Origin: Arcobacter caeni
GTDB taxonomy: Bacteria; Campylobacterota; Campylobacteria; Campylobacterales; Arcobacteraceae
Direction of reading: 5' to 3'
DNA: 64,000 nucleotides
Assembly: GCF_003063245.1 (NCBI RefSeq)
Contig: NZ_MUXE01000003.1
Coordinates: 124,001-188,000, forward strand
Made by a program: the position numbers and the translations under genes. Numbering within the stretch: position 1 is the first letter of the stretch; each line of letters opens with the position of its first letter. Below are positions 1 through 64,000 of the stretch, piece by piece. The notes beneath the pieces are model-generated. The model saw only the letters and a program-made list of their open reading frames with translations, was not told the origin of the DNA and did no database searches.

Positions 1-2
1 TA

Positions 3-260
3 GTTGTAGGAAGTAATGAACTTGTGATTTCATTATCAAAAGATTCAAAAGTTGTAGAAACAGCAAAAGTAAAAGCAAAGTTTTTTATGCCTGAAATGCC
101 AGGAATGCCTTATATGGAATCTGAGGATAATGCAACTTTTGTTGATGGAATTTATAAAATGAATATTAATATTCCAATGGGTGGAACATGGCAATATCAA
201 TTAAAATTTAAAACAAATGATGGCGTTGTTCATACTGTTAAAGGTAGTGTGAATTTATAA
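3..260 (+). CDS. YtkA/FixH-like domain protein, 5' end cut off by window
   Basis: The frame is open from the first complete codon to the TAA at 258-260, so this is the C-terminal ~85 residues of a gene that begins outside the window; the GTG at 24 is probably not its start. The visible part is a small beta-rich domain with a Met/Pro stretch (MPEMPGMPYM) and an aromatic segment GGTWQYQLKF, which looks like the YtkA-like/FixH family found next to heavy-metal efflux genes. Its stop overlaps the start of the next gene (TAATG), so it is translationally coupled to the TolC-type gene and most likely belongs to the same efflux operon. The Met-rich stretch would suit periplasmic copper handling, which is inference. 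Full length and signal peptide cannot be seen. Confidence 0.6.
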   Translation, partial: VVGSNELVISLSKDSKVVETAKVKAKFFMPEMPGMPYMESEDNATFVDGIYKMNINIPMGGTWQYQLKFKTNDGVVHTVKGSVNL

Positions 261-1450
261 TGTTAAAAATATTACTAAGCACATTTTTTGTGAGTTCACT
301 TTTAAGTGCTGTTACAATTGATGAGTTGGTAAAAAATAGTTTTGAAAAAAACTATGATTTGAAAAGTATAAATAAATCAATAAAAGTAGCAGAAGAACAA
401 ATAAAAGTTTCTAAAAATTGGGAAAATCCAATGCTTGCTTTTAAAGTAAATAATATTGGATTTAATAAACCTTTATCAAATCAAAAAGAGTATGGAGTTG
501 AACTTTCTCAAGTTATTCCTATTGGGAATAAACTTGATATTGAAGAGAATATTGCTATAAAAGATAAAAATATCGAGATATTTAATCTAGAAGATAAAAA
601 ACTGGAGTTGGAATCAAAAATATATGAGTATTCATATAATATTTTGATTTTAGAAAAACGATATAAACTTATAGAAAATTATCAAAAAAACATAGAGAAA
701 CTAGAAGAGTTAAATACTTCTTTGTATAAATACCAAAAAACTTCTTTAAATGAAGTTCTAAAAACAAAAATATCATATTTGGATTTGAAACTTGAACTTG
801 AAAATTTAAAAACAAAAATTGATAATTTATATTTGAATTTAGAACAAATAACATATGAAAAAATCCAAAATATAGATGAATTTCTGAATATAAAAGAGAT
901 AAATAAAACTCAAATAAATCAAGAACTTTTTAATACTCATCCAAAAATAAAAGTGTTAGAAGAAAATAGTTTAAAATACAAAAATATGGCATCTCTTGAA
1001 GAAGCAAAAAAATACTCAAATATAACTTTAAGTGTTGAATATATGCAAAATGATGAACAAGATTATGGAAATTTAACGGTTGGTATTCCACTTCCTTTAT
1101 ATAAAACTGAAAATACAAATGCTTTAAAAGCCAAAATGAACTCAAATGAAACAAACGATAGATTAGGTAGTTATTTGCATAATTTATCTTTGCAAACTGA
1201 TGTTTATTTAAATAATTTAAATCAAAGTGTTAGAAATTATAAATTAATTCAAAAAGAGATAATTCCTCTTAAACAAAAAATCCAAGAAAATATAGAAAAT
1301 TACAATAGTTTTGAGCTGATAAAACCACAAGAAAGCATAGAAAATCTAAATGAATTAATAATTTATGAAACAAAAGCTTTGGATGAAGCTTTGAAATATT
1401 ATGAAAGTTATTCACAACTTTTATATTTTACAAATAAAGGTATAAAATGA
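260..1450 (+). CDS. TolC-family outer-membrane efflux channel (CusC/CzcC-like)
   Basis: A 396-residue protein with a short signal peptide (hydrophobic to about residue 17, ending LLSA) followed by the long helical, Asn/Lys/Glu-rich repeats typical of outer membrane efflux proteins, with a conserved-looking beta segment around VGIPLPLY (residues ~275-282). It should form the outer-membrane exit duct of the tripartite pump encoded with the next two genes. It is somewhat shorter than E. coli CusC, as is common for Campylobacterota members. It starts on the ATG that overlaps the previous stop and its own TGA overlaps the next ATG (ATGA), so the operon is tightly coupled. The substrate cannot be read from this subunit; assignment to metal efflux rests on the CusA-type pump downstream. 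Confidence 0.85.
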   Translation: MLKILLSTFFVSSLLSAVTIDELVKNSFEKNYDLKSINKSIKVAEEQIKVSKNWENPMLAFKVNNIGFNKPLSNQKEYGVELSQVIPIGNKLDIEENIAIKDKNIEIFNLEDKKLELESKIYEYSYNILILEKRYKLIENYQKNIEKLEELNTSLYKYQKTSLNEVLKTKISYLDLKLELENLKTKIDNLYLNLEQITYEKIQNIDEFLNIKEINKTQINQELFNTHPKIKVLEENSLKYKNMASLEEAKKYSNITLSVEYMQNDEQDYGNLTVGIPLPLYKTENTNALKAKMNSNETNDRLGSYLHNLSLQTDVYLNNLNQSVRNYKLIQKEIIPLKQKIQENIENYNSFELIKPQESIENLNELIIYETKALDEALKYYESYSQLLYFTNKGIK

Positions 1451-2451
1451 TTAAAAATATAGTTTTTATCGCCCTACTTTTTAATGGGTTTTTACAAGCA
1501 CAAATTATAGATGCAAAACAGTTATTTAATAAAAAAATGACAAAAGTAACAAAAGAAGAAGTTGTTGTAAACAAAAGTTTTTATGGAATTACAAAAATAG
1601 ATGAATCATCTTTGGTTGATATTGTAAGTAGATTTGATGGATATGTCACAAAACTAAATGCTAATAAAAAATATATGACTATAAAAAAAGGTGAACCTTT
1701 ATATTGGGTATATTCCCAAGAAATTTTAAGTATTCAAAATGAACTTCAAGTTGCAAAAAATTTTAATCAAAATATTTATCAAAGTACATTATCAAAACTT
1801 GATAATTTGGATATTTCAAAAAGTGAACAAGAAAAAATAAAAGCTGGAAAAATAAATTCAAATGGTGCGGTGGTTACTTCTTCTATAAATGGTTTATTAA
1901 TGGAAAAAAATATAAACCAATCAAGTGCTATAAATAAAGGAAATATGCTTTTGCAAATGGCAAGTTTAGACAAAATCTGGTTTATAGCATCTGTTTATCA
2001 AAGTGATTTAGAGTATATAAAAAAAGATAAAGAAGCAAATATAAATATAGATGGAATTAATGAAAAGCTAAATTCGAAAGTAGATTTTGTTTACCCAATT
2101 TTTGATGAAAAAACAAAAACAGTTGATGTTAGATTTGTTTTAGAAAATAAAGATTTAAAACTACTTCCAAGTATGTTTGGAAAAGTTGATATAAGTGTTA
2201 AAAAAGATGTTATGTTGACTCTACCAAAAACAGCAGTTCTAAAAAAAGCGGATAGTTTTTATGTTTTTATAGCTTTAGAAAATGGAGATTTTGAACCTAA
2301 AAAAATAGATGCAAAAAGAATTTCTTCAAACAAATATGAAATAATAGGTGGTTTAAAAGAAAATGATGAAGTTATAAATAACGCCCTATTTTTACTTGAT
2401 TCTGATGCTGTAACAAATGCACTTTATGAATCTGATAAAGAGGATTGGTAA
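1447..2451 (+). CDS. RND efflux periplasmic adaptor subunit (CusB-like)
   Basis: A 334-residue secreted protein (signal peptide about residues 1-19, ending FLQA) with the membrane-fusion-protein layout: a barrel-sandwich half near residues 60-100 (FDGYVTKL, KKGEPLYWVYS), a short helical hairpin around 105-140, the second half (SSINGLLMEKNI, KGNMLLQMA) and the beta-barrel segment DKIWFIASVYQSDL that is characteristic of CusB-type heavy-metal adaptors. It bridges the inner-membrane pump and the outer-membrane channel. It overlaps the upstream gene by 4 bases and ends 2 bases before the ATG of the pump gene. It lacks the long N-terminal metal-binding extension of E. coli CusB; metal delivery might be done by the Met-rich YtkA-like protein instead (inference). 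Confidence 0.85.
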   Translation: MIKNIVFIALLFNGFLQAQIIDAKQLFNKKMTKVTKEEVVVNKSFYGITKIDESSLVDIVSRFDGYVTKLNANKKYMTIKKGEPLYWVYSQEILSIQNELQVAKNFNQNIYQSTLSKLDNLDISKSEQEKIKAGKINSNGAVVTSSINGLLMEKNINQSSAINKGNMLLQMASLDKIWFIASVYQSDLEYIKKDKEANINIDGINEKLNSKVDFVYPIFDEKTKTVDVRFVLENKDLKLLPSMFGKVDISVKKDVMLTLPKTAVLKKADSFYVFIALENGDFEPKKIDAKRISSNKYEIIGGLKENDEVINNALFLLDSDAVTNALYESDKEDW

Positions 2452-2453
2452 TA

Positions 2454-5400
2454 ATGGTTGAAAGTATAATCTCATATAGTATAAGAAACAAATTTTTAGT
2501 ACTATTTTTAATCGCTATTTTAACAATAGCATCTTTTTGGGCTGTAAAAAATACAAATTTGGATGCCCTTCCAGATTTGTCACCTCCTCAAGTTATTCTT
2601 CAAGTTGAATGGAGTAATCAAAGTCCTAAAACTATTGAAGAACAAATATCTTATCCTTTGATTTCGAATTTAATGAGTTTGCCAAATATTCAAACAGTTC
2701 GTGCGATGACATCATTTTCAAGTGCAATGATTTATATTATATTTAAAGATGGAACAGATAATTATGATTCAAGAAGTAGAGTTTTGGAGCAACTTTCAAC
2801 GCTTCAAGGAACATTTCCTGTAGGTTCAAGTGTACAATTAGGTCCTGATGCTTCAGGTGTTGGTTGGGCTTATGAATATGCTTTGAAATCTAATACTAAA
2901 AGTTTAGAAGAATTACGAACTTTACAAGATTATTATTTTAAATATGCGCTTTTGGGTGTTGATGGAGTTAGTGAAATAGCGTCAATTGGTGGATATGTAA
3001 AAAACTATGAGATAACTCTAAATCAAGATAAATTGGTTCAATATGATTTAAATATAAATGAAATAAAAGAGATTATTCAAAAAAACAATAGTGATAACGG
3101 TGGAAGAATTATTTTAGAAAATGGTTATGAACAAATTATCACTGCTCGTGGTTACTTAAAATCTGTAAGTGATATTGAAAATATCACTATTAAAACTCTA
3201 AATAATATCCCATTAAAAATAAAAGATATAGCTGATGTTAATATAACTTCAAAAGATAGACGAGGTATGGCTGAATTAAATGGTCAAGGTGAGACGATAG
3301 GAGGGATTGTAATAGTTCGGCAAGGAGAAAATCCTTATTCAGTTATAAAGGCTGTAAAAGAGAAATTAGCCACATTAAATGTTCCTGATGTAGAAGTTGT
3401 AGAAGTTTATGATAGAAGTTCACTAATAGATAAAGCAATTGATACTTTAAAAGGTACTTTATTTGAAGAATCAATTATTGTAGCTATTATTGCAACGCTA
3501 TTTTTGTTTCATTTTAGATCTGCTTTGATTATTATAATAACTCTTCCAATAACGGTGTTAATTAGCTTTTTACTTATGAAAGCTTTTGGAATTGGCTCAA
3601 ACATTATGAGTTTAGGTGGAATTGCAATAGCAATTGGAGCAATGGTTGATGCAACAATTGTAATGGTTGAAAATGCCCATAAATATCTGCAAGGAAAAGA
3701 AAATATTTCAAATGAAGAAAGAATTGAAATAATCATAAAATCAGCAAAACAAGTAGGTCGTCCAATATTTTTTGCTTTAGTTTTAGTTGTTGTTTCATTT
3801 TTTCCTATTTTTGCATTAACAGGTCAAGAAGGAAGACTTTTTACTCCTTTAGCATTTACAAAATCTTTTGCGATGTTAACGGGAGCTATTTTATCTATCA
3901 CTTTAGTTCCTATTTTGATGATTTTTTTAATTCGTGGCAAAATCATGGCTGAAGATAAAAATATCTTAAATAAGTTTTTTATAAATATATATTCGCCATT
4001 TCTAAAAATGGCTTTGAAATTAAGATATTTAATCGTAGGTATTTATCTTGTTGTAATTGTTTTTGCTTATAGTGTTTATGAAAAACAAAATTGGGAATTT
4101 ATGCCCATGATGAACGAACAAACTTTTATGTATATGCCAGTAACTCCTTATGGAATTAGTATTGATATGGCAAAAGAGTTGGCTTTGAAAACAAATATTG
4201 TAATCAAATCATTTCCAGAAGTACAAACAGCTTTCGCAAAAGTTGGACGAGCTTTAAGTGCTACAGATCCTGCTCCTCTTGCGATGATTGAAACAATAAT
4301 TACATTTAAACCTCAAAATGAGTGGAGAGAGGGAATGACATATAAAAAATTAATGGAAGAAATGAATGAAAAACTTCAAATTCCAGGACTTATAAATTCA
4401 TGGACTTATCCAATACGAGGTCGAATAGATATGCTTTTAACAGGTATTCGGACTCCTTTAGGAATAAAACTTTATGGAAATGAACACAAAACATTAGAAG
4501 AAACAGCAAAACAAATAGAGCAAAAATTAAGAAAATATGAGGGAACTTTATCAGTTTCATCTGATAAAGTAAATTCTGGATATTACTTGAATATTCAAAT
4601 AAATGATGAAATGATTTCAAGATATGGAATAAATAAAAATGATGTTTTAGAAACCATTTCTTTAGGAGTTGGTGGAACTCAAATCTCAACTTTTTTGGAT
4701 AAATTAGAAAGATACCCAATAACTCTAAGATTTGAAGCAAATCAAAGAGAAGATTTAACTGTATTAGAAAATCTTCAAATCAAAACAAATCTAGGTTTTC
4801 AACCTTTACGATTATTTGCAAATCTAAAATATGAAGAAGGACCATCTGTTATATCGTCTGAAAAAGCATTAAATGTAAATTTCATTTATATAACTCCCAA
4901 AGAAAATATTTCTATAAAACAATATAAAGATGAAGCAAACAAATTATTAAAAGAGATAAAGTTACCAAGTGGTTACTATTTTGAATGGTCTGGACAAAGT
5001 GAATATTTAGAACGAGCAATGGAGAGATTACTTTATATTATTCCTTTAACTTTTATGCTTATATTTATTTTGATATATTTAGCTCTAAAAAATATGACAT
5101 ATACATTGATTATATTTTTCACTTTACCATTTGCATTAAGTGGTGGAATAATATATTTAGATTATTTAAATTTTAATATATCAATTGCTGTTGTTGTAGG
5201 ATTTTTAGCCCTTTTAGGAGTTGCCTCTGAAACTTCTATTGTAATGCTTGTTTATTTAAATGAAGCAATGATTGAATTAAAACAAAATTGTTTAAATATA
5301 ACAAAAGAAGAAATAGCAAAAGCTATTTATAAAGGTGCTGTTTTGAGACTTCGTCCAAAACTAATGACTTTGTTTACAATTTTAGGTGGATTAATTCCTA

Positions 5401-5552
5401 TTATGTATATTCACGGGGTTGGAAGTGAAGTTATGCAAAGAATTGCAGCACCAATGATTGGAGGAATGGTTACTTCAACTTTTTTAACTCTTATAATAAT
5501 TCCAGCAATATTTTATATTGTTAGTATAAGAAATAACATTTCTACACAGTAA
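2454..5552 (+). CDS. cusA: CusA-type heavy-metal RND efflux pump (probably Cu(I)/Ag(I))
   Basis: A 1032-residue inner-membrane proton-driven pump of the HME-RND class. I start it at the ATG at 2454, 2 bases after the adaptor stop, not at a TTG 9 bases further upstream. The N terminus begins with a membrane helix after ISYSIRNK and the proton-relay segment GAMVDATIVMVENAH lies in the central membrane block. Met561 (FMYMP), Met611 (PLAMIE) and Met660 (RIDML) fall in the same three motifs, with the same 50- and 49-residue spacing, as the E. coli CusA copper-binding triad M573/M623/M672, so monovalent copper or silver is the best-supported substrate rather than Zn/Co/Cd. Last gene of the tight four-gene run; the next gene has a 48-base gap and a possible promoter of its own. 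Confidence 0.88.
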   Translation: MVESIISYSIRNKFLVLFLIAILTIASFWAVKNTNLDALPDLSPPQVILQVEWSNQSPKTIEEQISYPLISNLMSLPNIQTVRAMTSFSSAMIYIIFKDGTDNYDSRSRVLEQLSTLQGTFPVGSSVQLGPDASGVGWAYEYALKSNTKSLEELRTLQDYYFKYALLGVDGVSEIASIGGYVKNYEITLNQDKLVQYDLNINEIKEIIQKNNSDNGGRIILENGYEQIITARGYLKSVSDIENITIKTLNNIPLKIKDIADVNITSKDRRGMAELNGQGETIGGIVIVRQGENPYSVIKAVKEKLATLNVPDVEVVEVYDRSSLIDKAIDTLKGTLFEESIIVAIIATLFLFHFRSALIIIITLPITVLISFLLMKAFGIGSNIMSLGGIAIAIGAMVDATIVMVENAHKYLQGKENISNEERIEIIIKSAKQVGRPIFFALVLVVVSFFPIFALTGQEGRLFTPLAFTKSFAMLTGAILSITLVPILMIFLIRGKIMAEDKNILNKFFINIYSPFLKMALKLRYLIVGIYLVVIVFAYSVYEKQNWEFMPMMNEQTFMYMPVTPYGISIDMAKELALKTNIVIKSFPEVQTAFAKVGRALSATDPAPLAMIETIITFKPQNEWREGMTYKKLMEEMNEKLQIPGLINSWTYPIRGRIDMLLTGIRTPLGIKLYGNEHKTLEETAKQIEQKLRKYEGTLSVSSDKVNSGYYLNIQINDEMISRYGINKNDVLETISLGVGGTQISTFLDKLERYPITLRFEANQREDLTVLENLQIKTNLGFQPLRLFANLKYEEGPSVISSEKALNVNFIYITPKENISIKQYKDEANKLLKEIKLPSGYYFEWSGQSEYLERAMERLLYIIPLTFMLIFILIYLALKNMTYTLIIFFTLPFALSGGIIYLDYLNFNISIAVVVGFLALLGVASETSIVMLVYLNEAMIELKQNCLNITKEEIAKAIYKGAVLRLRPKLMTLFTILGGLIPIMYIHGVGSEVMQRIAAPMIGGMVTSTFLTLIIIPAIFYIVSIRNNISTQ

Positions 5553-5600
5553 TTAAACAAAAATGATATAGAATTAAGTAATTTAAAAAAAGGATTCAAA

Positions 5601-6179
5601 ATGAAATTCATAACAAAAATAACAAGTGCTTTGATCTTAAGTGTTGGTTTAGCAAATGCCGCTTCTTATAGTGTTGATAATTCACATACAAATGTAGGAT
5701 TTTCTGTGAAACATATGATGATTACAAATGTAAAAGGTGAGTTCAAAACTTATGATGCACAAATTGATTTTGATGAAGCTACAAAAAGTTTTAAAACATT
5801 TAGTGCAAATGTAAATACAGGTTCTGTTGATACTGGAATTGAAAAAAGAGATGACCACTTGATAAGTGATGATTTTTTTGCTTCAGAAAAATTTCCTAAA
5901 ATGACTTTTGTTATGAAATCTTACCAAGCAGATGGTAATGAAGGAAAAATGAAAGGTGATTTAACTATTAGAGGTATAACTAAACCTGTAGTTTTAGAAG
6001 TTGAAGATATTGCTAGTATAAAAGATTTTCAAGGAAATAAAAGAGTTGGCTTTTCTTTAAAAGGAAAAATCAATAGAACAGATTATGATTTAAAATGGAA
6101 TAAAGCCCTTGAATTAGGTGGTGTTGCAGTATCTGAGGAAGTAAAAATTATAGTTGATGTTGAAGCTGTACAAAAATAG
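5601..6179 (+). CDS. YceI family periplasmic lipid-binding-like protein
   Basis: A 192-residue protein with a cleavable signal peptide (about residues 1-20, ending ANA) and the full YceI fold signature: SYSVDNSHTNVGFSVKHMM at the mature N terminus, FFASEKFPKMTF in the middle and the KINRTDYDLKWNKAL near the end. YceI proteins are lipocalin-like and bind long isoprenoid chains such as quinones; the physiological role is often unclear. A sequence resembling a -10 box (TATAGA) and a good ribosome site (AAAGGA) precede the ATG, so it may have its own promoter downstream of the efflux operon. A second YceI paralogue is encoded at 26594-27160 on the other strand under apparent MarR control, so the two copies are likely separately regulated. 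Confidence 0.9.
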   Translation: MKFITKITSALILSVGLANAASYSVDNSHTNVGFSVKHMMITNVKGEFKTYDAQIDFDEATKSFKTFSANVNTGSVDTGIEKRDDHLISDDFFASEKFPKMTFVMKSYQADGNEGKMKGDLTIRGITKPVVLEVEDIASIKDFQGNKRVGFSLKGKINRTDYDLKWNKALELGGVAVSEEVKIIVDVEAVQK

Positions 6180-6181
6180 TA

Positions 6182-6187
6182 TATAAT
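6182..6187 (+). promoter_or_regulatory. Possible -10 box for the Cys-rich repeat gene
   Basis: TATAAT three bases after the stop of the YceI gene and 26 bases before the TTG/ATG of the next gene. It would give a very short leader. AT-richness makes chance matches common here, so this is weak support for separate transcription. Confidence 0.35.
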
Positions 6188-6213
6188 TAAATAAATAAAA
6201 AAAAGGAAACAAA

Positions 6214-6522
6214 TTGAAAATGAAATTATCAGGATTATTATTAGGATTTTTACTTGCAAGTACATTAGCATTTGCAGCACAAGGTTCATGCGGAGCTGGA
6301 AAATGTGGTGCTGAAATGAAAAAAGAGATGAAATGCGCTTGTAATATGAAAGACAAAAAAGATAACAAATGTACTTGTGAAAATAAAGAAAAATGTACAT
6401 GTGATATGAAAAAAGAGATGAAAGGTTCATGCGGAGCTGGGAAATGTGGCGCTGAAATGAAAAAAGAGATGAAAAATGAAATGAAAGGCTCTTGTGGAGC
6501 TGGAAAATGTGGTTCTAAATAA
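6214..6522 (+). CDS. Small secreted Cys/Met/Lys-rich protein with GSCGAGKCG repeats
   Basis: About 102 residues: a signal peptide (to about residue 21, STLAFA), then an extremely biased mature region with 12 cysteines and 8 methionines. GSCGAGKCG occurs three times (start, middle and end), twice followed by AEMKKEMK, and a central block carries CAC, CTC, CTC motifs. No enzyme domain is present. Such a composition points to binding of soft metals, and the location just downstream of a CusA-type pump and a YceI gene supports copper. The AGKCG motif resembles the EGKCG motif of HvfA-type bufferin/oxazolin precursor peptides that MNIO (DUF692) enzymes modify, but no DUF692 gene is visible in this window. 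Start: the TTG at 6214 lies 6 bases after AGGA; the ATG at 6220 is the alternative. Function is inference. Confidence 0.75.
   Translation: MKMKLSGLLLGFLLASTLAFAAQGSCGAGKCGAEMKKEMKCACNMKDKKDNKCTCENKEKCTCDMKKEMKGSCGAGKCGAEMKKEMKNEMKGSCGAGKCGSK
6283..6333 (+). repeat. 51-base direct repeat, copy 1 (coding)
   Basis: Encodes GSCGAGKCGAEMKKEMK. It matches copy 2 at 6424-6474 over 51 bases with only a few third-position differences, so the gene grew by recent internal duplication or is kept similar by recombination. A partial third copy (GSCGAGKCG) follows at about 6487-6513 with more synonymous changes. Confidence 0.85.
6424..6474 (+). repeat. 51-base direct repeat, copy 2 (coding)
   Basis: Second copy of the unit at 6283-6333, in the same frame. 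Differences seen are at wobble positions (GGA to GGG, GGT to GGC), leaving the peptide unchanged. Confidence 0.85.
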
Positions 6523-6526
6523 TCAC

Positions 6527-6554
6527 TTATAAGAGGTCTTTTGACCTCTTATAA
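6527..6554. terminator. Bidirectional hairpin terminator between the Cys-rich gene and the MATE gene
   Basis: Perfect 12-base arms (TTATAAGAGGTC and its complement) with a TTTT loop. It lies just after the stop of the rightward gene and covers the last codons of the leftward MATE gene, so it can serve both convergent units. Confidence 0.75.
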
Positions 6555-7907
6555 ACTCTTATTTAAAATCTCTTTTAATAGTTTATTCGTATAAATATAA
6601 GCAAAAATAGCCGCACTATAAATCATAAATAAAACCCCAACCCATAAATAAATAAAATCAAGTTCAAAATACTTCACTATTAAATATGCAATTATTAATT
6701 TTGCAAAGATCTGTCTATAAATCCCGATATAAAGAATCATCTTAGGTCTTTTTATGGCTTGAAGAGTTGAAATACAAACAAATAAAATAACATAAGCGTA
6801 AAATATCCAAATTTCAATAAGCAAATAACTTATCCCAAAATCAACTACAATTGGATTAGAATCAAATAATGAAATTATTAATCGTCCTAAAATTGTTAAA
6901 AAAATGATTCCAACAGTTGCTATAATAAATCCATATTTAAGAGATACTTTTAAAGTTTCAATCACTCTATCATATTTTTTAGCACCGAAATTATTTGATA
7001 CAAGGGCTAATACAGCAGTACTAAGACCAAGTGCTGGTAAAAGCATAAGTTGTTCAACTCTGTACCCTATTCCATAACCAGCAACTGCTTGAACACCATA
7101 GTGTGAAACAAAATATGTCAAAATTAGTGAACCAATTGCCATTGTAAGCATATTTAGGCTTGATGGTATTCCATGAGAAAAGAATAATTTGTAAACTCTA
7201 AGATTTGGAATAAAATATTCTAATTTTTCAAAATGAATAAGTTTTGTTTGCAGAACTTTGTAAGATAGATAACACATATTTATTACTTGGATTAAAACAG
7301 TAGATAATGCAATTCCTTTTATTCCCATTGCAGGAATAAATAAAAATCCATACATAAATAAAGGATTTAAAACTAAGTTAGCAAAAAAACCAAATATTAA
7401 ACTATTTCTATATGTTTTTGTATCTCCTGTGGCTATCAAAATAGCGTTTAGCGAAAAGTTAAACATAAAAAATATTGCACCAAATAAAATAGGATTTATA
7501 TAATCAAGTGAGATTTGCAAATATTCATCTTTTGCACCTAAAAACATAAAAAGGGAAGGTGCAAAAAAATATCCAATAATACTTAAAATAAGACCAGTAA
7601 AAGGAACAAAAAGAAGTCCTTTATGGGCATAAATTGAAGCTAATTTATATCTCTTTTTACCAAGAGCATTTCCTAAAAGTGCTGTAATTGCTGAACTAAA
7701 ACCATATCCAAAACCAATAATTAAGAAAAAAATCATAAATGATAAAGTTAATGCTGATATTGCTTGTGTTGAAATAAGTCCTGCATAAAAAGTGTCAACA
7801 ACATTGTACATGGTATTAAAAAACATTCCAACACTAGCTGGAATTGCTAATTGTTTTATTAATGTTGGGATATTTTGTGTGGTTAGTGTTTGTGAATTTT
7901 TTCTCAA
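6549..7907 (-). CDS. MATE family multidrug/Na+ or H+ antiporter-type exporter
   Basis: A 452-residue polytopic membrane protein with about 12 hydrophobic helices arranged as two homologous halves. The first half opens with LIKQLAIPASVGMFFNTMYN, the classic MATE N-terminal motif, and the second half has the matching entry near residue 240 (GIPSSLNMLTMAIGS). Length is normal for the family. MATE proteins export cationic drugs, dyes or metabolites in exchange for Na+ or H+; the substrate cannot be deduced. It follows hom by 18 bases in the same direction, so it may be co-transcribed as the last gene of the hom operon, and ends in a shared hairpin. Confidence 0.9.
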   Translation of the reverse strand: MRKNSQTLTTQNIPTLIKQLAIPASVGMFFNTMYNVVDTFYAGLISTQAISALTLSFMIFFLIIGFGYGFSSAITALLGNALGKKRYKLASIYAHKGLLFVPFTGLILSIIGYFFAPSLFMFLGAKDEYLQISLDYINPILFGAIFFMFNFSLNAILIATGDTKTYRNSLIFGFFANLVLNPLFMYGFLFIPAMGIKGIALSTVLIQVINMCYLSYKVLQTKLIHFEKLEYFIPNLRVYKLFFSHGIPSSLNMLTMAIGSLILTYFVSHYGVQAVAGYGIGYRVEQLMLLPALGLSTAVLALVSNNFGAKKYDRVIETLKVSLKYGFIIATVGIIFLTILGRLIISLFDSNPIVVDFGISYLLIEIWIFYAYVILFVCISTLQAIKRPKMILYIGIYRQIFAKLIIAYLIVKYFELDFIYLWVGVLFMIYSAAIFAYIYTNKLLKEILNKSL

Positions 7908-7925
7908 ATGAAACTGAATAGAGGA

Positions 7926-9188
7926 CTATTCTTCTATTCTTATCATGGCAGGTTTAGTTAAAATTACACCTGAATTTTCTAGTTCATTCATAGCTTTTAT
8001 AATATCTTTTTCAATAGATATATGTGTAGTTAAAAGTAAATTAGCACTTCCATTTTTTAATGGTTTTTGTAACATTGCTTCAATTGAAATTGAGTTATTT
8101 CCTAAAATTGTTGCAATCTTTGCCAAAGTTCCAGATTTGTCTGCAACTTCAAGTCTTAAATAATATTTAGTTTGAATATTGTCTTTTGACATTAAAGTGA
8201 TTTTTTCGCCAGGTTGATTTTCAAAACCAAGCATTGGTGAACCTTTCCCTTTTCTTGCAATGTCAATTATGTTAGCTACAACAGCAGATGCTGTTGCATC
8301 TCCACCTGCTCCTGCTCCATAAAACATAGTTTCACCAACTTTATCTCCAACAACAGAGATACCGTTCATAACACCATCAACTTTAGCAATCATTTTATCT
8401 TCTGGAATTAAAACAGGATGAACTCTTAATTCAATTTCATTTCCTACTTTTTTTGCAATTCCTAATAATTTAATAGAATATTCAAACTCTTTTGCAAATT
8501 CAATATCTGCTTTTGAAATATTTTGAATTCCCTCAATTAAAATATCTTCAGGTTTAACATCAATTCCATAAGCAATAGAACCTAAAATTAGGAGTTTATG
8601 TGCTGCATCAAATCCACCAACATCAAAAGTTGGATCTGATTCTGCGTAACCTAAATCTTGAGCTTCTTTTAAGATTTCATTATAATCAACACCATCATTT
8701 ATCATTCTTGTTAACATATAGTTACAAGTTCCATTCATAATACCTTGAATAGATTTGATATGATTTGCACTTAATCCATCTCTTAAAGCATTGATAATTG
8801 GAATTCCACCAGCAACTGCTGCTTCAAATTCAAAAGGAATATCACCTGCTAGTTCTTGAAGTTCATATCTATGATATGCCAAAAGAGCTTTATTTGCAGT
8901 AACCACTGCTTTACCTTTTAATAAAGCTTTTCTAACTATCTCATTTGGTTTATCGATTCCACCCATTAATTCAACAACCACATCAATAGAATCATCATTT
9001 AAAACATCATCAATATTATCTGTTAATTTAATATCAACATCTCTTAATTTATGTAAGTTTGAAACTACCCCAAGAGTTACTACAATTTCTTTACCAGCTC
9101 GTGCTGTTATAATATTTTTATTGTCTCTTAAAATATTTGCAACACTGGCTCCCACTGTACCAACTCCGATAATTCCAACTCTTAACAT
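7926..9188 (-). CDS. hom: Homoserine dehydrogenase
   Basis: A 420-residue monofunctional enzyme that reduces aspartate semialdehyde to homoserine on the way to threonine and methionine. The N-terminal Rossmann site is GIIGVGTVGASV (residues 5-16), the central catalytic part contains GIPIINALRDG and GIMNGTCNYMLTRM, and the C-terminal ~75 residues form an ACT domain (RLEVADKSGTLAKIATILG) that normally mediates feedback control by threonine. No aspartokinase is fused. It starts 9 bases after the aminotransferase gene in the same direction. The same gene pair (aminotransferase, hom) occurs in Campylobacter jejuni, as I recall. Confidence 0.97.
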   Translation of the reverse strand: MLRVGIIGVGTVGASVANILRDNKNIITARAGKEIVVTLGVVSNLHKLRDVDIKLTDNIDDVLNDDSIDVVVELMGGIDKPNEIVRKALLKGKAVVTANKALLAYHRYELQELAGDIPFEFEAAVAGGIPIINALRDGLSANHIKSIQGIMNGTCNYMLTRMINDGVDYNEILKEAQDLGYAESDPTFDVGGFDAAHKLLILGSIAYGIDVKPEDILIEGIQNISKADIEFAKEFEYSIKLLGIAKKVGNEIELRVHPVLIPEDKMIAKVDGVMNGISVVGDKVGETMFYGAGAGGDATASAVVANIIDIARKGKGSPMLGFENQPGEKITLMSKDNIQTKYYLRLEVADKSGTLAKIATILGNNSISIEAMLQKPLKNGSANLLLTTHISIEKDIIKAMNELENSGVILTKPAMIRIEE

Positions 9189-9197
9189 ATTATTTTC

Positions 9198-10412
9198 CTA
9201 TTTCTCTAATGATTTTAAATATTTCTTTACATTTTTTGCAGCTTGTCTAATTCTTTTTTCATTTTCAATTAGAGCAATTCTCACATACTGGTCACCATAA
9301 TGACCAAACCCAATACCAGGACTAACAGCTACATGAGCTTCTGTTAATAATTGTTTTGAGAATTCCATGCTTCCTAAATGAAGAGCCACTTCTGGAATTT
9401 TTGCCCAAATAAACATTGAAGCATTAGGTTTATTCATTTTCCAACCAGCTTCTTCAAATACTTCAAGCATTAAATCTCTTCTTTTTCTATATTTTTCAAC
9501 ATGTTCAGCAACACAATCTTGTGGACCATCAAGTGCAACAGTAGCTGCAATTTGAATTGGAGTGAACATTCCATAATCAAGCCATGATTTAATTCTTTTT
9601 AAAGCACCGATTAGTTTTTCATTTCCAACTATACAACCCACTCTCCATCCTGCCATATTGTATGATTTACTTAAAGTAAAACATTCAACCGCAACATCTA
9701 AAGCACCCTCGGCTTGGAAAATTGAAGGAGTTTTATATCCATCAAAAGTAATATCAGCATAAGCAATATCTGAGATAATATAAAATCTTTCTCTTTTTGC
9801 CATTGCTACTAATTTTACATAAAATTCAGGTGTAACAGTTGCACATGTAGGATTATGTGGGAAGTTTACAACAACAAATTTTACTTTTGGAATTGATTCA
9901 TCTATTGTTTTTTGTAATCTTTGAAAGAAAATATCTTCATCAACTTTAAATACATCATCAAATGCTAATTCAAATTTATGAACAGCAGCTCCATTTAACA
10001 TAAATGCGTATGAATGAATAGGATAAGTTGGATCCGGAACAACAGCCACATCTCCTACATTTACAATTGCTTGAACTAAATGAACATAACCCTCTTTTGA
10101 ACCCATTGTTGCACATATATGTTTATTTGGGTCTAAAAAGTCAACATCATATTTTCTTTTATACCAGTTGCTAATTGCAAGTCTTAATTTAAAAATCCCA
10201 GCACTTACGCTGTAACCATGATTTTTTGGTTTTGCAGAAGCTTCGATTAATTTGTCTGTGATATGTTGAGGCGCTGGACCATCAGGATTTCCCATAGAAA
10301 AGTCAATTACATCTTCACCAGCTCTTCTCGCTTCCATTTTAATATTATTAACTTCTGCAAACACATAGTTTGGAAGTCTTTTCATTCTCTCAAATTCAAT
10401 TTCTGGAAACAC
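9198..10412 (-). CDS. Class I/II PLP aminotransferase (AlaC / LL-diaminopimelate aminotransferase-like)
   Basis: A 404-residue fold-type I aminotransferase. The PLP lysine is Lys249 in TLSKSYNMAGWRVG, with the cofactor-holding NFPHNPT near 183-189 and the aromatic D..Y pair in ISDIAYADI. It belongs to the AlaC/DapL-like branch that automated annotation often names LL-diaminopimelate aminotransferase; the true substrate may be alanine/pyruvate or aspartate, since dapF (20949-21689) does not by itself decide which lysine branch is used. It lies between a periplasmic protein gene and hom in one leftward run. Family assignment is firm, substrate is not. Confidence 0.9.
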   Translation of the reverse strand: MFPEIEFERMKRLPNYVFAEVNNIKMEARRAGEDVIDFSMGNPDGPAPQHITDKLIEASAKPKNHGYSVSAGIFKLRLAISNWYKRKYDVDFLDPNKHICATMGSKEGYVHLVQAIVNVGDVAVVPDPTYPIHSYAFMLNGAAVHKFELAFDDVFKVDEDIFFQRLQKTIDESIPKVKFVVVNFPHNPTCATVTPEFYVKLVAMAKRERFYIISDIAYADITFDGYKTPSIFQAEGALDVAVECFTLSKSYNMAGWRVGCIVGNEKLIGALKRIKSWLDYGMFTPIQIAATVALDGPQDCVAEHVEKYRKRRDLMLEVFEEAGWKMNKPNASMFIWAKIPEVALHLGSMEFSKQLLTEAHVAVSPGIGFGHYGDQYVRIALIENEKRIRQAAKNVKKYLKSLEK

Positions 10413-10415
10413 TAT

Positions 10416-11228
10416 TTACTCCTTAGTAATGTTAATTCCTTGCTTCATATTAGCAAGTGTATATAAATCATCAATTTTAATATATTTTGTATTGTTAGGC
10501 ACTTCAAGTCTTAAACTTTTATGCAAACTATTTTCGTCATAAATTCCAATTATATTTAAAGCTTCATCGTAAAAAACCACATTTGGATACCAAATATTAC
10601 CACTTGCTGATTTTATTGTAATTACTTTTGCATTTGATATTTTAATCATATACGGTTTAAGTGTATTTTTTAAAGATAACTGCTTATTGTTTATTAAATC
10701 TTCTGCTCTATAAATTGAAGAATTACTCGTGTCTATTGAATAACTCCAACTATAGTCACCCTCTCTTTTAATATCAACAATTCTACAATTTATTGATTGT
10801 AGTTCTTGTGATAATCTGAGAGGGCTTATGGCGGCTGCGGTTTTTACCTGAATAGTCCATTTTAGGTTATTATTAACAACTATTTCTTCTTTTATAACAA
10901 AATTATGTTGCCCTAAAGCTTTTAAAATATCAGTAAGATTTTTTGATGATTTTTTAGGATATTTATTAACATTAAATGTAATAGTAACATTTTGAGTTGA
11001 TGGAAAGTTTAGTTTTAATACGCCATTATTTGATAATTCTTGAATAATTTTAGTGTAGTCAATCTGATTATTTGTATAAAAGTTATCTTCATTGCTAAAA
11101 ATATGTGTAATTAGATTTTTATGAGTGTTATAATCACTATTTCCCAATAAGTCTTTTATTTTCATATCTAAGTTTGCACTTAACAATAATACATTTAATG
11201 CGATTATTAAAATCAGGTTTCTTATCAC
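10416..11228 (-). CDS. Conserved secreted protein of unknown function
   Basis: 270 residues with an N-terminal signal peptide (hydrophobic residues 4-18, LLLSA) and no recognisable catalytic domain. The rest is mixed alpha/beta with ITFNVNKYPKK and a central LKWTIQVKTAAAISPLRL segment; the last third is beta-rich and could be a carbohydrate- or surface-binding fold. It has its start 14 bases from rlmB and its end 3 bases from the aminotransferase start, so it is inside the operon. An unnamed periplasmic gene holds the same place between an aminotransferase and the rRNA methylase in C. jejuni (from memory), so it is probably a conserved Campylobacterota envelope protein. I do not recognise the function. 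Confidence 0.7.
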   Translation of the reverse strand: MIRNLILIIALNVLLLSANLDMKIKDLLGNSDYNTHKNLITHIFSNEDNFYTNNQIDYTKIIQELSNNGVLKLNFPSTQNVTITFNVNKYPKKSSKNLTDILKALGQHNFVIKEEIVVNNNLKWTIQVKTAAAISPLRLSQELQSINCRIVDIKREGDYSWSYSIDTSNSSIYRAEDLINNKQLSLKNTLKPYMIKISNAKVITIKSASGNIWYPNVVFYDEALNIIGIYDENSLHKSLRLEVPNNTKYIKIDDLYTLANMKQGINITKE

Positions 11229-11242
11229 TATGTTCTCTTCTT

Positions 11243-11932
11243 TTATCTTTTTAAGTTATAAATCAAAATACCAGCAGCAACAGATACATTTAAAGAATCA
11301 AATTCATGTTCCATAGCAATTGCAACTTTTAAATCTAGTTTTTTTGCAACTTTTGGAGAAATTCCTGTTCCTTCACTTCCTAAAAATAGAGCTACTTTGT
11401 CAGATTTTTCGATTTTCCCATATTTTTTTAAATCAATTCCATCTGTTGTTGCACCAATTAGTGTAAAACCAGCATCTATTAATTCACTTGCTAAATCAAC
11501 CGATCTTGGATGTATTGAAAATGGTAAATCAAGTAAAGCGCCTGAACTTGTTCTTAAAATTCCTGAATCATTTACAGTTTTAATATCAGCTGCAATTAAC
11601 CCTTCAATCCCTAAAGAATAAGCAGTTCTAGCAATGGCTCCAATATTTCCAACATCAGTTACACCATCTAATACAAGAATAAAATTCATTTTTTTAAATT
11701 CTTTAATATCTGTATATTCAGCATGGGTAAGTTTTAAAATGAAACCTTGGTGGTTCCCGCCTTTTGCTAATGCTTGAGCTTTTTGATTATCTACTTTGTA
11801 GATTTTTTTGTCAAGTTTGGCAAATCTTGTAAAAAGTTTTGAATCAATTTCTTTTGAAAGAAAAATTTCTTCAATTAAATGAGGGTGTTTTTCAAGTACA
11901 TAAAGTACGATTTGTTTTCCATATATTATCAT
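11243..11932 (-). CDS. rlmB: TrmH-family 23S rRNA (guanosine-2'-O)-methyltransferase
   Basis: A 229-residue SPOUT-class methyltransferase. An N-terminal L30e-like substrate-binding part (residues ~1-70, IYGKQIVLYVLEKHP) is followed by the knotted SAM domain with motif 1 VGNIGAIARTA, motif 2 LFLGSEGTGIS and motif 3 SLNVSVAAGILIY. This is the RlmB layout, methylating G2251 (E. coli numbering) in the peptidyl-transferase P loop. It sits 66 bases after rsmI in the same direction, next to another rRNA methylase gene and the L31 gene, a translation-related neighbourhood. Confidence 0.92.
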   Translation of the reverse strand: MIIYGKQIVLYVLEKHPHLIEEIFLSKEIDSKLFTRFAKLDKKIYKVDNQKAQALAKGGNHQGFILKLTHAEYTDIKEFKKMNFILVLDGVTDVGNIGAIARTAYSLGIEGLIAADIKTVNDSGILRTSSGALLDLPFSIHPRSVDLASELIDAGFTLIGATTDGIDLKKYGKIEKSDKVALFLGSEGTGISPKVAKKLDLKVAIAMEHEFDSLNVSVAAGILIYNLKR

Positions 11933-11998
11933 TCGGGGATTATATCTAAAAAATGTTATAAAACTCTTTTGTTTTTTGAGAAAGTATTTACTAAAAAA

Positions 11999-12811
11999 TT
12001 AATTTTCTAAAAGTTTTTGATACACATCTTTTATTGATTGTCCTGTGATTTTTGCTATTAATTTAGCTTTTATTTTTGGAGCAATATCTAAAGATAAAAT
12101 ATCATCTAAATCAAGATTAAAACCAACAGTTTCTTTTGGTTCTATAATTACAACCCATTCACCTTTGATATTTATATCTTTAAATTTTTCAAATAGATTT
12201 AAAGCGTTATCTTTATAGCTATTTTGGTGAAGTTTTGAAATTTCTTTTGCTAAAAATATTGTTCTATTTGCATCTTTTATACTTAATTCTTCAAGTAATT
12301 TTAAAAGTCTGTGAGGTGATTCATAAAGGATTGCTAGTTTATTATCATTTAAAACATCATTTAATTTTGAAGCACGACTTACACCTTTGTGGTCTAAAAA
12401 ACCATAAAAAGAAAAAGTAGTATGAGGAAATCCACTCATTGCATAAGCTGTTAAAATGGCATTTGCACCAGGTAAAACATCATAAGCAATATCATTTTTT
12501 ATGCAATAATCCACAAGCGAGGCACCAGGATCACTAACGCAAGGCATTCCTGCATCACTTACATAAACAACATTTTTAGTAAAAGTTTCTTTTGTTAAAG
12601 ATTGTAGAATATTATTTTCGTTGTGAGAATGAAAAGATTTGTATTCTTTGTTTGAAAAGTCTAGATTTTGTTTTTCACCTAAAAGATTTAGAAGTTTTTT
12701 TGTGACTCTTGTGTCTTCACAAAAAATAAGTTCCGCCTCTTCAAGGATTCTTAAAGACCTTATTGAAATATCTTCAAGATTTCCTATTGGAGTTGGAACT
12801 AAGCACAGCAC
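11999..12811 (-). CDS. rsmI: 16S rRNA (cytidine-1402-2'-O)-methyltransferase
   Basis: A 270-residue tetrapyrrole-methylase-fold enzyme. The N terminus LVPTPIGNLEDISIRSLRIL is diagnostic, and the SAM-site elements VVYVSDAGMPCVSDPG and FYGFLDHKG follow. RsmI adds a 2'-O-methyl group to C1402 in the ribosomal decoding centre. It lies 9 bases after rpmE. Length is near the usual ~280 residues. Confidence 0.95.
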   Translation of the reverse strand: MLCLVPTPIGNLEDISIRSLRILEEAELIFCEDTRVTKKLLNLLGEKQNLDFSNKEYKSFHSHNENNILQSLTKETFTKNVVYVSDAGMPCVSDPGASLVDYCIKNDIAYDVLPGANAILTAYAMSGFPHTTFSFYGFLDHKGVSRASKLNDVLNDNKLAILYESPHRLLKLLEELSIKDANRTIFLAKEISKLHQNSYKDNALNLFEKFKDINIKGEWVVIIEPKETVGFNLDLDDILSLDIAPKIKAKLIAKITGQSIKDVYQKLLEN

Positions 12812-12820
12812 AATAGTGTA

Positions 12821-13024
12821 CTATTTAGCCATGTTATATTTGTTTTTGAATTTCTCAACTCTACCAGCAGCATCAACAAGTTTTTGCTCTCCAGTAAAGA
12901 ATGGGTGACAAGAAGAACAAATATCAATTTTTAATGTTTCAACATTTGATTTTGTTTCAAACGAGTTACCACAAGCACAAGAAATTGTACAAACTTTATA
13001 ATCTGGATGAATTTCTTTTTTCAT
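12821..13024 (-). CDS. rpmE: 50S ribosomal protein L31, zinc-binding form
   Basis: 67 residues, [20 protein letters not shown] at the start and [11 protein letters not shown] in the middle: the four-cysteine zinc-binding (C+) type of L31. In many bacteria a zinc-free L31 paralogue is induced under zinc starvation; none is visible here. Ends [11 protein letters not shown], typical for the family. It heads the leftward rRNA-methylase cluster and has about 80 bases of AT-rich upstream sequence before miaA. Confidence 0.97.
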
Positions 13025-13104
13025 ACCATAATCCTTAATGTAATTATTGTTAAATAAAAGGTCAAGTCTATTGCAAGCCCTTTATAAAACTCTTGGGAAC
13101 GGGA

Positions 13105-13980
13105 TTATAACGAAAAATACTTAATAATATCTGAATTTAAGTTTTCTATTATATTGGATGTTTTATCTAAAAATTGAGACTTATTAAAAGTATTTTGTCT
13201 TTTTGCAAGTTTAGTTGTATTTAACGATATTTTTTCTTCTAATTCTTTCTTTGAAAGTTTTCCGTCTAAATACTCTAATGTTTCAAGAATACCAATAGAA
13301 GCCATACAATTTGGACTTCTTGCGTATTTTTTTTCTAAAAATATAACTTCATCAATTAATCCTGAATTTATCATAATTTTAGTTCGTAAAGAAATTCTAT
13401 TTTTTAATTTTTCTTTATCCCACAAAATTTCAAAAATTTTCAAATCTTTTGCAAGTGCAATTTTAGGATTTTTTTCAAAATAAGAAGTAGGGCTAAGTCC
13501 AGTTTGTTTATAAATGGCATAAGCTTTTTCTATTCTATATCTATCATTTTTTTCGATTTTTTGCATATAAGCATTATCTATTGAATAAAGAAGTTCATAA
13601 GCTTCAAGAGGCGTTATATCAAGTTTGATTTTTGTTTCAATACCTAATGATAAACCATCAATCAAGGCTTTTAAATAAAATCCAGTTCCACCAACAATGA
13701 TAAGATTTTTTTTATTTTCTAAAGCATAATCTTTTGCTTTTTTGTAAAGTTCAATAAATTTAATTACATCAAATTCTTGATTTGGATAAACTTCATCTAT
13801 TCCAAAATGAATAATTTCTCCTCGTTCTTTTAATGTTGGTTTTGCAGATGCAATATCAATTTCTTTATAAACACAAAGGGAATCAAGAGATAAAATAATA
13901 GAGTTTGTTTTTAATGCAATTTCCAAAGATAGGGCTGTTTTACCAGAAGCTGTTGAGCCAATTATTGCTATTTCTTTCAT
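13105..13980 (-). CDS. miaA: tRNA dimethylallyltransferase
   Basis: A 291-residue enzyme transferring a dimethylallyl group to N6 of A37 in tRNAs that read codons starting with U. The P-loop is GSTASGKTALS (residues ~8-18), followed by SLDSLCVYKEIDIASAKPT, where most MiaA have SxDSxQxYxxxxIGTAKP; VGGTGFYLKAL is the next conserved block. The Gln that contacts the pyrophosphate is replaced by Cys here (LCVYK), as also seen in some Campylobacterota sequences as far as I remember. Its start overlaps the stop of the preceding lipoprotein gene by 4 bases. Confidence 0.95.
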   Translation of the reverse strand: MKEIAIIGSTASGKTALSLEIALKTNSIILSLDSLCVYKEIDIASAKPTLKERGEIIHFGIDEVYPNQEFDVIKFIELYKKAKDYALENKKNLIIVGGTGFYLKALIDGLSLGIETKIKLDITPLEAYELLYSIDNAYMQKIEKNDRYRIEKAYAIYKQTGLSPTSYFEKNPKIALAKDLKIFEILWDKEKLKNRISLRTKIMINSGLIDEVIFLEKKYARSPNCMASIGILETLEYLDGKLSKKELEEKISLNTTKLAKRQNTFNKSQFLDKTSNIIENLNSDIIKYFSL

Positions 13981-14180
13981 TTTTTTACTTTTGAGTTATT
14001 ACAATCTTCTAATTTTTGATTTAATTCATTTATCTCTTTTTCTTTTTGAATTAAGATTCTTAACAAATCTGAGACATCTTTTGAACCTGAATCTTTAACT
14101 TCCATCTGAGTTTTAGAAGTACATGCACTTAAACCAAAAATTAAAAATAGGGCGCTTAAAAGTAGGGCGAATTTAGACAT
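13977..14180 (-). CDS. Small lipoprotein with a coiled-coil tail
   Basis: 67 residues. A lipoprotein signal peptide ends in the lipobox LSAC with the lipidated Cys at residue 20; the mature part is a short charged helix (LLRILIQKEKEINELNQKL) with heptad spacing, so it may form a coiled coil in the periplasm. The gene overlaps miaA by 4 bases and is first in the leftward transcript. Function unknown. Confidence 0.7.
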   Translation of the reverse strand: MSKFALLLSALFLIFGLSACTSKTQMEVKDSGSKDVSDLLRILIQKEKEINELNQKLEDCNNSKVKK

Positions 14181-14208
14181 TTGTAACTTTCATAATAAAA
14201 TAAAATTG

Positions 14209-14214
14209 ATTATA
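14209..14214 (-). promoter_or_regulatory. Probable -10 box for the lipoprotein-miaA transcript
   Basis: On the minus strand a TATAAT lies about 30 bases before the ATG at 14180, in the 89-base gap that separates divergent genes. No clear -35 box, as is usual in Campylobacterota. Confidence 0.5.
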
Positions 14215-14269
14215 ACGAGAAAAAGGTTAATTCTAATTTTTTAATAATATCTTAGATACAATCATTTTT

Positions 14270-15130
14270 ATGAATAAGCTTATACAAAAACTAAACGACT
14301 TTAATGAACTTGTGATGTTCAAACATTCAATCTTTTCACTTCCTTTTATTTTTATTGCGATGGTAGTTGCTGCAAATGGTTGGTTTGGATTTAAACTTTT
14401 GATTCTTGGAATTTTTGCAGCACTAACAGCTAGAAACTTTGCCATGGGATTTAATAGATTTATGGATAGAGATATTGATGCTCTAAATCCTCGAACAATA
14501 AATAGACCAAATGTTGATGGAAGAATTTCTGATACACAAATGTTTCTTTTTGTAATGGCTAATGCTTTAGGATTTATAGCTGTTGCATATTTTGTAAATG
14601 CTTTGGCTTTATATTTATCAATACCAATTTTAATAATAATTGGTTCATATTCATATTTTAAAAGATTTTCATATTTAGCTCATGTAATTTTAGGTATTTC
14701 TTTAGGATTAGCCCCAATCGCTGGGGTTGTGGCTGTTAGTGAAACGATTCCTTTTTGGGCAATATTCTTAAGTATTGGAGTTATGTTCTGGGTTGCTGGA
14801 TTTGATTTACTTTACTCTTTACAAGATATTGAAGTAGATAAAGAACTAGGACTTCATTCAATTCCATCAAAATTTGGTGTTGAAAAAACAATGCAAATTT
14901 CAAAAATATTTCATGCTTTAACAGTAATTTTTTGGCTTTTATTTGTGATTATCTCTGATAGTTCATATTTTGCATATGTTGCAGTAATCTTAAGTGCTTT
15001 GATGTTGTCTTATGAACATTATTTAGTAAATAAAGATTTCAAAAAAATAGATAAGGCCTTTTTTACGGTAAATGGTTACTTAGGAATAATATTTTTTGTA
15101 TTGATTGTTTTAGACAATATTTTCTTTTAA
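14270..15130 (+). CDS. mqnP: UbiA-type prenyltransferase, probably MqnP of the futalosine menaquinone route
   Basis: A 286-residue integral membrane aromatic prenyltransferase. The first Asp-rich metal/diphosphate motif is NRFMDRDIDALNPRT (Asn62, Asp66, Asp70) and the second is LQDIEVDKELGLHSIP. About eight hydrophobic helices. Campylobacterota make menaquinone by the futalosine route, where this UbiA relative (MqnP) attaches the polyprenyl tail; calling it 4-hydroxybenzoate prenyltransferase would imply ubiquinone, which these bacteria are not known to make. It is a single-gene unit followed by a hairpin terminator. Confidence 0.85.
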   Translation: MNKLIQKLNDFNELVMFKHSIFSLPFIFIAMVVAANGWFGFKLLILGIFAALTARNFAMGFNRFMDRDIDALNPRTINRPNVDGRISDTQMFLFVMANALGFIAVAYFVNALALYLSIPILIIIGSYSYFKRFSYLAHVILGISLGLAPIAGVVAVSETIPFWAIFLSIGVMFWVAGFDLLYSLQDIEVDKELGLHSIPSKFGVEKTMQISKIFHALTVIFWLLFVIISDSSYFAYVAVILSALMLSYEHYLVNKDFKKIDKAFFTVNGYLGIIFFVLIVLDNIFF

Positions 15131-15143
15131 TTAAGTTTTTAAG

Positions 15144-15175
15144 TAAGGTCGTGATATAATCTCGACCTTATTTTT
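15144..15175 (+). terminator. Terminator of the prenyltransferase gene, with a promoter element in its loop
   Basis: Arms TAAGGTCG and CGACCTTA (8 bases) flank an 11-base loop and are followed by TTTTT. The loop holds a TATAAT at 15155-15160. Confidence 0.65.
15155..15160 (+). promoter_or_regulatory. Likely -10 box for tRNA-Arg
   Basis: TATAAT about 28 bases before the mature tRNA 5' end, inside the loop of the upstream terminator. A second TATAAT at 15175-15180 is only 8 bases before the tRNA and would start transcription almost at its 5' end, so the first is preferred. Confidence 0.45.
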
Positions 15176-15187
15176 ATAATAACAAGT

Positions 15188-15264
15188 GCGTCTGTGGCTC
15201 AACTGGATAGAGCTTCGGGTTTCGGCCCCGGCGGTTGTAGGTTCGAATCCTACCAGGCGTACCA
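15188..15264 (+). tRNA. tRNA-Arg, anticodon TCG
   Basis: A full 77-base cloverleaf. Acceptor arms GCGTCTG and CAGGCGT pair with two G-U pairs, D stem GCTC/GAGC, anticodon stem TCGGG/CCCGG with loop TTTCGGC (anticodon TCG, reading CGA and related Arg codons), T arm GTAGG TTCGAAT CCTAC, discriminator A, and an encoded CCA at 15262-15264. It stands alone on the + strand. Confidence 0.95.
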
Positions 15265-15335
15265 TTTCCTCACTAAAATCATTTATTTAACCCTTAAATC
15301 ATCAAACAATCAAATCTTTTTAAATATAAAACCAA

Positions 15336-15440
15336 ATTGATGTAGATGGAACAGTAAGATATGCAGTAATTAATGACTTACCATTATGAAGAAATATTGA
15401 TAAGATAACAAGAATGGTAGATACAATGCTGTTAAAAAAT
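15336..15440 (+). pseudogene. Decayed C-terminal fragment of a 2-Cys peroxiredoxin (AhpC/Prx type)
   Basis: Read in one frame this gap gives IDVDGTVRYAVINDLPL, a TGA at 15387-15389, then RNIDKITRMVDTML. Campylobacterota AhpC/Prx proteins carry a C-terminal stretch of the form ID..G.VRH.VINDLPLGRN.DE..RMVD..L, so about 33 residues align by eye and the TGA sits where the conserved Gly codon (GGA) is expected. Upstream in frame a TAA occurs at 15324-15326 and nothing recognisable remains of the catalytic part. The fragment is followed by a strong hairpin that may be the old gene's terminator. It lies next to katA, another peroxide-defence gene, with its 3' end facing it. Confidence 0.7.
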
Positions 15441-15443
15441 ATT

Positions 15444-15483
15444 ATCTATATGCAAAGAAATTCTTTGCATATAGATTTTTTTA
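15444..15483. terminator. Strong hairpin terminator between the peroxiredoxin remnant and katA
   Basis: Perfect 14-base arms (ATCTATATGCAAAG and complement) with a 5-base loop AAATT; a T-run follows on the + strand and an A/T-rich run on the other side, so it can end katA transcription too. Confidence 0.8.
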
Positions 15484-15486
15484 TTT

Positions 15487-16923
15487 TTAAGACTTTACAG
15501 TCATTCCTAATGCTTTTGCAACACCAGCACCGTAAGCTGGATCTGCTTTTGAGCAGTTATCAATATGTCTTTGTTTGATAAACTCTGGTGCATCACCCAT
15601 CGCTCTTGCTGTATTTTCAAAAAGAACTTGTTGTTGTTCTTTACTCATAATATCAAATAGCATTTTAACTTGTGTAAAGTTATCATCATCCATTTCCCAT
15701 CTGTTTGCTCCACCATCAATATCAAGTGTTGGCTCAGCGTGCTCTTTTTGCTCTTGCCACTTCTCAAAAGAGTTTGGTTCATATCCAATTGTTGCACCTG
15801 CATTTCCATCAACTCTCATTGCTCCGTCTCTATGGTAACTGTTAACTGGACACTTTGGTGCATTTACTGGAATTAAATTATGATTAACTCCAAGTCTATA
15901 TCTTTGTGCATCACCGTATGAGAAAAGTCTTCCTTGAAGCATTTTATCAGGTGAGAAACTAATTCCTGGAACTACACTTGCTGGATTAAAGGCAGCTTGC
16001 TCTACATCTGCAAAGTAGTTTTCAGGGTTTCTATTTAATTCAAACTCTCCAACTTCAATAAGTGGATAATCTTTTTTCAACCAAACTCTTGTTAAGTCAA
16101 ATGGATTAAATCTATAATGTTTTGCATCTTCTTCACTCATTATTTGTATAAACATTTTCCATTTTGGGAAATCACCTTTTTCAATACTTTTAAATAAATC
16201 TTCTTGATGTGACTCTCTATTTTTACCAACTAATTCTTGTGCTTGCGCATCTGTTAGGTTTTTAATACCTTGTTGAGTAACAAAGTGGAATTTAACCCAA
16301 TTTCTTTTATTTTCTGCATTAATAAAACTAAAAGTATGACTTCCAAAACCATGCATATGTCTGTATGAATAAGGAATTCCTCTATCACTCATTGTAATTG
16401 TAACTTGGTGTAAAGCTTCAGGTAAATTTGTCCAAAAATCCCAGTTATTTGTAGCACTTCTTAGGTTTGTTTTTGGATCTCTTTTTACTGCATGATTTAA
16501 ATCAGGAAATTTTAGTGGATCTCTTAAGAAAAATACAGGAGTATTATTTCCAGCTAAATCCCAGTTTCCTTCTTCTGTATAAAATTTAAGAGCAAAACCT
16601 CTAATATCTCGCTCAGCATCAGCAGCACCTCTTTCTCCTGCAACTGTTGAAAATCTTGCAAACATCTCTGTTTTTTTACCGATTTGTGAAAATATTTTAG
16701 CTTTTGTATATTTTGTTATATCGTGAGTTACTGTAAATGTTCCAAATGCTCCAGAACCTTTTGCATGCATTCTTCTTTCAGGAATAACTTCTCTATCAAA
16801 ATGTGCCATTTTTTCTAGATACCAAACATCTTGCATTAACATAGGACCTTTTGGACCAGCTGTTAATGAATTATTATTATCAGCAACTGGTGCTCCAAAT
16901 GCGGTAGTGAGTTTTTCTTTCAT
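15487..16923 (-). CDS. katA: Haem catalase, small-subunit type
   Basis: A 478-residue monofunctional catalase that disproportionates hydrogen peroxide. The distal catalytic His is His53 in [15 protein letters not shown]; the substrate channel Asn lies in [12 protein letters not shown], and the proximal haem-ligand Tyr is in [14 protein letters not shown] (about residue 336). No signal peptide, so cytoplasmic, although small catalases can be found in the periplasm in this phylum. It starts with an ATG behind a good AAGGAG site and is a single-gene unit ending in a strong hairpin. The 78 bases upstream are AT-rich; I see no certain PerR or Fur operator by eye. Confidence 0.97.
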
Positions 16924-17001
16924 TTTTTCTCCTTTAATACATTTACATATTCACAGGTTAATAAAACTATAGAATATATACCATTATTATAGCAGACTTA
17001 A

Positions 17002-19653
17002 TTATTTTAGTATCACCTTATTTTTCCCATTTTCTTTTGCCACATATAAGGCTTCATCTGCTCTTTTGATTGTATCGTTTACTGGTTCATTATTTTTATA
17101 TAGTGTTCCACCAAAACTACAAGTAATTACAGGAAGATCATCTATTTTAGATTCTTCAATAGTTTTTCTTATATTTTCAAGTGCAATATTAAGTCCATTT
17201 TCTGAAGAAATTTTTAATATCATAATAAACTCTTCCCCACCCCAACGAATTAATATATCGTCATTTCTTGAAGTTTTCCCTATAATTGATACAAGATTTA
17301 TTAGAATTTCATCTCCTACATTGTGTCCAAATGAATCATTTATATTTTTAAAATTATCTATATCAATCATTGCCAAACCAAAATACATATCTTCACTTTC
17401 AAAAGTTTCAATGAGTCTTTCATAATTGTTTTCAAAGAACTCTCTATTATAAGCATTTGTTAATTTATCTCTTAATGTTTTTTCTTCTAATTTTATATTT
17501 TCAAGCATAGTGTCACTAATATCTGTAAAACTAACTATGTAAATAGCATCTTCAAATTTATTTATTGTTACTGAAAAAGCATGAGTTAATCCGTTTATTC
17601 CTCTAATTGCAACGACTCTTTTTCTATGACTTAGTGTTTGAATTATGTTAACCCAATTTTCATTTTCTTTTACTAATGAAAGATTAAAGAATTTTTCATC
17701 TTCTGTGAATAAATCACTAATACATTTATGATTTATTTTGTACTCTTCAATAGTTTTAAATCCCAAAAATTGGAAAAACTTTTTGTTTGCAAATTCGATA
17801 TTTTTTCCAGTTGTTAAAATTACCATATTATCTTGAGTATCTATAAATTTGTAGAGTTTATCATAAGCAACTTTTTGTGCTGTTATATCACTAATTACAC
17901 CTTCAAAATAAGAGTGATGTTCATCATTTATTAATTGAATATTGTCATTTATCCAAATAATTCTCCCATCTTTTGAAATAATTCTATATTCCAAATCGAT
18001 ATTTAAAGTATTATTTTTAAGCATTAGATTTATATTTTTACGAACCATTGTTAAGTCATTTATATGAATAATACTTGCAAATGATACAACACGATTAAAT
18101 CTTATTTCATCAATTTTATAGCCTGTAATTGTTTCTATTGCATTATTTACATAAAGCATCGTAAAGTTATCATCTATTTTACATCTGTAAATCATATCAG
18201 GAATATGAGAAACTAAAGATTCAAATTGTTCTTTAGTTTTTTTGATTTTTAATTGGTAAAGTTTAATGCTTGTAAGGTCATGAATTGTTCCTAATGATTG
18301 GATTACCTCACCATATTCATCAAAAGTGTGTCGACACTCTTCTTCTACATATTTTATTTCACCATTTTTAGTAATAATTCTATGTTCAACTTGATAATTT
18401 GTTTTATTTTTTATTGAATCATCATATGCTTTACTTACTTTTTCTATATCTTCAGGATGAGTATATTTTATAAAATTCTCATAACTAGCTTCAAATTCTT
18501 TAGGTTCAAATCCAAAGATGTGATAAACTTCATCACTCCATCTAAGTTTCTTTTTCACAACATCAAATTCCCAATAACCAAGTTGAGCAATCTTTTGTAC
18601 TTCTTTTAGCACTTTTTCTTTTTTGAAAAGTTGGGTTTTTGTTCTATCAATTCTATAAACAAAATAAATTACAAATAGTGTTAAAAATATTAAAATTGCT
18701 AAAAATAAGAAATATTGCACTATAAAATCATGTAAATCATTATGTTTATTTAAAACTATAATATATGCGACGGTTTGATCTGAAACTACATTTTTTATGG
18801 GTAAATAAGTTGTTATGTAATAATTATTCTCATAAAAACTGTAAAAATTAAAAATCTCTCCAGAATGAAGATTTTTTTTACTTTGGGTAGGATTTTTTTC
18901 AAAATATTCTTTTAAAATAGCGCCCATAGTTTCATTTTCATTTTCTGAAATACTTCTTTCATGATAAAAATCTTCATTAATAGAACATGAAATATAATTA
19001 TCTTTTTCTTCTTTAAATACAGTATTATCAACAACAGATTTTTTTATTATAAATGATAAGTCACTTGAAAGTTCTTTTCGTAAATCATTCATAATTGATT
19101 CCATTGAAACAGAAGTTTCAACACTTCCTAGATATTTATCTTTGTATATTAAAGGATAAACAAATCTATAACCATTATAAATTCTACCTTCTTCAAAACC
19201 ACTAATAGGTTTTTGATATTCATTTACAAAAGCAACTGTGTGTCTTACTTCTGCTAAATTATCTCCATATTTTGTGGGTCTATGAAATCTTAAAAAACTA
19301 TCGTTATTTTTTAAATGAAAGTGGAGTTGTTTGAGTTTATAATCTTCCATATTGTTATACATATCAATAAGATGTTCATATAAATTTTTTCTTATTGTTT
19401 CTTGTTCTTCTATTGATGATGTATAAACATTTTCTAAAATACTTTTTGTTTCTTTCGTATTTAATTTATTAAAATAAATGATATTTGAATAAACTTTGTA
19501 TGCTTCAATTATTGTATTGTAAGTAACTTCAATGATTTTCTTTTCTGCATCTAAATGCTCTTTTTTTCTATTTTCAATAAGTGTGAAAATTACATATGTG
19601 AAAAATAAGCAGATGAAGAAAAAAGAGAGTATAAAAATGAACTTTTTCTTCAA
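17002..19653 (-). CDS. Membrane-bound PAS-GGDEF diguanylate cyclase
   Basis: 883 residues. An N-terminal membrane helix (residues ~4-26), a periplasmic sensor part of about 280 residues (with LKQLHFHLKNNDSFLRFHRP and YKDKYLGSVETSVSMES, resembling Cache/CHASE-type double domains), a second helix (~312-334), then three PAS domains (about 350-460 beginning IAQLGYWEFD, 470-590 beginning FESLVSHIPDMIYR, 596-710) and a C-terminal GGDEF domain. The active-site loop is GGEEF near residue 805, preceded by RNDD five residues upstream, which is the inhibitory I-site pattern, so product inhibition by c-di-GMP is expected. No EAL domain. Monocistronic; the signal sensed is unknown. Confidence 0.9.
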   Translation of the reverse strand: MKKKFIFILSFFFICLFFTYVIFTLIENRKKEHLDAEKKIIEVTYNTIIEAYKVYSNIIYFNKLNTKETKSILENVYTSSIEEQETIRKNLYEHLIDMYNNMEDYKLKQLHFHLKNNDSFLRFHRPTKYGDNLAEVRHTVAFVNEYQKPISGFEEGRIYNGYRFVYPLIYKDKYLGSVETSVSMESIMNDLRKELSSDLSFIIKKSVVDNTVFKEEKDNYISCSINEDFYHERSISENENETMGAILKEYFEKNPTQSKKNLHSGEIFNFYSFYENNYYITTYLPIKNVVSDQTVAYIIVLNKHNDLHDFIVQYFLFLAILIFLTLFVIYFVYRIDRTKTQLFKKEKVLKEVQKIAQLGYWEFDVVKKKLRWSDEVYHIFGFEPKEFEASYENFIKYTHPEDIEKVSKAYDDSIKNKTNYQVEHRIITKNGEIKYVEEECRHTFDEYGEVIQSLGTIHDLTSIKLYQLKIKKTKEQFESLVSHIPDMIYRCKIDDNFTMLYVNNAIETITGYKIDEIRFNRVVSFASIIHINDLTMVRKNINLMLKNNTLNIDLEYRIISKDGRIIWINDNIQLINDEHHSYFEGVISDITAQKVAYDKLYKFIDTQDNMVILTTGKNIEFANKKFFQFLGFKTIEEYKINHKCISDLFTEDEKFFNLSLVKENENWVNIIQTLSHRKRVVAIRGINGLTHAFSVTINKFEDAIYIVSFTDISDTMLENIKLEEKTLRDKLTNAYNREFFENNYERLIETFESEDMYFGLAMIDIDNFKNINDSFGHNVGDEILINLVSIIGKTSRNDDILIRWGGEEFIMILKISSENGLNIALENIRKTIEESKIDDLPVITCSFGGTLYKNNEPVNDTIKRADEALYVAKENGKNKVILK

Positions 19654-19705
19654 AATGGAAATCCTATAAAATAATAGAGATAATTATATCTAAATGTACT
19701 TGTGT

Positions 19706-19741
19706 AAGAGCTAAGTATGTTTATACATATTTAGCTCTTTA
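19706..19741. terminator. Hairpin between purT and the cyclase gene
   Basis: Fifteen-base arms (AAGAGCTAAGTATGT and a complement with one G-T pair) around a TTAT loop, just after the purT stop. The T-run is clearer on the + strand than on the minus strand, so efficiency for purT is uncertain. Confidence 0.5.
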
Positions 19742-19749
19742 TTTTGTGA

Positions 19750-20919
19750 TTAATTGTCTTTAAAATTTCCAATAATTTCTTTTGCTTTTTGTAAAGCTTT
19801 ATCACTTGAATCTTTATCAAAAGTAAGTGCCACAGCCATTCTTCTTCCCACATGACTTTGAGGTTTTCCAAATACTCTAATAATTGAATCTTTTGTAAAT
19901 GATGAATCATAAATATCAATAGTTGGATTGAAACTATCTTCTTTTGCTTTATAAGCAGCACTAGCTCCCGCTCCATAAGTAACATATTCAATTGGAAGTC
20001 CCAAAACAGCTCTTACATGAAGTGCAAATTCACTAGCACTTTGAGTAATCATAGTAACCATTCCAGTATCATGTGGTCTTGGGCTTACTTCACTAAAATA
20101 AACATGATCACCTTTTACAAATAATTCAACTCCAAAAATTCCACGACCACCTAAACCATCAGTGATTTTTTTTGCAATTTCTTGAGATTTCTTGATAGCA
20201 ACTTCACTCATGTTCATAGGTTGCCATGAGAAAATATAGTCACCATCTTTTTGAATATGTCCTATTGGTTCACAAAATACAGTATCAACACCGTTTCTAA
20301 CAGTTAACATAGTGATTTCATAATCAAAAGTAATAAACTCTTCAACTATTAATTCACTTGCATCTCCTCTTGCTTCTTTTGCTAATTCCCAAGATTTTTC
20401 CAAATCATCAACACTTCTTGCAACACTTTGTCCATGACCAGAACTACTCATAACCGGCTTAATAACACAAGGAAAACCAATTTTTGAAGCTGCTTTTTGT
20501 AAAGCTTCAAAAGTAGTTACAAACTCATATTTACTTGTTGGCAGTCCTAAATTAAAAGCTGCAAATTCTCTAATATTTTTTCTATTCATAGTTTTATTTA
20601 CAGCATCTGCATTTGGAATTACATGAAATCCTTCTTTTTCAGCTTCAAAAAGTGCTTGAATATTTATAGCTTCAACCTCAGGTAAAATAAAAGTAGGTTT
20701 TTCTCTTCTTATTACATCAAGAATTTCATTTTTATTTTTCATATTAATTGTGTATGATTTATTTGCTACAAGTTGAGCAGGAGCGTTGTTATAACTATCA
20801 ACTGCAATTGTTTCAATTCCTAATCTTTGAGCTTCAATTATAACTTCTTTACCAAGTTCTCCACTTCCAAGAAGCATAATTTTAATAGAATCAGATTTTA
20901 AAGGTGCAGGGAATTTCAT
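19750..20919 (-). CDS. purT: Formate-dependent phosphoribosylglycinamide formyltransferase
   Basis: A 389-residue ATP-grasp enzyme that formylates GAR with formate and ATP in purine synthesis, avoiding folate. The N-terminal preATP-grasp domain holds [20 protein letters not shown] and [12 protein letters not shown]; the ATP-grasp core has [16 protein letters not shown] (P-loop-like lid) and [24 protein letters not shown], where the Glu and Asp/Arg bind Mg-ATP. Length matches E. coli PurT. It follows dapF by 29 bases. purM lies 2 kb away on the other strand. Confidence 0.96.
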
Positions 20920-20948
20920 ATTTTTTATCCTTATTTATTAGTTTTAAA

Positions 20949-21689
20949 TTATATTGTTGTTGTAAAAACTTTTTTTACAGCACCTTTGAAATAAATAGTG
21001 CCATTTCTTAAAGAAAGAGTTAACTCTTCACCACTTTTTGGGTAAACAAAAGTTGTATTTTTTACAAGACCCAATTCATTTGCTCTTAAAAAACATGCAG
21101 CCATTCCAGTTCCACATGCAAGTGTTTCACCCTCAACGCCTCTTTCGTAAGTTCTTACTTTGATAATTCCATTTTCTATTTTTGCAAAATTAACATTTGC
21201 ATTGTGTTCATATCTCATTTTTGCACATAAATCATGGTTGTAAAGTTCTAAATCATCTACAATGGTTACCAAATGAGGAACGCCAGTGTCAACTAAATGC
21301 CAAAGAAATCCACCTTGAATAAACTCTTCATTTATTACTTTTGGAGCAGTTAGTTGTGTTTCAACAATATCATTTTCAACAAAAGATTTAATAAGTCCAG
21401 CACCTGTTAAAAATTGCATTTCATTTGAAGATACAAGATTATTAAAAAATGCATAATGTGAAACTGCTCTTGTGGCATTTCCACACATAGCAGCATTACT
21501 TCCATCACTATTGTAAAATAACCATTTAAAATCAGCTTGAGAAGATGGAATTATTACAACTAATCCATCAGCTCCAATTCCCTCTGTTCTATTACATAAT
21601 TTTATAGCATCCAGCGAATAATCTTTTTCTATAAAAGTGTGAAAAATGATAAAATCATTTCCACTTGCGCTGTATTTTGTATATGTCAT
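20949..21689 (-). CDS. dapF: Diaminopimelate epimerase
   Basis: A 246-residue cofactor-free epimerase converting LL- to meso-diaminopimelate for lysine and peptidoglycan. The two catalytic cysteines are visible: Cys69 in AAMCGNATRA and Cys192 in LACGTGMAA; the N terminus YTKYSASGNDFIIF is the family signature. It is shorter than E. coli DapF (274) as usual in this group. Start overlaps the coaE stop by 4 bases, so the two are coupled. Confidence 0.96.
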   Translation of the reverse strand: MTYTKYSASGNDFIIFHTFIEKDYSLDAIKLCNRTEGIGADGLVVIIPSSQADFKWLFYNSDGSNAAMCGNATRAVSHYAFFNNLVSSNEMQFLTGAGLIKSFVENDIVETQLTAPKVINEEFIQGGFLWHLVDTGVPHLVTIVDDLELYNHDLCAKMRYEHNANVNFAKIENGIIKVRTYERGVEGETLACGTGMAACFLRANELGLVKNTTFVYPKSGEELTLSLRNGTIYFKGAVKKVFTTTI

Positions 21690-22276
21690 ATTATTTCTCC
21701 AATTATTCTTTCAACTTCTGCTTGTAAATGTTTTAGATTTTGTGAATTATCAATTACCATATCAGCTAATTTTCTTTTTTCTTCAATATCCATTTGATTT
21801 GAGATTTTTAGTTTTGCTTCATTTTCATCGATATTATCTCTTTTCATAAGTCTTTGGATTTGTATCTCTTTTGGAGTATAAATTACTAATGACTTTGAAA
21901 TCGGATAATTCATTTTTTCAAAAAAAAGTGGAATATCAACAAAATAAGGTTTATTTTGTTCTTCAAATATTTTTGATTCTTTGATAATTTGTTCTTTGAT
22001 TAAAGGATGAAGTAGGGCTTCTAGTTTTAGTTTATTTTCTTCATTTGAAAATATAATTTTACCTAGCTCTTTTCTTAAAACTTTTCCATTTTCCACATAT
22101 TGTTCACCAAACATAGAAGCTATTTTATTTGAATTTTCATCCAATAATTTATGAGCAATCAAGTCAGCATCAATTGTTAGAAAACCGTGAAGTTTGAAGA
22201 GGTTACAAACAGTGCTTTTGCCTGTTGAAATTCCGCCAGTTAAGGCGATTGCGTTTTTAAATAAATCATTACTCAT
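21686..22276 (-). CDS. coaE: Dephospho-CoA kinase
   Basis: A 196-residue P-loop kinase for the last step of coenzyme A synthesis. Walker A is LTGGISTGKSTV (residues ~12-23); the DADLIAHKLL and HPLIKEQI blocks and a lid segment (RLMKRDNIDENEA) follow. First two residues after Met (SN) are usual for short CoaE. It precedes dapF with a 4-base overlap and follows speE by 58 bases. Confidence 0.94.
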   Translation of the reverse strand: MSNDLFKNAIALTGGISTGKSTVCNLFKLHGFLTIDADLIAHKLLDENSNKIASMFGEQYVENGKVLRKELGKIIFSNEENKLKLEALLHPLIKEQIIKESKIFEEQNKPYFVDIPLFFEKMNYPISKSLVIYTPKEIQIQRLMKRDNIDENEAKLKISNQMDIEEKRKLADMVIDNSQNLKHLQAEVERIIGEII

Positions 22277-22334
22277 GGTAAATATTTTACAATAATAATG
22301 ATTTATTTATATTTAATAGCAGCAGGAAGTAGAG

Positions 22335-22883
22335 TTATCTTTTTGCAATACCAGTTAAAGCTCTATGCTCTGCTGCTGGAAATACAAAAGAAGCCAGTTG
22401 AATTTCAGCTGAATAATAATCTAATCCATCAAGTAAATCAGCTCTTTGTAGGTTTATATCAGCAGTTGGATGGTATCTTTTTGAAGCAAGAATAGAAGTG
22501 TTATGACCAAATTTAAATGGCATAGCAATCCAGAATTTTGTTCCAACAAGTTTTAAATCGGCAAATAATTGGTCTTCATCTCTTGAAAAAGCTTTTGATG
22601 CAAAAGCGATTAAACCATCATCTTTTAAAATTCTTTCAATATTTGCCAATAACAATTCATCAATTTTAACATCAGTTAAAATTATTACATCAATATTTTT
22701 TTCATTCTTTGATGTTAATAAAGATACATCTCCAAATTGGATATTTGATACTTTTGAATGTTTAGTAGCTTGATTTTTTAAACTATCATTCGTAGTTCCA
22801 ATAATTAGAACATTCGAAGCTTCTTTGTGTGTACACAATGGTAAATGCACCATCATTTCATTAAACGCGTTATTATCTTTCAT
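22335..22883 (-). CDS. speE: Short spermidine synthase-like protein (SpeE homologue)
   Basis: 182 residues that match Campylobacterota SpeE over the Rossmann-like part: FNEMMVHLPLCTH (where SpeE has Y.EM..H.PL), VLIIG for the cofactor site and YYSAEIQLASFVFP near the C terminus, as in H. pylori SpeE (YYN.DIH.AAF.LP). The N-terminal ~70-residue beta domain of SpeE is missing, and the usual catalytic DxxDP/D loop is replaced by ILTDVKID, so aminopropyltransferase activity is doubtful. Start ATG at 22883 follows a weak site; no further coding sequence lies upstream. Could be a non-catalytic relative kept for another reason. Confidence 0.75.
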   Translation of the reverse strand: MKDNNAFNEMMVHLPLCTHKEASNVLIIGTTNDSLKNQATKHSKVSNIQFGDVSLLTSKNEKNIDVIILTDVKIDELLLANIERILKDDGLIAFASKAFSRDEDQLFADLKLVGTKFWIAMPFKFGHNTSILASKRYHPTADINLQRADLLDGLDYYSAEIQLASFVFPAAEHRALTGIAKR

Positions 22884-22917
22884 TATATATAGTCCTTAAT
22901 ATTTATAAACATTTTGC

Positions 22918-22923
22918 TATAAT
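22918..22923 (+). promoter_or_regulatory. Extended -10 promoter box of purM
   Basis: TTTTGCTATAAT ending at 22923, 59 bases before the purM ATG, in the divergent gap with speE. TGC one base before TATAAT is the usual extended -10 shape in this phylum. Confidence 0.6.
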
Positions 22924-22981
22924 ACCAAAAAAAATTTAAACTAATAGTAGATTAGAAAATAGAATATGAAAAAGGTGAATA

Positions 22982-23977
22982 ATGGCAACAGTTAGTTACA
23001 AAGATGCAGGTGTTGATATTGATGCTGGAAATCAGTTTGTAGAAAATATCAAACCTTATGTAAAATCAACAATGATTCCAGGAGTTCTTGGTGGAATTGG
23101 TTCATTTGCAGGTGCATTTGAATTACCAAGTGGTTACAAAAAACCAGTAATTCTATCAGGAACTGATGGAGTTGGAACGAAACTAAAACTTGCAATTGAT
23201 GCAAAAAAATTTGACACAGTTGGAATTGACTTAGTTGCTATGTGTTCAAATGATTTATTATGTAACTTTGGAGAACCATTATTTTTCCTAGATTATTATG
23301 CAACAGCAAAACTAAATGTTGAAGAAGCTACTCAAGTGGTAAAAGGTATTGCTGAGGGATGTATTAGAAGTGAATGCGCACTTGTTGGTGGAGAAACTGC
23401 TGAAATGCCAGGAATGTACAAAGAGGGTGATTTTGATTTAGCTGGTTTTTGTGTTGGAATTGCTGAAAAAGATGAGTTAAATAGAATCGATAAAATCAAA
23501 GCAGGTGATACTTTAATTGCATTACCATCTTCTGGTGTTCATTCAAATGGTTTTAGCTTGGTACGAAAATTACTTTTAGAAAAATTAGGAATGTCTTTAG
23601 ATGATGATTTCCAAGGAAAAGCACTTAAAGATGTATTACTTGAACCAACTAGAATTTATGTAAAAGAGTTCAAAGCAAACAAAGATAAAATCAATGCATT
23701 AGCACATATTACTGGTGGTGGAATTACTGAGAACTTACCAAGAGTTTTACCAGATAATTTAAAAGCTGTTGTAAAAAGAGCAGATGTTAGAGTTTTACCA
23801 ATTTTTGAATTTATGGGACAACATGTAGAACTAGAAGAGATGTACAGAACATTTAATATGGGTGTTGGTATGGTTTTAGTTGTAAGTGCTGAAAATGTAG
23901 ATTCAGTTTTAGCAAACACTGATGGATATGTAATAGGTCATATAGCTGATGGTGCTAAATGTGTTGAATTTATCTAG
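22982..23977 (+). CDS. purM: Phosphoribosylformylglycinamidine cyclo-ligase (AIR synthetase)
   Basis: A 331-residue enzyme closing the imidazole ring in purine synthesis. Family marks: YKDAGVDIDAGNQFVE at the start, the ATP-site stretch SGTDGVGTKLKLA, VGGETAEMPGMY and HITGGGITENLPR. Start at ATG 22982 behind AAAAGGTG. A single-gene unit with a strong promoter-like box upstream and a hairpin terminator downstream that it shares with the converging GAPDH gene. Confidence 0.97.
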   Translation: MATVSYKDAGVDIDAGNQFVENIKPYVKSTMIPGVLGGIGSFAGAFELPSGYKKPVILSGTDGVGTKLKLAIDAKKFDTVGIDLVAMCSNDLLCNFGEPLFFLDYYATAKLNVEEATQVVKGIAEGCIRSECALVGGETAEMPGMYKEGDFDLAGFCVGIAEKDELNRIDKIKAGDTLIALPSSGVHSNGFSLVRKLLLEKLGMSLDDDFQGKALKDVLLEPTRIYVKEFKANKDKINALAHITGGGITENLPRVLPDNLKAVVKRADVRVLPIFEFMGQHVELEEMYRTFNMGVGMVLVVSAENVDSVLANTDGYVIGHIADGAKCVEFI

Positions 23978-23997
23978 TATTTTTTAGATAAGAAGTA

Positions 23998-24030
23998 AAA
24001 AGGGTGAGGTTAAGAACTTACCCTTTTTTT
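23998..24030. terminator. Terminator shared by purM and the converging GAPDH gene
   Basis: Eleven-base arms AAAAGGGTGAG / CTTACCCTTTT (one G-T pair) with an 8-base loop and a T-run on the + strand; the right arm covers the last codons of the minus-strand gene. Confidence 0.75.
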
Positions 24031-25046
24031 ATGTCTTTATAATATTTTAAAATCTCCACAACTTTTGAAGCATATCCCCATTCATTGTCATACCAAACTA
24101 AAAGTTTTATCATATTATTTATTGTGTTTGTGTATCTATGATCAATTATAGTTGTAAAATTCTCTTTTTTAAAATCACTTGAAACCAAAGGTTCAAAATT
24201 ATTTAAAACTATGGGAAATTTTTGCGTTTTTTCAAAATCTTTAAATAAATTAATAATCTCTTCTTTTGTTGATTTTTCTTTTGTAAATAAAGTTACATTT
24301 ATAGCTCCAACCGTATCTGTGGGAACTCTTAGAGAACTTGAAGTGATTAGATTTTGATTTATATTTGGAAGAACATAAGAACAAGCATTTATAGTAGTTG
24401 TTTTATTTGGAATAATATTTTGAGTAGAAGATCTACCTAATTCAAAGTTACAATCAACATTTCTTGTGGCACTTCCCACAAAACTTCCATCTAAAACCCT
24501 TTGATGATTTAATAAAGGATGAATTGTAACAATATCACCACATAAAATCTCTTTTTTTTCATTAATTAGTTTTAAAGCTGGAAGTAAAGCTGTTGCATTA
24601 CATGAACTGGTCGAAATTATTTTATGAATTTTTGGATTAAGTTCTTCTTCATTTGCACCTAAAATTATGTTTATATCAGCTTCATTATTTGGATGAGTTA
24701 AAAAAATAGCATTTACAGGCAAACTTTTTAGGAAATTTATATCTTCTTTTTTGCCACTTGAATCAATGATTATATCAATATTTGTTAAATCAATTTTATT
24801 TAAAGAATCAAAGTTTGTGATTTTTATTTTTGATGTTGAATTTTGAATATAATCTTCTTCAACTATTCTAAACTTATCATCATATTTTCCATATGTTGAA
24901 TCATAGTTTATAGAATAAACTATATTTTCAACATATGGATTTATTTCATTTATAATAACTATTTCAAAATCTTTATTGGTAAGTAACTGTTTTAAAACAG
25001 CTTTACCGATTCTTCCTACACCATTTAAAAGAACTTTTATTTTCAT
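24018..25046 (-). CDS. Divergent type I glyceraldehyde-3-phosphate dehydrogenase family protein
   Basis: 342 residues with the NAD-binding N terminus VLLNGVGRIGKAVLKQL and a GAPDH catalytic domain. The catalytic Cys149 and His176 are both present at their classical numbers (STSSCNATALLPA and TIHPLLNHQ), and WYDNEWGYA marks the C terminus. However, the usual ASCTTN is SSCNAT and AYTNDQ is PLLNHQ, so it is clearly divergent from housekeeping GapA. It stands alone, not beside pgk or tpi. It may be a second GAPDH with another substrate such as erythrose-4-phosphate, or an arsenate-related (ArsJ-type) enzyme, though no ars gene is near. Family certain, role open. Confidence 0.8.
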   Translation of the reverse strand: MKIKVLLNGVGRIGKAVLKQLLTNKDFEIVIINEINPYVENIVYSINYDSTYGKYDDKFRIVEEDYIQNSTSKIKITNFDSLNKIDLTNIDIIIDSSGKKEDINFLKSLPVNAIFLTHPNNEADINIILGANEEELNPKIHKIISTSSCNATALLPALKLINEKKEILCGDIVTIHPLLNHQRVLDGSFVGSATRNVDCNFELGRSSTQNIIPNKTTTINACSYVLPNINQNLITSSSLRVPTDTVGAINVTLFTKEKSTKEEIINLFKDFEKTQKFPIVLNNFEPLVSSDFKKENFTTIIDHRYTNTINNMIKLLVWYDNEWGYASKVVEILKYYKDIKKG

Positions 25047-25092
25047 TATCTAACCTATACTTTTTAATTGAAGAAGTATAGTTAATTTATAA

Positions 25093-25797
25093 TTATAGTT
25101 TAGCCATTTCAATAAATAAAAAGTGTGAATTTCCCAAAGCTTTTATCTCTATTTTTTCAATATCAAGGATTTCCATTGCATCACCATCATTTAAAGTGAT
25201 TTCATTTACAGAGGAACTTCCCTCAATTTGTACAAAATAAACTTGTCGATTTTTTTCTATTTTAAAATCTAAAGTTTTATTTGTTTCTAGTTCACTAACA
25301 TAAATATTTATATCTTGATAAATTTTTATATCAGCAGTTCCATTTTGACTTGATACGATATTTAAAAGTCTGTTTTTTCTATCAATTTCTTCAAATCTTT
25401 TTGAACCATAAAGTCTAGGAAGTCCAACTTTTGGTGGAACTATCCAAATTTGTAGAAGCCTTAAATCTTCTGTTTTATGAACATTATGTTCACTATGATA
25501 TATTCCATCTCCAGCGCTTAAATATTGAACTTCACCTCTTTTTAAAGTCTCAGAATTTCCCATTGAATCTTTGTGGGTAATTTCACCTTTTACAACATAA
25601 GAAATTATTTCCATATTTGCATGGGGATGAGTATCAAATCCACTATTTGCATGAACAATATCGTCATTTAAAACTCTTAAAACTCCAAAATTCATATTAT
25701 TTGGATTTCTATATTCTGCAAATGAGAAATGAAAACGGCTTTCTAACCAACCTAGATTTGATGTTCCCATATTTTCTTTTGGTAATTTTTTTAACAT
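25093..25797 (-). CDS. Pirin family bicupin protein
   Basis: A 234-residue bicupin. The N-terminal cupin has the iron-site motifs FDTHPHANMEIISYV and DGIYHSEHN (His, His, His, Glu/His pattern) and SHFSF-like sequence near the start (RFHFSFAEYRNPNNM). Pirins of this type (YhhW-like) can oxidise quercetin or act as redox-sensitive regulators; the natural substrate is unknown. Start overlaps the end of the dioxygenase-like gene by 7 bases, so the two are co-translated in the YceI operon under apparent MarR control. Confidence 0.9.
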   Translation of the reverse strand: MLKKLPKENMGTSNLGWLESRFHFSFAEYRNPNNMNFGVLRVLNDDIVHANSGFDTHPHANMEIISYVVKGEITHKDSMGNSETLKRGEVQYLSAGDGIYHSEHNVHKTEDLRLLQIWIVPPKVGLPRLYGSKRFEEIDRKNRLLNIVSSQNGTADIKIYQDINIYVSELETNKTLDFKIEKNRQVYFVQIEGSSSVNEITLNDGDAMEILDIEKIEIKALGNSHFLFIEMAKL

Positions 25798-26573
25798 TTT
25801 ATATCCTTTTTATTATCAAAAATAAAACTCTCCATTGAGATATTTGAATAAAGCATCTCACTATTAAACGACTTTCCTTTTTTATTTATTGCATTTCCAT
25901 AGGCAATAAATAGTGGTAAAAAATGCTCTGTTGATGGATGATTTTTATAAAAATTAATATTTTTTTGAATATTTTTTAGTTCATCTTCTTTTGCATTTTC
26001 TATGATATTTACAATATCGTCATTAAATTTTTTTGCATAATCTTTTATATTTTGACTCATTCCTGAATCAGCCAAATTATGGGTAATCCCACCACTACAA
26101 ATAACCAAAGCTTCATTTTTAAATTGTTGAAGAACAACTCCTAAATTTATTAGTTGTTCAATACTATATGAACTAGGAATACTTATTTGTAGTACTGGAA
26201 TTTTAAGATGTTCATATATCAAAGCTAAAACATTCCAAACACCATGATCATAACTTTTTCTATTTTCATCTATTGAAATATCGATATTTTGTTTTTTTAA
26301 TTTTTCAATTAATTCAAAAGTTAATTTTTCATCACTATTTATCTCATATTTTACTTTATATAATTCATCTTCAAAGCCATAAAAGTCGTACATTATTTTG
26401 TTTGTATCTGGATTTATAATTTTTAAATCTTTTGTTAAATAATGTGCTGAGAATATAATAATATATTTTGGCATTTCTAATTTTTTTGCTAACTTTTTAA
26501 TACTTTTTTTAGATTTAATATCACTCAAAATTATATTTGGAGCACCATGTGAAATAAATAGTGTTGGATTCAT
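25791..26573 (-). CDS. Extradiol dioxygenase-like protein (DODA/YgiD family)
   Basis: 260 residues of the class III extradiol ring-cleavage family, closest in pattern to YgiD 4,5-DOPA dioxygenase. Putative metal and active-site residues: His in LFISHGAP, His in IIFSAHYL, YDHGVWNVL, ICSGGITHNLA and STEHFLPLFIAYG. This family cleaves catechols with a mononuclear metal. Sits 20 bases after the YceI gene and overlaps pirin; pirin plus DODA plus YceI next to MarR is a combination often seen as an electrophile/quinone response set (inference from family knowledge). Confidence 0.87.
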   Translation of the reverse strand: MNPTLFISHGAPNIILSDIKSKKSIKKLAKKLEMPKYIIIFSAHYLTKDLKIINPDTNKIMYDFYGFEDELYKVKYEINSDEKLTFELIEKLKKQNIDISIDENRKSYDHGVWNVLALIYEHLKIPVLQISIPSSYSIEQLINLGVVLQQFKNEALVICSGGITHNLADSGMSQNIKDYAKKFNDDIVNIIENAKEDELKNIQKNINFYKNHPSTEHFLPLFIAYGNAINKKGKSFNSEMLYSNISMESFIFDNKKDIKC

Positions 26574-26593
26574 TGTTGTAAAACTTTAGCTAA

Positions 26594-27160
26594 TTACTTA
26601 GCTAAAATTCCTTCCATTGCTATTTGAAGTTTAATCTCTTCACCAACTGCAACACCACCTGTTTCTAAGACTTTATTCCAAGTGATACCAAAATCTTTTC
26701 TATTGATTTTTCCCTCAAGTTCAAATCCAGCTCTTTGTTTTCCCCAAGGATCAGTAATAACTCCACCATTTTCTAAACTAAGTTTGATGTTTTTTGTTAC
26801 ACCTTTCATTGTTAAATCACCATAAACAGCATCTTTTTCAATTTTTGTTGCTTTAAAGTTGATTTTTGGAAATTTTACAGCAGAAAAAATATCTTCAGAT
26901 TTTAAATGCGTATCTCTTTCTTCATTTGCTGTATTAATTGAAGCTACAACAATTTCACCACTTAATGATTTTAAAGTATTTGTTTTTTCATCATATTCAA
27001 AACTTCCAGAAACATCATTAAACTTCCCAGTTACATTTGAAATCATCATATGTTTTACAGAAAAACCTGCATTTGAATGTCCTGCGTCGATATTATAATT
27101 TCCTGCGAATAATGCAGTTGAAACTGCAAGTGAAGCTAAACCTAATTTAAAAATTTTCAT
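26594..27160 (-). CDS. YceI family periplasmic protein (second copy)
   Basis: 188 residues: signal peptide to about residue 19 (STALFA), then YNIDAGHSNAGFSVKHMMIS, FSAVKFPKINFKATKI and GKINRKDFGITWNKVLE, the complete YceI pattern. Paralogous to the protein at 5601-6179. First gene of a YceI - dioxygenase - pirin run. A 14-base perfect palindrome lies 30-43 bases before its ATG, matching one in front of marR. Confidence 0.92.
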   Translation of the reverse strand: MKIFKLGLASLAVSTALFAGNYNIDAGHSNAGFSVKHMMISNVTGKFNDVSGSFEYDEKTNTLKSLSGEIVVASINTANEERDTHLKSEDIFSAVKFPKINFKATKIEKDAVYGDLTMKGVTKNIKLSLENGGVITDPWGKQRAGFELEGKINRKDFGITWNKVLETGGVAVGEEIKLQIAMEGILAK

Positions 27161-27189
27161 GTGTATCCTTTTTTATTATTAATTTTATT

Positions 27190-27203
27190 GTACTAATTAG
27201 TAC
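27190..27203. promoter_or_regulatory. Palindromic operator upstream of YceI, probable MarR box
   Basis: GTACTAATTAGTAC, a perfect palindrome. Its core TACTAATTAGTA recurs exactly in front of the marR gene. Position overlaps where the YceI operon promoter should be. Confidence 0.7.
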
Positions 27204-27222
27204 TTTTTAAGCAAAAAAATAT

Positions 27223-27675
27223 CTAATTTGCTTTGTAAACTTTATTTAACAAATCATATAAAGTATCTAACTCAACATCACTTAAAACCTCTAAGGATTT
27301 TGTTAAATTATTTGCATGATTTGGAAATACCTCTTCAATAATATCTTTACCTTTTTGAGTAATTGATAAAATTGACGCTCTACTGTCATTTGGATCTTTT
27401 ATGGAAGTAATCCACTCATCTCTTTTTAAATTTTTTACTACAACTGTTATATTTCCAGGTGTACTCATAGTCAATTTTGTAATTGAGCCAATATTTAAAT
27501 CACCCAAGTGATACAAAACTTCTAATACTTTAAATTGATTAAATGTGAGATTATGTTTTGATAAATAATTAACAGTTAAATTAGTGATTTTTAAAGATGC
27601 TTTCTCTAACCTAACAACTATTTTCATAGATTTATCAGTTCTTTCACCATAAGTTTTTAACGATTTTTTATTCAT
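27223..27675 (-). CDS. MarR family transcriptional regulator
   Basis: A 150-residue winged-helix repressor: helical dimer arms at both ends, HTH region around residues 45-80 (FNQFKVLEVLYHLGDLNIGSITKLT, cut here: the recognition part is MSTPGNITVVVKNL), and the wing DPNDSRASILSITQKG with the conserved D-x-R. Upstream of the YceI - dioxygenase - pirin genes in the same direction, with a matching palindrome before both units, so autoregulation and control of the operon are likely. No cysteine is obvious as a redox switch in the visible motifs; the effector is unknown. Confidence 0.92.
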   Translation of the reverse strand: MNKKSLKTYGERTDKSMKIVVRLEKASLKITNLTVNYLSKHNLTFNQFKVLEVLYHLGDLNIGSITKLTMSTPGNITVVVKNLKRDEWITSIKDPNDSRASILSITQKGKDIIEEVFPNHANNLTKSLEVLSDVELDTLYDLLNKVYKAN

Positions 27676-27697
27676 TTACATACTCCTGTCGAAATTA

Positions 27698-27715
27698 TAT
27701 TACTAATTAGTAATA
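27698..27715. promoter_or_regulatory. Palindromic operator upstream of marR, probable autoregulatory MarR box
   Basis: TATTACTAATTAGTAATA, an 18-base perfect palindrome centred 32 bases before the marR start; the inner 12 bases equal those of the palindrome at 27190-27203. Confidence 0.7.
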
Positions 27716-27814
27716 ATGTCAAGAGTATTTTGATTAAATTATAAAAAAAGCTTTTTAAATAAAAAATGATTAACCTTTTCATAATGATTTTTTGGGTAAA
27801 ATAATTCGTTTTGC

Positions 27815-27820
27815 TATAAA
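27815..27820 (+). promoter_or_regulatory. Extended -10 box of the aminotransferase-purA operon
   Basis: TTTTGCTATAAA, the same extended -10 pattern as at purM, 25 bases before the ATG at 27845. Confidence 0.55.
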
Positions 27821-27844
27821 GAATGAAAAAATAAGGATGTTAAA

Positions 27845-28951
27845 ATGCTATTGACGCCAGGTCCAACTCCAGTACCAGAATTTGTAAGAAAAGCGATGGC
27901 TGATATTACGATTCACCATAGAACTGAAGAGTTTGAAGCAATTTTTAAAAATACTAGAGAATTATTAATTGAATTATATGATATGCCTGAGGTTGTAATG
28001 TTGGCTTCAAGTGGTACAGGCGCAATGGAAGCTTGTGTTACTAACTTGACATATAAAAAAGCACTTACAATTAATTCAGGAAAATTCGGTGAGAGATTCG
28101 GAAAAATTTGTGCTGCTTTTGGTATAGATTACACTGAAATAAAAAATGAATGGAATACTCCTGTGAGTGTTGAAGCGGTTGTAAATGCAGTGAAAGCTGA
28201 TTCTTCAATAGATGCAATTTTTATTCAAATATGTGAAAGTGCAGGAGGATTGAGACATCCAGTTGAACTTATTGCTGCTGAGGTAAAAAAAATCAATAAA
28301 GATATTATGATTATCGCAGATGGAATCACAGCAATTGGTGTTGAAAAAATCGACACAACAAATCTTGATGCTGTAATTACAGGAAGCCAAAAAGCTTTAA
28401 TGTTACCACCAGGTCTTGCAATAATTGGATTATCAAATGAAGCAGTTGCTAAAATAGAATTAAAACCAAGAGGTTACTATTTTAATTTAGCTACTGAAAT
28501 TAAAAATCAAAGAAAAAATACAACAGCATGGACAGCTGCTACTACTTTAATCATTGGTTTAGGTGCAATTTTAGAAAAACTAAAAGCTGATGGATTTGAT
28601 AAATTATTTACACAAACAGCATTAAGAGCAAATGCTACAAGAGAAGCTTTAAAAGCTATTGGATTTGATATTTATCCAAAAACTCCAGCAAATGCCATGA
28701 CTACTGTTTATACTGAGCAATCAAGTGCAATTAGAAAAATATTAGAAAATAAATATAATGTAAATATTGCAGGTGGACAAGATCACTTAGCTGGTAAAAT
28801 CTTTAGAATTAATCACATGGGATTAGTTGAAGATTTCGAAGCATCTTGGGCTGTAAATGCTGTTGAATTAGCATTAGATGATTTAGGTATTAGAACATTT
28901 GATGGAACTGCTAATAGAGTTTTTGCATTAAATATGTTTAAAGGAAACTAA
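27845..28951 (+). CDS. Class V aminotransferase (alanine/serine-glyoxylate type)
   Basis: 368 residues of the small aminotransferase-like group. It begins LLTPGPTPVPEFVRKAM, has the glycine loop SSGTGAMEA (55-63), and PLP Lys183 in TGSQKALMLPPG; the C-terminal substrate part carries FRINHMG. Family members act on alanine or serine with glyoxylate, and in anaerobes also as phosphoserine-related or archaeal aspartate aminotransferases, so the exact amino donor is open. It heads a very compact run: the next ATG is 5 bases after its stop. Confidence 0.88.
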   Translation: MLLTPGPTPVPEFVRKAMADITIHHRTEEFEAIFKNTRELLIELYDMPEVVMLASSGTGAMEACVTNLTYKKALTINSGKFGERFGKICAAFGIDYTEIKNEWNTPVSVEAVVNAVKADSSIDAIFIQICESAGGLRHPVELIAAEVKKINKDIMIIADGITAIGVEKIDTTNLDAVITGSQKALMLPPGLAIIGLSNEAVAKIELKPRGYYFNLATEIKNQRKNTTAWTAATTLIIGLGAILEKLKADGFDKLFTQTALRANATREALKAIGFDIYPKTPANAMTTVYTEQSSAIRKILENKYNVNIAGGQDHLAGKIFRINHMGLVEDFEASWAVNAVELALDDLGIRTFDGTANRVFALNMFKGN

Positions 28952-28956
28952 GAATA

Positions 28957-31055
<2,099 letters not shown>

Positions 31056-31061
31056 AAACGC

Positions 31062-31613
31062 ATGAGAATGAAATTACATCATACACCGTATGTCTCAAGA
31101 AGAATTACAAGAGATTTGATTAGTTGTGACTTTGTTGAGGTTAGAAAAGAGAAGCACAGTATTGAAGCAGAAGTTGAAAGAATATTAGATGCTGATTTAG
31201 AAAAAGAGTTTGGTCTAGATGAAAAAGTTCAAGAAATTTTAGAAGCTCAAGAAGAAGAAATCGAGTATTTAAATGCAGATAGAAGACAACTTTTTTGGAT
31301 GACTAAAAAAAGATTAGCTAATGATTTTGGCGTAATTTTAAATAATGAAGATAGATTTTCAGATATTGCCCACCAAATATTAGATTATTTATGGGAAGAA
31401 GATTTTATACATTATACATGTTCTGATAATCAAATCAAAAATGTAATTTTCGCTTCTTTAGATGACTTTATGAAAGGCTTTGAAAAAGCTGACCATGAAG
31501 TTATGGCTAAATTAAAAAATTATAAAAGAAAATTAATACCAGGAACTGATGATTATGATCTTGTATATCATAGATTATATGAAGAGGAATTAACAAAAAG
31601 AGGATTGATATAA
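31062..31613 (+). CDS. DUF507 family protein
   Basis: 183 residues, acidic, mostly helical, with the DUF507 pattern near the start (YVSRRITRDLI) and again near the end (LVYHRLYEEELTKRGLI). No catalytic motif. It lies between purA and carA with a 6-base gap and a direct junction (the carA ATG is the next base after the stop), a placement typical for Campylobacterota. Function unknown; possible nucleic-acid or complex-assembly role is speculation. Confidence 0.85.
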   Translation: MRMKLHHTPYVSRRITRDLISCDFVEVRKEKHSIEAEVERILDADLEKEFGLDEKVQEILEAQEEEIEYLNADRRQLFWMTKKRLANDFGVILNNEDRFSDIAHQILDYLWEEDFIHYTCSDNQIKNVIFASLDDFMKGFEKADHEVMAKLKNYKRKLIPGTDDYDLVYHRLYEEELTKRGLI

Positions 31614-32732
31614 ATGCAAAAAGTATGGATATATTTAGAAAATGGGACTTTTTTAGAAGCGAAATCTTTTGGTGCAACAGGAACATCTGTTGGAGAAATA
31701 GTTTTTAATACATCATTAACTGGATACCAAGAAATTATTTCAGATCCTTCTTATGCTGGTCAATTTATTACTTTTACAATGCCAGAAATTGGAAATGTTG
31801 GAGTTAATGATAATGATATGGAAAGTAGAAAGTGTCATTGTAAAGGTGTATTAGTTAGAAATTATCATAGTGAATATTCAAATTACAGAGCTCAAAATGA
31901 TTTAGATTCTTTATTAAAAGAACATGGAGTTTTGGGGATTTGTGATATTGATACTAGATATTTAACAAAAATGATTAGAGATGAGGGAGCTATGATGATG
32001 ATAGCTTCAACTGAAATTTCTTCTAAAGATGAATTAGTAAAACAATTAAAAGCAAGTCCACGAATCGAAGACATAAATTATATTGAAATTGTATCAACAA
32101 AAGAGTCTTATGTTCATAAATCAGGTGCTTGGAATCATGCTATCAAAGCTTATGATAAAGCAGTTATGAGTGATAAAAAAGTTGTTGTTATTGACTTTGG
32201 AGTTAAAAGAAATATTTTAAATGAACTTGTTAACTCAGGTTTAGAAGTGGAAGTTGTACCATCAACTTTTAAAGCAGATGATTTAATCGCAAGATTTGAA
32301 GCAAAAGAAATAGGTGGGATTTTCTTATCAAATGGTCCTGGTGATCCACTTACTTTAATAGCTGAAAAAGAACAAGTTCAAAAACTTGTAGAGACAGATA
32401 TTCCAATTTTTGCAATTTGTTTAGGTCATCAAATGTTATCAATCGCCCATGGATATGATACATATAAACTAAAATTTGGACAACATGGTGGTAACCATCC
32501 GGTTGCAAATAATGGAGTTGTTGAAATCACAGCACAAAATCATAACTATAATGTTCCTGATAATATTGTAGAAATTGCAGATGTAACACATTTAAATTTA
32601 TTTGATAATACTATTGAAGGTGTTAAGTACAAAAATAAAGAGATTTTTTCAGTTCAACATCACCCAGAAGCAAGTCCTGGTCCTCATGAGTCAAAATATA
32701 TCTTTGGCGAATTTGCAAAGATTGTAAAATAG
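31614..32732 (+). CDS. carA: Carbamoyl-phosphate synthase small (glutaminase) subunit
   Basis: 372 residues. The N-terminal CPSase domain opens WIYLENGTFLEAKSFGA and includes FNTSLTGYQEIISDPSYAGQ; the C-terminal class I glutamine amidotransferase has the nucleophile Cys269 in FAICLGHQML and His/Glu in QHHPEASPGP. Supplies ammonia to CarB for pyrimidine and arginine synthesis; carB is not in the window. Last gene of the run, followed by a strong terminator. Confidence 0.97.
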   Translation: MQKVWIYLENGTFLEAKSFGATGTSVGEIVFNTSLTGYQEIISDPSYAGQFITFTMPEIGNVGVNDNDMESRKCHCKGVLVRNYHSEYSNYRAQNDLDSLLKEHGVLGICDIDTRYLTKMIRDEGAMMMIASTEISSKDELVKQLKASPRIEDINYIEIVSTKESYVHKSGAWNHAIKAYDKAVMSDKKVVVIDFGVKRNILNELVNSGLEVEVVPSTFKADDLIARFEAKEIGGIFLSNGPGDPLTLIAEKEQVQKLVETDIPIFAICLGHQMLSIAHGYDTYKLKFGQHGGNHPVANNGVVEITAQNHNYNVPDNIVEIADVTHLNLFDNTIEGVKYKNKEIFSVQHHPEASPGPHESKYIFGEFAKIVK

Positions 32733-32743
32733 ACTTTTTAATA

Positions 32744-32779
32744 AAAAAAGGGGAAGTTTAGATAAACTTCCCCTTTTTT
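32744..32779. terminator. Terminator shared by carA and pgpA
   Basis: GGGGAAGTTTA and its exact complement with a 2-base centre, flanked by A-run and T-run, giving a good intrinsic terminator in both directions. Confidence 0.85.
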
Positions 32780-32791
32780 AATGAATTAAAT

Positions 32792-33268
32792 TTATAATAT
32801 AAACTTAGAAATCAACTGATAAACTCCAGCACTAGCGATTCCTGCTGCGATTCCGGCAACAATATCATCACCCATAACACCTAATCCACCTTTTACATCT
32901 CTGTCGATTTTTCCTATAAATGATGGTTTCCAAATATCAAATAATCTAAAAAATAAAAATGCTATTGGTGCCATGTATAAGATATTTGAACTATTAATTC
33001 CGCAAATAGATAGTGTAATCCACATTCCTGCTAATTCATCTATTACAATCTCTTTCCCATCATGCATACCTACTTCTTTTTCATAAATATCAATTTGTTT
33101 TATTGCAATTACGGTAATTAATAAAGACAATAAAAATAGAGTTGATACATGCAAAAATTCAAGTAAAAATAATCCAATAATCAAAGATACAAATGAACCC
33201 ACTGTTCCTGGTGCTTTTGGGCTTAATCCACTAAATCCAACTGTTAAAAAGAATTTTCTTAAATTCAT
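32792..33268 (-). CDS. pgpA: Phosphatidylglycerophosphatase A
   Basis: 158-residue membrane phosphatase producing phosphatidylglycerol. Hallmarks: GFSGLSPKAPGTVGSFVSL near the start, KEIVIDELAGMW (acidic metal site) and a DRDVKGGLGVMGDDIVAG at the C terminus. Three to four hydrophobic helices. It follows the response regulator by 9 bases, the order ispDF - regulator - pgpA also known from C. jejuni (with one gene inserted there, from memory). Confidence 0.93.
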   Translation of the reverse strand: MNLRKFFLTVGFSGLSPKAPGTVGSFVSLIIGLFLLEFLHVSTLFLLSLLITVIAIKQIDIYEKEVGMHDGKEIVIDELAGMWITLSICGINSSNILYMAPIAFLFFRLFDIWKPSFIGKIDRDVKGGLGVMGDDIVAGIAAGIASAGVYQLISKFIL

Positions 33269-33277
33269 AATTTATCC

Positions 33278-34168
33278 TTATTTTTTCTTTTCAATATCTA
33301 GTTTTTTTCGTTTTTCCCAAAGAGATTTTCTTGAAATTCCTAGTTTTTTTGATAGTTCCGTATCTGGATATTTATTTTGATAAGAAACAACCATCATTTT
33401 CACATAATCATTTATTGTCATAATATTTGAGTTTCCGATCAGTTGATTTTCATTATTAAACTCTATTTTTCTATACGGAAATTCTAATTCAGTTTCTAAA
33501 GTTGAAACAACACAATTTTTGTCTTCGATAAATTTTATAACAGTATCTTTTGCATTCTTTTTTAAAGTATGAAAATCAGTAAGATAAATGATTGATTTAC
33601 CTTGAATAACATTTACTTGTTTTTGCCATGATGTTGAAGTCAAAGAGACAAAATTAATAGGTAAATCCATTTTTCGTGAAAGTTCAAAAACTAACTTATC
33701 TGCAAATTTTTGAGAATTAGATTCGATTAAAGTTGGAAATGACGGAGGCAATAAAACATCTGTTGTATCAATTTCAGCCATTGTAAATTCAAAATATTCT
33801 TTTAATGTTTGTAACTCTCTTTTTAAACTTCTGCAATCTTTATAGTGATAAATTTTTCTAATTAATTCATCCATAATAAATGGTTTCATAATATAATCTT
33901 TTGCACCATCTTTAATAGGATTGGTAACCGTTTCATCTGAAATATAAGAAACTAAAAGCAGTATAATTGAATTTTCTGAATATTTTTTTATAATATTTTT
34001 GCATAAAGCAGATGGCAATGATGTTGATAAAAGAATAGTGTCGTAATCTTTTGTTAGATTATCAATATTTGGTGATTCAATATAATCACAACTATGTCCA
34101 TCATCAAGCAATCTTGACACAACTTTTTGTGCTAGATAAATCTCATTTTCAATAATTAATATATTCAT
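33278..34168 (-). CDS. Orphan atypical response regulator (HP1021/Cj1608-like)
   Basis: 296 residues when started at the ATG at 34168, which overlaps the ispDF stop as ATGA; an in-frame start 12 bases upstream exists but is less likely. Residues 1-115 form a receiver-like domain, yet the phospho-acceptor Asp is replaced by Ser48 (DTILLSTSLP) and the acidic pocket is IENE; the conserved Lys (DYIMKPF) remains. The C terminus is a Fis-like helix-turn-helix (SKKLGISRKSLWEKRKKL). Location next to ispDF and pgpA matches H. pylori HP1021, an orphan regulator with a non-phosphorylated receiver that binds oriC and responds to oxidative stress. Orthology is inference from position, length and the Asp-to-Ser change. 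Confidence 0.82.
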   Translation of the reverse strand: MNILIIENEIYLAQKVVSRLLDDGHSCDYIESPNIDNLTKDYDTILLSTSLPSALCKNIIKKYSENSIILLLVSYISDETVTNPIKDGAKDYIMKPFIMDELIRKIYHYKDCRSLKRELQTLKEYFEFTMAEIDTTDVLLPPSFPTLIESNSQKFADKLVFELSRKMDLPINFVSLTSTSWQKQVNVIQGKSIIYLTDFHTLKKNAKDTVIKFIEDKNCVVSTLETELEFPYRKIEFNNENQLIGNSNIMTINDYVKMMVVSYQNKYPDTELSKKLGISRKSLWEKRKKLDIEKKK

Positions 34169-35289
34169 TTTTGCTTCCAATTATAATATTTCAGTGTAGC
34201 TATACTTTGAACAGCTACTCCCTCTGCTCGTCCTATAAATCCCATTTTTTCAGCAGTTGTTGCTTTTACATTAATAAATTGTTTTTCAATATTCATTAAC
34301 GCAGCTAATGAACTTTTTATTTCATGTTTAAATGGATTTATTTTTGGTTTTTGTGCGATAATTGTTGTATCTATATTTACAATTTCATAACCAACATTGT
34401 AAATAAATCTAACAATATGTTCTAATAAAAGTTTTGAATCAATACCTTTATACTTTTCATCCGTATCAGGGAAAAATTCTCCAATATCTCCAGCTCCACA
34501 AGCACCTAAAAGTGCATCAATAATTGAGTGAATTAAAACATCTCCATCACTGTGAGCTTTAAATCCATATTCGTAAGGAAGTTTAACTCCTCCTAAAAAC
34601 ATCTCTTTGTTATCTTCAAAGGCGTGAATATCAAAACCTGTTCCTGTAAAAAAATTGTTTGATGGTGACTTTAAAGGAAGTTCATCTAATTCATTTCCTA
34701 AAGTTAGTTTTTTGCTTTCAATACTTCCTTGAATATATTTGATTGTTCCATTTATTGCTTTTATAGCTGAACTTTCATCTGTGAATTCAATTTGAGTATT
34801 TAAGGCATTTTTTAAAGTTTTTGTTAGGGAAAGTTGTGGTGTTTGGATTAATTTTACTTCATCTCTATTTATCGTAGTTGTTTCATAAATTACTGTATCA
34901 GTCACATTTAAAACAGGAACAATACAATCTGCATTTTCTTTTTCATCTAAAAGATTTTTAATTACACTTTGGGGAATACAAGCTCGTGCTACATCACTTA
35001 TCATTACATATTTTGTTGTTACAAACTCTAAGCAGTTTAAAATAGATTTTTGTCTAGTTTGTCCACCTTTTACAAAAGTAAAATCATCTGTGAAATTTTT
35101 CATATAATTTAATTCATCTTCATGGGAAGCAACAATGATTTTATCAAATTGTGAAAATGAAGCTAATCTTTTAGTGACACTTAGCCATAAAGGAATATTT
35201 TCTATTCTAATCCATTGTTTTTTTGTTTTATGTTCAAACCGTGAAGAATTACCCGCGCATAAAACAATGAGTGTAACATCTAACAACAA
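34165..35289 (-). CDS. ispDF: Bifunctional IspD/IspF of the MEP isoprenoid pathway
   Basis: 374 residues. The N-terminal IspD part (to ~ residue 210) has VLCAGNSSRFEHKTKKQW and VKGGQTRQKSILNCL, cytidylylating MEP; the C-terminal IspF part starts TGTGFDIHAFEDNKE (metal-binding DxH) and has HSDGDVLIHSIIDALLGACG and KATTAEKMGFIGR. The fusion is characteristic of Campylobacterota and alpha-proteobacteria; the middle enzyme IspE is separate. Overlaps the regulator gene by 4 bases. Confidence 0.96.
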   Translation of the reverse strand: MLLDVTLIVLCAGNSSRFEHKTKKQWIRIENIPLWLSVTKRLASFSQFDKIIVASHEDELNYMKNFTDDFTFVKGGQTRQKSILNCLEFVTTKYVMISDVARACIPQSVIKNLLDEKENADCIVPVLNVTDTVIYETTTINRDEVKLIQTPQLSLTKTLKNALNTQIEFTDESSAIKAINGTIKYIQGSIESKKLTLGNELDELPLKSPSNNFFTGTGFDIHAFEDNKEMFLGGVKLPYEYGFKAHSDGDVLIHSIIDALLGACGAGDIGEFFPDTDEKYKGIDSKLLLEHIVRFIYNVGYEIVNIDTTIIAQKPKINPFKHEIKSSLAALMNIEKQFINVKATTAEKMGFIGRAEGVAVQSIATLKYYNWKQK

Positions 35290-35345
35290 AAACCCCTTTG
35301 TGTAAAAAAGTTACAAATTATAGTATATACTTACTTATGCATAAG

Positions 35346-36167
35346 TTAAGAATTTTGATTAATTACCTCTTTTATGACATCAATAGAGTTTACAAAATGT
35401 TCAATATCAAAACCATATAAACTTACTTTTTCTAAAGCTTTGTGAATATTCTCATCACTTAATGGATAACGAATATCACATAGGATTTTGATGATTTCTA
35501 AAATTTGAGCTTTTGTTTTAAATTCATTAGGACAAGATTCGATATTTTCTGTAAAGGCAATAGGAATAATTATATTAGGGCTTATGTTCCATTGTTTAAA
35601 AATATTAGCAGTAATTCTTGCACAACTATATCCTAGGAACTCTTTTTCACAAAAAGTCGTATCTTTAGTCTCTTCTAATTCCATTAGAAATTCTTCGGAT
35701 TTTCTATTTTTTTGGATTACTTCTGAAATGATAAATTTGCCAACTTCTTGTAAAAATGCAGGTAAAAGTAACTCATTTCTCAAATCAAGATTTATATTTG
35801 AAACCCAAGTGTTTACAATATTACTTGCTAATGCACTAACAAAAAGAAAGTCTTCATTTTTTACAGCATATGCTAATAAATTGCTATTTATTGTATTTTG
35901 AATTGCACTGCCAATAGCAATTGAAATTGTAAAATTAATTCCAAGTAGGTTTATTGCTCTACTTAAAGTCTCGATTCTACTTTTAAATCCAAACATACTA
36001 GAGTTTGCAATTTTTAAAATGGTTACTATCATTAAAGGATCTTCTTCAATAATAGAAATCAATTTTTTAATATCGTTATTTCCAATACTTTTATATTTTT
36101 CAAGTTCAATTACACTTGATGGAAGTTGTGGTAAAGAGTTTATCTCTTCTAGTAAATCTTTTTTCAT
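35346..36167 (-). CDS. HDOD domain protein
   Basis: 273 residues from the ATG at 36167; a TTG start 9 bases upstream would overlap the preceding stop but has no better ribosome site. The sequence begins LPQLPSSVIELEKY and has EEDPLMIVTILKIANSSMFG and RAINLLGINFTISIA, the HDOD pattern (an HD-related helical domain without the metal-binding His-Asp pair). HDOD proteins act in signalling, often with c-di-GMP or two-component systems, without known enzymatic activity. Co-transcribed with the large unknown gene upstream. Confidence 0.88.
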   Translation of the reverse strand: MKKDLLEEINSLPQLPSSVIELEKYKSIGNNDIKKLISIIEEDPLMIVTILKIANSSMFGFKSRIETLSRAINLLGINFTISIAIGSAIQNTINSNLLAYAVKNEDFLFVSALASNIVNTWVSNINLDLRNELLLPAFLQEVGKFIISEVIQKNRKSEEFLMELEETKDTTFCEKEFLGYSCARITANIFKQWNISPNIIIPIAFTENIESCPNEFKTKAQILEIIKILCDIRYPLSDENIHKALEKVSLYGFDIEHFVNSIDVIKEVINQNS

Positions 36168-36172
36168 AAATA

Positions 36173-38152
36173 TCAATACTTTATATTAATTTCATCATCT
36201 TCATTAATTAGAAGATTGTATTTTGTATCTTTTTCTTTAAAATTATCTAATACTTTGTAAATGTTTTCTCTAATAAAAACTTCATTTTCTTCTAAAACTA
36301 ATAAAAAACTTGCTTTATATATAGTTGTAAAAATGAATCTAATCGTATATCTTGATAAAATAAGTTGATGATCTTCAAAACCTGTTTCTAAAGTAGTTAA
36401 TTCTTGAGTTGTTTCAAAAATTTCAGTTTGACACAATCCATGAAATATATTATTTGAAATAAAACTTTCTAAAGAAGATTTAATCTCATCTATTAAAGTA
36501 GTCTGCTTAATTTTGTTTTTTATTATTGAAAATTCGTTTTCTAAACTTTTATGTTTAGTTTTTAAAAATTCATCTAAAATCAAATCTGTTGAGAGTTGAA
36601 TATTATTTAAAATCTTAGAATTTAGCTCATTATATTCATTTAAAAGAATTTCTAAACCATTAATTTGTATAAAAGTAGCATATAATTTTTTTGCTTTTTC
36701 TAAATCAATTTGATTTGTTGAATAAAACAAAGAGATACTTAAATATATTTTTGAATAAATGCATAATAAATGAGATGCTATTTTATAGTCATTTACATAG
36801 GCATGAATTTTAGTCAAAACATCTTCAATTTCTGAATTATATTTGTATTTAATTGATTTATTTATACATAAATCAAAAATTGCTAATTTAAAATATTCAT
36901 GATAATCATTTTTTATAGGATTATATTGTGTAAGTATTTGAGCAATATGATAATACTTATAAATAGGAATATTTTCATCAAAATATAAAAGTTGAAAAAT
37001 TATCTCAATATTTGTACTTGTTAAATTATCTTGTGAAAAAATAAAATCATTAATAACTGAATTATAATCAAGCTTTTTCATAAAATCTTTATGTACTTCA
37101 TAAGTAGTTAAAAGTGAATTTAAAAGATTATTTTGAAACTCTTCTAGGTTTGTTGCAATCACTTCACTTGGGAGATATAAACTAAAATTTTTATAATAAA
37201 ACCTTAAAATCTTTTGAAAATATTCTGAATCAAAATATAAATTTTCATCAAGATTAGATTTTAAATCTTTTATTAGCGTTAAAATAAGAACTGAACAATT
37301 CTTTTTAAATATTAAAAATTCAAAAGAATCTATATTTTCATTTCCAAAATTACTATCTTTTGATAAAATATAACCATCTTCATATCTTTCAAGAACTAAT
37401 AAATATTTTTTAAAAGTAGTTTTTAAATTATTTATATCTATTTTAATATCGTCATAAGAAAAGTAATATAAATATTTTCCTTGAATGTTATTTAGTTTGT
37501 TTAATTTATTTTTATCAAGTAAAATAGTAAATTTTATTATATTTATAGATTCTGTCATTAAATCAATAAAAAATTGAATAGATTTTTTTTCAATAAAATC
37601 AATAGCATTAAAACTACATATTAATGTAATTGTTTTTAATAATAGAATGTATGAATCAAAAGTTAGAGAAAATAGTTTTTCATCTTTTGAAAATAATTCT
37701 TGTAATTTTGTTTCATAAAACCTAAATATATTGGAAAGCGCATCAAAATCGTAGTTATTATATGACTCTAAAATCTTTTGATTTGTTCCAATACTTAAGA
37801 TATGCAAAATAATATTAATGTCTTTAAAAAAATAAATAGAGTCTTTTTTTCTAATATTAAAAATCTTTTTTTCAATATAAAAATTTATATTTTCTTTAAA
37901 TGTAAGATTTTTTAAAAATAAATCTTCTAAATCTTCTGGAATTTTTTCTTTTTTTATAAATAAAGTTTCGATGTAATTAATAGTATATAAGATGTTTTTT
38001 TCAATAGAACTTATTAGTTGGTTGTCATTTTCTAAGATATTATATTTTTCTAATATGAAATCTATTTGTTTTATACAATCTTGTTGTTCTAATTCTTTAT
38101 TTGTATAAAAAGAAAAAGAAGCGGAGTTTATAGAATTTTTATCAATAATCAT
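36173..38152 (-). CDS. Large helical protein of unknown function
   Basis: 659 residues with no signal peptide, no membrane helix and no motif I recognise. Predicted by eye to be almost entirely helical, rich in Ile, Asn, Lys, Glu and Tyr, with a mixed C-terminal segment (YTIRFIFTTIYKASFLLVLEE, cut to its key part TIYKASFLLVLEE). It is followed 5 bases later by the HDOD gene, so a joint signalling role is possible. It is even more AT-rich than its neighbours. Expected in Arcobacter-like genomes only; no function can be offered. Confidence 0.6.
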   Translation of the reverse strand: MIIDKNSINSASFSFYTNKELEQQDCIKQIDFILEKYNILENDNQLISSIEKNILYTINYIETLFIKKEKIPEDLEDLFLKNLTFKENINFYIEKKIFNIRKKDSIYFFKDINIILHILSIGTNQKILESYNNYDFDALSNIFRFYETKLQELFSKDEKLFSLTFDSYILLLKTITLICSFNAIDFIEKKSIQFFIDLMTESINIIKFTILLDKNKLNKLNNIQGKYLYYFSYDDIKIDINNLKTTFKKYLLVLERYEDGYILSKDSNFGNENIDSFEFLIFKKNCSVLILTLIKDLKSNLDENLYFDSEYFQKILRFYYKNFSLYLPSEVIATNLEEFQNNLLNSLLTTYEVHKDFMKKLDYNSVINDFIFSQDNLTSTNIEIIFQLLYFDENIPIYKYYHIAQILTQYNPIKNDYHEYFKLAIFDLCINKSIKYKYNSEIEDVLTKIHAYVNDYKIASHLLCIYSKIYLSISLFYSTNQIDLEKAKKLYATFIQINGLEILLNEYNELNSKILNNIQLSTDLILDEFLKTKHKSLENEFSIIKNKIKQTTLIDEIKSSLESFISNNIFHGLCQTEIFETTQELTTLETGFEDHQLILSRYTIRFIFTTIYKASFLLVLEENEVFIRENIYKVLDNFKEKDTKYNLLINEDDEINIKY

Positions 38153-38256
38153 TTCTACTCCTATTGTATATTTGCTTTTATTATATAGAAAAGAAACTTA
38201 TACAAATAATAATTTAAAAATAAGGGAAGAATTAAGGTTCTCTAAATATTTTTAGC

Positions 38257-38262
38257 TATAAT
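38257..38262 (+). promoter_or_regulatory. Extended -10 box of thiC
   Basis: TTTAGCTATAAT ending at 38262, 41 bases before the ATG. The short leader leaves no room for a TPP riboswitch. Confidence 0.55.
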
Positions 38263-38293
38263 CGATTTACATTTCAAATATAATAAACTATAG

Positions 38294-39655
<1,362 letters not shown>

Positions 39656-39714
39656 AATTTAATAAAAATAGGATTAATAGCTATCAATTAAGACAAGAAT
39701 TATCCTATTTTAAT

Positions 39715-39720
39715 TATAAT
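39715..39720 (+). promoter_or_regulatory. -10 box of mrp
   Basis: TATAAT 32 bases before the ATG at 39752; the ribosome site AAAGGA follows. Confidence 0.5.
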
Positions 39721-39751
39721 ATTCAAAATATAAATATTAAAGGATTTTTCT

Positions 39752-40924
39752 ATGGCAAATGTTGAAGATATTAAAAAAGAACTAGAAAATGTTAAGTATC
39801 CAGGTTTTGCAAAATCAATTGTTGAATTTGGATTTGTAAAAGATATTCAAGTAAATGGAACAAATTGTTTAGTTTCACTTGATATTACATCTACAGCTCC
39901 TGAAGTTGAAGCTCAATTAACAAAAGAAATCAATGCCTGTTTAAGTGCTATTGGAATGAATTTAACTCTGAATTTTAACAAACCTCAAGAAGCAAAACAA
40001 TCAAGTAATAGTGTAAGTGGAAAAAATATTGCACCACAAATTAAAAAAATTGTAATGGTAAGTTCTGGAAAAGGTGGAGTTGGGAAATCAACTACAACTG
40101 TAAACTTAGCAGTTGCAGCTGCAATGCAAGGTAAAAAAGTTGGTATTCTTGATGCTGACATTTATGGACCAAATATCCCTCGTATGATGGGTTTAAATGG
40201 TAAAGAAGTAGAAGTTGTAGGAGACAAAGCAAAACCATTAAATGCTTATGGTGTTGATGTTATGTCTATGGGAATGCTAATGGAAGAAGGTCAAGCTCTT
40301 ATTTGGAGAGGGGCTATGATTATGAAAGCCATTCAACAATTATTAAGAGATATTTTGTGGGAAGAATTAGATATATTATTTATTGATATGCCTCCAGGAA
40401 CTGGTGATGCTCAATTAACATTGGCTCAAAGTGTACCTGTAAGTGCTGGAATTAATGTTACAACTCCTCAACATGTTGCCCTTGATGATTCAAGAAGATC
40501 TTTAGATATGTTTAAAAAACTTCATATTCCAGTTGCTGGAATTGTTGAAAATATGAGTGGATTTATTTGTCCTTCTTGTAATACAGAATCTGATATTTTT
40601 GGAATGGGAACTTGTGAAGCATTAGCAGTTCAATATGATACGCAAGTATTAGCAAATTTACCAATTGAACCAGCTATTAGAGAGGGTGGAGATATTGGAA
40701 AACCTATTGTTTACTTTAATCCTGAATCTATTTCAGCAAAAAGATATATGATTGCTGCTGATAAATTAATTGCATTTTTAGAAAGTGTTGATGATAATAT
40801 TAGTAATTCAGCAATTCAACCAACAACACCTCCAGGTGTTAGTGCATGCTCAACGGCTGCTAAACCAAAAGAAGAGCCAAAAAAGAGTGATGAAAGTTGT
40901 GGTACTGGATGTGGTTGCCACTAG
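39752..40924 (+). CDS. mrp: Mrp/ApbC iron-sulfur cluster carrier ATPase with a Cys-rich tail
   Basis: 390 residues. An N-terminal MIP18/FeS-assembly domain (to ~75), then a ParA-type P-loop ATPase with the deviant Walker A SSGKGGVGKSTTT (104-116), GILDADIYGPNIPRMMG and IDMPPGTGDAQLT, and a CxxC (FICPSCNTE) that binds the bridging cluster in dimers. The last ~45 residues are an unusual low-complexity tail rich in Pro, Lys and Glu ending CGTGCGCH, four closely spaced metal-ligand-like residues. Mrp transfers Fe-S clusters to apoproteins such as ThiC-type enzymes, whose gene lies just upstream. A hairpin terminator follows. Confidence 0.94.
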   Translation: MANVEDIKKELENVKYPGFAKSIVEFGFVKDIQVNGTNCLVSLDITSTAPEVEAQLTKEINACLSAIGMNLTLNFNKPQEAKQSSNSVSGKNIAPQIKKIVMVSSGKGGVGKSTTTVNLAVAAAMQGKKVGILDADIYGPNIPRMMGLNGKEVEVVGDKAKPLNAYGVDVMSMGMLMEEGQALIWRGAMIMKAIQQLLRDILWEELDILFIDMPPGTGDAQLTLAQSVPVSAGINVTTPQHVALDDSRRSLDMFKKLHIPVAGIVENMSGFICPSCNTESDIFGMGTCEALAVQYDTQVLANLPIEPAIREGGDIGKPIVYFNPESISAKRYMIAADKLIAFLESVDDNISNSAIQPTTPPGVSACSTAAKPKEEPKKSDESCGTGCGCH

Positions 40925-40936
40925 TAGTATTTAGAT

Positions 40937-40957
40937 AAAAAGCCTTTTGGCTTTTTT
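40937..40957. terminator. Terminator shared by mrp and hisIE
   Basis: AAAAAGCC TTTT GGCTTTTT with a T-run; works for both convergent genes. Confidence 0.85.
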
Positions 40958-40961
40958 CTAA

Positions 40962-41645
40962 CTATTTTTCACTTCTTGAGTTTTTTTCTTCAATCCCAGA
41001 AATTCCAAATCTTCTAGCTAATTCTTGTTTAACTCTATCAGGACTAATATTTTTAGATGCAAGTGCTACTAAAACATGATATGTTATATCAGCAGCTTCA
41101 TAAATAATTTCATCAGTATCGTTATCTTTTATAGCAAAAGTAAACTCACCTGATTCTTCAACTATTTTTTTAAGCATAGAGTTTTGTTTGCCTTGAAGAA
41201 GTTTTGCTGTGTATGATTTACTTGGATCATCATTTTTTTTCTCTTGGATAGTGTGATATAAAGTATCAATTATTCCATAAGCATTAGCTGTATTTATTTC
41301 TACATCACTTATTGTTTCATTTGTATTAAGGTTTGTAAAAAAGCAAGATTTTCTTCCTGTATGACATGCAACTCCTGATTGATTTACTTTTAAAAGTAAT
41401 GTATCATTATCACAATCAATCAAAATTTCTACTATTTCTTGTAAGTGATTTGAACTTTCACCTTTTTTCCAAATTCTTTGTTTACTTCTGCTGAAATAGT
41501 GAGCAAACGAAGTTTTTATTGTTAATTCAAGTGCTTCTTGATTCATATATGCAAGCATTAAAACTTCATTTGTAGTTGCATCTTGAGTAATTACTGGAAT
41601 TAAATTATCCATCTTTTCCCAATCTATTTTATTCAGTTGTTCCAT
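40962..41645 (-). CDS. hisIE: Bifunctional phosphoribosyl-AMP cyclohydrolase / phosphoribosyl-ATP pyrophosphatase
   Basis: 227 residues. The N-terminal HisI half (to ~ 105) has LMLAYMNQEALELT, the metal ligands in IDCDNDTLLLKV and VACHTGRKSCFF; the C-terminal HisE half has a MazG-like acidic site KKIVEESGEFTFAIKDND and EAADITYHVLV. Steps two and three of histidine synthesis. Separate from other his genes except hisZ 11 kb away. A small secreted-protein gene lies 11 bases upstream. Confidence 0.95.
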   Translation of the reverse strand: MEQLNKIDWEKMDNLIPVITQDATTNEVLMLAYMNQEALELTIKTSFAHYFSRSKQRIWKKGESSNHLQEIVEILIDCDNDTLLLKVNQSGVACHTGRKSCFFTNLNTNETISDVEINTANAYGIIDTLYHTIQEKKNDDPSKSYTAKLLQGKQNSMLKKIVEESGEFTFAIKDNDTDEIIYEAADITYHVLVALASKNISPDRVKQELARRFGISGIEEKNSRSEK

Positions 41646-41656
41646 AATCTTTTCCT

Positions 41657-41920
41657 TTAAAAATTTGTTTTAACATCGACTTTCCAGTAATCGATAGTTC
41701 TTTCTTCTTTATTAATATTCATATCAAATCCAAAATCATATTTTTCTTTATGTGCTTTTTCTTCTTCTTTTCTAAATTCTTTAGTTTCTTCATATTTAAT
41801 AGTTTCATCATATTTTATTTCAGGTTTTATTATTACAACAGATTTTACCTGTTTTGCAGAAACAGTATTTGTTAGGATTAGAGAAGAAATGAAGATTAAT
41901 AAAAAAGAGACTTTTCTCAT
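41657..41920 (-). CDS. Small secreted charged protein, unknown
   Basis: 87 residues with a signal peptide (to about residue 22, VSA) and a very charged mature part (repeated KYDET/KYEET and KEEEK segments) ending DYWKVDVKTNF. It lies 31 bases after the SPFH gene and 11 bases before hisIE in the same direction. No motif recognised; it may be a structural or envelope protein. Confidence 0.65.
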   Translation of the reverse strand: MRKVSFLLIFISSLILTNTVSAKQVKSVVIIKPEIKYDETIKYEETKEFRKEEEKAHKEKYDFGFDMNINKEERTIDYWKVDVKTNF

Positions 41921-41951
41921 GGTTTTAAAAGAAGTAGTTTCCTACTTCTTT

Positions 41952-43034
41952 TTATTTACTTATAATAGCATCTCTTGATTTGTCTTTTGTATCAACCCAA
42001 ATATTTGGAGTTGAACCACCAGGAGTTAAGAAAATTTTTGCATCTTTGTTTTCTCTTAATGCTTCGTTGAATTTCCCTTGAACTTCAATTTGTTGCATAT
42101 TTAATAAACTAGGAGTTAAAGATTCAGCTATAGATTTATTAGCAACAGCTTGTGCTTTTGCTTCAATAGTTACAGCATCAGCTCTACCTTGTGCTTCAAT
42201 TCTTTTAGCTTCTGCTTCTCCAGTTGCTTGTGCAGCTCTTTTTTCAGCTTCTTGTTTTGCTCTTAAAACTTCGTATCTTACTCTTTCAGATTCTTGATTT
42301 GCAATTTGAACTCTTTCAATCTGCTCTTTAATTTTCTCAGGAAGTACGATTTCTCTTAATTGAACAGATTCAACTGTAACAGATGCATCTGCTAAATCAG
42401 TAACTTGTTGTTTAATTAAACTATCAAGCATTGTAGCAATTTCATTTCTTTTCATTGGAAGTTCTTCTGCATTGAATCCACCAACAACATTTCTTACAAC
42501 ATTTCTTACAACTGGATTTACTATCTTATCTTCCCAAGATAATCCCCATGTAGCAATAGTAGCAGGTGCTCCTGAAGCTGTAAGTCTATATTGAACTGTA
42601 AGTTCAATAGAAACAGGTAAACCTCTTGAATCAAGAACACTAATTGCTGGATTTATTTTAATACTTGCATCAAATCCACTCATTTCTTCAATACTTCTAT
42701 AGTTTAAAAGTCTTACTTTAGTATCAACAATTATAACTTTTTGAAAAACTGGCATATAAAAATGGAAACCAGGATTTAATGGAACTTCATCATATTTACC
42801 TGTTGTTGCTTTAATCCCAACTTGTCCTGATTCAATAATTACAAATGGTTTAAACATAAAAAGTGCAGCAATAACAATAATAACCACATAAAACATTCCT
42901 GCTTTTTTACCAAAATTTTTGAAAAATTCAGGTGTCTCAAATGGAGGTTGAAAGTTTCCTCCCCCACTATTGTTGTTATTTCCACCACCGTTATTCTGTT
43001 GTCTGTTTTTAAAATAGTCGTTATCTATTGGCAT
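41952..43034 (-). CDS. Prohibitin/SPFH domain membrane protein
   Basis: 360 residues: an N-terminal cytoplasmic Asn/Gly-rich linker (NNGGGNNNNSGGG, residues 14-26), a membrane helix near 48-66, the SPFH/prohibitin domain (VIIESGQVGIKATTGKYDEV, PGFHFYMP, VRNVVRNVVGGFNAEE) and a long coiled coil rich in Ala/Glu/Arg (about 235-300). Prohibitin-like proteins build membrane ring scaffolds and modulate FtsH or membrane microdomains. It is HflK/prohibitin-like, with no HflC partner next to it. A 45-base gap separates it from ilvE. Confidence 0.88.
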   Translation of the reverse strand: MPIDNDYFKNRQQNNGGGNNNNSGGGNFQPPFETPEFFKNFGKKAGMFYVVIIVIAALFMFKPFVIIESGQVGIKATTGKYDEVPLNPGFHFYMPVFQKVIIVDTKVRLLNYRSIEEMSGFDASIKINPAISVLDSRGLPVSIELTVQYRLTASGAPATIATWGLSWEDKIVNPVVRNVVRNVVGGFNAEELPMKRNEIATMLDSLIKQQVTDLADASVTVESVQLREIVLPEKIKEQIERVQIANQESERVRYEVLRAKQEAEKRAAQATGEAEAKRIEAQGRADAVTIEAKAQAVANKSIAESLTPSLLNMQQIEVQGKFNEALRENKDAKIFLTPGGSTPNIWVDTKDKSRDAIISK

Positions 43035-43079
43035 AATTTCCCTTGATTTAATTATTTAGTTAGCTAATAATAATTAAGA

Positions 43080-44000
43080 TTAGTTAACATATGTTAAATA
43101 CTTAACATACTTTTCGTTTTTACCAGCTACTACATCAAAGTATGCTGATTGTATTTTTTCTGTGATTGGACCTCTTGATCCACAACCAATAATTCTTGCA
43201 TCTACATCTCTAATTGGAGTTATTTCAGCAGCTGTTCCTGTGAAAAATGCTTCATCAGCAATATAAACTTCTTCTCTTGAAATTCTTCTTCTAATAACTG
43301 GAATTCCTAAATCAGCAGCTAATTCAATAACAGTTGCTTGTGTAATTGATTCTAAAGTATTATCATTTGGAGGAGTGATTAATGCACCATCTCTTACAAT
43401 AAAGAAACAAGCACCTGAAGCTTCTGCGATATACCCTTGGTCATCTCTTAATAATGCTTCATCATATCCAGCTTCAACAGCTTCATATTTTGCCATTTGA
43501 GAATTTAGATAATTTGCAACTGCTTTTGCTTTTCCCATACCTGAAGTATTTGGAGTTCTTGTAAATGATGAAATTTTTACTCTTACACCTTTTTTAAGAC
43601 CTTCTTCTCCTAAATAAGCTCCCCATTCCCATGCAGAAACTGAAACTTGTACAGGTGCATCTTTGTGATATAATCCCATAACTCCGTAACCTAAGTATAC
43701 TAATGGTCTTATATAAGCACCCTCAAATAATTCATTTTTTTGCAATAATTCAACTTGAGCCTTATTTAATTCTTCAAGTGTAAAAGGTACATTCATTAGT
43801 GTCATTTTTGAAGAGTTTAATAATCTTTGTGTATGTTCATTTAATTTGAAAATAGCACATCTTCCATCAACAGTTTTGTATGCTTTTGTTCCTTCAATTG
43901 CACCATTTCCATAATGAAGAGTATGGCTTAATACATGTACTTTTGCATCATTCCAATTTACAAATTCTCCATCCATCCATATATATTTTGACTCAGTCAT
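43080..44000 (-). CDS. ilvE: Branched-chain amino acid aminotransferase
   Basis: 306-residue fold-type IV PLP enzyme for the last step of Leu, Ile and Val synthesis. MTESKYIWMDGEFVNWNDAK at the N terminus and SHTLHYGNGAIEGTKAY are typical; PLP Lys159 lies in KAKAVANYLNS (aligned to E. coli Lys159), and EASGACFFIV and FFTGTAAEITPIRDVD hold the cofactor phosphate region. Length equals E. coli IlvE (309). Single gene with a -10-like TAGAAT upstream on the minus strand. Confidence 0.95.
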   Translation of the reverse strand: MTESKYIWMDGEFVNWNDAKVHVLSHTLHYGNGAIEGTKAYKTVDGRCAIFKLNEHTQRLLNSSKMTLMNVPFTLEELNKAQVELLQKNELFEGAYIRPLVYLGYGVMGLYHKDAPVQVSVSAWEWGAYLGEEGLKKGVRVKISSFTRTPNTSGMGKAKAVANYLNSQMAKYEAVEAGYDEALLRDDQGYIAEASGACFFIVRDGALITPPNDNTLESITQATVIELAADLGIPVIRRRISREEVYIADEAFFTGTAAEITPIRDVDARIIGCGSRGPITEKIQSAYFDVVAGKNEKYVKYLTYVN

Positions 44001-44138
44001 TTTATTAATTCCTAATAATTAAATTTTAATGATTATTCTAGCCAAGATAATATTAAAGTAAACTCTTAAGAATGGGATTATAAATTATTTAAGAGATATA
44101 AATGTAATATAAAAGAAAAAAATAGGAAAACAAAAAAG

Positions 44139-44753
44139 ATGTTTTTAAAAAGAGCTTTTAATTTTTTAATTTTTATGAGTATTTCTCTTTTTTTAACAGC
44201 TTGTTCGGTTAGTAACAGCCAAGTACAAGTAAATCAAAAGAAAATTTATGAAAAAGAGCCAGTAACTCAAAATCTAAAAAATGAAATAAATGAAATTTTA
44301 CAGTTGATAAAACAAAATAATTTAGCTTTGTTAAATAGCAAATATATTCATCCAATTAATGGTTACTATGAGGTTACAAAATTTGAACATAGAAATATAT
44401 TTGAAATAAAAAATAATATTTCAAATATAGATAATCAAATTGATTCTTTTGAAATAAAAATAGAAAAAGTAACTTTTAATTGTAGTCCCTTAGATGATAG
44501 TTTATACGGATGGGATAAAGAAGGTGTGTTTTTAAATCCACAAACAATACCATATATTACAAAAATCATGGAAGAATCAAATCTCTTACAAGCAAATAGA
44601 TTTAAAAAAGAAGAGATTGAAAAAGCAGATTTTATTGAACAAACAAGTTATGAAGTAACCATCCCTTACAGCCTAATATTTTATATTACAAAAATAGATA
44701 ATAAATGGTATATAACTTTAATAGATAATGTAACAACAGATTGTAGTGAATAA
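44139..44753 (+). CDS. Lipoprotein of unknown function
   Basis: 204 residues with a lipoprotein signal peptide and lipobox LTAC (Cys about residue 22), a helical N-terminal half and a beta-strand-rich C-terminal half with two conserved-looking cysteines (NCSPLDDS, TTDCSE). Two aromatic segments (ISLIFYITKID..., VTIPYSLIFYITK) suggest a small beta sandwich. Co-oriented with the methyltransferase gene 9 bases downstream. Outer-membrane or periplasmic location expected; role unknown. Confidence 0.7.
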   Translation: MFLKRAFNFLIFMSISLFLTACSVSNSQVQVNQKKIYEKEPVTQNLKNEINEILQLIKQNNLALLNSKYIHPINGYYEVTKFEHRNIFEIKNNISNIDNQIDSFEIKIEKVTFNCSPLDDSLYGWDKEGVFLNPQTIPYITKIMEESNLLQANRFKKEEIEKADFIEQTSYEVTIPYSLIFYITKIDNKWYITLIDNVTTDCSE

Positions 44754-44762
44754 AGGACAAAA

Positions 44763-45362
44763 ATGAGCCAACAAATATTTTGGAATGGGAAGTTTTCAAA
44801 AGCTGATTATTTTTATGGAACAAAAGCAAATGAATTTTTAGCTTCAAAAATAAAGTTAATAAAAAATAAGAAAAAACTTTTGTGTTTAGGTGAGGGTGAG
44901 GGCAGAAACGCTATATTTTTTGCAAAAAATGGCTTTGAAGTTAGTGCCATTGATACTTCTGATGTAGGTTTATCAAAACTTGAATTGAGAAGTAAAGAAG
45001 AAAATCTAAATGTTAAAACTTTTTGTATGGATTTAAATCATTGGGAAACAAGTGAAAAATATGATGTTATTGTAGCTTCATATTTGCATATGTTTAAAGA
45101 AGAAAGAGAAAAATTATTTAGGAAAATTGAAGATTCTTTAAATCCAAATGCTTACTTTATTGCTGAATTTTTTTCTACAAAACAACTAGATTTTACTAGT
45201 GGCGGACCAAAAGATTTAGAGCTTTTATATACTATTGAAGATTTCAAAAATCATTTTTTATCTTGTAAAAAAGAGCTAAAAGAAGAGCTTGTAACTTTAA
45301 ATGAGGGAATTGGTCATCAAGGTGAGGCTTGTGTTATTAGAGTAGTTATTCAGAAATTATAA
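44763..45362 (+). CDS. Class I SAM-dependent methyltransferase (TehB-like)
   Basis: 199 residues with a Rossmann SAM site KKLLCLGEGEGRNAIFFAKNG (motif I is LGEGEGRNA), SAIDTSDVG as motif II and YDVIVASYLHMF as the acceptor-side motif. The pattern GEGEGRNA followed by A-x-D-x-S is typical of TehB/thiopurine-type small-molecule methyltransferases that act on metalloids or thiols. The substrate is not known; in TehB relatives tellurite is methylated. Possibly in a two-gene unit with the lipoprotein. Confidence 0.82.
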   Translation: MSQQIFWNGKFSKADYFYGTKANEFLASKIKLIKNKKKLLCLGEGEGRNAIFFAKNGFEVSAIDTSDVGLSKLELRSKEENLNVKTFCMDLNHWETSEKYDVIVASYLHMFKEEREKLFRKIEDSLNPNAYFIAEFFSTKQLDFTSGGPKDLELLYTIEDFKNHFLSCKKELKEELVTLNEGIGHQGEACVIRVVIQKL

Positions 45363-45451
45363 ACTTCTATTAACAAATTTTAACAAGAATTAAAGTACAC
45401 TATCTAATAATAAATATCAAAAATAAATACGAAAAGAATATAGAGAAAATA

Positions 45452-48400
45452 ATGTTAGAAACACTAAAAGAAACAATAAAAAACAGAGTTTTAATAATAG
45501 ATGGAGCGATGGGAACACAGCTTCAAATTGCAGATATTAAAAAAGAACAGTGGATATATGAGGGTAAGGACTTAGAAGGTTGTAACGAACTTTTAAATCT
45601 AACAGCTCCCCATATCCTTGAAGATATTCACAATAGATATGCCCTTGCTGGTGCTGATTTATTAAGTACAAATACTTTTGGTTCAATGCCTTGGGTTTTA
45701 GAGGATTATGATATTCCTGAAACTTCATATGAGTTATCAAAATTAGGTGCACAACTTGTAAAAAAAACTGCTTTAAAATATAGTACGCCTGAAAAACCAA
45801 TATATGTTTTAGGGTCTATTGGCCCTGGAACAAAACTGCCTAGTTTAGGACATATCAAATATGATGATATGTATGAGGGTTACAAAATTATGGCTCAAGG
45901 TTTAGCAGATGGTGGAACTGATGTATTCTTACTTGAAACTTGCCAAGATCCACTTCAAATAAAAGCAGCACTTCATGCTCTAACAGATACAGCTCCTCAT
46001 ATTCCTATTATGGTTTCTGTTACTATTGAGTTAAGTGGAACTATGCTAATTGGAACGGATGCTATGACGATTGCAGCTATTATGGCTCCTTTTAATATCT
46101 TATCTTTAGGATTTAACTGTGGAACTGGACCAAAACAAGTTCATAAACATGTTAAGACTTTAAGTGAAGTTTGTAAATTCCCAATATCAGTTCACGCAAA
46201 TGCAGGACTTCCTCAAAATAGAGGTGGAAAAACTTATTATCCAATGGGACCTGATGAATTTGTGGAACTTCAAAAAGAGTTTTTAAATATAAATGGAGTT
46301 TCATTTTTAGGTGGTTGTTGTGGAACAACACCTGAACATATCGCTGCTTTAACAAAAGCAGTTGAGGGAATAACTCCTTTAAAACCTTGTGGATTTTTAA
46401 AAGCTTCATTGGCTTCACTTTTTGGAACAATGCCATTAAAACAAGAACCAGCACCACTTTTAATTGGTGAGCGTTCAAATGCAACTGGATCTAAAGCTTT
46501 TAGAGAATTATTAAAAGCAAATGATTATGAGGGAACTCTAAGTGTTGGGCAACAACAAGTGCGAGCTGGTGCTCATGTAATTGATGTTTCTGTTGGATTT
46601 GCAGGTCGTGATGAGAGAAAAGATATGGATGCGGTTGCTGCACTTTATTCTCAAAAAGTTGCGCTTCCTTTGATGCCAGATTCTACTCAAATATACGCAC
46701 TTGAAGCTGCACTTAAACAAATAGGTGGAAGATGTATTATTAACTCTGTAAACCTTGAAGATGGTGAAGAAAAATTTGATGCTGTTTGTAAGCTAGCTAA
46801 GAAGTTTGGAGCAGCTTTAGTTTGTCTTGTAATTGATGAAGTTGGAATGGCAAAAACAAAAGAAGATAAACTAAGAATTGCGGAGCGAATTTTTGATTTA
46901 TGTGTAAATAGACATGGATTTGATCCAGCTGATTTAGTGTTTGATATGCTTACATTTACAATAGGTTCTGGAGATGATGAGTATAGAACAGCTGGTGTTG
47001 AAACTATGGAAGCTATTCGTGAGTTTCAGATTTTACATCCAGAAGCTGGAACAACTCTTGGGCTTTCAAATATCTCTTTTGGACTTGATCAAAAAGCTAG
47101 AATTTATTTAAATTCTATTTATCTTGATCATTGTGTAAGAGCTGGATTAACAAGTGCTATTGTAAATGTAAAACATATAATTCCCTTAAATAAAATAAGT
47201 ACAGAAGATAGAACAGCTTGTGATAATTTGATTTTTAATAATCATGAAAATGGTGACCCTTTATTTGCTTTTATTGAACATTTTTCAACAGTAGAAGCAC
47301 AAGAAGAACAAACAGATGAAGAGTATCAAAATATGCCAGCACTTGAAAAAGTACAAATGCTTTTACTTGATGGTGACAAAGATAGACTTTTACCTTTAGT
47401 TGAAGAATTACGACATACCGTTCCACCTGAAACAATCGTAAATGAGTGGCTTATTGATGGTATGAAAATCATTGGGGAATTATTTGGAAGTGGACAAATG
47501 CAGTTACCATTTGTACTTCAAAGTGCCGAAACTATGAAAGCAACGGTTGATGCTTTAAATCCATATTTACCAAAAGAAGAAAAAGCTAGTGAAACAACGC
47601 TAATTATTGGAACTGTAAAAGGTGATGTTCACGATGTTGGTAAAAATCTTGTTGATATTATTCTTTCAAATAATGGATTTAAAGTTGTAAATGTAGGAAT
47701 AAAAGCTGGTCTTGATACTTTTGTTGACAAATTACAAGAACACAATGCTCATGCTCTTGGAATGAGTGGATTACTTGTAAAATCAACAGCAGTTATGAAA
47801 GAAAATCTTGAAGAACTTCAAAAAATGGGAATAAAAATTCCTGTTCTTTTAGGTGGTGCTGCTTTAACTAAAAGTTTTGTTGATGAGTATTGCCGACCAT
47901 TTTATGATGGACCGATTTTTTATTGTAGAGATGCTTTTGATGGTGTTATTTCTATGCAAAGAATCGAAAAAGGTGATGCAAATAATACAGCATTACCAGC
48001 AGATTTAATAAAAATTATTGATACAAGTGATAGAGTAGAAGAAGAAGTGGTTGTAATTCCACCTTATGAAGAGATTCCACTTCCTACAAAAAATACATTT
48101 ATTATTCCTCCAATATGGGATAGAGTTGCACGAACAAGTGAACAACTCGATAAAGAACTTATTTTTAAATGGATAAATCATAGAGTTTTATTTAGACAAA
48201 GATGGGGATATAAAAGAGGAAAACAAGATTCTGCTAAGTTCTTAAAATATGAAGAAGATGTAGTTGAACCTACATATCAAGCTTTAAAAGCAGAATTAGT
48301 AAACAAAAATATTTTTGAACCAATTGCGATATATGCATATTTTCCTTGTATTTCATGGGATAATAAAATCTATATTTTTGATAAAAAATATTTATACAAT

Positions 48401-48928
48401 TCTTTAGAAGAAGCAAAAAATGTACCACCTTTGAGTGAAGCTATAAAAGTTTTAGAGTTTCCACGACAAAAGAGAAAACCATTTAGATGTATTGCTGATT
48501 TTTTTGCAAATGATAGACTTGATGTTATTGCGTTTACACTTGCAAGTGCTGGACTTAAAATCAGTGATTATGAAAGAAGCATATATGATAAAGGTGAATT
48601 TGCAAAATATTACCAAGTTCACGGACTTGGAGTTGAGTTAGCAGAAGCTTTAGCTGAGGTTTTACATAAACAAATTAGACTTGATTTAGATATTGTGCCA
48701 AAAGAAGGACATACTTTAAATGATGTTCAAATGAAACAATATGTTGGTTGTAGATATTCTCCAGGATTTGCAGCTTGTCCTGATTTATCAATGAACAGAG
48801 ATATTTTCGATTTATTAAAACCAGAAGAGTTTGGACTAGAATTATCAGAAACTTTCCAAATGCATCCAGAACAAACTACTTGTGCTATTGTGGTTACTCA
48901 CAAAGAAGCAAACTACTATAATATTTAA
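45452..48928 (+). CDS. metH: Cobalamin-dependent methionine synthase
   Basis: 1158 residues with all four modules: homocysteine-binding barrel (1-~310, zinc ligands in FNCGTG and the GGCCGTTPEH pair), pterin-binding barrel (~340-620, ERSNATGSKAFREL), B12-binding (~640-880, axial His727 in GDVHDVGKNL) and the SAM-dependent activation domain (~890-1158, RCIADFFANDRLDVIAFTLA and YVGCRYSPGFAACPD). It methylates homocysteine from methyltetrahydrofolate. Slightly shorter than E. coli MetH (1227). The 90-base upstream gap is too short for a cobalamin or SAM riboswitch. Confidence 0.97.
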   Translation: MLETLKETIKNRVLIIDGAMGTQLQIADIKKEQWIYEGKDLEGCNELLNLTAPHILEDIHNRYALAGADLLSTNTFGSMPWVLEDYDIPETSYELSKLGAQLVKKTALKYSTPEKPIYVLGSIGPGTKLPSLGHIKYDDMYEGYKIMAQGLADGGTDVFLLETCQDPLQIKAALHALTDTAPHIPIMVSVTIELSGTMLIGTDAMTIAAIMAPFNILSLGFNCGTGPKQVHKHVKTLSEVCKFPISVHANAGLPQNRGGKTYYPMGPDEFVELQKEFLNINGVSFLGGCCGTTPEHIAALTKAVEGITPLKPCGFLKASLASLFGTMPLKQEPAPLLIGERSNATGSKAFRELLKANDYEGTLSVGQQQVRAGAHVIDVSVGFAGRDERKDMDAVAALYSQKVALPLMPDSTQIYALEAALKQIGGRCIINSVNLEDGEEKFDAVCKLAKKFGAALVCLVIDEVGMAKTKEDKLRIAERIFDLCVNRHGFDPADLVFDMLTFTIGSGDDEYRTAGVETMEAIREFQILHPEAGTTLGLSNISFGLDQKARIYLNSIYLDHCVRAGLTSAIVNVKHIIPLNKISTEDRTACDNLIFNNHENGDPLFAFIEHFSTVEAQEEQTDEEYQNMPALEKVQMLLLDGDKDRLLPLVEELRHTVPPETIVNEWLIDGMKIIGELFGSGQMQLPFVLQSAETMKATVDALNPYLPKEEKASETTLIIGTVKGDVHDVGKNLVDIILSNNGFKVVNVGIKAGLDTFVDKLQEHNAHALGMSGLLVKSTAVMKENLEELQKMGIKIPVLLGGAALTKSFVDEYCRPFYDGPIFYCRDAFDGVISMQRIEKGDANNTALPADLIKIIDTSDRVEEEVVVIPPYEEIPLPTKNTFIIPPIWDRVARTSEQLDKELIFKWINHRVLFRQRWGYKRGKQDSAKFLKYEEDVVEPTYQALKAELVNKNIFEPIAIYAYFPCISWDNKIYIFDKKYLYNSLEEAKNVPPLSEAIKVLEFPRQKRKPFRCIADFFANDRLDVIAFTLASAGLKISDYERSIYDKGEFAKYYQVHGLGVELAEALAEVLHKQIRLDLDIVPKEGHTLNDVQMKQYVGCRYSPGFAACPDLSMNRDIFDLLKPEEFGLELSETFQMHPEQTTCAIVVTHKEANYYNI

Positions 48929-48937
48929 TTATTTTTA

Positions 48938-48961
48938 CTAAGGATGTTTTTACATCCTTAG
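48938..48961 (+). terminator. Hairpin after metH
   Basis: CTAAGGATGT TTTT ACATCCTTAG; perfect 10-base arms, weak T-run after it. The next gene begins 21 bases later. Confidence 0.6.
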
Positions 48962-48982
48962 AATTTTCCATAGGATTTCATT

Positions 48983-49837
48983 TTGACAAACAACGCTAAA
49001 GGATTAGCTCTTACATCTTTGGGTGTATTTATAATGAGTTTAGAGTCATTATTTATAAAATTTACTACTGTTTCACCTTTTCTTTTTTCATTTTATATAG
49101 GAATATTTATGTTTGTTTCTATGGCTTCAACTTTAATTTTTAAGAAAAAAGAGTTTATACAAAAAGCTTTAAAAACATCTTTTCCTATGTTAATAGTTTG
49201 TGCTACTTTAATGGGAACTTCAAATATCTTTTTTATAACAGCTGTAAAAACGACGACTGTTGCGAATGTGGTAATTATTTTTAGTACAGCTGCACTTTTT
49301 TCTGCTTTATTTGCATATTTATTTTATAGAGAAAAAATCTCGAAAAATATAATTTATGCATCATTTTTTATGTTTGTAGGCCTGTTTATAATATTTAATG
49401 ACAAACTAGAAATTGGAAGTATTAAAGGGAATATTTATGCACTTTTATGTACAGCTTTTTTTGCTACTTCTTATGTGATTTTATCAAAATATAAAGAGAT
49501 GAACAGGGTTGTTTTAACAGCATTTAGTGGAATAGCCCTGAGTTGTATATCAATATTTTTTTGTGAAAACTTGGTAATTGATTTAAAAACATTGACAATT
49601 GTAATGACTATGGGATTATTAATAAGCCCGATTTCAAGGGTTTTAATAGGTAATGGTGCGATTTATATAAGTGCTAGTGAAGTAAGCCTTTTAATGATTA
49701 TTGAAACAATGATGGCACCTATTTGGGTTTGGATATTTTTAAATGAAGTTCCTAGTTCTTATACATTTATTGGTGGAAGTATAATAATTGCTACTTTAAT
49801 TGTAAATTCTATTTATACTTTAAAAAAAGGGGAATAA
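48983..49837 (+). CDS. EamA/DMT family membrane exporter
   Basis: 284 residues with ten hydrophobic helices in two EamA repeats (LALTSLGVFIMSLESLFIK at the start; GLLISPISRVLIGNGAI in the second). DMT proteins export metabolites or amino acids. The start is a TTG at 48983 lying 7 bases after AGGA; the first in-frame ATG would remove part of helix 1, so TTG is preferred. Substrate unknown. The downstream hairpin contains its stop codon. Confidence 0.85.
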   Translation: MTNNAKGLALTSLGVFIMSLESLFIKFTTVSPFLFSFYIGIFMFVSMASTLIFKKKEFIQKALKTSFPMLIVCATLMGTSNIFFITAVKTTTVANVVIIFSTAALFSALFAYLFYREKISKNIIYASFFMFVGLFIIFNDKLEIGSIKGNIYALLCTAFFATSYVILSKYKEMNRVVLTAFSGIALSCISIFFCENLVIDLKTLTIVMTMGLLISPISRVLIGNGAIYISASEVSLLMIIETMMAPIWVWIFLNEVPSSYTFIGGSIIIATLIVNSIYTLKKGE

Positions 49838-49848
49838 ATTCCCTTTTT
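49825..49848. terminator. Terminator shared by the DMT and DUF2238 genes
   Basis: AAAAGGGGAA / TTCCCTTTTT arms (one G-T pair) with a TAAA loop that includes the stop codon of the rightward gene. Confidence 0.7.
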
Positions 49849-50446
49849 ATTTTCCTTTTAGCTTAGTTAATTGAATATTGTGATAATTTCGCAATAAAAT
49901 CAAAGCCAAAATAGAACCAATCAAAGCCCAAGCCATATCACTTTGAGTATCCCAAATATATCCTTGTGTTCCTAAAAAATCATCTGCACCATCTCCTGAA
50001 AAAATGGCAACCCACCACTCTACAAGCTCATAAAATGCTGAAAAGCCAAGACAAAAACATATTATGAAAAAGTTTCTCCAAACTTCTATTGTAATTATAC
50101 TTTTTCTTATGATAATCTCTCTTGCCACCATAGCTGGAATAAAACCTTGTGCAAAATGTCCCAACTTATCGTAGTTATTTCTATCTTGATTAAAAAATTC
50201 TTTTATAAAATCAAAGGCAGGAACTTGGGCATAAGTAAAGTGACCACCAACCATTAAAATAATGCAATGAATTAAAATAAGCGTATAAACTAAAGGTGTA
50301 AGTTTAAATCTTTTGTAAGTAAAAGCCAAAATAACAAAAGCAATCATTGCTGGAGTTACTTCTAAAAACCAAGTAAACAAATCTTTTGGATTAATAAGTG
50401 ACCAAATAAAAACACCAAAATATATAAATAACCAAACTCTAAACAT
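49847..50446 (-). CDS. DUF2238 membrane protein (YjdF-like)
   Basis: 199 residues, about six hydrophobic helices, with FVILAFTYKRFKLTPLVY, GGHFTYAQVPAFDFI, RNNYDKLGHFAQGFIPAMVA and GYIWDTQSDMAWALIGS, the DUF2238/YjdF pattern. The conserved charged/His residues within the membrane blocks (DKLGHFAQG, DTQSDM) hint at a metal or small-molecule site; no function is established. Converges on the DMT gene and diverges from the restriction gene at the border of the accessory island. Confidence 0.85.
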   Translation of the reverse strand: MFRVWLFIYFGVFIWSLINPKDLFTWFLEVTPAMIAFVILAFTYKRFKLTPLVYTLILIHCIILMVGGHFTYAQVPAFDFIKEFFNQDRNNYDKLGHFAQGFIPAMVAREIIIRKSIITIEVWRNFFIICFCLGFSAFYELVEWWVAIFSGDGADDFLGTQGYIWDTQSDMAWALIGSILALILLRNYHNIQLTKLKGK

Positions 50447-50547
50447 TGTAATCCTTTTGAAATTGCTAATAAGTTTATTTGCAAGGAATATTTTATATGA
50501 TAAAATCTAATATATCAGTAAATTATTTTTTATAAGGTTAAGTTTTT

Positions 50548-53500
50548 ATGTCTATGTTTCAAAGTTCAGTATTAAAAAGTTTTTCTCAAGATGAGAGTTT
50601 AGTGGCTCTTAGATGGTTGCAGTTTCAAAAGTATTTGGCAAAAGTTGAATATATCAAAACAGTAAAAGAAGAAAAATATCAAGATGGATTTCTAAAAGAT
50701 ATTTTTGAAAACTGTTTAGGTTACACACTTGATATGACAAATCCCTCAGATTTTAATCTTGAACGAGAAAAGAAAAATGAAACCGATGGTAAAAAAGCGG
50801 ATGGTGTTATTTATGTAGATGGCAAAATCATTGGAGTAATCGAACTAAAAGCTCAAGATACAAAAAATTTAGACAAAATAGAAACACAAGCATTTAACTA
50901 TCACGCTTCTCACTCAAATTCTAAATATATTATTATTTCAAACTTTGATGAACTAAGATTTTATATAGATAAAAAAACAGCTTATGAGAAATTTTCTCTT
51001 TTTTCTTTGACTTATGAAGAGTTTAAAAAACTTCATTTATTAATATCATTTGAAAGTATCAACGAGAATATTCCCTTAAAAATCAAAGAAAAATCAGCAA
51101 ATTTTGAAGCACAAATCTCAAAAGAACTATATAAAGATTTTTCAATATTTAGAAATCATTTGTTTGAAAACATCATACAAAACAACGATAATACAGACAA
51201 ATCAACACTTCTTCGACTCACTCAAAAACTATGTGATAGAATCATATTTATTTTATTTGCAGAAGATAGAGGACTTTTAACAGCGAATACTATAAAAGAA
51301 ATAAGAGAAGAGTTTAAAGCTCAAAAATTCACAGATTATAAACTTTATGATATTTATAAATTTTATTTCAAAGCAATAAATGAGGGAAATGAAAAACTAA
51401 ATATTCCAAAATATAACGGTGGATTATTCGCCCTTGATACTGAACTTGATAGTTTAAAAATAGATGATTCTTTCCTTGATATGGAAGCTCAAAAACTAAG
51501 TGATTATGACTTTGATAGTGAAATATCTGTAAATATCTTAGGACATATTTTTGAGCAAAGTTTAACAGACCTTGAAGAACTTCAAGCAAATATTGATAAT
51601 GTAGATTTTGACAAAACAAAATCAAAAAGAAAAAAAGACGGAGTTTTTTATACACCTGAATACATCACAAAATATATAGTTGAAAACACTCTTGGAAAAA
51701 TGTGTAGTGAAAAAAGAGAAGAGCTAAATATCACAAATGTAACAGCACCACAAAATCCAAAAAAACTAAATAAAACAGAACAACAAATAAAAGAGAATCT
51801 TGAAATATATAAAAACTGGTTATTCGATTTGAAAATCCTAGACCCAGCGTGTGGAAGTGGAGCATTTTTAAATCAAGCCTTAGAATACTTAATCAAAGAA
51901 CATACTCAACTTCAAAATGATTTAGCACTTATGGGCGATTTATTCGCATCTTACACAGTTGAAGAAAGTGTTTTAGAACACAATCTTTATGGTGTAGATA
52001 TAAATGAGGACGCAGTTGAAATAGCGAAATTATCGCTGTGGTTAAGAACGGCTAAAAAAGGAAGATGTTTAACTAATCTTGCGGATAAAATAAAATGTGG
52101 TAATAGTTTAATAAGTGATAAATCTGTTGTAGATAATGCTTTTGTATGGGAAGAAGAATTTAAAGAAGTGTTTGAAAATGGTGGGTTTGATGTGGTTATT
52201 GGGAATCCACCGTATGTATCTACAAAACAAATAGATAAATTTTATCGTGATTATTTTTGGGATAAATATTCAGAACTATTAATATCCGAAATGGATTTAT
52301 ATGAAATTTTCCTATATGATAATTTAGTGTACAAGCTAAATGATGGAGGAATATTAGGTTTTATAACACCTAATTCTTATTACACAAGTAAAAGTTTTGA
52401 AAATCTTAGGAAATATTTAATTGATAATACTCATATAATTGAAATAATAGATTTTCCGTATAGATTTTTCCCTTTTGAAGATGTTAATACTGAAACATCT
52501 ATTTCAATATTAAAAAAAGCAAAATTATCAGATACACAGATTACAAAAGTTTCTATAGCTTCTAAAGAAAATATTAATAAAAGTTTATTAATTGATAATA
52601 ATGCAAAAATAAATGAAAAGGAATTTTCTCAAAATAACTTAAAAACTTTTTTTGATAATAAAATTATTATCAATCAAACAGATGTATTAATAAAATTACT
52701 GAAAAATGAAAGAATATTTGGAAATTATTTAGAATTACATAAAGGTTGGATGAGTATTCCTACTAAAACAAATATAAATGGACAAGTTATTGATAAAGGA
52801 ATATTTGTAAAAGAAGAATTAGACATTTTTCAAATAGGAAACCTATGTCATAAATATATAGAAGGAAGAGATATTCATAGATATAATATAGATAAAGTAG
52901 AAAAATATGTAAATATAGAAAATATTGATAATAAAACTAAAAATTGGCATTTTTCAAATAAAATAATTCTTCAAAGAATTGTAGGACAAAATAAAAATAA
53001 GATATTTGCAACTTATGATAATAGTTATTATATAGTATTTCCAAATGCAAACTTAGTAAATATTATAGATGAAACTCTTGATATTAGATTTTTTTTATCA
53101 ATATTGAATTCAACATTAATTAGTCATTTTTATAATGTATATTTTGGAGAGTCTAATACAAATCTCACAAAACTTGCTTTTGAAAGTATTCCTATTCCTG
53201 ATATTTCAAATATTATAAAAGAGCCATTTATCCAAAAAGCAGATTTAATGCTAGAACTAAATAAAAAGCTCCAAGAAACAAAACAAAACTTTCACAATGA
53301 ATTAAAACTAGAAAAACTAACAAAGAAACTACAAAATTTCGAAGAACTAGAATTTGATGACTTTGTAAAAGAATACGCAAAAGCAATAAAACTAAAATTC
53401 ACAGACAAACTAGAAGAAAGAAATTTCAAAAACAACTGGAAAGCTCTTTTTGAAAATGATAAAAAAGAAGTCCAAGAACTACAATCACAAATCAATAAAA

Positions 53501-53583
53501 CAGACAAAGAAATCGACCAAATGGTTTATAGACTTTATGATTTAACGGAAGATGAAATTAAGATTGTGGAGGGTGTTGAATGA
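50548..53583 (+). CDS. Type IIG (Eco57I-like) restriction-modification enzyme
   Basis: A 1011-residue single-chain enzyme. Residues ~1-150 hold a PD-(D/E)xK nuclease core (Asp85, then IELK with Glu99 and Lys101); ~330-600 is an N6-adenine methylase with SAM motif I LDPACGSGAFL (Asp432) and catalytic NPPY at Asn553; the region ~ 700-900 is a TaqI-type target-recognition domain; the C-terminal 100 residues are a Lys/Glu-rich coiled coil. Type IIG enzymes both methylate and cut next to their site, so no separate methylase gene is needed. The stop overlaps the next gene's start (ATGA). It borders housekeeping genes on one side, consistent with an acquired island. Confidence 0.9.
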   Translation: MSMFQSSVLKSFSQDESLVALRWLQFQKYLAKVEYIKTVKEEKYQDGFLKDIFENCLGYTLDMTNPSDFNLEREKKNETDGKKADGVIYVDGKIIGVIELKAQDTKNLDKIETQAFNYHASHSNSKYIIISNFDELRFYIDKKTAYEKFSLFSLTYEEFKKLHLLISFESINENIPLKIKEKSANFEAQISKELYKDFSIFRNHLFENIIQNNDNTDKSTLLRLTQKLCDRIIFILFAEDRGLLTANTIKEIREEFKAQKFTDYKLYDIYKFYFKAINEGNEKLNIPKYNGGLFALDTELDSLKIDDSFLDMEAQKLSDYDFDSEISVNILGHIFEQSLTDLEELQANIDNVDFDKTKSKRKKDGVFYTPEYITKYIVENTLGKMCSEKREELNITNVTAPQNPKKLNKTEQQIKENLEIYKNWLFDLKILDPACGSGAFLNQALEYLIKEHTQLQNDLALMGDLFASYTVEESVLEHNLYGVDINEDAVEIAKLSLWLRTAKKGRCLTNLADKIKCGNSLISDKSVVDNAFVWEEEFKEVFENGGFDVVIGNPPYVSTKQIDKFYRDYFWDKYSELLISEMDLYEIFLYDNLVYKLNDGGILGFITPNSYYTSKSFENLRKYLIDNTHIIEIIDFPYRFFPFEDVNTETSISILKKAKLSDTQITKVSIASKENINKSLLIDNNAKINEKEFSQNNLKTFFDNKIIINQTDVLIKLLKNERIFGNYLELHKGWMSIPTKTNINGQVIDKGIFVKEELDIFQIGNLCHKYIEGRDIHRYNIDKVEKYVNIENIDNKTKNWHFSNKIILQRIVGQNKNKIFATYDNSYYIVFPNANLVNIIDETLDIRFFLSILNSTLISHFYNVYFGESNTNLTKLAFESIPIPDISNIIKEPFIQKADLMLELNKKLQETKQNFHNELKLEKLTKKLQNFEELEFDDFVKEYAKAIKLKFTDKLEERNFKNNWKALFENDKKEVQELQSQINKTDKEIDQMVYRLYDLTEDEIKIVEGVE

Positions 53584-53804
53584 CTGAAGTTTTTAAAAAG
53601 TATTGGTTATGGTTTTTATTACCATTAAGTATTATTATAATTTATAGTATTTTCTTGTATCTAGTTTTCCCAATTAAAACACTTGAAAATACAGGGCAAT
53701 TAGGGGATAGTTTTGGTATTTTTAATTCTTTATTTTCAGGATTTGCATTTATTGCACTTGTAATAACTATTCGTTTACAGCAAAAAGAAAATAAATATGA
53801 TTAA
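53580..53804 (+). CDS. Short membrane protein, N-terminal stub of a putative phage abortive-infection family
   Basis: 74 residues with two membrane helices (about 10-30 and 48-66) joined by LENTGQLGDSFGIFNSLFSG and ending IRLQQKENKYD. The signature GxxGDxFGxxNxLFSGxAFxxL followed by I-x-LQ-x-KE is what I know from the much longer 'putative phage abortive infection protein' family, where a long coiled-coil/cytosolic part follows. Here the protein stops where that part should begin, so it is either a truncated remnant or a minimal version. It overlaps the restriction gene by 4 bases, so it is still translated with it. Confidence 0.6.
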   Translation: MTEVFKKYWLWFLLPLSIIIIYSIFLYLVFPIKTLENTGQLGDSFGIFNSLFSGFAFIALVITIRLQQKENKYD

Positions 53805-53955
53805 AACCCCTAATTTAAGGCTTTTTTAGAAGTAATTTTATTTTATAAAATAAATAAAAATCAAAAATAAGAAAACAAAAATAACAAACTGCAATATTTT
53901 CAAGTTCAAATCAAAAAAGTTTATATAATTCTTCTATAAATTTCAAAGGCTAAAA

Positions 53956-54816
53956 ATGCAAGAAAATAAATCAAATATTATAGTTTATAATGATGGGGAA
54001 TTAGAACTAAAAGTTTCTCTTGAAAATGAAACGGTATGGTTAAACAGAAACCAAATAGCTGAACTTTTTGGAAGAGATGTAAAAACCATAGGAAAACATA
54101 TTACTAATGTTTTTAATGATGGTGAGCTAAACAGAATTGCAGTTGTCGCAAATTTTGCGACAACTGCAATAGATGGAAAAATATATAATATTGAATACTA
54201 TAATTTGGATGTTATTATTTCTATTGGTTATCGTGTAAAATCACAAAAAGGTGTGAGATTTCGACAATGGGCGACATCAGTTCTTAAAAACTATATTCAA
54301 AACGGCTTTGTTATCAACTCTGATAAGATTACAAATGATAGGTTTGTATCTTTGGAAAATGAAGTGAGATTTTTAAAATCAAAGGTAGAAAATATTTCAA
54401 ATACCCTTGAAAATAAAACACTAAAACCAAAACAAGGAATATTTTATGATGGACAAATATTCGATGCTTATGTTTTTGTAAATGATTTAATAAAAACAGC
54501 AATTAGTGAAATAATCTTAATTGATAACTACATTGATGAAACAGTTTTTACAATATTCTCGAAATATCCAAATATTAAAATCAAAATTTATACTCAAAAT
54601 ATTTCAAAACAACTCAAACTTGATTTTGAGAAATATCAAAAGCAATACAAAAATATAGAATTAAAAGAGTTCAAAAATTCTCATGATAGATTTCTGATTA
54701 TTGATAAAAAAGATATTTATCATTTAGGAGCAAGTCTCAAAGATTTGGGTAAAAAGTGGTTTGCTTTTTCTAAATTTGAGATTGAAAATCTAAAAATATT
54801 GGGAAAATTAGAATGA
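53956..54816 (+). CDS. RhuM family protein with a PLD-like C-terminal domain
   Basis: 286 residues. Residues ~ 5-135 are the RhuM domain (VWLNRNQIAELFGRDVKTIG, YYNLDVIISIGYRVKSQKG, RFRQWATSVLKNYI), a phage-derived DNA-binding-like fold with an HTH near the start. A coiled-coil linker (~ 140-160) leads to a C-terminal domain with HDRFLIIDKKDIYHLGASLK, a degenerate phospholipase D-type HxK/RxxxxD-like motif that I have seen fused to RhuM in other bacteria. Function of RhuM is not established; it recurs beside restriction and toxin genes. The 152 bases upstream are AT-rich with a TATAAT-like box. A long palindrome lies within the gene. Confidence 0.82.
   Translation: MQENKSNIIVYNDGELELKVSLENETVWLNRNQIAELFGRDVKTIGKHITNVFNDGELNRIAVVANFATTAIDGKIYNIEYYNLDVIISIGYRVKSQKGVRFRQWATSVLKNYIQNGFVINSDKITNDRFVSLENEVRFLKSKVENISNTLENKTLKPKQGIFYDGQIFDAYVFVNDLIKTAISEIILIDNYIDETVFTIFSKYPNIKIKIYTQNISKQLKLDFEKYQKQYKNIELKEFKNSHDRFLIIDKKDIYHLGASLKDLGKKWFAFSKFEIENLKILGKLE
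54136..54170. repeat. Perfect 35-base palindrome inside the RhuM gene
   Basis: Arms ATTGCAGTTGTCGCAAA and TTTGCGACAACTGCAAT, 17 bases each, separated by a single T. It encodes part of IAVVANFATTAID in the RhuM domain and is GC-richer than its surroundings. Confidence 0.9.
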
Positions 54817-54881
54817 TTAAAATCCTTTAGAAATGTTAATTATCCTATAATAAGTCTTCAAAATTATTATAAAGGCATATT

Positions 54882-56021
54882 ATGAATTATACATATTTTA
54901 ATCCAACTGCAATAGAGTTTGGAAGTGGCAAAATTAGCTCGATAGTTAATTATATTGATAAAAAATTAAAAGTATTAGTTGTTTATGGTGGTGGAAGTAT
55001 CAAAAAAAATGGTGTTTACGATCAAGTAAAAACAGCACTTGAGGGTTACACTTGGTTAGAATTTAGTGGAGTTGAACCAAATCCATCTCTTGAGACTTTA
55101 AATAAAGCAGTAAAAATTATCAAAGATGAAAAAATCGATTTCGTTTTAGCTGTTGGTGGTGGTTCTGTTATTGATGGAAGTAAATATTTAGTAGCAGCCG
55201 CACTTTATGATGGTGATGGTTGGGATTTTTTAGATGGTTCAAAACAAGTGCAAAAAGCTCTTCCTTTGGGAGCTATTCTAACTCTTCCAGCAACAGGAAG
55301 TGAATCAAATGCAACTGCTGTTATTTCAAAAAAATCAACAAATGAAAAAAGATATTTTGGCTCACCTTTGGTTTATCCAAAATTTGCAGTTTTAGACCCA
55401 AGTGTTATGATTACTTTAGATGATAGACAACTAGCAAATGGTTTAGTTGATGCTTTTGTTCATACATGTGAGCAATATTTAACATATCCAAATAGCTCAC
55501 TTTTGCATGATGGTTATTCACAAACTATTTTAAAGGGTTTACATAACTTATCATTAAATTGGGAAAATAGAAGAACAGCTTTATGGCAAGAAAATCTTAT
55601 GCTTTTAGCAAATCAAGCACTAAATGGCTTTATTGGTTCAGGTGTTCCTCAAGATTGGGCAACACATATGATAGGACATGAAATTACAGCATTTTATGGA
55701 CTTGACCATGCACAAAGTTTAGCAGTTGTTCAACCATATCTTTTAAGAGTGATGATAGAAGATAAAAAAGAAAAATTGCTTCAAATGGGAAAAGAAGTTT
55801 TTAATATGCCTCAAAATTATGAAATAGTAATTGAAGCAATTGAATTTATGTACCAAAGTATCGGAGTTCCTACAAAACTAAGTGCATATAAAACAGATAA
55901 TAAAGTAATACAAAATATCACAAAAGCACTAGAAACACATGGTATGACAGCCCTTGGTGAAAAAGGAAATATTACTTTAGATAAAGTAGCTAAGATTTTA
56001 GAAATGTCTATAAAAAATTAA
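54882..56021 (+). CDS. Iron-containing alcohol dehydrogenase (YqhD-like)
   Basis: 379 residues of the group III (iron-type) alcohol dehydrogenases, closest to YqhD/BDH NADPH-dependent butanol or aldehyde reductases: FNPTAIEFGSGKISSI at the start, VVYGGGSIKKNGVYDQV for the dinucleotide site, LAVGGGSVIDGSKYL and metal ligands in GLVDAFVHTCEQYL, MIGHEITAFYGLDHAQSLAV (His residues). The YqhD lineage reduces many aldehydes and protects against reactive carbonyls. Single gene with a long-loop inverted repeat downstream. Confidence 0.93.
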   Translation: MNYTYFNPTAIEFGSGKISSIVNYIDKKLKVLVVYGGGSIKKNGVYDQVKTALEGYTWLEFSGVEPNPSLETLNKAVKIIKDEKIDFVLAVGGGSVIDGSKYLVAAALYDGDGWDFLDGSKQVQKALPLGAILTLPATGSESNATAVISKKSTNEKRYFGSPLVYPKFAVLDPSVMITLDDRQLANGLVDAFVHTCEQYLTYPNSSLLHDGYSQTILKGLHNLSLNWENRRTALWQENLMLLANQALNGFIGSGVPQDWATHMIGHEITAFYGLDHAQSLAVVQPYLLRVMIEDKKEKLLQMGKEVFNMPQNYEIVIEAIEFMYQSIGVPTKLSAYKTDNKVIQNITKALETHGMTALGEKGNITLDKVAKILEMSIKN

Positions 56022-56046
56022 ATTCTAAAAAGTAAATTTTTATAGA

Positions 56047-56103
56047 AAATACCCCTAAGTCGAAATTTTAGGAGAGTCTTTATTTTGACACTTAGGGGTA
56101 TTT
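56047..56103. terminator. Long-loop inverted repeat between two converging genes
   Basis: Fourteen-base arms AAATACCCCTAAGT / ACTTAGGGGTATTT separated by 29 bases. It may act as a terminator for the dehydrogenase and the porin, though the loop is longer than usual. Confidence 0.45.
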
Positions 56104-56115
56104 AAATTTTATAGA

Positions 56116-57270
56116 TTAAAATATATATGCGATTGTTGTATTTAATTGTTGTAAGTTTGTAGTGTTCGCATCACTATTATCTTCATTTGTAAATGCATAA
56201 CCGATATTTAAATCTAAATTTTTAACAAGTTCATAAGTTCCCCATAGATTAAACTCAGATTTTTTGAATTCTTCATATTTTGTGATTCCATAAAGTGCTG
56301 TAAGTTTAACATCTACGATTTTTTTACTTAACATTAAATATGTAGTTCTCGCATCTTTTAAATAAATTTGATCACCTTCTTCAAAAGGATTTATAGTTTC
56401 ACCTGCAATATATTTAAACTCAGCGTCTTTATCAACTTGGATATAACCTAAAGTTGTTTTAAAACCTGAAATTGTTGCAAAGGTTGTAAGTTCTGTGATA
56501 TTACTATTTTCAACATTATTCACATCTTCATTTGTTTGTGCATAGTGTGCCATTGCTCCAAAATCAATATCATTAACTTTATTTTTAAAGTTTAATTTTC
56601 CACCATAAATATCTTTTAATGAGGGTGCTGTTAATCCATAAGCTTTTGCAGAGATATTATCAGTGAAGTTTTGTGTGATTCCTAGTTTATATAAACCACC
56701 ATTTTCTGGGTTTACTTGTGTCATTGGTCTGTAATCTCTTGAGCTTACTCTTCCTTGTCTATTTGTCCAAATCATCTCAACATCTGTATCATTTAACTTT
56801 GTGAATAAACTAACTGCATCTTGTGTTTTATCTATCCATTCAGTAGAAAGTGCTTGACGACCTGCTTTTATATGAAGATTTTCTAAATCATAAGAGATAT
56901 AAGCATTTTCTAAATCAGCATTTCTATTTTTCCCTGTTTCATAAAATCTTTCACTTGCATCACCAAAACCTGTACTTGTTTCTTTATGAGAGTCCCCTTC
57001 AAATAAAGTTTTATATGCTCTAAATCCTACTACTGCACCAAAATTATAAAAATCTGCAGTTTTATAATTAAGTCCAATTGAACCAACGCTATATTGTGTA
57101 TCATGATAATAAGCATTTAAATCTTTTTTTAAATCTCTTCCCTCATAAGTAGCACTTAAATCACCTGATACTTTTCCATTACTTAAAGCTTCACCTAATG
57201 TATTTGCACTTAATACACTTGATAATGATATAGTTGCCATCACAACCAAACTTAGACTAATTTTTTTCAT
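56116..57270 (-). CDS. Outer-membrane porin (OprD/Opr-like)
   Basis: 384 residues from ATG 57270 (behind AGGAG; an earlier in-frame Met at 57297 is less likely). A signal peptide ends near residue 22 (VLSAN); the rest is alternating beta strands of a barrel (GAVVGFRAYKTLF, YKLGITQNF, TTYLMLSKKIVDVKLTALYG) and ends with the aromatic YIF at the C terminus, as outer-membrane porins do. It resembles the Campylobacterota Opr-type porins. Divergent from the TorA-like reductase gene with a shared regulatory region, so it may admit the substrate for that enzyme (inference). Confidence 0.85.
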   Translation of the reverse strand: MKKISLSLVVMATISLSSVLSANTLGEALSNGKVSGDLSATYEGRDLKKDLNAYYHDTQYSVGSIGLNYKTADFYNFGAVVGFRAYKTLFEGDSHKETSTGFGDASERFYETGKNRNADLENAYISYDLENLHIKAGRQALSTEWIDKTQDAVSLFTKLNDTDVEMIWTNRQGRVSSRDYRPMTQVNPENGGLYKLGITQNFTDNISAKAYGLTAPSLKDIYGGKLNFKNKVNDIDFGAMAHYAQTNEDVNNVENSNITELTTFATISGFKTTLGYIQVDKDAEFKYIAGETINPFEEGDQIYLKDARTTYLMLSKKIVDVKLTALYGITKYEEFKKSEFNLWGTYELVKNLDLNIGYAFTNEDNSDANTTNLQQLNTTIAYIF

Positions 57271-57310
57271 ATTAACTCCTTTAATATTGGGAAGCATAAC
57301 TCAAAAAAAA

Positions 57311-57356
57311 AGCAAAATAATCGAAAAAAGAAATTTATTTATTCGATTATTTTGCT
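57311..57356. promoter_or_regulatory. Inverted-repeat operator candidate between porin and reductase
   Basis: AGCAAAATAATCGAA and TTCGATTATTTTGCT, perfect 15-base arms 16 bases apart, in the 136-base divergent gap. A likely -10 for the reductase (TATAAC, 57380-57385) lies just downstream; the arms could be binding half-sites for the response regulator encoded at 60408. Confidence 0.55.
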
Positions 57357-57406
57357 CTTTTTTCTTGTTACCATTCTCTTATAACAATCCAATAAAGGAA
57401 AAGAAA

Positions 57407-59815
57407 ATGACAAATTCAAGAAGAGACTTTCTTAAAAAAGGCGCTTTGGGAACAGCCGTTTTAGCAATAAGTGGAACTACAAGTAGTGTAGTTGCAGGTA
57501 TTTTAGAGTCAAAAACTATAAAAATTCCCCACGCTTCTCACTTTGGAGCATTTTATGCCCATGTTAGAGATGGAAAGATTGTAGATATTACTTCACAATT
57601 AGATTCAGACGCAAACCCAACAGTAATGACAAGAGCATTAGCAGATAGAGTAACAAGTGATTCAAGAGTGAAATATCCAGTCGTACGAAAATCTTACCTT
57701 GAGGGGAAAAGAAATGGTGCTTTAAGAGGAAAAGAAGAGTTTGTAAGAGTATCTTGGGATACAGCTCTTGATTTAGCTGCAAATGCAATTAAAAAAGCAC
57801 AAAAAAATGGTGGAAACGAAGCTATCTATAATGCTTCTTATAGTGTTTGGTCACATCCAGGTGCTTTTAAACCAAATGTTCTTGCAGGAAGATTTTTTAA
57901 CCAAATTGGTGGTGCTGTGGCAACTGCTGGAGAATATAGTAATGGTGCCGCTGGTCCTGTAAACACAACGGTTGTTGGAGACATGGAAGTTTATTCTATT
58001 CAAACAGCCCATGAACAAATCATTGCAAATACAAAAGTAATGGTTTTATGGGGAGCTGATTTATATAAAACAAATAGAGGTGGATATTCTGTACCAAACC
58101 ACAGATGTTATGATGCCTATGAAGAGTATAAAAAAGCTGGAATTAAAATGGTTTTAATAGATCCTATTTATACAACAACAGGACAAGAATTCAAAGCTGA
58201 TTGGATTAAAATAAGACCAGGTTCAGATGTTGCTATGATGATGGGAATGATGAACTACTTATATAAATCAGGTAAATATGATAAAGAGTTTTTAGAAAAA
58301 TATACACATGGGTTTGATCAATTTTTACCGTATCTTTTAGGTAAAACGGATGGTATTGATAAAACTACTGCATGGGCTGAAAAACTAACAGAAGTTCCTG
58401 CAAAAACTATGGAAGATTTAGCAGACCTAATGGTATCAAATAGAACTTTCATAGCTGGAAACTGGGCAATGCAGCGAGCTGAACATGGTGAACAAGTGGA
58501 TTGGTCTATTATTACCCTTGCATCAATGATTGGTCAAGTTGGACTTGCAGGTGGTGGATTTGGATTTTCTATGCACTATGAAGGTGGAGGAGATGCTGCT
58601 TCTGGAAAAAGAACTGTTGGAGGACTTAGTCAAGGAAAAGGTGGAGCTGTAAATCTTACTATTCCAGCTTCAAGAATGAGTGACTTGATTAATAAACCAG
58701 GTCAAACAGTTTCATATAAAGGTAAAACAATTACTTATCCAAAAGTTGAATTTATGTTAAGTGCTGGAGGTTCTCCAATAGGACACCAACCAAATGTAAA
58801 TGAACTAATTGAAGCTATGAGAAAACTTGATACTATTGTTGTTTTAGAGCCTTGGTGGACACCAACAGCTAAAATGGCTGATATTGTATTTCCAGCAACT
58901 ACAACACTTGAAAGAGATGATATAGCTTCTGGAATGTCATATTCAAATGATAGAATTTATGCCATGAAACAAGTAGTAAAACCAGCATATGAAGCAAAAG
59001 ATGATTATGAAATATTTACTTTATTGGCACAAAGATTTGGAACTGAAAAAAAATATACAAGAGATAGAAGTGTAAAAGATTGGATAGAAGGTCTTTATTC
59101 AAAATCTTATGCAAAAAGAGAAATGAATATATCTTTTGAAGAGTTTTGGGAAAAAGGAAGTGTTCATTATGAAATTCCAGAAGAAGCTAGAAAGTATGTA
59201 AGACACGAAGAGTTTAGAAAAGACCCTGTTAGTAATCCACTAAAAACAGAAACTGGAAAAATTCAAATTTTCTCAGATAAGTTTGCAAGTTATAATTATG
59301 ATGATTTTAAAGGGCATCCTATGTGGTTTGAACCAAAAGAGTGGTTAGGAAATAAAGAGTTAGTGAAAAAATATCCACTACACTTAGTTTCTCCACACCC
59401 AACATATAGAATTCATACACAATTAGATAATACTTGGGTTCAAAATGTACATAAAGTTCAAGGAAGAGAACCTATTAGAATTTCTCCAAATGATGCTAAA
59501 AAATTTGGTGTAAGAGATGGAGAAGTTGTAGAAGTTTATAACGATAGAGGAAGTATTTTAGCAGGGGTTGTTGTAACAAATACAATTAGAGATGGCGTTG
59601 CAGCTATTGAAGAGGGAGCTTGGTATTCGCCTGAGGATAGTTCACAAAAAAGACCAAGATGTAATTCAGGTCAAGTAAATGTTTTAACATCATCAAGACC
59701 AACATCACAAATGACAAATGCAACATCAGCTAACTCAAACTTAGTTGCTATTAGAAAAATAGATGTTCTTAGTCCAAATTTAGCTTATAACCCACCAAAA
59801 ATAAAAGGAGCTTGA
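57407..59815 (+). CDS. TorA/DorA-like molybdopterin TMAO/DMSO reductase, periplasmic
   Basis: 802 residues from the ATG at 57407 (AAAGGAAA before it). It starts with a Tat signal NSRRDFLKKGALGTA, so it is exported folded. The core is the DMSO-reductase family molybdenum fold; the putative Mo-ligand Ser lies in GEYSNGAAGPVN, where TorA/DorA have YSTGA, and VVGDMEVYSIQT and QPMNTP-type later motifs (SPHPTYRIHTQLDNTW) agree. There is no N-terminal 4Fe-4S cysteine cluster, as in TorA/BisC. It takes electrons from a c-type cytochrome encoded 1 base after its stop. C. jejuni has a similar pair (Cj0264c/Cj0265c), reducing TMAO and DMSO. Substrate not proven. Confidence 0.9.
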   Translation: MTNSRRDFLKKGALGTAVLAISGTTSSVVAGILESKTIKIPHASHFGAFYAHVRDGKIVDITSQLDSDANPTVMTRALADRVTSDSRVKYPVVRKSYLEGKRNGALRGKEEFVRVSWDTALDLAANAIKKAQKNGGNEAIYNASYSVWSHPGAFKPNVLAGRFFNQIGGAVATAGEYSNGAAGPVNTTVVGDMEVYSIQTAHEQIIANTKVMVLWGADLYKTNRGGYSVPNHRCYDAYEEYKKAGIKMVLIDPIYTTTGQEFKADWIKIRPGSDVAMMMGMMNYLYKSGKYDKEFLEKYTHGFDQFLPYLLGKTDGIDKTTAWAEKLTEVPAKTMEDLADLMVSNRTFIAGNWAMQRAEHGEQVDWSIITLASMIGQVGLAGGGFGFSMHYEGGGDAASGKRTVGGLSQGKGGAVNLTIPASRMSDLINKPGQTVSYKGKTITYPKVEFMLSAGGSPIGHQPNVNELIEAMRKLDTIVVLEPWWTPTAKMADIVFPATTTLERDDIASGMSYSNDRIYAMKQVVKPAYEAKDDYEIFTLLAQRFGTEKKYTRDRSVKDWIEGLYSKSYAKREMNISFEEFWEKGSVHYEIPEEARKYVRHEEFRKDPVSNPLKTETGKIQIFSDKFASYNYDDFKGHPMWFEPKEWLGNKELVKKYPLHLVSPHPTYRIHTQLDNTWVQNVHKVQGREPIRISPNDAKKFGVRDGEVVEVYNDRGSILAGVVVTNTIRDGVAAIEEGAWYSPEDSSQKRPRCNSGQVNVLTSSRPTSQMTNATSANSNLVAIRKIDVLSPNLAYNPPKIKGA

Positions 59816-59816
59816 G

Positions 59817-60383
59817 ATGAAAACGATTTTACAAAAATTATTAATAACATTAGTTACAATTAGTACTTTTTCACAAGCCAGTGAAAATAATATGTTTGTT
59901 TTTCAAACAACAGATGTTAAAATAGACAATAATAAAGCAACTCTTTATATAGGAACTCCTGTATCAATAGTGAAAAATGTAGATGATAAAAATGTTTTAG
60001 TAGAGTTTTCAGGGATTTCATTTGAAGATAAACTTTATACAAATAAAGATAAATCTCTTTTAATGGCATCAAATGATAAAAAACCTTTTGGAAAAGATGG
60101 GGAAGAAAAAAAAGTTCAAGCTATTATTGAAAAAGGTTATTTGACAAAAGATGTAGCTGAGGTTTGGGAAGAACACGAAGAATATTATTATGAAACATGT
60201 ACTCAATGTCACGCAGCTCATCAAACAAAAGAACATACAATGTTAGAATGGGATGCGATTTTAGGAACTATGAAAGGTTTTGCACAACTTTATGAGGATG
60301 AAGCTGAATATTTAGCAAGATACCTAAAAGCAAATGCAAACAATGGATTTAATCCTGATAAAAAACAAGAAATAAAAAAATAA
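59817..60383 (+). CDS. Monohaem c-type cytochrome partner of the reductase
   Basis: 188 residues: signal peptide to about residue 21 (FSQA), a Lys/Asp-rich N-terminal beta-strand region and a single haem-attachment motif CTQCH near residue 130 with nearby HQTKEHTMLEW (a possible sixth ligand). It follows the reductase by one base, so it is the electron donor, as the TorC C-terminal domain is for TorA. Monohaem, whereas E. coli TorC is pentahaem. Likely fed by a membrane quinol dehydrogenase encoded elsewhere. Confidence 0.88.
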   Translation: MKTILQKLLITLVTISTFSQASENNMFVFQTTDVKIDNNKATLYIGTPVSIVKNVDDKNVLVEFSGISFEDKLYTNKDKSLLMASNDKKPFGKDGEEKKVQAIIEKGYLTKDVAEVWEEHEEYYYETCTQCHAAHQTKEHTMLEWDAILGTMKGFAQLYEDEAEYLARYLKANANNGFNPDKKQEIKK

Positions 60384-60407
60384 GACTTAAAAGCAAAGGA
60401 AGAGAAT

Positions 60408-61094
60408 ATGACTAAAGAGATAATTGAAAAACTACAAAGTTTAACTCTTCTTTATGCTGAAGATGAAGAAGGTATTAGAAAAAATATCGCAGATAGTTTA
60501 GGTTATTATGTAAAAGAAGTTCTTGAAGCATCAAACGGTCAAGAAGCTTATGAACTTTATGTACAAAAGAGACCTGATATTATAATGACAGATATTCATA
60601 TGCCTATTTTAAATGGAATTGAGTTTGTAAAAAAAGTGCGAGAAACTGATAAAACAACGCCGATTATAATGATAACAGCATATACAGATAAAGAGTATTT
60701 ATTCCAAGCAATTGAGCTTAAAATGGAGAAATATATAGTAAAACCAATCGAACTTGATGTACTTTTTGAGGTTTTTAAAAAGTGTCTGGATACGATTGCT
60801 TTTAATAACAATATCCTTTTAGGAGTAGATATTGACTACTCTTACGATTATGATAAAAAAGAGTTAAAATACAAAAAAGAGATAATACTTTTAAACAAAA
60901 AAGAGCTTAGTTTTTTTGAACTTTTAATCCAAAACCAAAATAGAATGGTAACTTATGAAGAGTTACAAACTAAAGTTTGGATTGATGATATTATGACTGA
61001 TAGCGCACTTCGTTCGCTGGTTCGAAATCTGCGAAAAAAACTTCCAACAGATATAATATTTAATCTTTCAGGTATTGGTTACCGTTTTGTATAA
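60408..61094 (+). CDS. OmpR-family response regulator (probable regulator of the reductase)
   Basis: 228 residues. Receiver domain 1-~120 with acidic pair EDEE in YAEDEEGIRK, phospho-acceptor Asp in IIMTDIHMP (~ residue 62), Thr/Ser in MITAYTD and Lys in VKPIELD; C-terminal winged helix with KELSFFELLIQNQNRMVTYE, and the R/L-rich recognition helix RSLVRNLRKKL and GIGYRF. It resembles TorR-type regulators. 24 bases after the cytochrome gene and overlapping the solute-binding gene, in the same operon. Confidence 0.9.
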   Translation: MTKEIIEKLQSLTLLYAEDEEGIRKNIADSLGYYVKEVLEASNGQEAYELYVQKRPDIIMTDIHMPILNGIEFVKKVRETDKTTPIIMITAYTDKEYLFQAIELKMEKYIVKPIELDVLFEVFKKCLDTIAFNNNILLGVDIDYSYDYDKKELKYKKEIILLNKKELSFFELLIQNQNRMVTYEELQTKVWIDDIMTDSALRSLVRNLRKKLPTDIIFNLSGIGYRFV

Positions 61095-62739
61095 AATAGT
61101 TTTTTTACTTTTATGCTTTGTAAATTTATCCTTTTGCCAAGATTATATTGTCCCAAAATTTGAATTTAGAAAAGATGAAAGTTCTAAAAATCTAGCCCAA
61201 CAACTACATCCAAAATCCCACATAAATATCTTTTTACCCTCAATTCCTTATTCATACATTGCAAAAGCCACAAATTCAGGATTAATTCGTTCTTATGATA
61301 ATGAACAAACTTGGGTTTATGAACTTGCAAAATCCCATCAACAAATTGATGATTTTACATATATTTTTGAATTAAGGCAAAATCTAAAGTTTCAAAATGG
61401 GCAAGATTTCACTATGGAAGATGTGGTTTATAATCTAAACTATTTTAAAAAATATCCTTTTTTATATACAAATATTGACAAAATAGACTTTGATGTAATA
61501 CCACTTGATAAATACAAATTCAAAATAGTTTTAAAACAAAAATATGAGATGTTTTTAACAGACTTAGCAAGAGTTTATTTTTATACAAAAGAGTATTTAG
61601 ATACTTATAAACCAATAGGAAAAGAAACAGGAACAGCAAATAAAGCAGCTGGTGCTTTTGGAATGGGACCTTATATTATAAAAGAAGGTTTCGCTATGGG
61701 CGAGATGCAAAGTGAAAAACTACAGCTTGAAGCAAATCCATATTATTGGAATAAAGAGTATCCAAAAATCAAATCAATCACCGTATATACGCAACTTGAT
61801 ATTGAAAAAGCCATAGATGATATAAGCGATAAAGAAGGTGTTCTTGATTTTGTACCAATTCCTTTTAATAAAAAACTAGACATTATCCTTTCACCTTATG
61901 CCAAATTGATTGTTTCAAAATCAACAGATAATTTTGTAATATTTTTTAACCTAATAAATGGAAATAAAAATCTTCAAAATAAACAAATAAGACAAGCACT
62001 AAATCAAGCTTTAAATCAAGAAAATTTACTAAATTTTGTATATAAAAAAGAGGGAAAAATATCGCCATTTGCAGCATCTATAAATTATCCAATAGTTAAA
62101 AAAATAGCAAAAGATTATAAGTTTGAAGAGATAAAAATGACAGAAGAGGAGATTTTCAAACTCTTAAATGGACTAAATTTAAATATTTTTACTCAAGATA
62201 AATTTATGTTTTTATTAAAAGGAATAGAGTTCCAACTAAAAAAATATGGAGTAGTTTTTAACTATACAATCACAAATAGTGAAAAAGATATTTATAAACA
62301 ACTCTTAAGTACAAATACAAATAAAAATACTCAAGAGTGGGATTTATTAGTTTGGGGAGATGATGACTGGTATTATCAAAATCCTTGGAGTGTATTTTTT
62401 ATTTATGAAACAGCTGGTGCTTGGTCAACTATTGGAAAAGATGATTTGATGCAAGAATATATAAAAAAGTATTTCAACTCAAAAATTGGAAGTTCAGAAT
62501 ATGAAGAAGTTACAAAAGATATACTTTTTAGAGCAAAAGATATGGCATATACTCTAAGCGTTCCCTCGCCAAATAAAGTAATTGCAGTTAATAAAGAAGT
62601 TATTTACAAACCATATCAAGGTGGAATAATTCCTCTTTGGCAAATAGAAATATCAAATAATCATTGGTCGTTAAGGCAAGGAAAACCCTATGATGAGAAC
62701 TCAAAAAAATCAATGAAAGCATTAAGAATAGTAGAATAA
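61075..62739 (+). CDS. Extracellular solute-binding protein, family 5, without an ABC transporter
   Basis: About 554 residues: a short signal peptide (hydrophobic FLLLCFVNLSFC) and then the family 5 (peptide/nickel/opine) fold with YIFELRQNLKFQNGQDFT, MEDVVYNLNYFKKY, GMGPYIIKEG, EANPYYWNKEYPKI and NKQIRQALNQALNQ. No permease or ATPase gene follows; the histidine kinase gene starts 1 base after its stop. It is therefore probably the periplasmic ligand-binding partner of the kinase rather than a transporter part (inference). Start is a TTG; 61075 overlaps the regulator by 20 bases, an alternative TTG at 61087 by 8. Both leave the signal peptide intact. Confidence 0.8.
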   Translation: MVTVLYKIVFLLLCFVNLSFCQDYIVPKFEFRKDESSKNLAQQLHPKSHINIFLPSIPYSYIAKATNSGLIRSYDNEQTWVYELAKSHQQIDDFTYIFELRQNLKFQNGQDFTMEDVVYNLNYFKKYPFLYTNIDKIDFDVIPLDKYKFKIVLKQKYEMFLTDLARVYFYTKEYLDTYKPIGKETGTANKAAGAFGMGPYIIKEGFAMGEMQSEKLQLEANPYYWNKEYPKIKSITVYTQLDIEKAIDDISDKEGVLDFVPIPFNKKLDIILSPYAKLIVSKSTDNFVIFFNLINGNKNLQNKQIRQALNQALNQENLLNFVYKKEGKISPFAASINYPIVKKIAKDYKFEEIKMTEEEIFKLLNGLNLNIFTQDKFMFLLKGIEFQLKKYGVVFNYTITNSEKDIYKQLLSTNTNKNTQEWDLLVWGDDDWYYQNPWSVFFIYETAGAWSTIGKDDLMQEYIKKYFNSKIGSSEYEEVTKDILFRAKDMAYTLSVPSPNKVIAVNKEVIYKPYQGGIIPLWQIEISNNHWSLRQGKPYDENSKKSMKALRIVE

Positions 62740-62740
62740 T

Positions 62741-64000
62741 ATGAAACTAATAAATAATATAAATATAAAATATAAACTAGGAATTTTGTTTTTGATTTTA
62801 TGCCTATCAATTGGAACTTTGGCATATAAATCAATAAATATAAGTGAACAAAATAAAGAAATTTTAAAAGAAGTTCATAGTAGTTCTCAAGAGGTTTTGG
62901 AGCTTCAAAATAATAAAATCACACCACTTTATAAAGTAAGAGAATTAACACAATCCCTTGTAATGGCTCCAAATAAAACTCTAAGAATAGATATTGAAAA
63001 TAATTTAAATGAGTTAATAAAAGCTTTAGATGTAGAGTTTGAGCTATTTTCTAAGGATAAAAAAACTATTGTTGAAATGTGGAGTTCATATAAAATACTT
63101 ATACAAGAGATAAAAAATGATTTAAATGAAGGTTTTGAAGAAGCTGCTTATATAAACGAAACAACATCAAGCAGACAGCAGTTTAATATACTTTTAAAAG
63201 CACTTTTAGACATACAAACAAACTCTTTAAATAATTCAACACTTGCTTATAATAATGCAGTTATTCAGACAAAAACTATAAAAATAGGAACACTTACTTC
63301 AATTATTTTTATACTTTTAATTTCTACAATTATTGGTTGGCTGATTTCAAATAATATTGTTACATCAATTTATGCTGTTCAAAATGGATTAAAAGATTTT
63401 TTTGATTACTTAAATCATAAAAAAAAGAGCGTAAAAAAAATAGAAATAAAATCAAAAGATGAATTTCATCAAATGGCAACAATCATAAATCAAAATGTTT
63501 CTATTACTCAAAATAATATTGAACAAAATATCGAGTTTATTAAAAATGCCACAAAAGTTCTAGAAAATATCGAACAAGGAAATCTAGGAACAAGAATCTC
63601 AAAAGATACAAATAATGAAGCACTAAATGAGCTAAAAATCGTGATAAATAATATGATAGATAACTTAGAATTCAAAATCCAAGAAGAGATAAATAAAAGA
63701 TTAGAGCAAGAACAAATTTTAATCCAACAATCAAAACTAGCTTCCATGGGAGAAATGATAGGAAACATAGCCCATCAATGGAGACAGCCACTAGCTCAAA
63801 TATCTGCAATTCATATGAATATGAAAGTTACATATGATTTTGATAAATTCACAAAAGAGTATATGGAATCTAAAATAAAAGAGGCAAATAAACTAACAGC
63901 TTATATGTCACAAACTATTTCAGATTTCCAAAACTTTTTTAAACCACAAGGAGAAAAAGAGGTTTTTAGTATTGAAAAAGCTTGTAGAGATGCCTATTTT
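62741..64000 (+). CDS. Histidine kinase, 3' end beyond the window
   Basis: Open from ATG 62741 to the window edge, 420 codons without a stop. Two membrane helices (about 12-28 and 183-203) enclose a helical periplasmic domain of ~155 residues of four-helix-bundle type; a HAMP-like linker follows, then a coiled coil (LEFKIQEEINKRLEQEQI) and the dimerisation/phosphoacceptor region with His345 in GNIAHQWRQPL, the H-box used by many Campylobacterota sensor kinases. The catalytic ATPase domain lies outside. Partner of the response regulator at 60408 and, I infer, of the solute-binding protein just upstream. Confidence 0.88.
   Translation, partial: MKLINNINIKYKLGILFLILCLSIGTLAYKSINISEQNKEILKEVHSSSQEVLELQNNKITPLYKVRELTQSLVMAPNKTLRIDIENNLNELIKALDVEFELFSKDKKTIVEMWSSYKILIQEIKNDLNEGFEEAAYINETTSSRQQFNILLKALLDIQTNSLNNSTLAYNNAVIQTKTIKIGTLTSIIFILLISTIIGWLISNNIVTSIYAVQNGLKDFFDYLNHKKKSVKKIEIKSKDEFHQMATIINQNVSITQNNIEQNIEFIKNATKVLENIEQGNLGTRISKDTNNEALNELKIVINNMIDNLEFKIQEEINKRLEQEQILIQQSKLASMGEMIGNIAHQWRQPLAQISAIHMNMKVTYDFDKFTKEYMESKIKEANKLTAYMSQTISDFQNFFKPQGEKEVFSIEKACRDAYF

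Follow-up and report, generated by a model that had tools for sequence, protein, structure and literature searches.

A KCG-repeat peptide of the HvfA family in a Cus-type locus of Arcobacter caeni has probably outlived its modifying enzyme

The window analysed here, a stretch of 64,000 nucleotides of the Arcobacter caeni genome, opens inside the gene of a YtkA-like protein (positions 1 to 260, plus strand; PF13115) that starts 124 nt before the window and is preceded, just outside it, by genes for a response regulator and a histidine kinase. On the same strand follow a CusC-type outer-membrane channel (260 to 1450; PF02321), a CusB/CzcB-type adaptor (1447 to 2451; PF16576, 154 bits), a CusA-type RND pump (2445 to 5552; TIGR00914 of the CusA/CzcA family, 996 bits) and a YceI-family protein (5601 to 6179; PF04264, 151 bits), and then, after a gap of 34 nt, an exported KCG-repeat peptide with an HvfA-family domain (6214 to 6522). 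The same-strand order, response regulator–histidine kinase–YtkA–CusC–CusB–CusA–YceI–peptide, bears out the Cus-type efflux and YceI genes that the initial annotation had placed upstream of the peptide. A gene for a MATE-like transporter (6549 to 7907, minus strand; cluster c1) converges on the peptide; this name, like hom and those of similar flanking clusters, was assigned from sequence by recall and is presumptive. After the peptide gene lies a hairpin (6527 to 6554, listed on the plus strand; -17 kcal/mol, z -6.8) that is terminator-like on both strands and overlaps the end of the MATE-like gene; positions 1 to 6800 hold three terminator-like sites against a shuffle mean of 1.8. We infer that the peptide is co-transcribed with the upstream Cus and YceI genes. 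A promoter-like site at 6160 to 6187 makes separate transcription possible, such sites being no commoner than in shuffled sequence (31 against a mean of 43.7).

The peptide frame comprises 102 codons from a TTG start and coincides exactly with the exported product of about 100 residues, with 12 cysteines, 8 methionines and three GSCGAGKCG repeats, that had been described at 6214 to 6522 on the plus strand. An alternative ATG start lies at 6220; the TTG start is supported by a close relative (G025; codes of this form denote compared genomes), which has ATG at the matching codon. The first 21 residues (6214 to 6276, plus strand) are by inspection a putative Sec signal peptide, cleaved between AFA and AQ. 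A low-confidence AlphaFold model places a helix at residues 6 to 22 and yields no confident fold for the peptide (mean pLDDT 41.8). The mature part, Met- and Lys-rich in composition, holds all of the frame's 12 cysteines, as well as 8 methionines. Its three GSCGAGKCG repeats (6283 to 6309, 6424 to 6450 and 6487 to 6513, plus strand) differ from one another at synonymous sites only, and a CxC-rich insert of the form CAC...CTC...CTC (6334 to 6402, plus strand), metallothionein-like and not of KCG type, separates the first from the second; AGKCG thus occurs three times and EGKCG not once. Two minus-strand open reading frames of 115 and 84 aa overlap the peptide without any sign of being genes, and the reverse complement of the peptide frame, translated in one frame, contains stops. 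The peptide itself is more than a chance open reading frame, because its repeats differ synonymously, all 17 members of the peptide alignment (the A. caeni copy included) match NF050137 at E ≤ 0.1 and the syntenic slot is shared across many genomes.

Kinship with HvfA-type KCG peptides, as initially proposed, finds support at the level of the domain and not of the equivalog: the peptide scores 23.8 bits with the NCBIfam model of the HvfA-family domain (NF050137; cut-off 19.5) and 14.7 bits with the HvfA equivalog model (NF050188; cut-off 95). No Pfam family, metallothionein models included, matches it at E ≤ 1, nor does any PDB sequence at E ≤ 1. Similar to the HvfA, oxazolin and Buf_EGKCG precursors described in excerpts of PMC12452194 and PMC13097082, it is a small Sec-exported peptide (signal by inspection) that passes NF050137. 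It also shares with them the CxxxxC cysteine pair with K-C-G around the second cysteine, as well as a copper context, and its syntenic homologues are accompanied by an MNIO and a DUF2063 protein. Unlike them, it has alanine for glutamate before GKCG and serine for lysine before the first cysteine of the pair, bears extra CxC motifs, and comes from a genome in which no MNIO or DUF2063 partner was found; the literal EGKCG repeats typical of Buf_EGKCG/oxazolin peptides are absent from it, and no gene of the DoxX cluster, frequent but not universal in those systems, adjoins it. The alanine does not set the peptide apart as a type of its own: among 36 peptides that an MNIO accompanies, 131 of the 142 CxxxxC motifs carry it at that place, and the notion of AGKCG as a degenerate or separate motif was rejected on this count. 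Bacterial metallothioneins, presumed to bind metal through plain thiolates, are likewise Cys-rich and carry CxC motifs; unlike them, the peptide is exported, Met- and Lys-rich and homologous to KCG peptides. Its role may by analogy resemble that of CusF, a periplasmic copper binder encoded with CusCBA, to which no sequence relation was found in Pfam or PDB and no confident fold links it. RiPPs of the captophorin type are recognized by a 5-thiooxazole at Lys-Cys, a mass shift of -4 Da for each Cys and absorbance at ~305 nm.

The A. caeni genome (2.4 Mb in 59 contigs, 99.98% complete) lacks any PF05114 (DUF692) match at E ≤ 10, as well as any match at E ≤ 1 to the MNIO of its congener G001. A search for the DUF2063 partner with PF09836 gave nothing at E ≤ 1; this profile is a weak probe here, with G001's own partner scoring 23.8 bits, under the cut-off of 27.2, so the search with the G001 protein itself, which gave no match at E ≤ 0.01, is the stronger test. 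The 12 other enzyme-less peptide genomes of the genus have no MNIO match at E ≤ 1 either, and six of these are assembled in one or two contigs. The description of the peptide as an orphan therefore holds for the whole genome and not for the locus alone. The initial annotation had left two options, an unmodified peptide or one modified by an enzyme encoded elsewhere, and had named as contrary evidence the lack of a DUF692 gene combined with the lack of copper binding or a copper phenotype; the whole-genome search for DUF692 and DUF2063 that it called for found neither. An MNIO elsewhere in this genome is rejected by the PF05114 and G001-MNIO searches, and the lack of the enzyme here and in these six relatives points to enzyme loss and not to a split arrangement; the unmodified peptide is the favoured option. 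HvfA kinship and copper context thus stand from that first interpretation, and the enzyme elsewhere falls.

Across a family sample of 104 genomes, NF050137 matches 51 at E ≤ 0.1, and PF05114 matches 37 at E ≤ 0.01, one of them (G033) weakly, partially and away from the peptide. By pattern, peptides were found in the fetched loci of 53 genomes, including G062, G063 and G075, which NF050137 misses at E ≤ 0.1, and leaving out G048, where the match is a different-looking Cys-rich protein. A full MNIO is present in 36 of the 104 genomes, every one of which carries the peptide in the same cluster; the DUF2063 partner accompanies it in 35 and occurs in no other of the 104 at E ≤ 0.01, the one genome in which it was not seen (G074) having a contig end there. 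Seventeen of the 53 peptide genomes are enzyme-less, namely 13 of the A. caeni genus together with G080, G033, G071 and G085, and G031 is an eighteenth; within the genus, 13 of 15 peptide-bearing genomes lack the enzyme. A common gene order is CusC–CusB–CusA–YceI–peptide–(MNIO–DUF2063)–MATE (reverse)–hom (reverse), with the slot in one of three states: peptide–MNIO–DUF2063–MATE, peptide–MATE, or neither. The MNIO–DUF2063 pair is missing between peptide and MATE in the 13 genus genomes and in G080, G033 and G031, which belong to other genera; the peptide–MATE gap is 22 to 52 nt in 15 of these (the 13 of the genus, G080 and G033). G080 has the order YceI–peptide–MATE, the peptide of G033 directly follows CusA, and G016, of the A. 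caeni genus, has no YceI before the peptide. Of 58 peptide rows, 34 have YceI directly before the peptide, with or without an MNIO, and YceI remains in seven genomes devoid of both, as a frequent partner. The genomes with YceI and neither peptide nor enzyme in the slot are G013, G026, G014, G079, G081, G082 and G053. As G013 and G026, both of the A. caeni genus, keep Cus and YceI without a peptide, the cell can do without it, and losing the enzyme could be a stage on the way to its decay. G033 is counted as enzyme-less at the locus only: its partial PF05114 match (G033:C8:266692-267027; 50 bits, profile positions 109 to 216, in a frame of 266 residues), which is not near the peptide, matches the MNIO protein of G001 at E 2.4e-5.

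That the full cluster is so widespread across the family argues for loss of the enzyme rather than late gain. Two genomes of the A. caeni genus, G001 and G018, have the enzyme. The hom tree, which covers 98 of the 104 genomes (G017, G024, G042, G071, G073 and G074 are missing), nests them within the genus; on it the label 'peptide without enzyme' requires six changes, at least five on well-supported branches, with G031 entered as peptide-less although its peptide is present. The CusA tree (25 rows) gathers 11 enzyme-less genomes in one clade apart from G001 and G018 and groups the enzyme-less G016 with these two, and a three-gene tree of 22 hand-chosen genomes does not reject a single enzyme-less clade of the genus (p 0.48). 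The enzyme may thus have been lost once in the genus, with G001 and G018 having kept or regained it, or it may have been lost several times.

Where the enzyme is gone, the peptide motif persists. KCG is intact in all 56 CxxxxC motifs of 15 peptides from enzyme-less Cus/YceI-type loci, a count that covers motifs with both cysteines, with single KCG remnants (for example in G019 and G029) falling outside it; the motif counts omit eight loci (G071, the first locus of G072, G085, G033, G034b, G034c, G058b and G065b). Three residues before the second cysteine, alanine stands in 33 and threonine in 20 of these 56 motifs, compared with 131 and 1 of the 142 motifs in the 36 enzyme-accompanied peptides, both counts being uncorrected for kinship. 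This position is that of the Glu of EGKCG, with which the MNIO FonB is thought to interact, yet FonBC tolerated single Glu-to-Ala substrate variants, one of the three named having impaired turnover (PMC13097082); the shift from alanine to threonine is therefore no proof of enzyme loss. The pN/pS of the peptide is 0.13 to 0.47 in all nine enzyme-less pairs (overlapping ones, six of which share four genomes) and 0.17 to 0.54 in six enzyme-bearing pairs; that of YceI is 0.05 to 0.26 in 13 testable pairs and lies below that of the peptide in seven of the nine enzyme-less pairs. Full-length open peptide frames are found in the 13 enzyme-less genus genomes and in G080, G033 and G031.

G022, G023 and G025, the nearest relatives, have no CAC/CTC/CTC insert. 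The best match of the insert is a lipoprotein-like tandem paralogue of G019 (79% over 57 nt), and it may come from recombination between tandem copies. In G019 the normal peptide is adjoined by a second one in tandem (L053:6010-6327, minus strand), which has CxC motifs and a signal resembling a lipobox (LTGC). Exported-looking proteins of 171 to 189 aa with 21 cysteines, which combine SCGAGKCG repeats with metallothionein-like CKC/CDC blocks, occur in G058 (L106:4671-5186, minus strand) and G065 (L105:1519-2088, minus strand), both of which encode the usual peptide and an MNIO as well; the G058 protein has no Pfam match at E ≤ 0.01.

With regard to the metal, comparison with solved structures places the pump much nearer to CusA of E. 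coli, at 936 bits, than to ZneA, which is CzcA-like and scores 495 bits. The pump has methionine at all three positions that align with CusA M573, M623 and M672, which we take to be the metal-site methionines; by both marks it suits Cu(I) or Ag(I). The best NCBIfam model for the adaptor is CzcB/NccB (126 bits, cut-off 319), followed by CusB (88 bits, cut-off 390), both under cut-off, and against solved structures CusB (61.8 bits) and ZneB (58.5 bits) are nearly equal. The pump thus favours copper, and the adaptor leaves the metal undecided. In two other genomes, G118 and G174, a KCG peptide has a heavy-metal P-type ATPase as its neighbour. G034, which also has an MNIO, encodes a protein in which a PCuAC copper-chaperone domain (PF04314, 130 bits) is joined to SCGQGKCG repeats, three of them, at the C-terminal end (L103:4978-5574, minus strand), a fusion that directly ties the KCG repeat to copper. 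Together with the two-component genes upstream, the CusA-like pump upholds the copper context initially proposed, and we infer that copper is the metal of the peptide.

Peptides without an MNIO extend beyond the family. In an order sample of 398 genomes, drawn evenly and with the family included, 74 have an NF050137 match at E ≤ 0.01, over cut-off in 66 of them, and 39 have a PF05114 match at E ≤ 1e-10. Outside the family, NF050137 matches 53 genomes (46 over cut-off), 10 of which have an MNIO; no MNIO was detectable in the remaining 43 (36 of the 46 over cut-off), and 14 of the 24 MNIO genomes have no NF050137 match. We inspected 20 loci from 16 of the enzyme-less genomes outside the family (the remaining matches may include false ones): the fetched stretches hold no MNIO, 12 of the 16 genomes have DoxX, a GMC oxidoreductase and/or gluconate-2-dehydrogenase subunit 3 (Gdh3) in the fetched locus, the peptide adjoins a heavy-metal P-type ATPase in two, and 10 of the 22 peptides at these loci bear lipobox-like signals by a loose pattern. 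A set made up of GMC oxidoreductase, Gdh3, DoxX and a protein of ~565 aa with a glutamate-synthase-type domain recurs, in varying combinations, around MNIO-less KCG peptides of other families (L216:2613-7628, L199, L204, L207, L214, L215 and L217). It is possible, and we propose it tentatively, that the KCG-repeat exported peptides of Campylobacterota bind metal for the most part through plain thiolates and can do without modification by an MNIO, the enzyme-less form being the commoner in the order sample. On this view, several enzyme-less lineages add CxC motifs or anchor the peptide as a lipoprotein, and others combine it with a GMC/Gdh3/DoxX module, perhaps a second maturation or redox pathway.

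For the A. caeni peptide itself, the explanation that we hold to be probable is that of an HvfA-type precursor that has outlived its enzyme and serves the Cus pump as an unmodified periplasmic Cu(I) buffer of thiolate and thioether ligands. Under this model, an ancestor would have had a KCG-repeat RiPP precursor, its MNIO and the DUF2063 partner at one locus; the MNIO–DUF2063 pair would have been lost from that locus, and the peptide kept under selection. Exported by Sec to the periplasm, the unmodified and largely disordered peptide probably binds copper unaltered: the paired cysteines of its CxxxxC (SCGAGKCG) repeats would bind Cu(I), with contributions from methionines and, in the A. caeni strain, from the added CxC motifs. 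The peptide would thereby buffer periplasmic copper and hold it for hand-over to the co-encoded Cus pump, free of any modification. Its cysteines, being periplasmic, may form disulfides rather than bind metal.

Several other explanations can be envisioned. The peptide could be a relic, functionless after enzyme loss and drifting towards loss itself, with its apparent conservation reflecting recent loss, as the uneven repeat number, a pN/pS exceeding that of YceI in seven of nine pairs and the seven genomes that keep YceI without peptide or enzyme (G013 and G026, in the same genus, with Cus as well) might suggest. This is quite unlikely, given full-length open frames in the 13 enzyme-less genus genomes and in G080, G033 and G031, a KCG that is unbroken in every one of the 56 motifs counted, pN/pS below 0.5 in nine of nine pairs and the gain of CxC motifs in the A. 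caeni copy. An unmodified buffer for a target other than copper, be it zinc, cadmium, silver, or redox or sulfur stress, is consistent with the adaptor's best NCBIfam model and its near tie between CusB and ZneB, with the DoxX neighbours in other families and with CxC motifs, which bind several soft metals. We regard it as unlikely, as the pump is nearest to CusA with its three aligned methionines, the peptide is Met-rich, and P-type ATPase and PCuAC associations occur elsewhere.

Two further alternatives retain modification of the peptide. A split arrangement, in which an MNIO encoded elsewhere acts on it, could appeal to a plasmid missing from a draft of 59 contigs, but it is extremely improbable in view of the empty searches of a 99.98%-complete genome at E ≤ 10 and of 12 other genus genomes at E ≤ 1, and of the absence of the DUF2063 partner as well. 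A different, unrecognized modifying enzyme is possible because, in the genus, a GMC oxidoreductase is found in 14 of 15 peptide-bearing genomes and in none of 16 peptide-less ones. The best candidate is the GMC–Gdh3 pair: the A. caeni genome has a GMC gene (G000:C7:34866-36497; L219:6070-7722, plus strand) with Gdh3 beside it, away from the peptide, and GMC, Gdh3 and/or DoxX occur in the locus of 12 of the 16 MNIO-less genomes inspected outside the family. We nevertheless consider it very unlikely that this pair or another enzyme modifies the peptide: within the family, GMC is near the peptide in G071, G072 and G085 only; the association over the family is not significant once corrected for the tree (median p 0.22, with G031 entered as peptide-less); the co-occurrence could reflect lifestyle; and GMC enzymes are known for acting on alcohols and sugars.

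The unmodified copper buffer, the reading that we prefer, bears on how such peptides are viewed, since copper peptides modified by an MNIO are assumed to rely on that enzyme. A survey from 2025 counted Buf_EGKCG precursors without an MNIO in 67 of 2,583 complete genomes with such genes; it describes these orphans as rare and their status as unknown, and goes no further than presuming that they need no modification or no longer function (PMC12452194). In the open-licence PMC literature, we found no published report of KCG peptides in Arcobacter, Aliarcobacter or Campylobacterota. For the peptide of the A. caeni genome, the NF050137 label 'oxazolone/thioamide-modified' is probably wrong. The same operon slot, present in related species with the enzyme, without it, or without both enzyme and peptide, represents a natural experiment on the benefit of the modification, and on the return of a RiPP precursor to an ordinary metal-binding protein.
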